Origin: a bacterium
GTDB lineage: Bacteria; Patescibacteriota; Microgenomatia; UBA10105; UBA927
Reading direction: 5' to 3'
Assembly: GCA_021817785.1 (NCBI GenBank)
Contig: JAKAFY010000015.1
Location: 1 to 40,729, forward strand
Length of the DNA: 40,729 nucleotides
The position numbers were made by a program, and so were the translations under genes. Of this stretch, positions 1 to 40,729 are shown in pieces; positions within the stretch are counted from its first letter, which is position 1, and each line of letters opens with the position of its first letter. The notes under the pieces are model-generated. The model was not told the DNA's origin. It saw only the letters and a list, made by a program, of their open reading frames with translations, and made no database searches.

Positions 1-500
1 TGGATGCTTGCCGCCAGTATTTTCGTTTTAAAGTGGTAGTTGTCGTAGACGTGGCGTACGCGCGAGATAAACTCGTCTCCCAATCCGTCGGTAAAGTCGT
101 CGACCCTGCCTAAATACGGCGACACGAACGATGCGCCCACCTTGGCGGCCAACAGCGCCTGGTTCACGCTAAAACAGAGCGTCATATTTACCTTTATGCC
201 TTCGCTGGTTAATGTTTTCGTGGCTTCGTATCCGGCCAACGTGCAGGGAATTTTCACATAGACATTGGATTGGAGTTTGGAAAGGGCTAATCCCTCACGG
301 ACAATGCCCACGGCATCGTCTGCGATGGTTTCCAAGCTCACTGGGCCGTTTACCATACCCAGGATTTCGGTGATGACGTCTTTGTACGGTTTGCCGACTT
401 CAGAGGCCAGCGTCGGATTGGTGGTAACGCCGTCGATAAATCCCCATTTGAGCGCCTGGCGTATTTCATCGGGCTTTGCGGTATCGATAAACAACTGCAT
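1..500 (-). CDS. Transaldolase / fructose-6-phosphate aldolase-like protein (3' truncated by window)
   Basis: The reverse strand encodes about 166 residues beginning MQLFIDTAKPDEIRQAL and running off the window start. The (IDTA) opening strand, the GVTTNPTLASE segment, the Schiff-base lysine in VYVKIP (about residue 83) and the late FVSPYLGRVDD segment are those of the small transaldolase/TalC-FSA subfamily, which makes or cleaves C-C bonds in sugar phosphates in the cytoplasm. These proteins are usually about 215-220 residues, so roughly 50 C-terminal residues lie outside. The start is set by a -10-like TACACT six nt upstream with an extended TG; no Shine-Dalgarno is seen, so the message may be leaderless. 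It is divergent from the ATPase gene. Transaldolase versus F6P aldolase activity cannot be decided from sequence. Confidence 0.9.
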   Translation of the reverse strand, partial: MQLFIDTAKPDEIRQALKWGFIDGVTTNPTLASEVGKPYKDVITEILGMVNGPVSLETIADDAVGIVREGLALSKLQSNVYVKIPCTLAGYEATKTLTSEGIKVNMTLCFSVNQALLAAKVGASFVSPYLGRVDDFTDGLGDEFISRVRHVYDNYHFKTKILAASI

Positions 501-506
501 GTATCC

Positions 507-512
507 AGTGTA
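507..512 (-). promoter_or_regulatory. -10 box (TACACT) of the transaldolase-like gene
   Basis: TACACT on the minus strand with an upstream TG (extended -10) ends 6 nt before the ATG, which fits transcription starting at or next to the start codon. Confidence 0.45.
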
Positions 513-600
513 GCACAGAGTGTATGCGGAGAGGAAATAGGGAATGTATGTAATCACACAATTGTTTTTTGCAGTGAAGAAAAAGGTATATACTAAAATG

Positions 601-2958
601 ATGATGGTCGGTTTAACTTCAGTGCAGGCCGCACAGCTTCTGGCACGGGACGGATACAACGAAATACCGGAACGGCGGGTAAGTCTACTTACGAAAGTTC
701 TCCGGAGCCTTATCTCGCCGATAGGCATCATGCTTACGGTGGCTGCGGCACTGTCTTTTATCGTCGGAAAAGCGTTCGACGGATACTTTATTTTTGTCCT
801 GCTTTTTATAAATGTGGGGATTACCCTCTGGCAGGAATGGAAAGCCGATACGGCGATTACCAAGCTCAACGCGCACCTCACACAAACCGTCAACGTCATG
901 CGTGACGGCACGTGGCAGCAAGTTGCATCGCGGGTCTTGGTGCCGGGCGATGTCGTACGGCTGGGATCCGGAGACGTCATCCCGGTCGACGGAAGTGTAC
1001 TCGAAGCAAACCATGTGTCGGTCAATGAATCCGCCGTGACCGGCGAATCGCTTCCGGTTGATAAAAACGTCAATGACCGCGTGTATTCAGGATCCTTTCT
1101 TTCCGCGGGGGTGGCCGTCATCACCGTCATGGCCACCGGGGCACGGACGAGTTTCGGCAAGACAGTATTTTCCGTAGAACGGGTGCGCAAAACCAGCATG
1201 CTGGAGCAGGATATTTTATCGATCGCAAAGTTCCTGACGTTTTTGAGTATCGCCGCGGTTGTCATCCTCTCGCTCGTACTGATCGTGTTTCAGCACGCGC
1301 CGCTTTTGGAGGTATTGACGCTGGATCTGAGCCTCGTTATCGCCGGTATCCCCATAAGCCTGCCGACGGTGATGACGCTTATTATCGAATTCGGGGTTTT
1401 AAGCCTTGTCGAAAAGAGCGTCATAGTACGGCGGCTTTCCGCGCTTGAAGATTTGGCAAACGTCAATTATTTGCTGACGGACAAAACGGGCACGCTCACC
1501 GAAAACCGGATTACCGTGCAGGATGTATACGCCTATGGCGGGTTTACGCACGACGACGTCATTTCCTACGCCGCCACGCTGGCTGCTATGGAAAGCGATA
1601 ATCCCATAGATCAAGCAATTCTGGCAAAAGCCCGGGATCTCCATGTCGCAACCGGCACGGTACAAAAACTGGATTTTACGCCTGCGGATTCGGTACGGAA
1701 GCGGAGTACGCTTGTCTACGAAAAAGACGGTACGCCCATGATCATTTCCGTGGGTGCCCCGCAGATGATCGCATCGCTGTCTAATCTTACGACAGACGTA
1801 CGGCAATCATTTGATAAAGAAGTGGCAGTCCTTGCCCAGAGCGGGTATCGGACGCTGGCCGTCGCATACGGGTCCGGCAAAGAGGAAACATCCATGCAGC
1901 TTATAGGACTCATCGCCCTGTCCGATACGCTCCGGCCGGACGCCAAGTCGGTTATCGAATTTCTGATGGACAATGGCATCGACGTTTCCATGGTCACCGG
2001 CGATAACCGTGCCATCGCAGCCCAGGTAGCAAACACACTGTCGCTTCACGGCGGCTCGGTCATGGCCAAGGAAGAACTCGGCCGCATCCCGTGGGCGAGT
2101 GCCGCTCCGGCCATATTTGCCCGTACGGGAGCGTTTGCGGAGATCGTACCGGCGGATAAGCTGCTGCTGGTCGAGCAGGCAAAAAAATATTTCGTGGTGG
2201 CCGCAAACGGAGACGGCGTCAATGATTTGCCGGCGCTCAAGGCGGCCAACGTGGGCATAGCCGTAAAAAGCGCTGTAGCCGCTCTCAAAGCCACTGCGGA
2301 CATTGTGCTGTTATCCAACGGCATCAGCGTCATACGCGATGCGATTATCGAGAGCAGAAAAATATTCGCGCGATTGTATACGTATTCGCTGTACCGGATA
2401 TCGGAAAGCATGCGGCTTATCATCACCATTGCGCTGCTGGGCCTTTTTGCCGGCAAATATCCCATGACGCCGCTGCAGATTATTCTGCTTGCACTGCTCA
2501 ATGACGTTCCGATTATTTCTTTAGCATCCGACAACGTCCATATCGCCCGCAGGCCGGCAAAAATCAACGCGAAAAAACGGTTTGTTTTAAGTTCTCTCTA
2601 TGGCATGACGGGGGTACTAAACAGCATGCTTCTGTACGTATTTGTCGTGTATATATGGAAACTGCCATGGCCGGTGATCCAGACCATGTACTTTTTGAAA
2701 CTGACGGTTTCCGGGCATATGCTTATCTATGTGGCCCATACGAAGCAGCGGTGGTTCAAATTTTTCCCGAGCACACAGGTTATATGGGCGACGACGCTTA
2801 CCCAGGTCGGTGCCACCATCCTAGCCCTTACCGGTTTTCTCATGCCCGGAAAATTGGCTATCGGCGAAGCACTGTTTGTCTGGGTATGGGCGTTTTTCTG
2901 GATGCAGGTCAGCGAAGTCGTCAAAATCGTGAATTTGCGGATGACCCACGATGAGTAA
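601..2958 (+). CDS. P-type ATPase, P3A (plasma-membrane proton pump) type
   Basis: About 785 residues; predicted to pump H+ out of the cell using ATP. P-type landmarks in order: TGES (about residue 147, actuator domain), DKTGTLT with the phosphorylated Asp (about 294), MVTGDN (about 465) and GDGVND (about 537). P3A-specific signs are the short N-terminus, the Asn-containing M2 segment (LLFINVGITLWQEW), PISLPTVMTLIIEFG before the P-site, and ALLNDVPIISLASDN in M6, whose Asp (about 635) matches the proton-carrying Asp of plant/fungal pumps. Three consecutive ATGs (598, 601, 604) follow a TATACT -10 box at 589-594; 601 is chosen for spacing, and an upstream ATG at 544 precedes that box. Two small genes with strong ribosome binding sites follow closely, suggesting one transcript. 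Confidence 0.92.
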   Translation: MMVGLTSVQAAQLLARDGYNEIPERRVSLLTKVLRSLISPIGIMLTVAAALSFIVGKAFDGYFIFVLLFINVGITLWQEWKADTAITKLNAHLTQTVNVMRDGTWQQVASRVLVPGDVVRLGSGDVIPVDGSVLEANHVSVNESAVTGESLPVDKNVNDRVYSGSFLSAGVAVITVMATGARTSFGKTVFSVERVRKTSMLEQDILSIAKFLTFLSIAAVVILSLVLIVFQHAPLLEVLTLDLSLVIAGIPISLPTVMTLIIEFGVLSLVEKSVIVRRLSALEDLANVNYLLTDKTGTLTENRITVQDVYAYGGFTHDDVISYAATLAAMESDNPIDQAILAKARDLHVATGTVQKLDFTPADSVRKRSTLVYEKDGTPMIISVGAPQMIASLSNLTTDVRQSFDKEVAVLAQSGYRTLAVAYGSGKEETSMQLIGLIALSDTLRPDAKSVIEFLMDNGIDVSMVTGDNRAIAAQVANTLSLHGGSVMAKEELGRIPWASAAPAIFARTGAFAEIVPADKLLLVEQAKKYFVVAANGDGVNDLPALKAANVGIAVKSAVAALKATADIVLLSNGISVIRDAIIESRKIFARLYTYSLYRISESMRLIITIALLGLFAGKYPMTPLQIILLALLNDVPIISLASDNVHIARRPAKINAKKRFVLSSLYGMTGVLNSMLLYVFVVYIWKLPWPVIQTMYFLKLTVSGHMLIYVAHTKQRWFKFFPSTQVIWATTLTQVGATILALTGFLMPGKLAIGEALFVWVWAFFWMQVSEVVKIVNLRMTHDE

Positions 2959-2998
2959 TGCGAGAGCTATTTCTTGTGAAAAAGGAGGTGAACATAGT

Positions 2999-3205
2999 AT
3001 GCTGAAAGAACGAACGTTCATATACGTGAGTTGCTGTTTGTTTAGTGTCGTAGGGGTGTTACACTTGATCCGGTTTGTGAATGGATGGGACCTGATCATC
3101 GGGCCATGGAGCGCGCCGGTATGGTTGAGCGGAGTAGCGGCATTGTTTTTAGGCTTCATGGTATATAACGCAACCATGCTGCTCGGGAAGAAAAAGAAGA
3201 AATAA
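2999..3205 (+). CDS. Small two-helix membrane protein
   Basis: A 68-residue protein, MLKERTFIYVSC onward, with two hydrophobic stretches (about residues 7-25 and 37-62) and a C-terminal run of lysines, so probably two membrane helices with a positive cytoplasmic tail. The start is fixed by an excellent Shine-Dalgarno (AAAGGAGGTG at 2981-2990) 8 nt upstream; the in-frame ATG at 2951 has none. It lies 40 nt behind the P3A ATPase gene and ahead of a stress-17M-like gene. A role as accessory subunit of the pump is only a guess from position. No family recognised. Confidence 0.75.
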   Translation: MLKERTFIYVSCCLFSVVGVLHLIRFVNGWDLIIGPWSAPVWLSGVAALFLGFMVYNATMLLGKKKKK

Positions 3206-3259
3206 GAACTGTTTTTCTCTTGAATCGTATAAACGTGTTTTACTAAGGAGGTGAATCGT

Positions 3260-3766
3260 ATGGTACATATCGTCGTCGGTTTGTTTGAAGAAAGTAAAGC
3301 GGCAGGAGAGGCTGTGGCGGAGTTGAAACGCATGGGATATGCCAAAGATATCTCGCTGATCGCGCGTGATGAAAAAACTCATAAGATTCACCTGTACCAG
3401 ATAAAACATGAAGATATGGAGATTGTTGATACGGAACGGGGTGCCGAGCTTGGGGCATTGGGAGGAATCATCGGCGGATTGTCCGTCGTACTAAACCCCA
3501 TCCTGGCCGCTCCTGCCATCATCGCGGCGTTTGCCGTCACCATGGGAGTGGCTGGGGCTGCTATCGGCGCCGCATTCGGAGAGTATATGGGCGATCTGTC
3601 CGGAGCCGGATTATTGCCGGAACGCGCGAAAATCTATCAGGATAAAATTAAAAACGGTGAAGTATTTGTGTCGGTCGCGGATTCCAAGGGAGCAGATGCC
3701 AAGGTCCGCAAGATTTTTGAGCAATTTCACGGCACGCACATCCATACGCTCAACAGCGAAAAGTAA
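3260..3766 (+). CDS. General stress protein 17M-like (YflT/DUF1269-type) protein with hydrophobic glycine-rich core
   Basis: 168 residues. The N-terminal part (MVHIVVGLFEESKAAGEAV, then ELKRMGYAKDISLIAR) is the alpha/beta fold seen in general stress protein 17M and DUF1269-like proteins. The centre (about 60-115) is a Gly/Ala-rich hydrophobic stretch with GALGGIIGG and AGAAIGAAFGEYMG, resembling glycine-zipper membrane segments. The tail resumes the soluble fold (KIKNGEVFVSVADSKGADAKVRKIF). The start follows an AAGGAGGTG Shine-Dalgarno ending 8 nt before the ATG; the in-frame GTG at 3251 lies within it. The context (ATPase plus small membrane protein) suggests envelope or pH stress. Exact function unknown. 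Confidence 0.75.
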   Translation: MVHIVVGLFEESKAAGEAVAELKRMGYAKDISLIARDEKTHKIHLYQIKHEDMEIVDTERGAELGALGGIIGGLSVVLNPILAAPAIIAAFAVTMGVAGAAIGAAFGEYMGDLSGAGLLPERAKIYQDKIKNGEVFVSVADSKGADAKVRKIFEQFHGTHIHTLNSEK

Positions 3767-3779
3767 CGCGGGGATTCGG

Positions 3780-4745
3780 TCACCGTCTGCGTTTTTGTAC
3801 CCTGGCAGGCTGTCGCGCGAAGCGTAACTTTTTGGTTTTGCGCCTGCGGTATTCGGAAAGCACGACGCCGATGGTGATGATGATCCCTCCGATCGTATAG
3901 GCAGGAGTCAGCCGGTCCCCAAGCCAGAGCACTGCAAGCAACGAACCCCATACCGGCTGCAGATAATAAAAGACCGCGACTTCGGAAATTTCTATGGACT
4001 GTATGGCGATATTGCGCAGCGCGTACGCCACGGATCCGGAAAGCACGGCCATAAACAAGACGCCCAGATGTGCCTGAAGCGGTGCGCGGGCAAACTCCGT
4101 GACAATGGTGGCCACGGGGACGGTACAGAAAAGAATGGGCAGAAAGAGGAGGAAGGACAGTATAAATTGGCCGTGCGCGAGCAGGGAAGACGAAACATTG
4201 TGCCGTATCGCGAGTTTGGTGAGTAAGGCCGCAAACATATCCGCAATAACGGAACAGATCAGGAGCAGATTTCCTTCGACCGTGCCGACGTGGTTGACCG
4301 TGTGATTTAATACAAGCGGGCCCAGTGCCGCAATAGCCGTGCCGATCAGTGTGACCGTGATTCCTATCGATTCCATTTTCGTAATCCGCTCACGGAACAG
4401 CAGTACGCCGCCCAGGATAATAAACAACGGTTCGCCAGCCGTAAGCAAGCTGCCGGACAGCGCGGACGTTTTATTAAGCGCCAGAAAAAAGAGCCCGATG
4501 GCAAGCGGGGTAGAAAGGAACATGGTGATAAACGTAATCCAGCGGGATTTGCCCGTGCGGGGAAGAGCGACCGGGCTGGCGGCAAAGACAAAGCCGGCGA
4601 TAACGGCGCTTATGGCAAACCGATACGTCAGAAAAACCAACGGATCAAACCAGGTGAGGGTATTTTTGACGACAGCTGCAGCAGCTCCCCAGATAAGAGA
4701 AACGATGAGCAGTAATACGTAGGCGTTCAGCCGTTTTTTTGTCAT
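3780..4745 (-). CDS. EamA/DMT-family permease (10-TM drug/metabolite transporter)
   Basis: 321 residues with about ten hydrophobic helices in two EamA repeats. Signs are the N-terminal LIWGAAAAVVKNTLTWFDPLVFLTYRF pattern split over two helices, GSLLTAGEPLFIILGGVLLFRE at the end of repeat one, and YYLQPVWGSLLAVLWLGDRLT near the end of repeat two. This is an inner-membrane exporter or importer of small metabolites; the substrate cannot be told. The C-terminus is very basic. It is convergent with the stress-17M-like gene and divergent from the DUF2079 gene. A small inverted repeat (GGATAC/GTATCC) lies just upstream of the start. Confidence 0.9.
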   Translation of the reverse strand: MTKKRLNAYVLLLIVSLIWGAAAAVVKNTLTWFDPLVFLTYRFAISAVIAGFVFAASPVALPRTGKSRWITFITMFLSTPLAIGLFFLALNKTSALSGSLLTAGEPLFIILGGVLLFRERITKMESIGITVTLIGTAIAALGPLVLNHTVNHVGTVEGNLLLICSVIADMFAALLTKLAIRHNVSSSLLAHGQFILSFLLFLPILFCTVPVATIVTEFARAPLQAHLGVLFMAVLSGSVAYALRNIAIQSIEISEVAVFYYLQPVWGSLLAVLWLGDRLTPAYTIGGIIITIGVVLSEYRRRKTKKLRFARQPARVQKRRR

Positions 4746-4792
4746 AGTGGATACATTTCAGTATCCAGGAATCTGCGTTCTGAAACAAGTGG

Positions 4793-4798
4793 TATGAT
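4793..4798 (+). promoter_or_regulatory. Extended -10 box (TGG TATGAT) of the DUF2079 gene
   Basis: TATGAT preceded by TGG ends 7 nt before the ATG at 4806. The ATG at 4794 lies inside the box, so it is unlikely to be the start. Confidence 0.45.
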
Positions 4799-4805
4799 GG
4801 CCAGT

Positions 4806-6389
4806 ATGATGGTTTTTCTTGCAACCTTTGTAACCGTGCTATTAGCAATGTTTTTATTTTTCATGCAGGACCCGTTACTGTCTGGCTCACTGCGTATGGC
4901 CTATGTAGGAGCATACGCGCTTATCGTTATCGCGGCGGCGGTGATTGCATATATGTGGAGTTTCGTCCGTCTTCCGGCCAGAGCGAAACAGACAATAGCG
5001 ATTGCGGCGCATAGTGTCCTAGGCATATACGTTGTCGCCCTACTTTTCCGCGCTGTTATGCTGTACAGAAATTACAGTGCCTTTATAGACTTATCGTATT
5101 ATGAAAGTGCGGTGCTGCAGTTTTCCAGATTCAAGCTTGCCCGCATTTGGGATGTAGGAAGTCCGCTTTGGAGCCAGCATTTCGAACCGATCGTATTTCT
5201 TTTGGTACCGTGGTATTGGCTAGGGCTTGGGGGGAGCATGCTATTAGTTGTAGCGCAGGCGATCGCGGCTATCGCTGGCGCCGTGCCGCTCTACAAGATA
5301 GTACGGCATCGTTTGGGTGCGCATCCCTGGGTTGCATGTGCTGTCGTTGCCGCGTACCTTCTCTTTGGCGGATTGCAGTCATCGTATTTTTACGGGTTTC
5401 ACCCGATTACGTTTTTTCCGTTCCTGTTTCTCTCGGCCGTCTACTGGTACGAACGTAAATCATCTCTTGGGTACGCCGTGTTTTTATGTTTAGCACTGTG
5501 TGTAAAGGAAGAAATTTCATTCGTCGTTATTGCGTGGGGACTGTGGTTGCTCGTCGGGAGAAAAGATATGCGGTGGGGAAGTGTCACCATGGCGTTTGGG
5601 CTTATCTGGTATTTCATATCCTTTGGGATCATTTCTCGGTTTCATAACGGCGGATACGAATATTGGGGACAGTTCGGCGGCGGGGCCGGTGGCGGCGCGT
5701 TTGGCATCATCCAATTTGCGCTGACCCACCCCTTGCAGTTTGTGGGGCAATTTGTGAATGACGAGCGGAAGGTGCCCACGCTTATCGAGATGTTCGGCTC
5801 GTTTGGATTTTTACCGTTTGTCGCCCCCATGACGCTTATCTTTTTGGCCCCATCGCTACTTCTCAAGCTGTTATCCAATGATATCGCGATGCTTGATAGT
5901 TTTCATTACAGTGCCGAGATAGCGCCTCTTTTGGCCTTAGCCGCGATAGAAGGGATACGAAGCATACGCGGAAACAAACGGTTGATGCAGCTGGTGCCGG
6001 TATATCTTGGTAGCGTCGCGATATGTGCAAACGTGTATTATGGCTTTGCATTTTATTACGGTACGTATGCCCTGAGGCTGGGGCTGACGCCTGCCAGCGA
6101 CTTTATGATTTCCGAGGAAAGCAAAAAACTTGATATGGCTCTTGTATCGATTCCGAAGAATGCGACCGTATCGTGCCAATACCAAATCTGTTCGCATATC
6201 GAGCGCGGCTTTTGGCAGAAGCTACCCGCTCCGCACGGGGAGACATTGCAGTATGTGATCGTGGATACTAAGCTGCCGCTTGTACTTACCGATAAGGCTG
6301 CCATGAAAACATATTTTGATACCAAAATCGTACCGCGATATTCTCCAGTGAGTATGAGTGACGGCATCTATCTATTGCGTCATAACTAA
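4806..6389 (+). CDS. DUF2079 family polytopic membrane protein
   Basis: About 527 residues with roughly ten membrane helices. The family signature is visible in the first third: YYESAVLQFSRF, then LWSQHFEPIVFLLVPWYWL and a run on 'AGAVPLYKIVRHRLG', followed by FYGFHPITFFPFLF. A glycine-rich loop (FGGGAGGGAFG) lies mid-protein and a soluble tail of about 100 residues follows the last helix, containing NATVSCQYQICSHIERGFWQ. Family members are often linked to polyprenol-dependent glycosyl transfer or envelope work, but no activity is established. The start is set by the -10 box 7 nt upstream; no Shine-Dalgarno is seen. A palindromic terminator follows. Confidence 0.85.
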   Translation: MMVFLATFVTVLLAMFLFFMQDPLLSGSLRMAYVGAYALIVIAAAVIAYMWSFVRLPARAKQTIAIAAHSVLGIYVVALLFRAVMLYRNYSAFIDLSYYESAVLQFSRFKLARIWDVGSPLWSQHFEPIVFLLVPWYWLGLGGSMLLVVAQAIAAIAGAVPLYKIVRHRLGAHPWVACAVVAAYLLFGGLQSSYFYGFHPITFFPFLFLSAVYWYERKSSLGYAVFLCLALCVKEEISFVVIAWGLWLLVGRKDMRWGSVTMAFGLIWYFISFGIISRFHNGGYEYWGQFGGGAGGGAFGIIQFALTHPLQFVGQFVNDERKVPTLIEMFGSFGFLPFVAPMTLIFLAPSLLLKLLSNDIAMLDSFHYSAEIAPLLALAAIEGIRSIRGNKRLMQLVPVYLGSVAICANVYYGFAFYYGTYALRLGLTPASDFMISEESKKLDMALVSIPKNATVSCQYQICSHIERGFWQKLPAPHGETLQYVIVDTKLPLVLTDKAAMKTYFDTKIVPRYSPVSMSDGIYLLRHN

Positions 6390-6406
6390 TTTGTGAATTC
6401 AAAGAA

Positions 6407-6430
6407 TTCAAAGCTAAGCTTTGAAATTTT
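6407..6430 (+). terminator. Intrinsic terminator between convergent DUF2079 gene and hisS
   Basis: TTCAAAGCT, one base, then AGCTTTGAA (a 9-bp stem) followed by ATTTT on the plus strand, 18 nt after the DUF2079 stop. Confidence 0.6.
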
Positions 6431-6438
6431 GTGGAGCG

Positions 6439-7650
6439 TCAGGATGCTCTAGAAAATTTGTCGATGACGGCATCGAGAGAAAGATCCTCACGTTCTTTTG
6501 TCGTCATATTCTTAAGCTGCACAACACCCCGTTTTGCTTCATCCGGGCCCTGGATCACGACGTAGGGGATGCCTTTGCGGTCTGCATATTTCAATTGTTT
6601 TTCGAGTTTATCCGCCGTGGGATACAGGTCAACGGATATACCTGCATTTCGTAGTGTTTGTGTAGTACGTAAGGAAGCGAGACGACCGTCGGGCGAGAAC
6701 ACTGTTACGAGCACTTGTCCGCCAGTAGTCAGTACTGGGGTCAGACCCAACTGATCCGCTGCTTCCAACGTGCGGTCAAATCCCAAACCAAATCCCGTGC
6801 CGCCGATGTCTTTCCCCGCTAGTTTTTGAACGAGGCCGTCGTAGCGCTCTCCGCCTAGGACTGATAAATCTCCTGCGTCCGGGATGACAACTTCCCAAAT
6901 CGGACCCATTGAATATGAGAAAGAACGGGCAATCGTTGGATCAAATTCATACCAGTCATCCGAAAATCCGTAGTCCTTGAGGTATTTCAGGATAAACGAT
7001 ATTTCTTCGTTCGGCTTGAGGTTTTTGACGTAGGTCAGATACTCTTTGGCTTTGTCCGGCGCTATACCTTTGCGGTTCATTTCGGCTAGCACCCCTTCAT
7101 CTCCGATTTTTTTGATTTTGTCGATAGAGACGATGGCTTCGTACGGCATATCGGCAAATAGTGCGCGGGAGTTGATGCGTACGAGTGCCCGTTTGAATCC
7201 CAGTTGTCGGTAGATGTCGAGAGAAAGCGCAATGACTTCTGCGTCAGCGTCCGGGGTTTTGACGCCAAAAATATCCGCGTCTACCTGGATAAACTCGCGG
7301 TAGCGGCCTTTTTGGGGCTTTTCCGAACGGAATGCCGGCTGTATTTGGTAGCGCTTGAACGGAAACGTCAGGGTGTTTTGGTACTCTGCAATCACACGGC
7401 AGGTTGGTACCGTTTGGTCATACCGCAGAGCAACATCGCGGTCTCCCTGGTCTTTGAATTTGAAAAACAGCTTTTCGTCTTCACCTATAGCCCCGGTAAA
7501 TATTTCCAGAGGTTCCAACGTCGGCGTCTCGAGCGGCGAGTATCCCCACGATTCGCAAATGGTGGCAAGCTTATCTTTGAGCCACTTGCGCTTGGCTGCC
7601 TCCGCCGGCAGAAAATCCCGGAATCCTTTGAGCGGTTGGATGGTATTCAT
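6439..7650 (-). CDS. hisS: Histidine--tRNA ligase
   Basis: 403 residues. Charges tRNA-His in the cytoplasm. Class II features: N-terminal LKGFRDFLPAEAAKRKWL (motif 1 region), motif 2 FKRYQIQPAFRSEKPQKGRY then REFIQVDADIFG, the LGGERYDGL segment, motif 3 GGTGFGLGFDRTLEA, and a C-terminal anticodon-binding domain (VLVTVFSPDGRLASLRTTQT to the end). The anticodon domain and motif 2 Arg favour HisS over the HisZ paralogue. Odd: the histidine A motif, usually RGLDYYT, reads RSFSYSMG; the Arg stays but the D-Y-Y triad becomes S-Y-S. The start is at MNTIQPLKGF; upstream in-frame sequence is the shadow of the preceding gene. It lies 2 nt after the small EamA gene and is the last gene of the his operon. 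Confidence 0.93.
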   Translation of the reverse strand: MNTIQPLKGFRDFLPAEAAKRKWLKDKLATICESWGYSPLETPTLEPLEIFTGAIGEDEKLFFKFKDQGDRDVALRYDQTVPTCRVIAEYQNTLTFPFKRYQIQPAFRSEKPQKGRYREFIQVDADIFGVKTPDADAEVIALSLDIYRQLGFKRALVRINSRALFADMPYEAIVSIDKIKKIGDEGVLAEMNRKGIAPDKAKEYLTYVKNLKPNEEISFILKYLKDYGFSDDWYEFDPTIARSFSYSMGPIWEVVIPDAGDLSVLGGERYDGLVQKLAGKDIGGTGFGLGFDRTLEAADQLGLTPVLTTGGQVLVTVFSPDGRLASLRTTQTLRNAGISVDLYPTADKLEKQLKYADRKGIPYVVIQGPDEAKRGVVQLKNMTTKEREDLSLDAVIDKFSRAS

Positions 7651-7652
7651 AG

Positions 7653-8075
7653 TTATCGTGATAACATAACTGTCCCGATAAGTACAACAATGACCCCGAT
7701 AATTTTGATGGTCGACAATGTTTCGCCAAAGAACAGGAGTCCGGTGATGACACCGCCTATGGCAATACCCCCGGTGACAAATGGGATAAGCAGCGAGATC
7801 GGTGCGTTTTTCGACATGGCATCGACAAATAAAAATTGTGCGAAAAACCAAATCAGTCCGGCAAGTGCGGCGATACCCGCATAATTGTTCGCGTGTTTCA
7901 GAATATCACCCGAGGATTTGGTAAGCAGTAGGGTGATCAGAGACGTGACAAAGATGCCGAATGCAAAAAAACCTACGCCTGCGATAAGCGGCAATTTTGA
8001 TTGATAGATTTTCGTAAGCGCATTTGCTGCGGAATATCCGAGAGCCGATGCGACTGCCATGGTAATCCAGTTCAT
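7653..8075 (-). CDS. Small EamA-like membrane protein (single-repeat DMT)
   Basis: 140 residues with about four helices, one EamA half-unit. It carries LIWFFAQFLFVDAMSKNAPI and then a GLLFFGETLSTIKIIGVIVV ending, typical of the last two helices of DMT proteins. Half-size members act as dimers; the substrate is unknown. Its ATG overlaps the TGA of the M24 peptidase gene (ATGA) and hisS starts 2 nt after its stop, so it is translated as part of the his operon. A histidine or peptide-related transport role is guilt by association only. Confidence 0.85.
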   Translation of the reverse strand: MNWITMAVASALGYSAANALTKIYQSKLPLIAGVGFFAFGIFVTSLITLLLTKSSGDILKHANNYAGIAALAGLIWFFAQFLFVDAMSKNAPISLLIPFVTGGIAIGGVITGLLFFGETLSTIKIIGVIVVLIGTVMLSR

Positions 8076-9136
8076 AGTGTAATAAGTACTTTTGGTGATT
8101 TTGAAAGGACCTCTGTGCCGTTCGCAGTTAAGCGTACCAAATCTTCGATGCGAATGCCATATTGTCCTTCGATATAGATGCCGGGTTCGACGGTGATTAC
8201 CATATCGGTTTTGAGTATTTCATCTTTCGTAGCACTCAATCTCGGCGCTTCGTGGATGGCAAGTCCTACGGCATGTCCCAGGCTATGTGGATAGGTGGGA
8301 AAGTCCGCTTCCGCGATGATTTCTTTGGCAGCTGCGTCCAGCGTCGCCCCGTGGCGCTCACCGTCTATGAGAAGCTCCATTGCTTTTTCATTTGCGGACA
8401 GCGTTGTTTCATAGGCCCGCACCCATTCGGGTTTGGGGGTCCCAAGAAAAACGACGCGCGTCATGTCTGCGCAATACCCGTTTACGCTGGCGCCAAAGTC
8501 CAAAAGGATGAGTGAGCCGTTGCGCAGCGGGCTATTGCCACGGGATTCATAATGCGGTTGGCTGCTGTGTTCGTTAAACGCGACAATGGGGGAGAAGGCG
8601 TTTCCTCCCGCTTTGACTTTGCAAAAACTTTCGATTTCCCATGCAAGTCGGGACTCCGTGACTCCCGGACGGATGCGTTTGCGTATATAACTAAAACACT
8701 GATCGGTAATTTTTGCCGCGAGCTTTATGTGTTCTATCTCGTCCTTCCGTTTGATCATGCGCTGTTCTTCTATGCGATTCCTGGTTGGTATAAAGGCCAC
8801 GTCAGTGAGGGTGTCTTTGAGTTTTGTAAATTCCGCCACCGTGAGATTGTCGTCCTCAAACCCGAGTTTTTTGATACCGAGCTTCGTGGTCAGATTCAGC
8901 ACTTCTTTGGAGAGGGGATTTTCGCGAGAGATTTGTATTACTTCCACGCCCTCCAGCGCTTTCGCCTGTTCGACGTAGAGCAAGTTCGTAAACAGATATT
9001 TCGTATCATTGGAAAGCAGGATGTAGCTTTCCCGTTCCTCGGGCGCTACGCCGATAAATCCGGTGAGATACCGGATATTTACCGGATTGGTTACCAATAG
9101 CGCATCGATATCGTGTAAAGAGTCCATATCGTTCAT
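8072..9136 (-). CDS. M24 family metallopeptidase (Xaa-Pro aminopeptidase/dipeptidase type)
   Basis: About 354 residues. N-terminal creatinase-like domain (DIDALLVTNPVNIRYLTGF) and C-terminal pita-bread catalytic domain. All five metal ligands are visible: LLDFGASVNGYCADMTR (two Asp), YPHSLGHAVGL (His), ITVEPG (Glu) and IRIEDLV (Glu). It removes N-terminal residues ahead of proline or cleaves Xaa-Pro dipeptides. The start is taken at ATG 9136, just after the hisE stop; ATG 9127 is equally possible. It sits inside the his operon and its stop overlaps the EamA start. It may feed peptide-derived amino acids into the pool; this is inference. Confidence 0.9.
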   Translation of the reverse strand: MNDMDSLHDIDALLVTNPVNIRYLTGFIGVAPEERESYILLSNDTKYLFTNLLYVEQAKALEGVEVIQISRENPLSKEVLNLTTKLGIKKLGFEDDNLTVAEFTKLKDTLTDVAFIPTRNRIEEQRMIKRKDEIEHIKLAAKITDQCFSYIRKRIRPGVTESRLAWEIESFCKVKAGGNAFSPIVAFNEHSSQPHYESRGNSPLRNGSLILLDFGASVNGYCADMTRVVFLGTPKPEWVRAYETTLSANEKAMELLIDGERHGATLDAAAKEIIAEADFPTYPHSLGHAVGLAIHEAPRLSATKDEILKTDMVITVEPGIYIEGQYGIRIEDLVRLTANGTEVLSKSPKVLITL

Positions 9137-9149
9137 TTTATCACGATGG

Positions 9150-9425
9150 TTACTTTCCTTTCCGCCTTTCCAGTTCATCGTAGATATCTTCGGGTGTGAG
9201 GCCCAACGCCGTAATCAGTACGGTCATGTGAAACAACAGATCCGCAAGTTCTTCTATCTGGCGGATCCGATCCGCATTTTTCGCCGCAATGACTACTTCG
9301 GTGGCTTCTTCCCCGATTTTTTGAATCAGCCGGTCGTTGTCGGACAATAATGCTGCCACGTACGAGCCCTTCGGTTTTTCCGATTGCCGGTTTTGTATGA
9401 TGGTAAACAATGCATCTATATTCAT
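9150..9425 (-). CDS. hisE: Phosphoribosyl-ATP pyrophosphatase
   Basis: 91 residues, a stand-alone HisE (step 2, PR-ATP to PR-AMP + PPi). The MazG-like helical signature is clear: KIGEEATEVVIAAKN (Glu cluster) and IEELADLLFHMTVLITALG with the metal-binding E..D pattern, then LTPEDIYDELERRKGK at the C-terminus. In many bacteria this domain is fused behind HisI; here it is separate, its ATG overlapping the hisI TGA (ATGA). The longer in-frame start at 9452 lies inside hisI and is not used. Confidence 0.95.
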   Translation of the reverse strand: MNIDALFTIIQNRQSEKPKGSYVAALLSDNDRLIQKIGEEATEVVIAAKNADRIRQIEELADLLFHMTVLITALGLTPEDIYDELERRKGK

Positions 9426-9748
9426 GCAATTTCCTCTCTTTCCGTAAAGCACGAGATACGCCCGGTGTGACAGGTGGGCCCCTTGGGATTCACCCGGACG
9501 AGTACCGCATCGCCATCGCAGTCCAGTGTCATGGACACAACCTGCAAAATATTTCCTGACGTTTCACCTTTTTGCCACAGTGTGCCCCTGCTTCTGCTCC
9601 AGAACCAGACAAGCTTCGTTTGCCGTGTCTTTGTGAATGCCTCGCGATTCATGTAGCCAAGCATGAGCACCATGCCCGTACGGTCATCCTGGATGATAGC
9701 CGGCACAATACCATTTCCCTTTGTAAAGTCTATGGTTTTTGCGTTCAT
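9422..9748 (-). CDS. hisI: Phosphoribosyl-AMP cyclohydrolase
   Basis: 108 residues; opens the adenine ring of PR-AMP (step 3). Diagnostic stretch: [20 protein letters not shown] and TGRISCF, holding the Mg-binding Asp set and the zinc cysteines. LGYMNREAF and [20 protein letters not shown] also match the family. Normal length for the monofunctional form. Overlaps hisF (start) and hisE (stop) by ATGA, indicating coupled translation. Confidence 0.96.
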
Positions 9749-10509
9749 ATTGCCTCCCGTACGGACACGCCGCCTTGCGCAAGATATGTTTTGAGTTCCG
9801 GTATGGAAAGCTCATTGAAGTGGAAAAGGGATGCGGCGAGTGCCGCATCGGCTTCACCCTTTGTAAACACATCGAGAAAATCTTTTTTGGTACCGCCCCC
9901 GCCGGAGGCTATGATAGGTACATTGACCGCACGGGAAACCTGACGTGTGAGTTCCAGGTCAAAACCTTTTTTCGTGCCATCCTGATCGATACTCGTCAAA
10001 AGTATTTCTCCCGCCCCTCGCTCTGTTGCCTCTTTGGCCCAATCGATTGCCGATAATCCGGAATCTTTCGTTCCGCCGTTTATGAACACATTCCATCGGC
10101 GTGGAGCAATCTGCTTTGCATCGAGGGAAAGTACGACGCATTGACTCCCAAATGCATTGGCGCAGTCGTTGATAAGCGAAGGGTGTATGACGGCACCGGT
10201 GTTAACAGATACTTTATCTGCGCCGGCGCGAAGAATCATGCGCATATCAGATATGCTTCGGATTCCGCCTCCGACGGAAAAGGGGATTGTAATCTCTTTT
10301 GCGGTACGAGTGACCACGTCCAGAAGTATCGGCCGGTTTTCCGTCGTTGCTGTGATATCGAGAAACGTGAGTTCATCGGCCCCTTCGGCGTCGTATTTTT
10401 TTGCCAGGACAACAGGGTCTCCGGCGTCACGAAAATTGATAAATTGTATGCCTTTGACTACTTTTGCCTTCGTCATATCGAGACAGGGAATGATGCGTTT
10501 GGTAATCAT
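9745..10509 (-). CDS. hisF: Imidazole glycerol phosphate synthase, cyclase subunit
   Basis: 254 residues, a (beta/alpha)8 barrel. The catalytic aspartates are present: [16 protein letters not shown] (Asp11 equivalent) and VVLSLDAKQ (Asp130 equivalent). The phosphate-binding GGGIRS and ASGGGGT loops and [17 protein letters not shown] are all typical of HisF. It forms the synthase with HisH, encoded just upstream with an ATGA overlap; together they yield IGP and AICAR. Nothing suggests it also does the HisA reaction, and its sequence is ordinary HisF. Confidence 0.97.
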
Positions 10510-11117
10510 AGATATGCCTCCACAAAATTTTTTATAAACTGCATGCCTGCCGCTCCACTTTTTTCCGGGTGAAACTGGGTGGCCACCACGTTTTTTGCCG
10601 CTATCGCGCTAACAAATGATTCGTCGTACACTGTGGTGCCGATGACCACAGACGGATCATCCGGTGCACAGATATAGCTATTCACGAAATAGTATTCGCT
10701 GCCTTGCGGTATGCCGGCCCAAAGCGGATTGTCCGGTATAGCTTTTGGGTAATACACCTGGTTCCATCCGATTTGCGGCACCTTCACCGTCATACGAAAT
10801 CTACGAACGGATCCGCGCATAACGCCGAGACACAGCGTATTTCCCTCCTCACTTTGATCAAATAATACCTGCATGCCAAGACAAATTCCCAGAAACGACA
10901 CCCCAGCCGATATTTTTTCTCTCAGTACCGTGTCGAGTTTTTGATCTCGTAGATTTTTCATTCCTTCGCCGGCTGCGCCAACGCCTGGTAAAAGGAGGGC
11001 TTCAGCCCGTGAGATAACCTCAGGTTTTCCCGAAATGATATACGGCATGCTCAGCCTATCGAACAGATTTGCCAGACTTCCCAAATTGCCGACTCCGTAG
11101 TCAATGATTGTTATCAT
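10506..11117 (-). CDS. hisH: Imidazole glycerol phosphate synthase, glutaminase subunit
   Basis: 203 residues, class I glutamine amidotransferase. The nucleophile Cys lies in [13 protein letters not shown] and the His-Glu pair in TQFHPEKSG; the N-terminal [14 protein letters not shown] is the usual HisH opening. It releases ammonia for HisF. Start and stop both overlap neighbours by 4 nt (hisB upstream, hisF downstream). In the E. coli gene order hisA sits between hisH and hisF; here the two overlap directly and hisA is missing. Confidence 0.97.
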
Positions 11118-11707
11118 AAGCTTCCTTTCGTGGATGGGATCTCACCGCGACTCTCGCTGTCTTTTGCGACAGCCATCCGGCAGGCGCGGCCCATTGCCTT
11201 AAAAATCGCTTCGGCTTTGTGGTGATCATTGCGGCCGTTCTCGACTTTTATGTATACGTTTGCCCGCGCGTTTTGGGCAAACGCATCCCAGAAATCGTAG
11301 ACAAGCTCGCTTGAAAGATCGCCAATCCTCTCCCGCGTAAATGCGCAGTCAAACCGGAATGCGTAGCGACCAGAAAAATCTATCGCGACGGTCGCAAGCG
11401 CTTCATCCATAGGCAGGATGAAAAATCCGTACCGTGTGATGCCTTTTTTGTCCGCAAGTGCGGTTCCTATGGCTTGGCCAAGAACAATACCAATATCTTC
11501 AACCGTGTGGTGATCATCCACGTTCATATCCCCGGTAGCGGTGATATTCAGGTCAAAGCGTGCATTTTTCGTAAATGCCGTAAGCATGTGTGATAGAAAA
11601 CCAGTCGGAATCATCAACGTGCTAGAACCGGCCCCGTCCAGTGCAAGGCGAATGTCGATATCTGTCTCATTGGTTTTCCGTGTTATTTGTGCCGATCGGG
11701 TGTTCAT
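11114..11707 (-). CDS. hisB: Imidazoleglycerol-phosphate dehydratase
   Basis: 197 residues, the monofunctional dehydratase. Both metal-binding repeats are present: VDDHHTVEDIGIVLGQAIG and NDHHKAEAIFKAMGRACR. The N-terminus has the ITRKTNETDIDIRL type of opening. Converts IGP to imidazole acetol phosphate (step 7). The histidinol-phosphatase domain that is fused to this enzyme in enterobacteria is not here; it is instead on the C-terminus of the upstream HisC. Translationally coupled to both neighbours. Confidence 0.96.
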   Translation of the reverse strand: MNTRSAQITRKTNETDIDIRLALDGAGSSTLMIPTGFLSHMLTAFTKNARFDLNITATGDMNVDDHHTVEDIGIVLGQAIGTALADKKGITRYGFFILPMDEALATVAIDFSGRYAFRFDCAFTRERIGDLSSELVYDFWDAFAQNARANVYIKVENGRNDHHKAEAIFKAMGRACRMAVAKDSESRGEIPSTKGSL

Positions 11708-13272
11708 AGGTTCTCCTTTCGGAACGAGGCAAACGCAGCGTTCAGATTGCCGTTCGTATCCGTCCGGATATACCGGATGCCAAGATTTACTGCGAGTCCA
11801 GCGTCAGATGCACGATCGCCACATACAAACGACGCATCCCGGTCCATGTTCATCGTGGCAAGAAACGTATCAATAAGCGAAGTATTTGGCTTCCTGCAGG
11901 AACAGTTATCGTCCGGCATGTGCGGGCAAACGTATATTTTGCGGAAGATAACATCGGTTTTTTTCAGACGTGTAAGAAGCTCGCTCTGCACAGTAGTGAA
12001 ATTCGACCGGGGGTATCCTTTTGACCCCAGCCCGTCCTGGTTGGTCACCATGACTAGGATATATCCCGCGTTCGTCAGGCGTCGCAGTGTTTGCGTGACT
12101 CCGGGTAAAATGCGGAGTTCTTTCACAGAATTTATCTGATAGGTGTCCTGCGGTTCAAAGATAAGCGTTCCGTCTCGGTCGAATACTGCGACTTTTTTCG
12201 GTGTAAGCGATTTATTGCATACGGTACGCGCAAAAATTCGTATAAACCGTTTGGTTTCCGCTACTGTACCAATGCTTATCCGGAGGCAGTTTTCTATCCC
12301 GGGTTTGGATTGGCGGCGAACCAGAACACCATTTCTTCGCAGTGTTTCTTCTATTTGTACGGCGTTTGGTACGCGGATTAACAAAAAATTTGCGGCTGAG
12401 GGGTAAAACGGCACGGCGTTTTTCCGGAAAAACGCCTCCAGCATCGGCTTGGACTGCGTCATGACTTCCGTGGTATACGCACGCATGTCGGGAATATCTG
12501 AGAGCGCGGCGGTGGCGGCGATTGCGGCCAATAGATTTACGTCGTACGGGCCTTTGACTTTGGTAAGTTCGGCAATGAACACGGGATTTGCAAGTATGTA
12601 TCCGATCCGAAGCGCTGCCAGCCCGAATGCTTTTGAGAACGTGCGTGTGATGATAATATTTGGGTTTTGTGCAATCAAGGACACTGCGGTCACCCCGGAA
12701 AATTCCGCGTATGCTTCGTCGACGAGGATGACAGATCGTGGCGAGCGTGTGGCTATCCGTTTGATGTCGGAAACAGATACCAGGGTGCCCGTCGGATTAT
12801 TCGGATTACAGATGATGATAAGTTTCGGATTCCGGTCACACGCTGCGAGCACTTGATCGAGCGGATACGCCCCGGTACGGGTATCGTACGGCGGGGATAC
12901 GACCGACGCGCCAGCTATCTTTGCATACTGTGTGAACATGGAAAACGATGGTTCCGGGACTACAACCGTATCGCGCGCGCCCACAAACGTCCGGAATATG
13001 AGGCTTATCGCTTCATCTGACCCGTTCGTGATGAGGATATTCTCTTGGGGGGCCCCGGCATATCGGGCAAGTGCCATTTCTAGGGCTCCGTATTCCGGAT
13101 ACATCTGAAGTTTGCCCTGTATGGCTTCCATAAGCGCGGTCTTTACCCGTTTTGAAGGGAGAGCAGTACGCTCATTAAAGTCCAGGATAAGTCCCCGGTA
13201 CGAACGCCTGCCCGGAGGCGGCGCCGTATACGGCTTCATCGCTTGTATGTTGGGTAATGCACCGTTGTTCAT
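11704..13272 (-). CDS. hisC: Fused histidinol-phosphate aminotransferase / histidinol-phosphatase (HisC-HisN)
   Basis: 522 residues, two enzymes in one chain. Residues about 1-355 are a fold-type I aminotransferase: LILDFNERTALPSKRVK, YPEYGALEMALARY, CNPNNPTGT, VDEAYAEFSG, and the PLP lysine in TRTFSKAFGLAALRIGY at residue 214. After a short linker, residues about 360-522 are a HAD phosphatase of the HisB-N type: VFDRDGTLIFEP (Asp365, Asp367), MVTNQDGLGSKGYP, the zinc loop CPHMPDDNCSCRKPN and FVCGDRASD. The chain would carry histidinol-phosphate formation and its dephosphorylation (steps 8 and 9). The reading frame is continuous, with ATGA overlaps at both ends, so this is a true single gene. 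In enterobacteria the same phosphatase domain is fused to HisB. Confidence 0.95.
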   Translation of the reverse strand: MNNGALPNIQAMKPYTAPPPGRRSYRGLILDFNERTALPSKRVKTALMEAIQGKLQMYPEYGALEMALARYAGAPQENILITNGSDEAISLIFRTFVGARDTVVVPEPSFSMFTQYAKIAGASVVSPPYDTRTGAYPLDQVLAACDRNPKLIIICNPNNPTGTLVSVSDIKRIATRSPRSVILVDEAYAEFSGVTAVSLIAQNPNIIITRTFSKAFGLAALRIGYILANPVFIAELTKVKGPYDVNLLAAIAATAALSDIPDMRAYTTEVMTQSKPMLEAFFRKNAVPFYPSAANFLLIRVPNAVQIEETLRRNGVLVRRQSKPGIENCLRISIGTVAETKRFIRIFARTVCNKSLTPKKVAVFDRDGTLIFEPQDTYQINSVKELRILPGVTQTLRRLTNAGYILVMVTNQDGLGSKGYPRSNFTTVQSELLTRLKKTDVIFRKIYVCPHMPDDNCSCRKPNTSLIDTFLATMNMDRDASFVCGDRASDAGLAVNLGIRYIRTDTNGNLNAAFASFRKENL

Positions 13273-14564
13273 ATGTTTTTTTTAAACCGGATGGTTACGG
13301 AATTTTTGTGCGCCGGCAATTTCTCCGCGTCGGCAACCGTTTCTATTGTTTTTCTAATTGCTGATAATCCCTTTTTCGTACATTTCTGAACCTGCATCCA
13401 TTTGCCATAGGCATCCACCCCGAGCGGGGGATACATTTTGGCCATGCCGCCCGTCGGCAGGACATGATTGGCTCCCGTGGCGTAGTCCCCGGTCGCTTTT
13501 GCGGTCCAGGGACCTAAAAACACCGAACCGGCATTTTGTACACGGGCCACAAGCGTTTCGGGCCGGCTTGTCATAATTTCCAAGTGCTCCGGCGCATACC
13601 GATTGGTAAATGCAATGGCATCATCAATCGTCGGAACGACGGCAAACAGACCATACGTTTCAAGAGATTTTCTTGCGCGATCGCCCGTCGGGAGTGCCGC
13701 AAGCTGCTTTTCGATTTCTGCAATCGTTTGTTCAGCGATTGTTCGGGATGTCGTGATGAGCACGCACGCAGAATCTTCGCCGTGTTCGCCGTCTGCTAAA
13801 AGATCGGCAGCGATATAGGACGGATTTGCCGTTTCGTCGGCGATAATGAATATTTCCGAAGGACCTGCCGGCATGTCAATGCTTACGGTAGACAATGCCG
13901 CCATTTTGGCCGCCGTTACCGACGCATTACCAGCTCCGAAAATTTTATAAACCTTCGGAATCGTCTGTGTGCCATAACACATGGCGGCAATCGCCTCTGC
14001 GCCGCCGACTTTAAACATGTCTGTGATTCCGACCATATCGGCAGCGACCAGTGTTGCTGCCGGAATAGCGCCATCTGCGCGCGGCGGCGAACACATAACG
14101 ATGTTTTTGCAGCCTGCGATGTTTGCCGGGATGGCTGTCATGAGGACAGAAGAGGGATATATAGCCTTGCCGCCCGGTATATAAAGTCCTACCGTGTTTA
14201 TGGCACGCCACTCTCGCCAGACGGTGATGCCGCGCTCTGTGATGACAACGGTATCTTTTTTTCTGGGCAGCTGTGCGCGCTGGACTGCTGTAATATTTTG
14301 TATCATTTGCCGAAGGGAACGGATGAGTTGTGGTGTCACTTTCCGGTATGCCTGTTGAATTTCCCTGCGATTGACCCGGATTGAGGCATATGCACTGCCG
14401 TAGCGTTTTGTGTATTTCTCCCATACCGCGTCATCTCCATTTTTCCGTACGGATTCCATGGCGGAAAGAACAGACGGCATAATCTTGGTATCCCGCCCAG
14501 CTGACCTGTTGACGATGCGTTGGTAATCTGCTGCAGTAAGTTCTGATAGGTTTATGGGTTTCAT
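13269..14564 (-). CDS. hisD: Histidinol dehydrogenase
   Basis: 431 residues; NAD-dependent oxidation of histidinol to histidine. Family marks: LYIPGGKAIYPSSVLMTAIP, ICGAGNASVT-like segment (KIFGAGNASVTAAK), MPAGPSEIFIIADE, GEHGEDSACVLIT with a zinc-site His, YAPEHLEI, TGANHVLPTGG and AHKNSVTIRF with the C-terminal His ligand. The zinc ligand that is Gln in E. coli HisD (SQAEH) is Asp here (ADGEH), a conservative change for a metal site. It starts 3 nt after hisG ends and overlaps hisC-hisN by ATGA. Confidence 0.96.
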   Translation of the reverse strand: MKPINLSELTAADYQRIVNRSAGRDTKIMPSVLSAMESVRKNGDDAVWEKYTKRYGSAYASIRVNRREIQQAYRKVTPQLIRSLRQMIQNITAVQRAQLPRKKDTVVITERGITVWREWRAINTVGLYIPGGKAIYPSSVLMTAIPANIAGCKNIVMCSPPRADGAIPAATLVAADMVGITDMFKVGGAEAIAAMCYGTQTIPKVYKIFGAGNASVTAAKMAALSTVSIDMPAGPSEIFIIADETANPSYIAADLLADGEHGEDSACVLITTSRTIAEQTIAEIEKQLAALPTGDRARKSLETYGLFAVVPTIDDAIAFTNRYAPEHLEIMTSRPETLVARVQNAGSVFLGPWTAKATGDYATGANHVLPTGGMAKMYPPLGVDAYGKWMQVQKCTKKGLSAIRKTIETVADAEKLPAHKNSVTIRFKKNI

Positions 14565-14567
14565 AGG

Positions 14568-15431
14568 CTATAAAATACTATTTTCTATCGGCATAAGCCG
14601 TATGTTTGTTGCGCCCAACGCACGGAGCCGTCCGAGCATACTCCAGAATGCTTCTTCGTTTACCACTCCCTCCAACGTGCTGTCTGTCGTTTGCGCTTGG
14701 CTTGCTCGTGGCGTGAGCGATGGAATAATTTTTTTAAGCTTTTGGGAAGCAGCCTGTGGGGCGGTAAAGATGATAAATTTGCAGTTTTTTGCGGAAAGGA
14801 CGCTCTTGAAACGTGTCACGAGTTCCCGGATACGCTGGCTGCTTCGGTTGGCCCGGATGGACTGGGTATTGGCGATAAGCACCGCCTCTGAACGATAAAT
14901 AGGAGTAAGCAGCCGTAGGTCGTTTACCAGAAGCGTGCTACCTGATGAGACGAGGTCTACGATTGCCGATGCGGCTCCCAAAGATGGCATGACTTCAACC
15001 GATCCTTCGATGGGTATAATGGTTACGTTTATATTTTGTTCGCGGAAAAATCGTGCAGCGGATTTGGGATAGGACGTTGCTATGATTTTGCCTGCAAGAT
15101 CGGATACGGAAGAAACAGATGATTCTTTCGGGACAGAAACGGCGAGTGTGCAGAACCCATAACGGAGGTTTAACAGTTTTTTAACTTCGGCTCGCTTTTC
15201 GTTGAGGACGTTTTGTCCGAGTATACCAATATCGACCGTACCGGTAGCTACAAGACTTGGAATATCATCATCACGGACATAGACGATATTCATCGGAAAA
15301 TTCCGGCACGCCGAAAACAGCTTTCGGCCGTAGCTTTCGAACTCCAAGCCGGAAGCACGCAAGAGCCCAAGCGTTTCTTCTGTAAGACGCCCATCTTTTT
15401 GGACAGCTAGTCGTAGTGTATTTGTTTTCAT
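14568..15431 (-). CDS. hisG: ATP phosphoribosyltransferase, long form (HisG-L)
   Basis: 287 residues; first, committed step (ATP + PRPP to PR-ATP). Catalytic core with LRLAVQKDGRLTEETLGLL, GTVDIGILGQNVL, and the PRPP loop around VEVMPSLGAASAIVDLVSSG. The last about 80 residues (from FIIFTAPQ to LRALGATNIRLMPIENSIL) form the PII-like regulatory domain of the long form, which binds histidine for feedback inhibition and does not need HisZ. The ATG at 15431 is chosen because AAGGA lies 8 nt upstream; the GTG at 15437 is too close. It is the first gene of the operon, immediately behind a tRNA-His-like element. Confidence 0.95.
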   Translation of the reverse strand: MKTNTLRLAVQKDGRLTEETLGLLRASGLEFESYGRKLFSACRNFPMNIVYVRDDDIPSLVATGTVDIGILGQNVLNEKRAEVKKLLNLRYGFCTLAVSVPKESSVSSVSDLAGKIIATSYPKSAARFFREQNINVTIIPIEGSVEVMPSLGAASAIVDLVSSGSTLLVNDLRLLTPIYRSEAVLIANTQSIRANRSSQRIRELVTRFKSVLSAKNCKFIIFTAPQAASQKLKKIIPSLTPRASQAQTTDSTLEGVVNEEAFWSMLGRLRALGATNIRLMPIENSIL

Positions 15432-15443
15432 ATTCACATTCCT

Positions 15444-15519
15444 TGGGGTGACTGACGGGTAACGCTCCCGCTACTTCCTGCTCCACAGGCAGGCGCTCTG
15501 CTATTGAGCTACAGTCACC
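15444..15519 (-). tRNA. tRNA-His(GTG)-like element in the hisG leader (tRNA gene or mRNA tRNA mimic)
   Basis: Read on the minus strand this folds as a full tRNA of 76 nt: G-1, a 7-bp Watson-Crick acceptor stem (GTGACTG/CAGTCAC), T8A9, D-stem GCTC/GAGC with a 7-nt loop, anticodon stem CCTGC/GCAGG with loop CTGTGGA (T33, anticodon GTG, G37), a 5-nt variable loop, T-stem GCGGG/CCCGT with 7-nt loop, C73 and encoded CCA. G-1:C73 and GTG are the main identity elements for HisRS. Unusual: the T-loop is AGCGTTA instead of TTCRANY, and the D-loop AATAGCA lacks GG. The final A of CCA is the first A of the AAGGA hisG ribosome binding site. It may be a tRNA with a strange elbow or a mimic used for regulation. 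By contrast, tRNA-Leu at 19715 has no encoded CCA. Confidence 0.6.
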
Positions 15520-15589
15520 AATACTATTCGTTCCTGCGAACGGAGAAGGGGATAATGGTAGAAACGTAAAGATGCTTAGAGGCTTAGTT

Positions 15590-15597
15590 CAAGGAAT
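15590..15597 (-). promoter_or_regulatory. Possible anti-Shine-Dalgarno segment in the his leader
   Basis: The leader RNA carries ATTCCTTG here, exactly complementary over 8 nt to CAAGGAAT at 15438-15445, which is the hisG ribosome binding site plus the last two bases (CA) of the tRNA-like CCA. Pairing would hide the site and would compete with folding of the tRNA-like 3' end. Confidence 0.35.
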
Positions 15598-15623
15598 TAT
15601 CACTTTCGCCGCGCGCGGGATGG

Positions 15624-15710
15624 TTAGCGGCTATGATGGTACGAAAAAGGAGCCACAGGAGTAGTGGTAGGTGATAACGACGAGGTACGGATGGTAGCGT
15701 TGTATTTCAT
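15624..15710 (-). CDS. Possible 28-residue leader peptide of the his operon
   Basis: An ATG about 30 nt behind the predicted transcription start opens 28 codons ending Tyr-His-His-Ser-Arg-stop. Two adjacent His codons near the end are what a his attenuator would use. The stop region (AGCCGCTAA) can pair with GCGGC 14 nt further on. Against it: no Shine-Dalgarno, and an open frame this short is common by chance. Confidence 0.28.
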   Translation of the reverse strand: MKYNATIRTSSLSPTTTPVAPFSYHHSR

Positions 15711-15748
15711 AGTCTTGATCGATAATCCCAATATGGCATTATGACAGT

Positions 15749-15777
15749 ATGTTAACATGATGACATATCTGTGTCAA
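15749..15777 (-). promoter_or_regulatory. his operon promoter with palindromic operator
   Basis: On the minus strand, TTGACA (15777-15772), 17-nt spacer, TAACAT (15754-15749). The perfect 10-bp palindrome ATGTTAACAT (15749-15758) covers the -10, and TGACA direct repeats flank it. A repressor bound here would block RNA polymerase; the HisR/YerC-like protein encoded just upstream is the natural candidate. The leader from here to hisG is about 300 nt and, besides the items listed separately, holds a CGTTC-GCAG-GAACG hairpin (about 15527-15540). Confidence 0.65.
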
Positions 15778-15883
15778 GAGGGATATACAGGAGAGCACAA
15801 CGGAAGGATTATAAAAAGTAAGAATTGCGCCTCACACAGTGTTTTGTGCGCTTGAATCGGGGAGACCCATGAACGTCTGGATT

Positions 15884-16189
15884 TTAGCGATTGCTGAAAA
15901 GGCGAGACGCGATTGCTTCATATCCGCCGGCACCGTTTTTGAGCCAGTGGGCGACGCGACTCACCGTCGTGGTGGATACATTAAGCTCATGTGCTATATC
16001 CAGATATGCATGTTTTTGCACTAATCGTTTTACAATCTGCCAGCGGTTAGCGAATTCGTTGAGCTCGGGGAGTGTGAGTAAATCCCGAAAAAAATTCGCA
16101 GCTTCTTCATCGGAGTGAATTTCCCGAATCGCCTGAAACAACTCTTCTATTTCCGGAGTGGGGTATGGGTGCGACGGCTTCGTACGCAT
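15884..16189 (-). CDS. TrpR-like YerC/HisR family transcriptional regulator
   Basis: 101 residues of the YerC/YecD TrpR-superfamily type: EELFQAIREIHSDEEAANFF, RDLLTLPELNEFANRWQIVK, then the helix-turn-helix AYLDIAHELNVSTTTVSRVAHWL and a GAGGYEAI tail. YerC-like proteins next to his genes in Firmicutes have been predicted to be histidine repressors (HisR); here the gene lies directly before the his promoter on the same strand. It could respond to histidine and bind the palindrome at 15749-15758. The ATG at 16189 is preferred because a GATACT box ends 8 nt upstream; ATG 16195 is only 2 nt from the box. Confidence 0.88.
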   Translation of the reverse strand: MRTKPSHPYPTPEIEELFQAIREIHSDEEAANFFRDLLTLPELNEFANRWQIVKRLVQKHAYLDIAHELNVSTTTVSRVAHWLKNGAGGYEAIASRLFSNR

Positions 16190-16197
16190 AGGCATAT

Positions 16198-16203
16198 AGT
16201 ATC
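16198..16203 (-). promoter_or_regulatory. -10 box (GATACT) of the yerC/hisR-like gene
   Basis: GATACT on the minus strand, 8 nt before ATG 16189, no Shine-Dalgarno between; consistent with a leaderless message. Confidence 0.35.
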
Positions 16204-16226
16204 ATGCCGGGTACCAGCAGGACAAT

Positions 16227-17015
16227 TTATGGGGTAGGAGTGGATGTCTTGGTTGTGGCGCTGTCCGATGCTTTCGATACTGCTTCGGCAGTGGGAGTCG
16301 GTTGAGCACCCGTCAGGTCTCCGAGGTCCAGTATGCGGATTGCACTGATGCGGTTATCTGCCTTTGGCTCGTTGGTCCCGGCAACATGCACGATATCTCC
16401 GACGGTGATTTTGGAAAATCCGGATTTTACGATGCCGTCTGTTTTGTCCCATGCTGATGTTTTTGTATTATTTTCTATATCGGCGATGACACTTCTCCCT
16501 TCCGGTGTCTGTATGGTGATCGTATAGTTTTTTTTGTCTACGGCAGTGATAGCGCCGGAAACGTGCTGTACGACCGTTTTACTTTCAATAAATATATATT
16601 GCGCTTTGAGAAGATCCAGCGTTTCATCGTAGTTCCCGAATACGGTCAGTGGGTCTCCCACGGATATCTGATCCGTGGTCAGTTTGGTCCGCTTGCCGCC
16701 GATCATCTGTGCTACCGATACGTTGTCTCCGAGTTCGATTTTTATATCCTTGGTGTCGGTCTCTACTGTGGCGGACGCAACAGATACCGACTTGACCGTA
16801 CCGAACATGGCGCGCTTCACGAGTGTGCGAAGTTCCGCTACTTTAGTGGCCAGCCGCTGTTTAAGTTCTTCGATCACCGCCGTATCGGCAGATTGGGAAG
16901 CTACGGCATCCGTGGGCGTCGGGGTTGCGGCAAGAATATGAACCGGCGCAACAAGCACTATTACAATGGCTATGAGTATAAAAAATATTCCGACCTCGCG
17001 ATTTGTGTGTTTCAT
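16227..17015 (-). CDS. Secreted/anchored DUF5666-like protein
   Basis: 262 residues. An N-terminal signal or anchor helix (EVGIFFILIAIVIVLVAPVHILA) is followed by a Thr/Pro/Ser linker, a short helical stretch (EELKQRLATKVAELRTLVK) and two or three beta-rich repeats of the kind 'MFGTVKSVSVASATVETD' and 'VSGAITAVDKKNYTITIQTP', resembling DUF5666 OB-like units. The tail is again Pro/Thr/Ser-rich (PTPTAEAVSKASD). Probably exported and exposed at the surface. The start is set at MKHTNREVG, 7 nt after the upstream gene's stop; the preceding codons overlap that gene. Function unknown. Confidence 0.75.
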   Translation of the reverse strand: MKHTNREVGIFFILIAIVIVLVAPVHILAATPTPTDAVASQSADTAVIEELKQRLATKVAELRTLVKRAMFGTVKSVSVASATVETDTKDIKIELGDNVSVAQMIGGKRTKLTTDQISVGDPLTVFGNYDETLDLLKAQYIFIESKTVVQHVSGAITAVDKKNYTITIQTPEGRSVIADIENNTKTSAWDKTDGIVKSGFSKITVGDIVHVAGTNEPKADNRISAIRILDLGDLTGAQPTPTAEAVSKASDSATTKTSTPTP

Positions 17016-17022
17016 AGTATGG

Positions 17023-17481
17023 TTAGAAATTTTCCGGCGTATAAAATACCGTGACGGACTGTGTCTGAACGTTTTTCCCGCTATAACTTGTGACGACCAA
17101 GTCATTTTTTCCTTCTCCGAGCGTCAGTTTAGCAGCATATGCTCCCTGGTTATTTGCCACGACAACTGCTTCGCCGTTTTCTCCCTCCAGAACGACCACC
17201 GCATTCGGAGCCGCGGAACCGGAAATAAGTAATTCATTTTTCGGTTCTATGCTGTCGGCGAGCGGGCTTTCGATCGTGAGGGTGTCCGATGGTGTGCCCG
17301 TCGTTTTGGGCGTCGGTTTCGGATGAGCCGCACCGGGTAAAGCAAGGGAAAATTTGGGCAGTGCCGGCAATGATACGTGCGGAAGGTTTTTTAGTACCGT
17401 CGGTCCCAAGAATATGAGTCCTGCTATGACAAGACCTACCCCAAATCCGATAATGGTCGCGAGAATGGCATCCTTATTCAT
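17023..17481 (-). CDS. Membrane-anchored protein with an Ig-like extracellular domain
   Basis: 152 residues. One N-terminal helix (ILATIIGFGVGLVIAGLIFL), a Pro/Thr linker (PKPTPKTTGTPSD), then an all-beta domain beginning LTIESPLADSIEPKNELLIS and containing VVVLEGENGEAVVVANNQGA and YAAKLTLGEGKNDL, the pattern of glucodextranase-B-like/bacterial Ig-like domains. Likely surface-exposed. Cotranscribed with the DUF5666-like gene 7 nt downstream. No enzyme motif seen. Confidence 0.78.
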   Translation of the reverse strand: MNKDAILATIIGFGVGLVIAGLIFLGPTVLKNLPHVSLPALPKFSLALPGAAHPKPTPKTTGTPSDTLTIESPLADSIEPKNELLISGSAAPNAVVVLEGENGEAVVVANNQGAYAAKLTLGEGKNDLVVTSYSGKNVQTQSVTVFYTPENF

Positions 17482-17593
17482 AGAGTATCGTCAATGAGCA
17501 TTGCTACAATATCCAATACTAAAATACTGAAAAATAATTCGCAATAAATACTTTGTGGGGCAGCCCCCTCAGGACTTATAGCATAATGGGGCG

Positions 17594-17622
17594 TTGCTTA
17601 GGATACTCAAATCTGATATAAA
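17594..17622 (+). promoter_or_regulatory. Promoter of the MBL-fold hydrolase gene
   Basis: TTGCTT, 17-nt spacer, TATAAA; the ATG at 17634 lies 11 nt past the -10, leaving almost no 5' UTR and no Shine-Dalgarno. Confidence 0.5.
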
Positions 17623-17633
17623 TTGCAAATACT

Positions 17634-18281
17634 ATGGAGATACTTCCGCTGGGTCATGCATCATTTAAACTTCGGGGCAAACAGGCAACCGTCGTCACCG
17701 ACCCGTATGACAGTGCCGTGACCGGCCTCAAATTTCCGAAAAATGTCGAAGCGGATATCATAACGGTTTCTCATGATCATCCGGATCACAATGCTGTCAC
17801 CGCCGTAGGTGGCACGCCGTTTGTTGTGCGGGGACCGGGGGAATACGAAATCAAAGGTGTTTCCATTATTGGGGTTGCGACATTTCATGATGCGGAAGCA
17901 GGGAATGCGCGCGGTCGGAATATAGCATACCGGATTGAAATGGATGGTGTACGGTTTGCGCACCTCGGGGATTTGGGGCATCAGCTTACGTCACAGCAAG
18001 TTGACATATTAGACGGCGTCGATGTCCTGTTTATTCCGGTCGGAGGATTTTATACCATCGATGCAAAGGTCGCCGCGGCAGTCGTGTCGGATATAGAACC
18101 GAAAATCGTCGTCCCCATGCATTACCAGACGGGATTACTGAAAAAAGAACTTGCTGACGCATTATCTCCGGTAAGCGTATTTATAAAGGAGATGGGAAAA
18201 GAAGGGATTACTCCCGTGCAAAAACTCACTGTTTCAAAGGACAAATTACCTGCCGAACTGCAACTCGTAGTGCTTGAATAG
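17634..18281 (+). CDS. MBL-fold metal-dependent hydrolase (UPF0173/beta-lactamase_3 type)
   Basis: 215 residues. Short metallo-beta-lactamase fold: LGHASFKLRGKQATVVTDPY, the metal motif VSHDHPDHN (HxHxDH variant), a later FAHLGDLGHQL Asp, and VVPMHYQTG with the last His. Similar to UPF0173/UlaG-like hydrolases; the substrate is unknown. Stands alone between the divergent envelope genes and dnaB. The start follows a near-leaderless promoter. Confidence 0.88.
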   Translation: MEILPLGHASFKLRGKQATVVTDPYDSAVTGLKFPKNVEADIITVSHDHPDHNAVTAVGGTPFVVRGPGEYEIKGVSIIGVATFHDAEAGNARGRNIAYRIEMDGVRFAHLGDLGHQLTSQQVDILDGVDVLFIPVGGFYTIDAKVAAAVVSDIEPKIVVPMHYQTGLLKKELADALSPVSVFIKEMGKEGITPVQKLTVSKDKLPAELQLVVLE

Positions 18282-18340
18282 CCCGTGAGGCGTATAAAGG
18301 GTTGGGCGCTTTATATGTCGCATAGGCCTTCCTACGCTTT

Positions 18341-19693
18341 ATGACAAACCCGAAAGTCCCTCCTCATGATGATACTGCCGAGCAGTCCGTTTTGGGCGCT
18401 ATCCTCATCGACAAAGACGCGATGATCGACGTTGCGGAATTTTTACGCCCGCACCATTTCTATAAAGAAAAACACTCGCTGATCTACGCGGCAATGATGG
18501 AATTGTTTGAAGAGCATGAGCCGATCGATATCGTCACCCTGACTGCTCAAATGAAAAAGACCGGTAGTTTTGATAAAACGGACGGCGCGAACTACCTGTC
18601 CGAACTATTAAACATCGTGCCGACAAGCGCCCACGCAGAACAATATGCGCGTATTATCCAGGAACATGCGACCAAACGCCGCCTGGTGGAGTCTGCGGCG
18701 AAAATTACGGAATTGGCGTTTCGTGAAGAAGGAAGTGCGCAACAAATCGTCGATGAGGCGGAACAGGAAATATTTGCGATATCCCAGTCCACGACGAGGC
18801 GCGATTTTATCGTCATCAAAGACGCGCTCGCTTCCTCGTTTGACCGGTTGGATGAGCTGCATAAACGTGCCGGGGGGTTGCGGGGCGTGCCGACCGGGTT
18901 TCCGGAGCTGGATACCAAGCTTGCCGGCATGCAGGACGCGAACCTTATTATCCTTGCCGCACGCCCGGGTACCGGAAAAACAGCCATGATGTTAAACCTG
19001 GCTCAATACGTGACGGTCAAGGAAAAAATTCCCACGGGCATATTTTCATTGGAAATGAGCAAGGAAGAGTTGGTGGACCGCCTGTTGGTGTCCCAGGCGG
19101 ATATCGAAGCGTGGCGGTTAAAAACCGGCAAGCTGACGGATGAAGACTTTACCAGACTGTCCGATGCCATGGGGGAGCTGGCGGAGGCGCCGCTTTATAT
19201 AGACGACACGCCCGGCATGAACATTGTCGAGATGCGGACGAAAGCGCGGAGGCTGCAGGTAGAACACGGAGTAAAACTTATTATCGTTGACTATTTGCAG
19301 CTGTGCGATTCCGGGCGCAAGTTCGATAATCGCGTGCAGGAGGTGTCTGTCATCTCCCAGAACCTGAAAAATCTGGCACGCGAACTTCGTGTGCCGGTAC
19401 TTGCTGCATCGCAGCTGTCCCGTGCGGTCGAGGCACGTGGTACCCGGGTCCCGGAACTTTCTGATTTGCGAGAGTCCGGGTCCATCGAACAGGACGCAGA
19501 CGTTGTTATGTTTTTATACCGGGAAGAGGCAGACCAATCTATGTGGGGCGATCAGATACCGACGAAGCTGCGTATCGCCAAGCACCGTAACGGACCGCTC
19601 GGGGAGATAGATCTCGTGTTCCGCGGGGACCGTATCCGGTTTTATTCCGTGGAACACAAGCACATGGACCAGGCACCTCCCGCTGTCCACTGA
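18341..19693 (+). CDS. dnaB: Replicative DNA helicase
   Basis: 450 residues, normal length. N-terminal collar domain (PPHDDTAEQSVLGAILID and LSELLNIVPTSAHAEQYARI), linker, then the RecA-like motor: Walker A RPGTGKTAM (Lys213), TGIFSLEMSKEELVDRLL, Walker B LIIVDYLQL, the DLRESGSIEQDADVVMFLYR segment and the arginine-finger region KHRNGPLGEIDLVF. No intein. It unwinds DNA ahead of the replisome. No Shine-Dalgarno is seen before the ATG. Confidence 0.97.
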   Translation: MTNPKVPPHDDTAEQSVLGAILIDKDAMIDVAEFLRPHHFYKEKHSLIYAAMMELFEEHEPIDIVTLTAQMKKTGSFDKTDGANYLSELLNIVPTSAHAEQYARIIQEHATKRRLVESAAKITELAFREEGSAQQIVDEAEQEIFAISQSTTRRDFIVIKDALASSFDRLDELHKRAGGLRGVPTGFPELDTKLAGMQDANLIILAARPGTGKTAMMLNLAQYVTVKEKIPTGIFSLEMSKEELVDRLLVSQADIEAWRLKTGKLTDEDFTRLSDAMGELAEAPLYIDDTPGMNIVEMRTKARRLQVEHGVKLIIVDYLQLCDSGRKFDNRVQEVSVISQNLKNLARELRVPVLAASQLSRAVEARGTRVPELSDLRESGSIEQDADVVMFLYREEADQSMWGDQIPTKLRIAKHRNGPLGEIDLVFRGDRIRFYSVEHKHMDQAPPAVH

Positions 19694-19700
19694 TTTACGG

Positions 19701-19706
19701 TATAAT
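19701..19706 (+). promoter_or_regulatory. -10 box of tRNA-Leu
   Basis: Consensus TATAAT, 8 nt before the tRNA 5' end and just after dnaB. No clear -35. Confidence 0.5.
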
Positions 19707-19714
19707 ATCCCAAC

Positions 19715-19799
19715 GGGCGAGTGCTGGAACGGTAGACAGGCAAGTCTCAAAAACTTGTGGCGTTAACGCGTCGTGAGAGTTCGATTCTCTCCTCGCCCA
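19715..19799 (+). tRNA. tRNA-Leu(CAA)
   Basis: 85 nt. Acceptor GGGCGAG/CTCGCCC, anticodon stem CAAGT/ACTTG with loop CTCAAAA (anticodon CAA), long class II variable arm, canonical T-arm GAGAG-TTCGATT-CTCTC, discriminator A73. CCA is not encoded. Confidence 0.96.
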
Positions 19800-19810
19800 C
19801 AATGAGAGTT

Positions 19811-19850
19811 CCCCGCCTGCCAGAGCTATGCTCAGGCATTGCGGGCAGGG
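19811..19850 (-). repeat. GC-rich interspersed palindromic repeat, copy 1
   Basis: About 40 bp directly behind tRNA-Leu. On the minus strand it reads CCCTGCCCGC, AATGCCTGAGC, then TGGCAGGCGGGG, the same blocks in the same order as the copy at 33103-33150. Arms CCTGCC/GGCAGG can pair, and GAGAG/CTCTC flanks extend the stem. It may also end transcription of the tRNA. Confidence 0.6.
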
Positions 19851-19881
19851 AGTCTCTCCCACGTTACACTGGGTAGTGTGG

Positions 19882-19887
19882 TACAAT
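19882..19887 (+). promoter_or_regulatory. -10 box (TACAAT) of the NIF3-like gene
   Basis: TACAAT ends 8 nt before the ATG at 19896, with only T-rich sequence between; leaderless start likely. Confidence 0.45.
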
Positions 19888-19895
19888 TTTTGTAT

Positions 19896-20855
19896 ATGAA
19901 ACTAAAAAATCTCTACGCGTTAGCGGTACAGATGGGTATAGAAGCAGATCCCCGGGGAAAAGCGGGTGTGGAAAAACTTCTGGCACGCCGCAAAAAAGAA
20001 TACGACGAGCTGCCGAAATCCAAGCAAAAGGAATTTGATGTGGAAGATTTGAATAATCCATATACAGACTCCCGTATTTTCTGGGGAGACCCCGCGCTTG
20101 AGGTGGATTCCATCATGGCCGGCATCGATATCAACGCCAGCGAAGTGCTTTTGGCGGACCGGTTAAATCAGAAAGGGGAGAGTATCGATTTGTTGCTTAC
20201 CCATCACCCGGAGGGGGCATCGTTGGCGTCACTTCACGAAGTGATGGATGTCCAGGCGGACATCATGGCCCAGTACGGCGTACCTATCAACATCGCCGAA
20301 GGCGTGATGCATGACCGTATCGGCGAAGTACAGCGCCGGTTTTCTCCGGTCAATCACGCGCAGGCGGTAGATGCTGCGCGCCTTCTCGGACTCGCATTTA
20401 TGGGAACCCATACGATTACCGATAATCTGGTGCATACCTATATGGAACAATTATTCAAAAAAGCAAAACCGGAGACCGTCGGGGATGTTTTGGCTGTATT
20501 AAAGAAAGAGCCCGAATACGTCGAAGCAACCAAAGGAAAAGCAGGGCCGATGATTTTTGCCGGAGATCCCCATAATCGCGCGGGAAAAGTAGCTCCGATC
20601 GAATTTACCGGAGGTACGGAAGCGTCTCACATCATCTACGAAAAGCTTGCGATGGCCGGCGTCGGCACGGTGATCGGCATGCATGCCGGGGAAGAGCACC
20701 GCAAAGAAGCGCTCAAATACCACATCAACCTGGTGATTGCGGGACACATGAGTTCCGACAGCCTGGGGATGAATTTGCTGCTGGATGCCTTTGAAAAACA
20801 GGGAATCAAGATTATTCCGTGTTCAGGCCTTATCCGGGTACAGCGTCCATCCTGA
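19896..20855 (+). CDS. NIF3-like (DUF34) metal-binding protein
   Basis: 319 residues. NIF3 marks: GIDINASEVLLADRL, the metal site LLLTHHPEGASL, and the C-terminal VIGMHAGEEHRKEALKYHIN with VIAGHMSSDSLGMN. These fall in the two halves that form the di-metal centre of NIF3/YbgI hexamers. Often annotated GTP cyclohydrolase I type 2, but the real activity is uncertain. The N-terminal extension (residues 1-60, charged, KKEYDELPKSKQKEF) is longer than in YbgI. The start is chosen from the -10 box; in-frame codons from 19839 run through the repeat and have no support. Confidence 0.85.
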   Translation: MKLKNLYALAVQMGIEADPRGKAGVEKLLARRKKEYDELPKSKQKEFDVEDLNNPYTDSRIFWGDPALEVDSIMAGIDINASEVLLADRLNQKGESIDLLLTHHPEGASLASLHEVMDVQADIMAQYGVPINIAEGVMHDRIGEVQRRFSPVNHAQAVDAARLLGLAFMGTHTITDNLVHTYMEQLFKKAKPETVGDVLAVLKKEPEYVEATKGKAGPMIFAGDPHNRAGKVAPIEFTGGTEASHIIYEKLAMAGVGTVIGMHAGEEHRKEALKYHINLVIAGHMSSDSLGMNLLLDAFEKQGIKIIPCSGLIRVQRPS

Positions 20856-20880
20856 CGCCCTTCATGCTTGGTCCGCGTCT

Positions 20881-21555
20881 ATGATAAAACTACTCGTCTT
20901 TGATTGGGATGACGTTATTATACTTGGAGCCAAAGAGGGGTATTATGTCTGCTATAGAGAAACGTTAAAAGAATTCGGTATTGTTTTTAGCGAAGAAGAG
21001 CTGCATCGACGCATACAACGAAAATGGGGTCAACCTTTTCGTGAAGAACTTGAAGAACTCCTGATAGAACATCCCGAACTATTAAAAAAAGCGTGTGAAG
21101 TATATGAGAAGAAATTTTGGGGTGATACATTTCTCCGGGCGTTGAAAGAAGTTGAGGGAGCGAATACCGTGTTGGAAACGTTAAGCCGTACGTATATACT
21201 CGCCGTGGCAACCGGGAATCATCCAAGGATGTTATCTGAGAAAATAATGCCTTCGTTCCGCATTCCAAATGTTTTTCGTCAAATACTCACCGCATTCGAT
21301 GTTCCACCTGCCCGTATGAAGCCTCATCCGTATATGTTAGAAACGATTATGAATACACAGGGCGTATCATCTGACGAAACGCTTTATATAGGTGATGCGG
21401 CAAATGATGTGCTCATGGCGCAGCGGGCCCATGTCGAACCGATTGTGGTACTGACCGGTCATCTTACGCGCATGCAGGCGGAGCAACTGGGAGTCAAAAC
21501 AATTATCCCTACGGTCACCGATCTGCCAGGCATACTTGCATCGCGCATGGCGTAA
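20881..21555 (+). CDS. HAD-family hydrolase (phosphoglycolate phosphatase-like)
   Basis: 224 residues. Motif I is FDWDDVI (Asp8 nucleophile, Asp10 acid/base), a helical cap follows (about 15-85), motif II is AVATGNHP, the Lys is in RMKPHPYM and motif III is YIGDAANDVLMAQRA. The layout fits the PGP/beta-phosphoglucomutase subgroup. Substrate unknown. Base composition looks somewhat more AT-rich than the neighbours. The start at 20881 opens directly with MIKLLVFDWDD; in-frame codons from 20785 overlap the NIF3-like gene. Confidence 0.88.
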   Translation: MIKLLVFDWDDVIILGAKEGYYVCYRETLKEFGIVFSEEELHRRIQRKWGQPFREELEELLIEHPELLKKACEVYEKKFWGDTFLRALKEVEGANTVLETLSRTYILAVATGNHPRMLSEKIMPSFRIPNVFRQILTAFDVPPARMKPHPYMLETIMNTQGVSSDETLYIGDAANDVLMAQRAHVEPIVVLTGHLTRMQAEQLGVKTIIPTVTDLPGILASRMA

Positions 21556-21558
21556 ACG

Positions 21559-22032
21559 TCAGTGAAGAAGTGTTACAAAAAATCCTACGGTCGCCACCTG
21601 TGTGAATATGCCAAGGGGAAACGGTGCTTTTGTGTGGAATATATTGGGGATTTTGTAGAATGCGTACGAAAATTTTTCCAGAAAGCTTGCCCTGACGGGT
21701 AGGCCATGTTTATTTGTCTTTGCGTAGAAAATATACCACGGAGCTTCCAGCCAGTCCGGGAGTAATGAAACGACAATAGTGGCAACCAGTAAGGGAAGTG
21801 CGACAGATGTGTGAAAAAGCGCTATGGCGAGCGCGATACCAAATACGGTTTCCGCTATCGCATATATGCCTGTTTGTGTTTTTGGGCGATTTCTCCAATT
21901 GGTTCCGAAATCCCAGTGGGGAATGCTATCCATGACAAAATGCGTGGTCAGCGCGATGGGAAGTGCGTAAACGGGATTGCCAAAATGGGCGGCGATAGCG
22001 CCGGCAACCAATGCGTGGGCTGTTGCAGTCAT
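21559..22032 (-). CDS. Membrane-bound DUF457/YdjM-like putative metal-dependent hydrolase
   Basis: 157 residues with about four helices. Family-type segments: TAHALVAGAIAAHFGNP, ALTTHFVMDSIPHWD and VVSLLPDWLEAPW, with His and Asp residues at the membrane edge as in LexA-binding/YdjM-like proteins. Activity not established. The start is ATG 22032, 6 nt after TATAAT; the longer in-frame extension upstream overlaps the divergent MFS gene and is not coding. Confidence 0.75.
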   Translation of the reverse strand: MTATAHALVAGAIAAHFGNPVYALPIALTTHFVMDSIPHWDFGTNWRNRPKTQTGIYAIAETVFGIALAIALFHTSVALPLLVATIVVSLLPDWLEAPWYIFYAKTNKHGLPVRASFLEKFSYAFYKIPNIFHTKAPFPLGIFTQVATVGFFVTLLH

Positions 22033-22038
22033 ACACGA

Positions 22039-22048
22039 ATTATATGAT
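22039..22048. promoter_or_regulatory. Overlapping divergent -10 boxes
   Basis: Minus strand: TATAAT (22044-22039), 6 nt before the DUF457-like ATG. Plus strand: TATGAT (22043-22048) for the MFS gene. The two boxes share two base pairs, so the promoters should exclude each other. Confidence 0.45.
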
Positions 22049-22075
22049 AAGATGGACAGTGTTGCAAAAAGCTCT

Positions 22076-23368
22076 ATGCGCGTACACTCACTGACTGACC
22101 AGGTACATCCGGTCTTGGACGTCCTCCACAATCGTTTGTTCCGGAGATTGTGGTTAGGCCAGATGGCGTCACAGCTTGCCAGCAACATGCTGATATTTCT
22201 TCTGGCAATCCTGTTGTACCGGAGGACCGGCAGTAACGCCGCGGTATCCGGATTATTTTTGTCGTACGGGTTGCCATCACTCTTGTTTGGCGCGGTTGGG
22301 GGCGTGATTGTCGACCGGCTGGACCGGCGGGCCGTGCTGCTCGTTTCCCATATCACACGGGCGCTTCTTATTATCCCGGTCTATCTTCTGCCGCATCAGA
22401 TCGCCGCGATATATTTGTTGGTATTTGTCTACGCCATCATCATGCAGATGACGACACCTGCAGAAATCCCGCTTATTCCGCAGTTTGTCCCCAAAACACA
22501 CATTGTATCCGCCAACAGCCTGTTTTCCTTTACGTTTTACAGCGGTATGGCAATAGGGTTTATATTTGCGGGTCCCGCACTCCGGCTGTTTGGCCGGGAA
22601 GGCGCGCACTTGCTGTTGTTTCTGCTCTATGCCGGGGCTGCAATATCCGTCATGGGTATTCCTCCCCAGGGGGAAGGGCTGCGATCGCTTCGGAAAGTGC
22701 TTACCTACAATCCCTCTTATATCCTGAGCAGGCTGTACCATGATTTGCAGGAGGGCTTGCACTATGTGGCTCACTCCCGGATTTTACGGGACGCCGTGAT
22801 TTTACTCACCGGTACGCAGATTACCCTGGTATTACTCGGGACACTGGGGCCGGGGTTTGCCGATAAAGTGCTGCGCATAGACATACGGGATGCCTCCCTT
22901 CTGATCGTCGGACCGGCAATTCTCGGAATTCTTTCCGGGGCATTATGGATGGGGCATAAAGGGTTTACCTTTCCTGCGGGAAAACTTATCAATATCGGCG
23001 TTCTGTCCGCCGGTATGATCCTGATGGTCGTATCCGCGTTATTTGCGGCGACAAACGCATTTTGGTTTACGCTCGTGCCCCGTCCGGCGGTACTGACGAC
23101 TGCCCTCTTATTATTTTTCTTATTGGGAGTCGCAAATAGTCTGCTGGATGTTCCGTCCAACAGTATTTTGCAAAAGGAAGCGGAAGGGGAAGTGCGCGGC
23201 AGGGTATATGGCATACTGTCCGCCTCTGTCGGGGGTGCCGGAATATTGCCTGTGGTGGTAAGCGGCGTGCTAGCCGATCTTATCGGCGTGGGCAATGTCA
23301 TATTCTTTTTGGGAGTGTGCGTATTCGGATACGGTATCTACCGTTGGCGATACCATCAGATGGTTTGA
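22076..23368 (+). CDS. MFS transporter (EntS/MFS_3-like)
   Basis: About 430 residues, 12 predicted helices. N-terminal FRRLWLGQMASQLASNMLIF and the loop 2-3 signature GGVIVDRLDRRAVLL are typical of the EntS/macrolide-exporter branch, as is SNSILQKEAEGEVRGRVYG in the second half. Inner-membrane efflux of an unknown small molecule. The start is placed at ATG 22076; ATG 22052 lies only 3 nt from the -10, and further upstream codons overlap the divergent gene. Confidence 0.88.
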   Translation: MRVHSLTDQVHPVLDVLHNRLFRRLWLGQMASQLASNMLIFLLAILLYRRTGSNAAVSGLFLSYGLPSLLFGAVGGVIVDRLDRRAVLLVSHITRALLIIPVYLLPHQIAAIYLLVFVYAIIMQMTTPAEIPLIPQFVPKTHIVSANSLFSFTFYSGMAIGFIFAGPALRLFGREGAHLLLFLLYAGAAISVMGIPPQGEGLRSLRKVLTYNPSYILSRLYHDLQEGLHYVAHSRILRDAVILLTGTQITLVLLGTLGPGFADKVLRIDIRDASLLIVGPAILGILSGALWMGHKGFTFPAGKLINIGVLSAGMILMVVSALFAATNAFWFTLVPRPAVLTTALLLFFLLGVANSLLDVPSNSILQKEAEGEVRGRVYGILSASVGGAGILPVVVSGVLADLIGVGNVIFFLGVCVFGYGIYRWRYHQMV

Positions 23369-23387
23369 TAGTATAAAATAGATTCGT

Positions 23388-24248
23388 ATGATACCTCTCG
23401 TGTTTCCTATGGGCCACATCGCGATATATGCGGCGAACATACTTCTGGTCGTTTCGTGGATGGTATTTTCTTTTTTGTTCTGGCGTGGCCTCCGCCGGTG
23501 GGCGATAGAAGAGGATCATATATTTGACCTGACGTTTTATAGCACGCTGGTAGCGTTTGCCGCTGCGCGATTGGGGTTTGTGTTCACACATGGGGAGCTT
23601 TTTGCCGGAAAATCCATTCTTTTGGTTGCGGCACTTTGGATTTCCCCCGGCTTGTCCTGGATTGCAGCATTGGTTGGAGGCCTGGCGACTGTCGTGCTGC
23701 TCAGCCGTCAGTATAAAGTACGTTTGGGCCTGGTACTGGATGTGCTGGCAACCGCATTGCCGCTGCCAATGATTATCGGGGAGATTGCCTCGCTGCTCAA
23801 CGGACTGGAGATTGGGGCAAAAACCACGGTGCCGTGGGCGGTGCATTTTGTGGGCGTGACCGGCGGAAGACATCCGGTCCAGGTGTATGAAATGGCAGCA
23901 TTGGTGTGCTTGTCTTGGCTTGTTATCCGGATTACCGACCACGCGGCCCGAAAAAAATGGGCATACGGCATGATCGGAATCTGGTTTTTCCTGTGCTACA
24001 GCGTTTTGATGTTCATGCTTGAATTTATGAAAGACAGTCATGTATACTGGGGAGGATTGCATGTCAATCAATGGATATTGGTTGGCATATTCGCGGAATG
24101 TATCGGCGTTGTCTATGTGCGCGGCGGAGGGAGAGAAACTTTCCGACCATACACACACGCCGTTCGTTCGTTTTTAGAGGAGAAAGGAAAAAAATTCTAT
24201 GCAACAATTTCCAAAAGACGTGCTCGCGGGCCTAAAGAATCATCTTGA
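23388..24248 (+). CDS. Lgt-like (prolipoprotein diacylglyceryl transferase family) membrane protein, divergent active site
   Basis: 286 residues, about seven helices. Homology to Lgt is seen in GGRHPVQVYEMAALV (Lgt: RHPSQLYE) and in the overall order of segments. Residues reported essential in E. coli Lgt are changed: the GRxGNFINGE signature reads GEIASLLNGLE (Arg143 to Glu, Asn146 to Ser), the Arg239 position (YGxxRxxxEF) is Met in CYSVLMFMLEF, and the His103 position is Ile. So it may be a very divergent Lgt or a homologue with another role. It follows a TATAAA box 10 nt upstream. Its 3' end overlaps the DksA-like gene by 50 nt. Confidence 0.7.
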   Translation: MIPLVFPMGHIAIYAANILLVVSWMVFSFLFWRGLRRWAIEEDHIFDLTFYSTLVAFAAARLGFVFTHGELFAGKSILLVAALWISPGLSWIAALVGGLATVVLLSRQYKVRLGLVLDVLATALPLPMIIGEIASLLNGLEIGAKTTVPWAVHFVGVTGGRHPVQVYEMAALVCLSWLVIRITDHAARKKWAYGMIGIWFFLCYSVLMFMLEFMKDSHVYWGGLHVNQWILVGIFAECIGVVYVRGGGRETFRPYTHAVRSFLEEKGKKFYATISKRRARGPKESS

Positions 24249-24579
24249 AGAAGAAAAAGTCCGTTTGGCCAAACGCATCAGCGAATTGACTGTCCAGGAC
24301 CCGTTCAGCGATCCGGATCGGACCAATGATAATGCTGCGTCCGATATGGAAGCGAGTGAAGAATCCAACCATGACCGGGTAGCCGCGTTGGTGGAAGAAC
24401 TGAAGGTCCAGCTTGCCAATATCGACGCATCTCTCGGGCATATAGCAGACGGCACGTACGGATTTTGCAGTGTGTGCGGCAACATGATTGATACAGACCG
24501 CTTGTCTGCCATGCCTACGGCAACGCTGTGCCTTATCCACGAAAAAGAATCGGCGGATAAGCGCAAGGCGACGGCATGA
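24199..24579 (+). CDS. DksA/TraR-type zinc finger protein
   Basis: 126 residues. A coiled-coil-like N-terminal half (LKNHLEEEKVRLAKRISEL), acidic middle, and a C-terminal zinc site C90-x2-C93 ... C111-x2-H114 (GFCSVCG and LCLIHEKE). DksA relatives bind RNA polymerase through its secondary channel; the fourth ligand being His is a known variation. The ATG lies inside the end of the Lgt-like gene but has a good AGGAGAAAGGA upstream, so the overlap is credible. The stop overlaps the next start (ATGA). Confidence 0.88.
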   Translation: MQQFPKDVLAGLKNHLEEEKVRLAKRISELTVQDPFSDPDRTNDNAASDMEASEESNHDRVAALVEELKVQLANIDASLGHIADGTYGFCSVCGNMIDTDRLSAMPTATLCLIHEKESADKRKATA

Positions 24580-25316
24580 TAGATCTCCCTGTTTTATTTG
24601 AGGATTCGGACCTTCTCGTAGTCAACAAACCTCCGGGTATTGTGGTAAACCGTGCGGAATCCGTACGGGGCGAAACCGTACAGGATTGGGCTCTCCTTCG
24701 CCAAGGCTACGGCGGACAAGCCGGCGAAACAGAGGATGAAAAAATATTTTTTGAGCGGGCGGGAATCGTACACCGCATAGATAAAGAAACGTCAGGGTGT
24801 CTTCTCATTGCCAAAAACCCGGTAGCATTTGTGGAGCTCCAGCGGCAGTTTAAAGAACATATCATCAAAAAGACATATCTTGCCATCACCCATGGGGCGG
24901 TTGTGCCAGGGGATGGGGAAATACACGCCCCTGTCGGACGTCTGCCGTGGAACCGGGAACGGTTCGGCATCGTGCCGGGTGGCAAGGATTCCGTGACGCG
25001 TTACCATGTGCGGAACACGTGGGAAATACAGGAAGGGAAACAGAAAGAACACATATCGCTACTGGAACTGTTTCCGGAAACCGGACGTACGCACCAAATC
25101 CGCGTGCATTTAAAATATATCAATCACCCCATCGTGGGTGACTGGCAGTATGCGGGACGCAAAACGTCGCGCAGGGACAGGCTTTGGGCTCCGCGGGTCA
25201 TGTTACACGCGTATCGCGTCGTCCTTTTGCATCCGACCGGAGGACGTGAACTTGCAATAGAAGCGCCGATACCGGATGATATGAATAGGGTCATACATCA
25301 GGATCGGGAGGCATAG
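24576..25316 (+). CDS. RluA-family pseudouridine synthase with in-frame palindromic insert
   Basis: 246 residues. Catalytic motif GIVHRIDKETSGCLLIAK with Asp69; then FKEHIIKKTYLAITHG, APVGRLPWNRERFG, and ETGRTHQIRVHLKYINHPIV, all standard for the RluA/RluD family, which converts U to pseudouridine in rRNA or tRNA. There is no S4 domain. Residues about 41-50 (RQGYGGQAG) come from a GC-rich palindromic element inserted in frame between the first strands and the catalytic loop. Coupled to the DksA-like gene by ATGA. Confidence 0.92.
   Translation: MIDLPVLFEDSDLLVVNKPPGIVVNRAESVRGETVQDWALLRQGYGGQAGETEDEKIFFERAGIVHRIDKETSGCLLIAKNPVAFVELQRQFKEHIIKKTYLAITHGAVVPGDGEIHAPVGRLPWNRERFGIVPGGKDSVTRYHVRNTWEIQEGKQKEHISLLELFPETGRTHQIRVHLKYINHPIVGDWQYAGRKTSRRDRLWAPRVMLHAYRVVLLHPTGGRELAIEAPIPDDMNRVIHQDREA
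24697..24728 (+). repeat. Palindromic element inside the pseudouridine synthase gene
   Basis: TTCGCC..GGCT, ten bases, then AGCC..GGCGAA: a hairpin with 6-bp outer and 4-bp inner stems, length about 32 bp, read through in frame as a Gly/Gln-rich peptide. Its sequence type matches short palindromes scattered in CPR genomes. Confidence 0.6.
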
Positions 25317-25355
25317 CATGCCTGCGGGTGGATAGCAGTTGATTCCATATCCTGA

Positions 25356-27101
25356 ATGGGGCCTTATTTACCTGTGTCATCCGGCGTTTCCCTCATCACC
25401 ACGTTCCTGCTTTTGCTTGCTGCAGCGCTCGGCGGCGGGGTCATTGCCATCCGTTTCCGATTGCCGTCCATATTGGGTTATATTGCCGGAGGGATTGTCG
25501 TCGGGTCTTTACTCCCCGGATTCTTTGACCATCAGTTGGTAGAAATGGTGGCCCAAAGCGGCGTTACCCTTTTACTGTTTGCGCTCGGCATAGAATTTTC
25601 GTTTCATAAGCTGAAGCGCATTCTTCATGTCATCGCGTATCCCGCCGTAGGTCAGATACTGCTCACGTTTTTTGCCATCCTCATCGTATTGCTCTTTTTC
25701 CGGATTTCTTTTGTTCCTGCCTTGTATCTTGGTGCAGCTGCGGCGCTTTCGTCGACGGCTATCGTCGTAAAGCTGCTCAGCGAGCGCGGCGAGTTGGAAT
25801 CCGTCCCGGGAGAGGTGGCGACCGGCTGGCTGGTTGTGCAGGATTTGGCCGTCGTACCGATCCTCATCCTCTTGGCTGCGGTGTCCGGCACAAACGCCGG
25901 AACGGCGACGATCTGGTCGTCGTTGGGGACGGTGACCGTCGCTGTGGTGAAAGCCGGGGCAGTACTTGCCGCCGTACTGTACCTCGGGCGGCACGGTATA
26001 CCGAAGTTGTTGACCGTCGTCTCCGGATTCCGCAACCGAGAACTGCTGCTGTTGACGACCATCGGTATTGTCTTTTTTGTCGGCCTGATTACATATGCCG
26101 TCGGACTGTCGATTGCACTGGGCGCGTTTTTGGCGGGTCTTCTGGTTGCGGAGACGAGTCAAAATCATGCCGTATTCGCTGAGATACGGCCATTGCGGGA
26201 TCTGTTTGCCGTCATATTTTTTGTGTCGCTTGGCATGTCATTACCGGTGAGTTCTCTGGTCAGCGTCTGGCCGGTCGTATTAACGCTCACCGTGTGCGTC
26301 GTTGTACTCAAGGGGTTGATCGTTTTCGGATTACTGCGGTTTATGGGGTATCACCGCAAAACGGCATTTCTCGTGGGGCTGTATTTAACCCAGGTCAGCG
26401 AATTCGGATTCATACTGGCGCGTGCGGGTATGGCGGCCGGTGTACTCAGCGAATTGCATGCGACCATTCTTATCGCGGTGACATTTCTTACCATCATGAT
26501 CAGCGCGCCGCTCATCAGCAGGAGTCATGATGTCTACTATGGATTTTCCGCGCTCATGCGCCGGTTTCCGAAATTTTTCCGTGATCTTGATATAGAACAC
26601 GCGTTTCCGAAAGATACCGGGTATCCCATACGTGACCATGTGGTCCTCTGCGGGTACGGTAGGGTAGGGCGCTATATTGGCAGGGCGCTTCAGATGGCAG
26701 GCGTACCGTTTTTGGTTGTCGACTACAATCAGACTGCATTAAAATCCCTGAAAGAATCCGGCATACAGACCGTCTATGGGGATCCTGCGGATAAAGAGGT
26801 GCTGGATTATGCACAGGTGGACCTGGCCCGCGCTATCGTGGTGGCTATCCCGGACCGGCATACGCAGGAAATGGTTATAGGCAACGCCGTATCGCTCAAC
26901 AGAAAAATAAAAATAATCTGCCGTACGCACCACGAAGAAGACCAGCGGCACCTCAAGTCACTCGGAGTGGCGACGGTCGTGCAGCCGGAATTCGAAGCGG
27001 CGCTGACGATTGTCGGACGTTTGCTCAACGAATTCGGCGTGCCGGATGAAGAGATTGCCGGAAAAATGAGCAGACTGAAGATAGAACACGGGGCCGGGTA
27101 A
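25356..27101 (+). CDS. CPA2 monovalent cation:proton antiporter with RCK (TrkA-N) domain, KefB-like
   Basis: 581 residues. Residues about 1-390 hold some twelve helices of the Na+/H+ exchanger fold (LPSILGYIAGGIVVGSLLP, ATGWLVVQDLAVVPILILL, VGLSIALGAFLAGLLVAET, GLYLTQVSEFGFILARAG). After it comes a Rossmann RCK_N domain beginning HVVLCGYGRVGRYIG (GxGxxG 433-438) with the nucleotide-binding acidic VVDYNQ. No RCK_C domain follows. It likely exchanges K+ or Na+ for H+ under nucleotide control and may work with the P3A pump in pH balance (inference). ATG 25356 is chosen by the fit to the first helix. Confidence 0.93.
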   Translation: MGPYLPVSSGVSLITTFLLLLAAALGGGVIAIRFRLPSILGYIAGGIVVGSLLPGFFDHQLVEMVAQSGVTLLLFALGIEFSFHKLKRILHVIAYPAVGQILLTFFAILIVLLFFRISFVPALYLGAAAALSSTAIVVKLLSERGELESVPGEVATGWLVVQDLAVVPILILLAAVSGTNAGTATIWSSLGTVTVAVVKAGAVLAAVLYLGRHGIPKLLTVVSGFRNRELLLLTTIGIVFFVGLITYAVGLSIALGAFLAGLLVAETSQNHAVFAEIRPLRDLFAVIFFVSLGMSLPVSSLVSVWPVVLTLTVCVVVLKGLIVFGLLRFMGYHRKTAFLVGLYLTQVSEFGFILARAGMAAGVLSELHATILIAVTFLTIMISAPLISRSHDVYYGFSALMRRFPKFFRDLDIEHAFPKDTGYPIRDHVVLCGYGRVGRYIGRALQMAGVPFLVVDYNQTALKSLKESGIQTVYGDPADKEVLDYAQVDLARAIVVAIPDRHTQEMVIGNAVSLNRKIKIICRTHHEEDQRHLKSLGVATVVQPEFEAALTIVGRLLNEFGVPDEEIAGKMSRLKIEHGAG

Positions 27102-27115
27102 AGAGCTCTCCGTGA

Positions 27116-27121
27116 TACAAT
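27116..27121 (+). promoter_or_regulatory. -10 box (TACAAT) of tgt
   Basis: TACAAT ends 6 nt before the tgt ATG; no Shine-Dalgarno. Confidence 0.45.
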
Positions 27122-27127
27122 ACCCCA

Positions 27128-28318
27128 ATGCGCGGATTTCACTTTACAGAAACACATCACGATCCTCACAGCGCCGCACGGCTTGGCCGCATTACGACAC
27201 CCCATGGCACGATTGATACTCCTGCGTTTGTCCCCGTGGGTACGCAGGCGACGGTTAAATCCCTTACGCCGGACGATTTGCATACGCTGGGCGTCGAGCT
27301 GTTTTTTGTCAACACGTATCACACCTATCTCCGTCCGAATCTTGACGTGATCAAAACATTCGGCGGCCTCCATGCGTTTATGGGGTGGCACGGGCCGATC
27401 ATCACGGATAGCGGCGGATTTCAGGTATTTTCGCTCGCCCGGCCAAAATATAAACCGCTAGACCGGGATGAAGAGAACGCGACGCTGGTGAATATTTCGG
27501 AAGACGGGGTTACGTTCCGCTCGCACTGGGACGGGAGCGAACATTACTTTACGCCGGAAACCTCCATGCAGTACCAGTGGACATTGGGGAGCGATATCCA
27601 TATCGCATTTGACGAATGCACGACGTATCCTACGACTCCGGAATATGCCAGAAAGGCCATGGATAGGACGCACCGGTGGCTCGTGCGAAGTATTGCAGAA
27701 CATGCACGGCAGGCAGCGAGTATTCCAAATCGTCCGTATCAGGCATTGTACGGCGCCATACAGGGAAGTATTTACGAAGCGTTACGGAAGGAATCTGCAC
27801 ACTATATATGTAGTCTTGATACCGACGGGATTGCCATCGGCGGCGTATCGGTCGGGGAGAGTAAAGAAGAAATGCGGCAGGTACTCGATTGGGTAATGCC
27901 GGTATTGCCTGCCCAAAAACCGCGCCATTTGCTTGGGGTGGGCGAAATCGACGATATCTTCGTCCTGATCGAACACGGAGTGGATACATTTGACTGTGTA
28001 CAGCCGACCCGGATTGCGCGCATGGGCAGGGTCTATGTGCTGCCGGGCGAAGGATCACAGGGGTTTGATATCGATATCACCCATGTACAATATAAACAAG
28101 ACACGAAGCCCATCGATCCGCAGTGTTCGTGTTATACCTGCACGCATTTCTCGCGCGCATATCTTCATCATCTGTTCCGTGTGCGGGAACTTTTGGGCTA
28201 CCGGCTCGCGTCACTGCATAACTTGTATTATATAAATTCGCTCGTCCGTGCTATCCGCCGGTCGATTGCGGACGGATCATTCCTTGAATTGAAGAAGCAA
28301 TGGCTTTACAATAAATAA
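27128..28318 (+). CDS. tgt: tRNA-guanine transglycosylase
   Basis: 396 residues; exchanges G34 of GUN tRNAs (Asp, Asn, His, Tyr) for a queuosine precursor. The catalytic residues are visible: Asp94 in ITDSGGFQVFS and the nucleophile Asp289 in FDCVQPTRIARMG. The zinc site is complete: C333-x-C335-x2-C338 and His364. GAIQGS and GGVSVGESKEEM are further family marks. No queuosine synthesis genes are nearby, so the base may be salvaged. Begins right after a -10 box. Confidence 0.96.
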   Translation: MRGFHFTETHHDPHSAARLGRITTPHGTIDTPAFVPVGTQATVKSLTPDDLHTLGVELFFVNTYHTYLRPNLDVIKTFGGLHAFMGWHGPIITDSGGFQVFSLARPKYKPLDRDEENATLVNISEDGVTFRSHWDGSEHYFTPETSMQYQWTLGSDIHIAFDECTTYPTTPEYARKAMDRTHRWLVRSIAEHARQAASIPNRPYQALYGAIQGSIYEALRKESAHYICSLDTDGIAIGGVSVGESKEEMRQVLDWVMPVLPAQKPRHLLGVGEIDDIFVLIEHGVDTFDCVQPTRIARMGRVYVLPGEGSQGFDIDITHVQYKQDTKPIDPQCSCYTCTHFSRAYLHHLFRVRELLGYRLASLHNLYYINSLVRAIRRSIADGSFLELKKQWLYNK

Positions 28319-28364
28319 AATAACCCGACCGTCGCAAAGCTATGGCGGGTAAAGGAGGAATACT

Positions 28365-28511
28365 ATGGGATCATTTGGTGGTTTTTATAAAGGGGAAAAG
28401 AAAAAAGCAAAAAAGTCCGAGTTGGAGAAAAAAGCACAAAAACAATTGTCCGGCAATTCCTGGCAGTTGCCGCAGGTCGAAATCATCCAGAAAAAGAAAA
28501 AGGACTGGTAA
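28365..28511 (+). CDS. Small lysine-rich protein, 48 residues
   Basis: MGSFGGFYKGEKKKAKKS onward, ending QKKKKDW. It has a very strong Shine-Dalgarno (AAAGGAGG, 6 nt before the ATG), 46 nt after tgt, and is too good a translation signal to ignore. Basic, hydrophilic, no membrane segment; could bind nucleic acid or the ribosome, but no family is recognised. Likely cotranscribed with the next gene. Confidence 0.65.
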   Translation: MGSFGGFYKGEKKKAKKSELEKKAQKQLSGNSWQLPQVEIIQKKKKDW

Positions 28512-28538
28512 CATTCTTCCTCCCAGGTGAGCTTGCCC

Positions 28539-29501
28539 ATGAACACGCACAGCGGGACCAATCAACGCAAACATAAACGGGCGCTGAAAGGCGTGGTGTG
28601 GTTTGGCGCTTTGCTCGCACTGCTATTCCTTGGTGTATTTGCGTTTTTTCGCCTGACCGGTGGCGCCTCATTTCGCACGAGTATGGTGGTGGTCGGTAAT
28701 CCTATGCATGTCGTGTCATGGAATGCCGACAGGACGGCGGCGACCATCCTCGATCTGCCGGAAGACGTGTCTATAGATGCCACGGGAGGATACGGCACCT
28801 ATGCCATCGGTTCGCTCTTTACCCTGGATCAGCTGGATCATAAAAACGGCAGGGTATTTGTCTCCAGTGTGTCCGATGCGGTGGGACTGCCGATTTTTTG
28901 GTATATCGAAGGATCTGATCGTTCAGTAGGCATGACGCCTGTCATGCTGGTACGGAACATTTTTTCCTGGGGCAACGTCTGGAAAGCGCTTACCGGACAG
29001 CTTCATGGGACTCTGCCGCTTCTCCCCCGGATTGCATATACGCTTGCGGCTCAGGGAGTATCATCTGACGCCGTGACCGCCGTGTCGGCGCAGAATGCGT
29101 TTATATCCGCTTCACAACCGGACGGTAGCACCATCAGAAAACTCGATACCAATCGCTTGGATTACAGTATCGATACCGCATTTCTGGATAGCGGGTTGCG
29201 TGCCGAAGGGTTGTCCGTTGCCGTCTATAACACCACCAAAGTGCCGTTGGTAGGCCAGAAAGCCGCGCGGGTGCTCAGCCACCTGGGGTTGCAGTTGGTA
29301 TTTGTCGGCAATGCACCCGCCGACCTGACTGCGTGTTCTTTGGCGGGATCTCCGAGCGCCCTGAAAAGCAAGACCGCCGTGTTTATCCGCAGTTATTTCC
29401 ACTGCACCGGGGAGCAAACACCGAACGGCGTAAATAGCGTTTCCGACCTATCCCTTTTCCTGGGTACGGAGTATGCGTCGCAGTTTGTCGCATCAAAGTA
29501 A
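28539..29501 (+). CDS. Membrane-anchored protein with LytR_C-like C-terminal domain
   Basis: 320 residues. A basic N-terminus and one anchor helix (GVVWFGALLALLFLGVFAFF) are followed by an alpha/beta region reminiscent of LCP proteins (MVVVGNPMHVVSWNADRTAA, ILDLPEDVSID) and a C-terminal domain with LSVAVYNTTKVPLVGQKAAR, VLSHLGLQLVFVGNA of LytR_C type. The catalytic arginines of LCP phosphotransferases are not obvious, so enzymatic activity is doubtful. Start at ATG 28539 with AGGTGA 8 nt upstream. Envelope role inferred. Confidence 0.75.
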   Translation: MNTHSGTNQRKHKRALKGVVWFGALLALLFLGVFAFFRLTGGASFRTSMVVVGNPMHVVSWNADRTAATILDLPEDVSIDATGGYGTYAIGSLFTLDQLDHKNGRVFVSSVSDAVGLPIFWYIEGSDRSVGMTPVMLVRNIFSWGNVWKALTGQLHGTLPLLPRIAYTLAAQGVSSDAVTAVSAQNAFISASQPDGSTIRKLDTNRLDYSIDTAFLDSGLRAEGLSVAVYNTTKVPLVGQKAARVLSHLGLQLVFVGNAPADLTACSLAGSPSALKSKTAVFIRSYFHCTGEQTPNGVNSVSDLSLFLGTEYASQFVASK

Positions 29502-29515
29502 CGGGAAGGATCCGG

Positions 29516-30220
29516 TTATTCTCCGGATGTTTCGGATTCTTCTTCAGACGGTCCTCCGGCGTCCGGTGTCCGGTCCGAAGCACTAAACGGCATGTAAATG
29601 CCCGTCGATGCAAATGACGGCTGGGTTGCAAATCGTTTTCCCCGTGTGAGTTCCCGCAAAAATACCGTTACTGAATTTTTTCCGATGGATTTGATGAGTA
29701 CCTGGTAGGTATTGCCGCCCGCTAAAAATTTGATGAGACGGAACGACAAATCATCGGGCAGAGCCGCAAGGTATATATTGTGTAAATTCCGTATTTCTAC
29801 GACATGGTTTTTGGCGTGCAGCAGGACTTCTTCCCCCGGACAGGCGCTGGACAATGTAGCTACCGGGGCGGCGTTGACACACTCTACGATTTTTGTCTTC
29901 CCTGGTTCTTCCAGGAAAAACATGGGCGATACCGTGCGTTTGGGCATGCCGCGCAGATCCTTTTGGCGGACGGTGGTGAGTTTATGCAAATTTTTCAGTG
30001 CGATCTGATTGTACGTATCCAGTTTGGTAACTTTCAGAAATGTTTTTTTGGCCTCCGTAAGCTGGCCATCCTGCAGATATGCGAAGCCCAATCGGTTTAA
30101 AATATTTACATTTTGCTTGTCTGTTTTGAGGAGCGCGGTGTTTATTTTTATGGCCTCGGGCCAGTTCTGGGAGAGGGCGGCTTCGATGGCATCCTGGTGA
30201 GAAAACTGAGAGTCGCTCAT
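29516..30220 (-). CDS. TPR-repeat protein
   Basis: 234 residues. The first about 80 residues make two tetratricopeptide units (AIEAALSQNWPEAIKINTAL and ILNRLGFAYLQDGQLTEAKK), followed by a basic hinge (KLTTVRQKDLRGMPKRT) and a beta-rich region (PGEEVLLHAKNHVVEIRNL) of unknown fold; the tail is acidic and Ser/Glu-rich (PSEEESETSGE). A scaffold role is likely; no enzyme motif. Start at ATG 30220, 8 nt after TACACT. Confidence 0.75.
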   Translation of the reverse strand: MSDSQFSHQDAIEAALSQNWPEAIKINTALLKTDKQNVNILNRLGFAYLQDGQLTEAKKTFLKVTKLDTYNQIALKNLHKLTTVRQKDLRGMPKRTVSPMFFLEEPGKTKIVECVNAAPVATLSSACPGEEVLLHAKNHVVEIRNLHNIYLAALPDDLSFRLIKFLAGGNTYQVLIKSIGKNSVTVFLRELTRGKRFATQPSFASTGIYMPFSASDRTPDAGGPSEEESETSGE

Positions 30221-30228
30221 GGGGTGAA

Positions 30229-30256
30229 AGTGTATCGGTTTCTTGAGAAAAGTCAA
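30229..30256 (-). promoter_or_regulatory. Promoter of the TPR gene
   Basis: Minus strand TTGACT, 16 nt, TACACT, then 8 nt to the ATG. It overlaps the divergent yebC promoter. Confidence 0.5.
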
Positions 30257-30271
30257 TACAGCAGATACAAT
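30243..30271 (+). promoter_or_regulatory. Promoter of yebC
   Basis: TTGAGA, 17 nt, TACAAT, then 9 nt to the ATG. It shares sequence with the divergent TPR promoter (-35 regions interleaved). Confidence 0.55.
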
Positions 30272-30280
30272 ACGAGGGAT

Positions 30281-31000
30281 ATGAGCGGCCATTCCAAATG
30301 GAGTAAGGTCAAGCACCAGAAAGCGGTAACCGACGTCGTCAAAAGTACGGCATTTACCCGGGCATCACGCGCGCTCACTGTCGCGGTGCATGAAGGCGGC
30401 GGGATTGCCGACCCGGATAAAAATTTCCGCCTGCGTCTGGCGATAGAAAAAGCCCGTGAAGTGAATATGCCGAAAGACACGATAGAACGGGCGATACAGC
30501 GGGCCGTGGACGCGGGGTCGGCAGCATACGAGCAGGTGATGTATGAAGGGTACGGCCCGGGAGGAATCGCCATGCTTGTGGAGGCTGCGACCGATAATCA
30601 CCAGCGAACAAGCGCAAACATCAAACATCAGTTCGACCGGGCAGGAGGATCTGTCGCATCGCCGGGAGCAGTGAGTTTTCAGTTCCAGCGGGTAGGGATT
30701 CTGGTTGTTGAAAAAAACGGCAAATCCCTCGATGACATGCTGGAATCGGCCTTAGCAGTCAACGCGGATAATGTCATTGAACGTACGGACATGTTTGAAG
30801 TCTATACCAAGGCCACTGCGGTCGCATCGGCAAAAGACCAGCTGGTAGCCCAGGGATGGATAGTAGATAATTGGGAAATCATCATGCAGCCGACGACGAT
30901 GGTGCAGCCGCCTGAGGATATCCGGCAAAAAAATGAAGCATTAATTTCGGAATTAGAAACACTGGATGACGTACAGCACGTATTTAGCACGATGGAATAG
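30281..31000 (+). CDS. yebC: YebC/PmpR family protein
   Basis: 239 residues. Opens MSGHSKWSKVKHQKAVTD, the hallmark of the family, with NMPKDTIERAIQR, YEGYGPGGIAMLVEAATDN and the C-terminal LETLDDVQHVFSTME. Family members act as transcription regulators and, as shown more recently for some, help ribosomes on proline-rich stretches. A longer in-frame reading from 30113 overlaps the TPR gene and lacks support; the promoter supports ATG 30281. Confidence 0.95.
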   Translation: MSGHSKWSKVKHQKAVTDVVKSTAFTRASRALTVAVHEGGGIADPDKNFRLRLAIEKAREVNMPKDTIERAIQRAVDAGSAAYEQVMYEGYGPGGIAMLVEAATDNHQRTSANIKHQFDRAGGSVASPGAVSFQFQRVGILVVEKNGKSLDDMLESALAVNADNVIERTDMFEVYTKATAVASAKDQLVAQGWIVDNWEIIMQPTTMVQPPEDIRQKNEALISELETLDDVQHVFSTME

Positions 31001-31014
31001 GGGAGTACATGACT

Positions 31015-31857
31015 ATGAAACGATTGCCATTTGTGACGGTACTTACCAAACGGTTCCGGCGCTGGGACAAATCCAATACGCTGACCAAACGCCAGCAGTT
31101 TGTCGTCATTACCGTGATACTGACGGCGGTTCTGATGCTGACGCAGTTGGTTTCGCTGGATCTGCGGTATCCCATGATCGGTATTTTGTCGGTTTTGACC
31201 TATGGGTTATGCGCCTTTGGCTTGCGTGAAGATTTACGGGGGGCAGAGTGGGTGACGTTGTTGACGCTTCCTACCTTGTTTACCGCGGCGGTGGCTGTGT
31301 TTTATTTTTTGCTGCCGACACGATGGCTGACCAGATTGCCGGTTGCGGTATTGTACGCCATCGGCATGTATGCGTTGTTGCTGACCGAGAATATATATAA
31401 TGTGGCCGCTGCCCGGACCATCGCACTGCTTCGTGCGGCACACTCTGTCGGATTTTTGCTGACACTGACTACCTATTTTTTGTTGGTGCAGACGATACTG
31501 GCCTACCGGCTAGCTGCGTGGTTTAACGCAGGGTTGGTAGGACTGGTGACGTATCCGTTGACGATCCAGATATTATGGGCAATGGATTTAGAGCCCATGA
31601 TAGGGAAGCGGGTACGGGATGTGAGCCTGGTGATCACTGCGATTTCCGTAGAAATAGCCTGGATATTCTCACTTTGGCCCGTTCGCACGACATTATTGGC
31701 ACTTTTTCTCACCACCTGCTTTTATGGGCTGGCGGGCATGGCACAACAGTATCTTACGGACCGCTTATATAAGCGGACGGTCTGGGAATTTTTTGGCGTG
31801 GTTTCCATTGTATTTTTTATCCTGATTTTTACAGCAAATTGGCGGGCTGCAATGTAA
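31015..31857 (+). CDS. Polytopic membrane protein of unknown function
   Basis: 280 residues, about eight hydrophobic helices after a basic start (KRLPFVTVLTKRFRRWDK). Features are an ALLLTENIYNVAAARTIALL segment and a conserved-looking DLEPMIGKRVRDV loop. No transporter or enzyme signature recognised; similar proteins seem frequent in CPR genomes. ATG 31015 is preferred over 31009 because GGGGAG lies 9 nt before it. It follows yebC by 14 nt, likely in one transcript. Confidence 0.75.
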   Translation: MKRLPFVTVLTKRFRRWDKSNTLTKRQQFVVITVILTAVLMLTQLVSLDLRYPMIGILSVLTYGLCAFGLREDLRGAEWVTLLTLPTLFTAAVAVFYFLLPTRWLTRLPVAVLYAIGMYALLLTENIYNVAAARTIALLRAAHSVGFLLTLTTYFLLVQTILAYRLAAWFNAGLVGLVTYPLTIQILWAMDLEPMIGKRVRDVSLVITAISVEIAWIFSLWPVRTTLLALFLTTCFYGLAGMAQQYLTDRLYKRTVWEFFGVVSIVFFILIFTANWRAAM

Positions 31858-31970
31858 CATGCGCCCGGCTCCATATACTATTTCTTCGCATGCAGAGGCC
31901 GGGGAGAGGGTAGTGGGACATGATATAGTTTGATATAGTTAAGTCTTAGGCCTATAATATTATAGGTCAA

Positions 31971-31979
31971 TGTGGATAA
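31971..31979 (-). promoter_or_regulatory. Single consensus DnaA-box sequence
   Basis: TTATCCACA on the minus strand, in the AT-rich left part of the gene-free region. A lone 9-mer can occur by chance. Confidence 0.25.
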
Positions 31980-32160
31980 TTTATTTCACGGTTTGAACAT
32001 TATATTTTCACACGTGTTGCTGAGCTGAATTCAGCCTCAAAACGTCGTGTTATAGGGTAGAGCAGGGTTTCCATGTTCCCCATGGTGGGTGCTCCACACG
32101 GGTTACTCCATCCGCTTCTTTGAGTACATACGTTGTGCGATAAAATAGTTGTTTGGATTG

Positions 32161-32538
32161 TTATTACGCTCTAAATCGTATTATGTCGAGCAGAGAATGT
32201 ACTGAAATTCAGCCTCAAATATAATCGTTTAGAGCATAATACGGCGCTAAATATACCCGAACAGTACTAGGCTTCGCACCATACCGGACAGAGCGCTAAC
32301 GCGGAGCCGTGTGCTGTTCTGATTGTTTTTGAGGCTAATATGTATCATTTGGAGCGTTGTAACGCTCTACATCCTCTTATGCGAAAACCTGCGGATATTG
32401 TCATTTTTGCTCTGCAAAGTATCGAATTAGAGCATAATAACGCGCTAAATGCGATGTCACAGGGCGATATGGCATCGGTGCGGGTAGTGTAGGGCCAGCC
32501 TCAGAATTGATCATTTGGAGCATAATAACGCGCTAAAT
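32161..32538 (+). repeat. Family of about 29-bp imperfect palindromic repeats
   Basis: Copies at 32225-32252, 32344-32372, 32421-32450 and 32510-32538, plus a reversed partial copy at 32161-32178. Shared core TTTRGAGCATAATAACGC then GCTAAAT; the ends (TTTAGAGC/GCGCTAAA) nearly pair. A GCCTCA motif, in either orientation, lies shortly before three of the copies. Spacing is irregular (119, 77 and 89 bp). Confidence 0.7.
32259..32330 (+). terminator. Long hairpin followed by T-tract
   Basis: GAACAG (32259-32264) pairs with CTGTTC (32314-32319); inside, GGCT.CGC pairs with GCG.AGCC; TTGTTTTT follows. The form is that of an intrinsic terminator or the end of a small RNA. Confidence 0.4.
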
Positions 32539-32794
32539 TGCGACGTCATAAAAAACCCGAATGCCTGTATTTGCGAGCGTCTTTGTCTATACATATGTTT
32601 CATATAATACCAGGACATTCGGATTGAACGATCGGGCGGCACTCGTGCACACGCGAAGCAGGTGTGTTCCGGAAGTGGTGCCCCTCAATCCCCAGGGTAC
32701 CCGCTGCGACACATATATTTGCCCGTACCCGCACCTGCGGTAGAACGCATATTCCCGGCCAGGGTAGGTATGATCTACTGTGTCGCACAATAAT

Positions 32795-32864
32795 ACTTTT
32801 GCGACGTGTAGCGCGGTCGCAAAAGTCAGCGTGCGTTGTTGCGACGTCGATGACGCCATCGCAA
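32795..32864. repeat. Pair of GCGAC hairpins
   Basis: First: ACTTTTGCGAC, 10-nt loop, GTCGCAAAAGT (11 bp, perfect). Second: TTGCGA-CGTC, GAT, GACG-cca-TCGCAA. The pair is enclosed by CAATAATAC/GTTATTATTG near-inverted repeats. A sister pair lies at 33898-33967. Confidence 0.65.
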
Positions 32865-33102
32865 AATGCACGTTATTATTGTTTATATCCATACGTTTTT
32901 TTCAACTCTCCCGCCATTGGATTCCCGTCGTTTTCCTAATCTGTGTACACTTGTATGTTTATCGACCGTTTCGATGTTTGGGAAAACCCGTTTATTTTGT
33001 CCGGACGGGCCAAATGATTTTCTGACCCCATGTTGAGACGATCAACTATATGGCTTCGTAGAATCAGGGGCCTTGTAGGTCACTACAGGGGCTCAAATTT
33101 GA

Positions 33103-33150
33103 GCCTGCCCGCCAGCAATTGCCTGAGCCGCAGGCGATGGCAGGCGGGGC
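33103..33150 (+). repeat. GC-rich interspersed palindromic repeat, copy 2
   Basis: CCTGCCCGCC, AATTGCCTGAGC, then ATGGCAGGCGGGG; same family as 19811-19850. It abuts the stop of the 2H phosphoesterase gene and a perfect 16-bp palindrome (GGCTCAAA/TTTGAGCC). Confidence 0.6.
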
Positions 33151-33848
33151 TAAATTTCTTTGAACCGATACGTCTCAAAAATCGTAGTTCTTGACGGATA
33201 TGCCCCGGCGTTGGTTTCGACTAACGACACATTGCTGGCAAGAAATTCTCCGACGTATGTGTCTTTCAGTTCTTGAAGTTTTTCTAAAAATGCTTTTGTC
33301 GGTGTGTGTGTATACCGGCAAAATGTGCAATTGGCAAAAACGGTTTCGTCGGTAAAATATTTTTTGTCATCCGGGATACCGGCACGGACAAACGCGCGCC
33401 GGAGATTCTGGATAAACCGGTTGTATTCAGGAGTTATCAGTGCGATGACCGAAGCGCTTGTCGGCATGGACAAAACGCCGTGTAAGGTAAACGGAAATGG
33501 CCGCTGTGACGGGATGATCGTTCCTAGTAACTGTTTGGACATTTCGATATCAGCAGTCGTATACGTCGGCGGATTATGGACGACTCTGATGCTATGAAAT
33601 GTGATATGCAGCGAGCCTTCCGGATAATAATATTGGCTGGGATCTAGGAGCCGTAATGGGTCGATAAGTTTGGATTGTATGGATTGCGTAATCTCGTGTG
33701 GCACAAACGCGTTGAGGCTCAGGCAAAGCTGGTTGTCCGTGGCATAGTCAGCCTGGAATGCAACGATGGTCGCGGCAGCAGCGTCAGAGGCGAGCGTTTG
33801 TTCCATTTGGCGCATCAGAGCAAGCTGACGTGTCTGAAACGGTGTCAT
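33150..33848 (-). CDS. 2H-phosphoesterase/RNA ligase-like protein, second motif altered
   Basis: 232 residues. The first HxT motif is clear (EGSLHITFHSI). The expected second HxTxxR reads FANCTFCRY, with Asn for His but Thr and Arg kept. Overall length and the YYYPEG segment ahead of motif 1 fit 2'-5' RNA ligase/cyclic phosphodiesterase-like proteins. Function unknown. The start at ATG 33848 follows an extended -10 (TGC TACAAT) by 7 nt; upstream in-frame sequence runs through the hairpin pair and into xer. Confidence 0.7.
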   Translation of the reverse strand: MTPFQTRQLALMRQMEQTLASDAAAATIVAFQADYATDNQLCLSLNAFVPHEITQSIQSKLIDPLRLLDPSQYYYPEGSLHITFHSIRVVHNPPTYTTADIEMSKQLLGTIIPSQRPFPFTLHGVLSMPTSASVIALITPEYNRFIQNLRRAFVRAGIPDDKKYFTDETVFANCTFCRYTHTPTKAFLEKLQELKDTYVGEFLASNVSLVETNAGAYPSRTTIFETYRFKEI

Positions 33849-33855
33849 ACTGAAT

Positions 33856-33861
33856 ATTGTA
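33856..33861 (-). promoter_or_regulatory. Extended -10 (TGC TACAAT) of the 2H gene
   Basis: Ends 7 nt before the ATG at 33848; no Shine-Dalgarno. Confidence 0.45.
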
Positions 33862-33897
33862 GCATATTGACAAAATATATCACGTCGTACAACATGG

Positions 33898-33967
33898 ATT
33901 GTGCAGACGTTGAAAACGTTCGCACAATCCGTCGCTATGGTTGCGACGTCTTCATAGACGTACGCAA
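33898..33967. repeat. Second pair of GCGAC-type hairpins
   Basis: First: ATTGTGC-ag-ACGTT, GAA, AACGT-tc-GCACAAT. Second: TTGCG-ACGTCT, TCAT, AGACGT-a-CGCAA. Same size, order and spacing as the pair at 32795-32864; they lie in the divergent gap between the 2H gene and xer and end about 20 nt before the xer ATG. Confidence 0.65.
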
Positions 33968-33989
33968 AATAACTCTTGTATAGACATAT

Positions 33990-34991
33990 ATGGAACTGGA
34001 ACAACTTCTCAAAGATTTTTTGGAATATTTGGAAATCGAACGAAATGTTTCGCAACTCACGATCCGCAACTACAAACATTATCTGTCGCGATTTGTGCAC
34101 TTTTTAGCAGGTCCTAATACTCCCTCCCCCACTCCCCTTCCCGTGAAACCTGTGAAAAGTGTGACGGATCAGTCGCATGGTATGACGCATGTGCCGCTTA
34201 CGGCCGTAACCTCGGAAAGCATCCGGCAGTACCGGTTGTATTTGGCGCGGTTTGTCGATGAGCACGGCATGACGCTCAAACGCGTGACGCAAAATTATCA
34301 CCTGATCGCGCTTCGAAGCTTTTTAAAATATATGGCCAAACGGGATATCGTTACCATTACTCCGGACAAGATCGATTTACCGAAAGCCGAAAGCCACTCG
34401 ATAAAATTTTTGGACCGGGAACAAGTGGACCGGCTGCTCAATATGCCGGAAATATCCACTCCCGAGGGCTTGCGGGATAAAGCGATTCTGGAAGTGTTGT
34501 TTTCAACCGGACTGCGGGTGTCGGAACTTGTTTCCCTGAACCGGGATATGATTAATCTGGATCGCAGAGAATTCGGGGTGGTTGGAAAAGGACGGAGAAT
34601 TCGCGTTGTCTTTTTGTCAGACTCATCTGCTGATTGGCTAAAGCGTTATCTCGGCAGCCGGGAGGATGATTTAAAGCCGGTGTTTATCCGTTACTCAGGC
34701 AAAAAGCCGGATGAAGATGACAAAACCGGAGACTCCATCCGGTTAACTGCCCGAAGCGTGCAGCGGTTGGTCGAAAAGTACGCCAAGAAGGCAAAACTTC
34801 CGATCAAAATTACGCCGCACGGATTGCGCCATACGTTTGCGACGGACTTACTTGGAAACGGCGCGGATTTACGCGCCATACAGGAATTGCTAGGACACAA
34901 AAACGTCTCGACGACGCAGATATATACGCATGTCACCAACCCACAACTCAAACAAATCCACGATAAGTTCCATCACACACAATCTTCATGA
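33990..34991 (+). CDS. Tyrosine recombinase, XerC/XerD-like
   Basis: 333 residues. N-terminal SAM-like core-binding domain (LLKDFLEYLEIERNVSQLTI), split by a Pro-rich insert (PNTPSPTPLPVKPVK), and a catalytic domain with the pentad: Arg176 (GLRVSEL), Lys in VGKGRRIR, His277-x2-Arg280 (HGLRHTFATDLL), His303 (LGHKN) and Tyr312 (QIYTHV). Probably the cell's chromosome dimer resolvase, since no mobile element surrounds it. Coupled to the ATP-grasp gene by ATGA. A TATAGA box lies 5 nt before the ATG. Confidence 0.93.
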   Translation: MELEQLLKDFLEYLEIERNVSQLTIRNYKHYLSRFVHFLAGPNTPSPTPLPVKPVKSVTDQSHGMTHVPLTAVTSESIRQYRLYLARFVDEHGMTLKRVTQNYHLIALRSFLKYMAKRDIVTITPDKIDLPKAESHSIKFLDREQVDRLLNMPEISTPEGLRDKAILEVLFSTGLRVSELVSLNRDMINLDRREFGVVGKGRRIRVVFLSDSSADWLKRYLGSREDDLKPVFIRYSGKKPDEDDKTGDSIRLTARSVQRLVEKYAKKAKLPIKITPHGLRHTFATDLLGNGADLRAIQELLGHKNVSTTQIYTHVTNPQLKQIHDKFHHTQSS

Positions 34992-36031
34992 AGCACCCGA
35001 TCTCTATCGCGGTTCTCTATAATAAACCTGCCGCGCGGTTTGCCAAGGATGCGTCTCATATCGAGGCCGAAGATGACACGGAACATTCGGCGATAGAAGT
35101 CTGTGATGCACTGCGAGAAAAAGGAGCACGCGCAGAATTAGTGCCGGTTACCGAAACGGATATCGATGCAGTCGTCGATCATATTGATGCTGATATGGCC
35201 TTTAACCTCATCGAGTGGACCGGTGTGGATACTCCGTATGCGATGACAACGTTTGACCGGCTGAATGCCCGAAACATCCTCTATACCGGGGCCACAAAGC
35301 AAAATTATCTGGACTCCTGCGATAAGACACGCATCAAAGCCATGGTAGACGCGATCGGGTTGCCGACCGCGCCGTGGCAGGCGTTTGTAACGGGCAACGA
35401 GCCGGTGAGTGCTACTGTGGTGTATCCGTCGATTGTGAAGGTAAGTCTGGAACACTCGAGTGTCGGCATAGAGACCGATTCGATCGTCCGCAATCCGGAA
35501 GAGCTTATCCGGGTGGTCAAAAAACGGATTGCCGAATACAAACAGCCGGTGTTTGCGGAAGCATTTTTGACCGGGCGTGAATTCCAGGTGACGGTACTGG
35601 AAACCAACGACGGCCCCACCGTACTGCCGCCTGCGGAAATCGTGTATGCCAAAGGCACCGATGTACCGCTTTTGACTTATGAAAGTCGATGGGACGAAAC
35701 GGACGCAGAGTATAATAATTCGATCGTTGCGGTAGCAACACTTGCTCCCGAACTTGAGACACGATTGAAAACGATATCGCTCACCGCGTTTCAAACATTG
35801 GGGTTTCGGGACTACGCGCGGTTTGATGTCCGCTGCGACGCGGACGAGCACCCGTATTTTCTGGAACTCAATTCCAACCCGGGTTTGGGCGACGATGAAG
35901 AGTATGGTATGACACTTTCATACAAGGCCGTCGGCATGACGTTCGCGGATTTTATTTGGGAGATCGTGCAGTCGGCACTTCGTAGAAATAACGCGAAGCT
36001 TTCTCTGCACGATTTGTCCAAAAAAGCGTAG
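34988..36031 (+). CDS. ATP-grasp ligase, D-Ala-D-Ala ligase-like
   Basis: 347 residues. DTPYAMTTFDRLNARNILYT matches the family's substrate loop start and DSCDKTRIKAMVDAIGLPTA the ATP-binding entry; further on come VFAEAFLTGREFQVTVLE, and the Mg site DYARFDVRCDADEHPYFLEL with ELNSNPGLGDD. The Ddl-type GYTG(S/C)G site is replaced by WTGVDTPYAM, so true D-alanine ligase activity is not certain; a peptide or amino-acid ligase is possible. It shares a 4-nt overlap with xer and is convergent with a C39-like peptidase gene. Confidence 0.85.
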   Translation: MKHPISIAVLYNKPAARFAKDASHIEAEDDTEHSAIEVCDALREKGARAELVPVTETDIDAVVDHIDADMAFNLIEWTGVDTPYAMTTFDRLNARNILYTGATKQNYLDSCDKTRIKAMVDAIGLPTAPWQAFVTGNEPVSATVVYPSIVKVSLEHSSVGIETDSIVRNPEELIRVVKKRIAEYKQPVFAEAFLTGREFQVTVLETNDGPTVLPPAEIVYAKGTDVPLLTYESRWDETDAEYNNSIVAVATLAPELETRLKTISLTAFQTLGFRDYARFDVRCDADEHPYFLELNSNPGLGDDEEYGMTLSYKAVGMTFADFIWEIVQSALRRNNAKLSLHDLSKKA

Positions 36032-36039
36032 CTTTATAT

Positions 36040-36633
36040 TTATGGTATGTAGACGCGGGCAGTTGCTGAACGGAAATACGGCAGGCTTTCCGGATCACGG
36101 GCGATAACCAGCATAAGCTGCGGCTGCCATTTGTGGATCAGTCGGAATTTTTTGCTGCCACGTTTCACCTTTTTCCGTTTGTAATCATAATCGTACCAAC
36201 GTGCTCGGAAGTCGGACCAGTCGTACGATTTGCGTTTGCCGGTGGAGCTGTCAAGCAGGACGATCCTGCTTTTTGCGGAAAGGTAGGATGCGACCGTGGC
36301 CCAATGGCCGGATTCCGGATGCGGCTCGTCTTTATCATCCAAATCATACAGATACGAAACCATCGTCGCACGGACTTCATGCATCCGGTATTTCAGCGCG
36401 CTTTGCAGGTGATGCAGTGTGGAGTATTCCATAACCAGACAGGAGAGTCCCAGCTTGTTTATTGCGGCGATCATGTGGGCCGTCGACGTGCCGTTTCTGT
36501 TGGTTTTACACAGCGCGATCAAGGTTTTAAGGGACTTACGCACACCTAATACGCGAAGTGCGATTTTTAATGCGGACGGGCCGCACGTGGTGTCGTCCGG
36601 CTGTTTAAATGCTTTGACATGTGTTCTTCCCAT
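36040..36633 (-). CDS. C39-like (papain-fold) peptidase
   Basis: 197 residues. FKQPDDTTCGPSALKIALRV gives the oxyanion Gln and catalytic Cys; SGHWATVASYL holds the His and IVLLDSSTGK the Asp, all in the order of C39 bacteriocin-processing domains. No signal peptide, transmembrane segment or ABC domain, so a free-standing cytoplasmic protein. Substrate unknown. The ATG at 36633 is used; in-frame codons from 36672 would need a TTG start. Confidence 0.78.
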   Translation of the reverse strand: MGRTHVKAFKQPDDTTCGPSALKIALRVLGVRKSLKTLIALCKTNRNGTSTAHMIAAINKLGLSCLVMEYSTLHHLQSALKYRMHEVRATMVSYLYDLDDKDEPHPESGHWATVASYLSAKSRIVLLDSSTGKRKSYDWSDFRARWYDYDYKRKKVKRGSKKFRLIHKWQPQLMLVIARDPESLPYFRSATARVYIP

Positions 36634-36743
36634 ACGAAAATCGATAAATGGCCAAAAGGGGCGTTGGAACAACCATTTTACTCCCCTACCGGGAGGGAGA
36701 CAAGACCTATAATATCATTGAGCGAGGAAAAATAGCTTCAAAA

Positions 36744-37472
36744 TCAGTTGATTTCGTAGCTTAGGTTGACCGTGACCGTAAGCTCCGATGATCCGGGTTC
36801 CACCTTGGTGGGGGCTCCCCCACCGGCAGCCGGAAGCGCGCTGTCGTACATAACCGGCCGAGGGGCGGCGCCTCCGCCTTCGGAATAATTGATAACACGC
36901 CCGAGGTGAAATCCTGCGGCACGGGCTGCTGCTTCTGCTTTGGATTTTGCGTCGGAAACGGCCAGTTCCCGCGCCTGATTTTCCGATTTTGTTTTGTCGT
37001 CGACGTCAAAGGATATGCCGCCAACCTGATTTGCTCCGTTTGCCGTCACTGCGTCTATGACCGAGTTGGCCGTATCTATGTGCCGCACTTTTATCGTAAC
37101 GGTTGCGGTGGCCTGATATCCGGTGATTTTTTGTACCGGATTCCGGTAATCATAGGTAGGCGAGATAGCATAATTGGTCGTTCGGATATCTTTGCTGTCT
37201 ACGCCCAGGCGTTTGACCGCATCGGATATGGCATTCATTTTGGTATTCAGCTGCTGCTGGACCTGGGATACGGTAGGTCCCTGGGTAGTGACGCCCGCAT
37301 TGACGACCGCGATATCCGGAATCATGGTGACCTTTCCTTCGCCGGAAACGCTAAAGGTATCGGTTTTGGTCGTAGTGACGCTGGATATGGAAAGCGGGAT
37401 GGGGCCGACTAATTTAACGAACGCAAAAAGGCATAGGAAAAAAACGATAACGGCACCGGCAATATTTTTCAT
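36744..37472 (-). CDS. SIMPL-domain (DUF541) protein 1
   Basis: 242 residues. One N-terminal anchor helix (IAGAVIVFFLCLFAFVKLVG), then the SIMPL fold: TFSVSGEGKVTMIPDIAVVN, GVDSKDIRTTNYAISPTYDY, ITGYQATATVTIKVRHIDTA, and ELTVTVNLSYEIN at the end. Exported and membrane-tethered; family role linked to envelope stress but ill-defined. Strong AAGGAGG 11 nt before the ATG. Paralogue of the protein at 39006. Confidence 0.9.
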   Translation of the reverse strand: MKNIAGAVIVFFLCLFAFVKLVGPIPLSISSVTTTKTDTFSVSGEGKVTMIPDIAVVNAGVTTQGPTVSQVQQQLNTKMNAISDAVKRLGVDSKDIRTTNYAISPTYDYRNPVQKITGYQATATVTIKVRHIDTANSVIDAVTANGANQVGGISFDVDDKTKSENQARELAVSDAKSKAEAAARAAGFHLGRVINYSEGGGAAPRPVMYDSALPAAGGGAPTKVEPGSSELTVTVNLSYEIN

Positions 37473-37485
37473 AGCTATCCCCTCC

Positions 37486-38349
37486 TTATGCCATAGTACA
37501 TGCTTTTACGAGATTTTGCATGAGGCATGCGACGTTCACCGGTCCTACGCCGCCAGGAGTCGGCGTATAGTAGGACGCATTATCCGATATATCCTCGGGT
37601 TCATAATCCCCGTGTAGTTTCCCCTGTTCGTCCCGCCAGATGCCGACGCTGATAAGGATGGCACCAGTTTTCACCGCGTGCTGGGTAACGACCTCACGTT
37701 TCCCTACGCAGCTTACGATAATGTCGGCGTGCCGTAGCAGCGTGTCGGGATCCGGAGTATGCGAATGGATAACAGATGTCGCACAATGTAGTTTTTCAAA
37801 ATAGCGGCGGATCGGGGCACCGGCCGTACTCCCCCGTCCGATGATTGCAATGTTTTTGGTCTTCAACCAATCCAAAAAGTGTATACGTGTTTTCGTTGTG
37901 TCGGCGTCGGCGCTGAACTCAGAGTCGTGTACGTTCCGAAGCATCTCCCCTACTGCGACGGCGACCGGTACGTCATAGGGCGAGTTGGGTAAAAACCCGT
38001 CGATATCCTTTGGTAACGCGACCGAATCAAGAATCGCCGATACATCTCCGAGTTCCTGCGGCAAGGGGCGCTGGATGATAAGACCGTGGATGGCGGCATC
38101 CGCATTATATTGCCCGACTAATTGTGCTAACTCGGCTTTTGTAATACCGGATACATGATGCAGCACCACTGTTGCCCCGATGCGCTCCGCGGCTTTTTGC
38201 TTTTGCCGGATATACGCCAACGAGGCCGGGTTGTCCCCGACCTGGATAACGGCCATGGTAGGCGTGATGCCGCGCGATTTCAGCAGTGCCGTTTCTTGTG
38301 TCAGATGTGTGAGGATTGCTTCCGCAATCGCTTTTCCGTCAATGATCAT
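37486..38349 (-). CDS. folD: Bifunctional methylenetetrahydrofolate dehydrogenase / methenyl-THF cyclohydrolase
   Basis: 287 residues. Catalytic Tyr46 and Lys50 in PASLAYIRQKQKAAERIG; QRPLPQELGDVSAILDSVAL then PKDIDGFLP; the NADP site IIGRGSTAGAPIRRYF; and TPTPGGVGPVNVACLMQN near the end. Slightly divergent from the usual GRSxxVGxP (GRGSTAGAP). Supplies one-carbon units; 10-formyl-THF is needed for initiator tRNA formylation and for recycling the AICAR made by HisF. ATG 38349 lies 8 nt after TATACT. Confidence 0.94.
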   Translation of the reverse strand: MIIDGKAIAEAILTHLTQETALLKSRGITPTMAVIQVGDNPASLAYIRQKQKAAERIGATVVLHHVSGITKAELAQLVGQYNADAAIHGLIIQRPLPQELGDVSAILDSVALPKDIDGFLPNSPYDVPVAVAVGEMLRNVHDSEFSADADTTKTRIHFLDWLKTKNIAIIGRGSTAGAPIRRYFEKLHCATSVIHSHTPDPDTLLRHADIIVSCVGKREVVTQHAVKTGAILISVGIWRDEQGKLHGDYEPEDISDNASYYTPTPGGVGPVNVACLMQNLVKACTMA

Positions 38350-38357
38350 ATGCCGAA

Positions 38358-38363
38358 AGTATA
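38358..38363 (-). promoter_or_regulatory. -10 box (TATACT) of folD
   Basis: Minus-strand TATACT ends 8 nt before the folD ATG, no Shine-Dalgarno. Confidence 0.45.
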
Positions 38364-38424
38364 CTACATTACAGAATTGTTGCGACATCTGTCATACACT
38401 GTATAACATACACCGGGAATGAAC

Positions 38425-38450
38425 GTTCTGATGTTTTAAAACATAAGAAC
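38425..38450. promoter_or_regulatory. 26-bp palindromic operator upstream of the second YerC-like gene
   Basis: GTTCTGATGTTTT / AAAACATAAGAAC, one mismatch from a perfect palindrome. Lies between a possible promoter (TTGCGA 38380, TATAAC 38402) and the ATG at 38458. Confidence 0.7.
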
Positions 38451-38457
38451 AAATACT

Positions 38458-38901
38458 ATGGTTCAAGTGTCTCGTCGGCCATTATCAAAGGCATTAGAAA
38501 CTGCGATGTTTACTTTGTTGTATCGCGTTTTATCCCAACTGCGTTCGGAAAAAGATGTCGCTGAATTGGTTGAAGACCTCTTGACACCTACAGAAAAAAT
38601 TATGTTGGGAAAACGGTTGGCCATCGCATTTCTGTTGGATAAAGGGTATGACCAGCGCACGATTCATACCATGATGAGTGTCAGTGTTTCGACCGTGAAT
38701 CACGTAAATTTTTGGTTACAACATAAAGGAAGCGGATACCGCCACGTCATAGCAATGATGAATCAAGGAGAACATTGGGTTGAATTCTGGCAAACGCTGG
38801 ACTCTCGGTTGCGATCTACATTTTCAACGCGTGCCATGTATCAGCGAGTTCATGGTGCGCCGAATAAGACCACCACAACGAAAAGCGTGTTCGTTAAATA
38901 A
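38458..38901 (+). CDS. TrpR-like YerC family regulator 2
   Basis: 147 residues. The TrpR-type core (FTLLYRVLSQLRSEKDVAEL, VEDLLTPTEKIMLGKRLAIA) and helix-turn-helix (YDQRTIHTMMSVSVSTVNHV, NFWLQHKGSGYRHVIAMM) resemble the his-adjacent YerC-like protein, with about 40 extra C-terminal residues. It is bracketed by two near-identical 26-bp palindromes, which points to autoregulation and to control of the SIMPL gene that follows. No Shine-Dalgarno before the ATG. More AT-rich than its neighbours, so it may have been acquired with its operators. Confidence 0.85.
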   Translation: MVQVSRRPLSKALETAMFTLLYRVLSQLRSEKDVAELVEDLLTPTEKIMLGKRLAIAFLLDKGYDQRTIHTMMSVSVSTVNHVNFWLQHKGSGYRHVIAMMNQGEHWVEFWQTLDSRLRSTFSTRAMYQRVHGAPNKTTTTKSVFVK

Positions 38902-38902
38902 T

Positions 38903-38928
38903 GTTCTGATGTTTTAAAACATCAGAAC
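38903..38928. promoter_or_regulatory. 26-bp perfect palindromic operator downstream of the second YerC-like gene
   Basis: GTTCTGATGTTTT / AAAACATCAGAAC, perfect over 26 bp, starting 1 nt after the stop codon and 32 bp before the -35 of the SIMPL gene. Confidence 0.75.
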
Positions 38929-38960
38929 AATGGGAATATTGTAAGAAAAGATACAAGAAT

Positions 38961-38989
38961 TTGACGGATACGTTGGTAGGATATACATA
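38961..38989 (+). promoter_or_regulatory. Promoter of SIMPL gene 2
   Basis: TTGACG, 17 nt, TACATA, then AAGGAG 2 nt later and the ATG at 39006. Confidence 0.5.
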
Positions 38990-39005
38990 TAAGGAGCTTC
39001 TGAGT

Positions 39006-39749
39006 ATGGAGCAAAAATCATTAGGGGTGAGTCTGATTATCTGTACGGTTATATTCAGCGCACTGATCGTCGCCGGTGCACTATTCCTTCCCTCGTGGGG
39101 CAAGCTGCAGGTCAACCCCATCCAGAGTGTGACGGTGGTCGGAGAGGCAAAACTACAGACCAAGACGCAAATTGCGGTATTCAGCGCAGGGGTAAGCGCC
39201 TATAACGATGATAAACAAGCAGCCGTCGACGAAGTAAACCGCAAAGTGGCGGCGATCGTCGAGGCGGTAAAACAATTCGGCGTACTGCCTGCGGACCTCC
39301 AGACGCAGAACATGAGCATCTATCAGAATCAGGAGTCGTACTACGAGGACGGCCGGCAAAAGTTTCGTCCGGGACAGTGGAATGTCGGTAACACGATCAG
39401 CATAAAACTCAGAAATGTCGATCAGGCTTCGACACTTTCCAACATATTATCCAAAAGCGGGGCGACCAATGTGAACGGCCCGCAGTTTACGTTTGACGAC
39501 ACCTCTGACGTCGCCAACGGCCTGATGGCCGATGCGTTGAAAAATGCCGGAGATAAGGCGGCAAAGGTAGCAGCCGCAAGCAACCGGAAGCTCGGGAAAG
39601 TGATAAGTGTAACCGAAGGATATACACCCGCGCCGATGTACATGATGGGCGGCGGATTCGGCGGAGGCGGTGGGGGCGGCGGTGCCCCGGTAGAAACCGG
39701 CAGCGGGACGGTCACCAAGACCGTGACGGTAACATACGAGTTAGAGTAA
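39006..39749 (+). CDS. SIMPL-domain (DUF541) protein 2
   Basis: 247 residues. Anchor helix (LIICTVIFSALIVAGALFLP), then SVTVVGEAKLQTKTQIAVFS, FGVLPADLQTQNMSIYQNQE, NVGNTISIKLRNVDQASTL, and VTKTVTVTYELE as last strand. A Gly run (GGGFGGGGGGGG) sits in the loop before that strand, in the same place as the Gly/Ala loop of SIMPL 1. AAGGAG 9 nt before the ATG sets the start. Probably controlled by the palindrome upstream. Confidence 0.9.
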   Translation: MEQKSLGVSLIICTVIFSALIVAGALFLPSWGKLQVNPIQSVTVVGEAKLQTKTQIAVFSAGVSAYNDDKQAAVDEVNRKVAAIVEAVKQFGVLPADLQTQNMSIYQNQESYYEDGRQKFRPGQWNVGNTISIKLRNVDQASTLSNILSKSGATNVNGPQFTFDDTSDVANGLMADALKNAGDKAAKVAAASNRKLGKVISVTEGYTPAPMYMMGGGFGGGGGGGGAPVETGSGTVTKTVTVTYELE

Positions 39750-39777
39750 AAAGTTGTTGATAAGGATTACTTATTAA

Positions 39778-40194
39778 TTATAACTTTGATTCTTTTCCTC
39801 CGACGAACATGAAAGGTGTACCCTCGCCGTTTGCACCGTGTGTAAAAAATGCAGCTCCGTCAGCTACAGGAAAACCTGTATGATATATTAAATGGTTTCG
39901 ATCTCGACCTACACAATCAGTCATACCCTCTTTATCTTCAAAGGTAATATTCAGTGTGATTGGCACGAGGACTTCATTTTCAAGATGGGTTCCGCGGTCA
40001 TGAAGATATATATCGACAGGAGGTGCATCATCGCGTAGAAATATTCTTGCCCGTTGTGCCTGCTCTGGCGTGATGATTACTTGATCCCCTTCAACTTGAA
40101 GGCGCTTCCATCTACGCGTATTTTTTGGGCTTTGTGGAAGAATATCAATATGTGTAACGGAGGCTAATTGAACAAGAAATGCTCTTGGCGCCAT
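39778..40194 (-). CDS. Uncharacterised 138-residue protein
   Basis: Begins MAPRAFLVQLASVTHIDILP. No signal peptide or helix; mixed alpha/beta with HLENEVLVPITLNITFEDK and a Gly/Phe-rich end (ADGAAFFTHGANGEGTPFMF). No family recognised. More AT-rich than most of the window. A TATAAT box ends 7 nt before the ATG, supporting a real, leaderless gene rather than the longer frame from 40272. Confidence 0.6.
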   Translation of the reverse strand: MAPRAFLVQLASVTHIDILPQSPKNTRRWKRLQVEGDQVIITPEQAQRARIFLRDDAPPVDIYLHDRGTHLENEVLVPITLNITFEDKEGMTDCVGRDRNHLIYHTGFPVADGAAFFTHGANGEGTPFMFVGGKESKL

Positions 40195-40201
40195 AATATA
40201 T

Positions 40202-40207
40202 ATTATA
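40202..40207 (-). promoter_or_regulatory. -10 box (TATAAT) of the 138-residue protein gene
   Basis: Consensus TATAAT on the minus strand, 7 nt before the ATG. Confidence 0.45.
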
Positions 40208-40401
40208 TCACGCGATAGAAGTGCACCTATAAATTTTGATTGATATAGAATTCTGTCGTGAAGTGCTAGCACGAATCTATATGTTCAGCGATGGGATAGT
40301 ACATAAAACTGCGATGGTGAGGTACTAACTAGAGTAGACTATGTTTTTGGCAACCCATGTACTAGCAGGTGTGATTCAGCTCTTCCTGAGATGTTCTGCT
40401 A

Positions 40402-40729
40402 TTATTTTGTGAGACATGTGGCGGCGGCGATGGTGTCGTGCTTGTCGGTGAAGCGCATGAGGATCACGCCGCTGGTAGCTCTGGAAAGCTCCGGGATGGA
40501 TTTCATGGGAAGCTTCACAACCTGACCTTTGACGGAGGTGAGTATCACTTCTTCGGAGTCTGCCGGCACGAGCTGGGATACCACGACTTTGCCCGTTTTA
40601 TCTTTGATTTCGGCGACTTTCACTCCCTGCCCTCCCCGCTTTTGCTTGGGGAATCCGGCAACCGAGGTTTTTTTGCCGATGCCTTTTTCCATAAGGGTGA
40701 AGAAATCGGACTTTTTGGTTTCGGCGTTT
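40402..40729 (-). CDS. gyrA: DNA gyrase subunit A, C-terminal end (5' part outside window)
   Basis: The last about 108 residues of the beta-pinwheel domain, open to the window edge (NAETKKSDFFTLMEKGIGKK before the rest). PKQKRGGQGVKVAEI contains the GyrA-box-like KRGGQG, and GVILMRFTDKHDTIAAATCL is the usual last blade. Gyrase is favoured over ParC because of the GyrA-box-like sequence, though that motif can occur in degenerate form in ParC. Introduces negative supercoils together with GyrB. Confidence 0.88.
   Translation of the reverse strand, partial: NAETKKSDFFTLMEKGIGKKTSVAGFPKQKRGGQGVKVAEIKDKTGKVVVSQLVPADSEEVILTSVKGQVVKLPMKSIPELSRATSGVILMRFTDKHDTIAAATCLTK

Follow-up and report, generated by a model that had tools for sequence, protein, structure and literature searches.

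A tRNA-His with an alternative elbow stands before hisG in a Microgenomates bacterium and is probably a second tRNA-His gene

We analyzed a stretch of 40,729 nucleotides, here called the window, from the genome of a Microgenomates bacterium (G000). Directly before hisG it carries a tRNA-His at 15444..15519 on the minus strand. Judging from comparisons among genomes, this element is probably a second, translation-competent tRNA-His gene, with which the histidine operon begins. The original prediction described it as a mimic dedicated to binding HisRS. That interpretation is partly supported. The tRNA-His identity, the second copy and the placement were right, and the step from the altered elbow to a mimic was wrong.

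ARAGORN calls a tRNA-His(GTG) at 15444-15518 of the minus strand. The Rfam model RF00005 scores the element at 52.8 bits (cut-off 29, E 1.1e-8), and model R2 at 91.6 bits. Given ARAGORN and Rfam, a chance origin of the fold is not an issue. All stem pairs are formed (22/22), with an 8-bp acceptor stem that includes G-1:C73, the D-stem GCTC/GAGC and the T-stem GCGGG/CCCGT. On the minus strand, G-1 lies at 15519, the anticodon GTG at 15486-15484 (loop CTGTGGA), C73 at 15447 and the encoded CCA at 15446-15444. The element presents the complete cloverleaf, the G-1:C73 pair and the GTG anticodon of a functional tRNA-His. It also shares U8, A14, U33, G19 and C56 with bacterial tRNA-His of the G-1:C73 type (RF00005). 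From the CCA end to the hisG ATG (15431-15429) there are 12 nt. Between them is a Shine-Dalgarno-like AGGAAT (15438..15443, minus strand), and the last A of the tRNA, A76, forms part of AAGGA. All this agrees with the original prediction, from the tRNA geometry to the shared A.

The elbow differs from the canonical one (G18, G19, T54, U55, C56, A58). The D-loop is AATAGCA (15499..15505, minus strand; A14 A15 x A18 G19 C20 A21) and the T-loop is AGCGTTA (positions 54-60; 15460..15466, minus strand), as first read. Only G19 and C56 are kept. The element has A18, A54, G55, U58 and A48 where bacterial tRNA-His has G18, T54, U55, A58 and Y48. This elbow had been considered lost. The comparison with other species indicates that it is instead an alternative elbow, conserved across them and replaced in concert at positions 18, 48, 54, 55, 58 and 60.

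In the variants, A replaces G18, T54 and U60 of canonical tRNA-His, G replaces U55, U replaces A58 and a purine replaces Y48, and G19 and C56 are unchanged. The T-loop reads AGCRTTA in 17/17 genomes of the variant class. A purine occupies position 48 in 16/16 distinct variants versus 1/40 canonical sequences (P=4e-13, kinship ignored). The G272 variant has G15 together with G48. The single canonical exception (L051, from G027) has T15 with A48, a reversed Levitt pair. In the variant family, 100% of the stem cells are paired, against 38-59% in slid controls, and nine pairs changed on both sides. The T-stem GCGGG/CCCGT is invariant throughout the variant class. This stem and the location within the his operon, right in front of hisG, are further differences from the usual bacterial tRNA-His. 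The alternative elbow would be built from the tertiary pairs A18:G55, G19:C56, A54:U58 and A15:A48. It may be inherited from a working tRNA-His lineage and is not a sign of mimicry.

A competing hairpin of the T-arm, GTAGCG-GGAG-CGTTAC, had also been proposed. It does exist in the window. However, its pairing is disrupted in relatives (GCAGCG/CATTAC in G005, GGAGCG/CGTTAC in G002), and the tRNA T-stem never varies. We rejected this hairpin, which is not conserved.

Two sister leaders differ in their elbows. The leader of G171 (L078) has a canonical tRNA-His and that of G188 (L084) a variant one. The HisG proteins of these sister species group together (100/99), and the two tRNAs have an unusual anticodon loop in common, TTGTGGG. 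Nevertheless, the two tRNAs are different at every coupled elbow position, which suggests conversion or fast concerted evolution.

The variant is not confined to his leaders. We searched 374 genomes of the class for its D- and T-loop pattern, leaving the anticodon open. There are matches in 17 genomes, one in each, all with GTG. A scan of 84,980 species gave 17 records, all from Microgenomates and labelled Daviesbacteria, Gottesmanbacteria, Levybacteria, Blackburnbacteria or Microgenomates group. Of the copies in class genomes, 13 of 17 are free-standing, away from hisG. We trained a tRNA-His covariance model on both classes. It gives every listed tRNA-His at least 80 bits and other tRNAs at most 72. 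By this measure, with the next-best matches checked, 12 of the 13 genomes with free-standing copies, G067 among them, have the variant as their sole tRNA-His, with no other match above 80 bits. In the exception, G272, another tRNA also has a GTG anticodon and possibly a G-1.

The clearest case is G067, a single-contig chromosome of 820 kb. We read its 44 tRNA matches, and the only tRNA-His is the variant. It sits in a His-Arg(UCG)-Lys(CUU) tRNA cluster, and the canonical tRNA-His occupies the same cluster in the genus of the window. The variant very probably decodes His codons in G067. Since model scores point the same way for most of the others, the alternative elbow very probably works in translation. 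A non-canonical elbow therefore does not exclude function, and the altered elbow is no argument for a mimic dedicated to HisRS, because free-standing sole tRNA-His genes have the same elbow.

The window copy is not the only tRNA-His of its genome, an assembly of 1.28 Mb in 38 contigs with 96.7% completeness and 44 tRNA matches. The second one (C6:3277-3352) is canonical, with the ordinary T-loop TTCGAAT. The other tRNAs that we read in this genome also have T-loops of the ordinary type. Most of the genomes used are metagenome assemblies, in which a contig such as C6 can be misbinned. This doubt is lessened by the presence of the same canonical tRNA-His throughout the genus (6/6 related genomes). 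Decoding by the leader copy is thus not forced in G000. Within the genus, hisG is present in G000, G002 and G005, and the leader copy occurs in exactly those three. A 'tRNA-Pyl' (CTA) call at C6:5187-5261 of G000 looks, by comparison with relatives, like a mis-framed tRNA-Arg(UCU). Apart from the leader element, the window contains a single tRNA, tRNA-Leu(CAA), at 19715-19800 of the plus strand.

The operon downstream is encoded on the minus strand. It begins with a long-form hisG, for ATP phosphoribosyltransferase (14568..15431; TIGR00070 186 bits, TIGR03455). Then follow hisD, a hisC-hisB(N) fusion, hisB, hisH, hisF, hisI and hisE (9150..14564). No ORF of the operon scanned (6439-15431) has hisA as its best family. 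The histidyl-tRNA synthetase gene hisS (6439..7851, minus strand; TIGR00442 350 bits) probably starts near 7640, as the TIGR00442 match begins at residue 72. The original prediction placed hisS last in the same operon. It is codirectional with the his genes, and membership is plausible. However, a peptidase gene and a weak EamA-like ORF intervene, and membership is unproven.

To compare his leaders, we took the best 22 hisG matches among 280 class genomes, all from long-form his operons. In 15 of the 22, the leader is followed by a tRNA-His and then hisG. The placement before hisG is conserved, in line with the original prediction. Most leader copies in relatives carry an ordinary TTCRANT T-loop, so the location does not select a mimic-like elbow. 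The distance from C73 to the ATG varies within the class between 3 and 143 nt, as would suit a gene better than an operator of fixed position. It is 3 nt in five genomes (G171, G136, G188, G153 and G081). In the window, G002, G005 and G261, the Shine-Dalgarno lies outside the tRNA fold, and other genomes have gaps of 49-143 nt. We also looked at duplicates of tRNA-Trp and tRNA-Tyr as heads of other biosynthetic operons, and this is not the case.

Sixteen of the 22 leaders contain the T-box sequence TGGGACCGCG and, upstream, a short hairpin with the loop GTCACGA. The CAC in this loop fits a His specifier. Thirteen of these 16 leaders carry the tRNA-His, that is, 13 of the 15 operons with the tRNA. 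The Rfam T-box model (RF00230) found four of the 12 leaders examined, with E values between 4e-7 and 0.01, and a fifth weakly; every score was well below the gathering score. The his-leader T-boxes of the class are therefore divergent, with a very short Stem I. Like known T-box riboswitches of his operons, they have TGGGACCGCG, a competing terminator and the CAC specifier. Unlike them, they reach at best 45.8 bits against the 93-bit cut-off, and the regulated unit starts with the gene of the ligand tRNA. In G002, G171 and G094 the tRNA directly abuts the U-run of the terminator, so that a separate promoter would not fit between them. Ahead of the tRNA and after the T-box terminator, three leaders (L082, L086 and L088, from G136, G146 and G065) have the hairpin GTGGAACGT...ACGTTCCTACCAC in common. 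Outside the class, G427 also has the T-box sequence and a tRNA-His ahead of hisG, with 255 nt from the tRNA to the start codon.

The window leader itself shows no T-box up to E=5. It belongs to six operons without T-box (G182, G173, G104, G262, G113 and the window), each with a yerC/hisR-type gene adjoining hisG. Among his operons, T-box and HisR appear to be alternatives to each other. In the window, this TrpR-family regulator gene is upstream of the operon (15884..16195, minus strand; TIGR02531 65.5 bits). In Firmicutes and some other phyla, HisR of this family has been reported to repress his genes (PMC9413887). A promoter-like TTGACA-17-TAACAT (15749..15777, minus strand) comes from a consensus scan whose site count is no better than chance. 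The perfect palindrome ATGTTAACAT (15758-15749) overlaps it. As a guess, and suggestive only, this palindrome is a possible HisR operator.

These observations fit a tRNA gene that would be transcribed together with hisG and the following genes. The ordinary tRNA maturation enzymes could excise it from the his mRNA, and hisG would keep a short 5' leader with its Shine-Dalgarno. Maturation from the operon transcript is favored by the canonical sequence in most leaders, the variable distance to the ATG, and the presence or absence of the tRNA between close relatives. In most relatives, the tRNA-His and the his genes would stand behind a His-specific T-box. Uncharged tRNA-His would then raise expression of tRNA-His itself, of the biosynthetic enzymes and possibly of HisRS. 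In the window genome, a HisR-type repressor of the TrpR family probably takes the place of the T-box. In genomes with the 3-nt gap, initiation on the uncut transcript may compete with the tRNA fold, and excision may give a nearly leaderless mRNA.

By analogy with thrS, the element could be a translational operator, on which free HisRS (or HisG) would block hisG initiation. We consider this unlikely and found no specific support for it. HisG was reportedly found long ago to bind His-tRNA in Salmonella. The element retains the His identity elements G-1:C73 and GTG. The fold is close to the ATG, both in the window and in the five relatives with 3 nt, and hisS lies downstream in the same direction. 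A second tRNA-His elsewhere in most genomes with a leader copy would suit a cis role too; it was not found in G171 and G188, whose assemblies are within the 81-85% completeness group. Like the E. coli thrS operator, the element is a tRNA-like fold with the cognate anticodon that overlaps the ribosome binding site, as A76 adjoins AGGA. However, thrS precedes its own synthetase gene. Here a complete tRNA with acceptor stem precedes hisG, hisS is far downstream, and tRNAs of this kind are free-standing genes elsewhere. The thrS operator is without an acceptor-arm equivalent (PMC9976931, also for the tRNA-His identity rules). Moreover, the elbow argument does not hold, the spacing to the start codon is not fixed among relatives, and most leader copies are canonical. 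Finally, G154 has the leader type of its HisG sister G261 (100/99) but without the tRNA. The HisG tree has too low a resolution to date such gains or losses.

One leader copy would suit the operator better. In G173 (L079), a tRNA-His located about 233 nt before the hisG match has G33, in the anticodon loop CGGTGAA. U33 is lost, and the fold and G-1:C73 are intact. This copy looks unfit for decoding and is the best candidate for a non-decoding one.

It is quite unlikely that the main role of the element is that of a processing signal, whose 3'-end cut would free the hisG start and leave a nearly leaderless hisG mRNA in relatives with the shortest gap. There, C73, 3 nt and the ATG follow each other, with no room for a Shine-Dalgarno outside the fold. 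On the other hand, that site is outside the fold in the window, G002, G005 and G261, and gaps elsewhere reach 49-143 nt. Such processing is also compatible with the tRNA gene that we favor, not exclusive of it. A decaying duplicate without present function is very unlikely. The genome does have a canonical tRNA-His, and some leader copies look irregular and less regular than free ones (T-loop GGCAGAA in G081, D-loop AAAAGGA in G002). However, a single broken pair, in the D-stem of G115, is the only stem defect among the leader copies. There are compensatory changes, variant-specific tertiary couplings are retained, and the association with hisG persists in several families.

The original prediction knew of no his operon with this layout, and we found none described in the open-access literature. 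The same literature, whose silence is weak evidence, gave nothing on T-boxes in the Candidate Phyla Radiation, on a T-box riboswitch upstream of a tRNA, or on histidine biosynthesis with a tRNA in Microgenomates. A text search of a genome-wide T-box survey (PMC2494555) gave no tRNA genes as targets. On this weak evidence, a T-box that senses the tRNA-His encoded in its own operon has no published description that we could find. Stem I is naturally truncated, without the elbow-binding motif, in some T-boxes (review PMC7583486). Such T-boxes would tolerate an altered elbow.

More broadly, we propose tentatively that the His T-box of Microgenomates may control the gene of its own ligand, with tRNA-His first and the his genes after. 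Excision of the tRNA would free the hisG start. The tRNA could carry an elbow rebuilt in concert (15:48, 18:55, 54:58) and still work on ribosomes, although T54, U55 and A58 are absent. If true, nature would offer an example of a T-box that drives the tRNA it senses, with positive feedback predicted under histidine starvation. It would also be a natural test of the need for the universal elbow in translation, modification, RNase P cleavage and T-box recognition. An altered T-loop alone would be no sign of mimicry.
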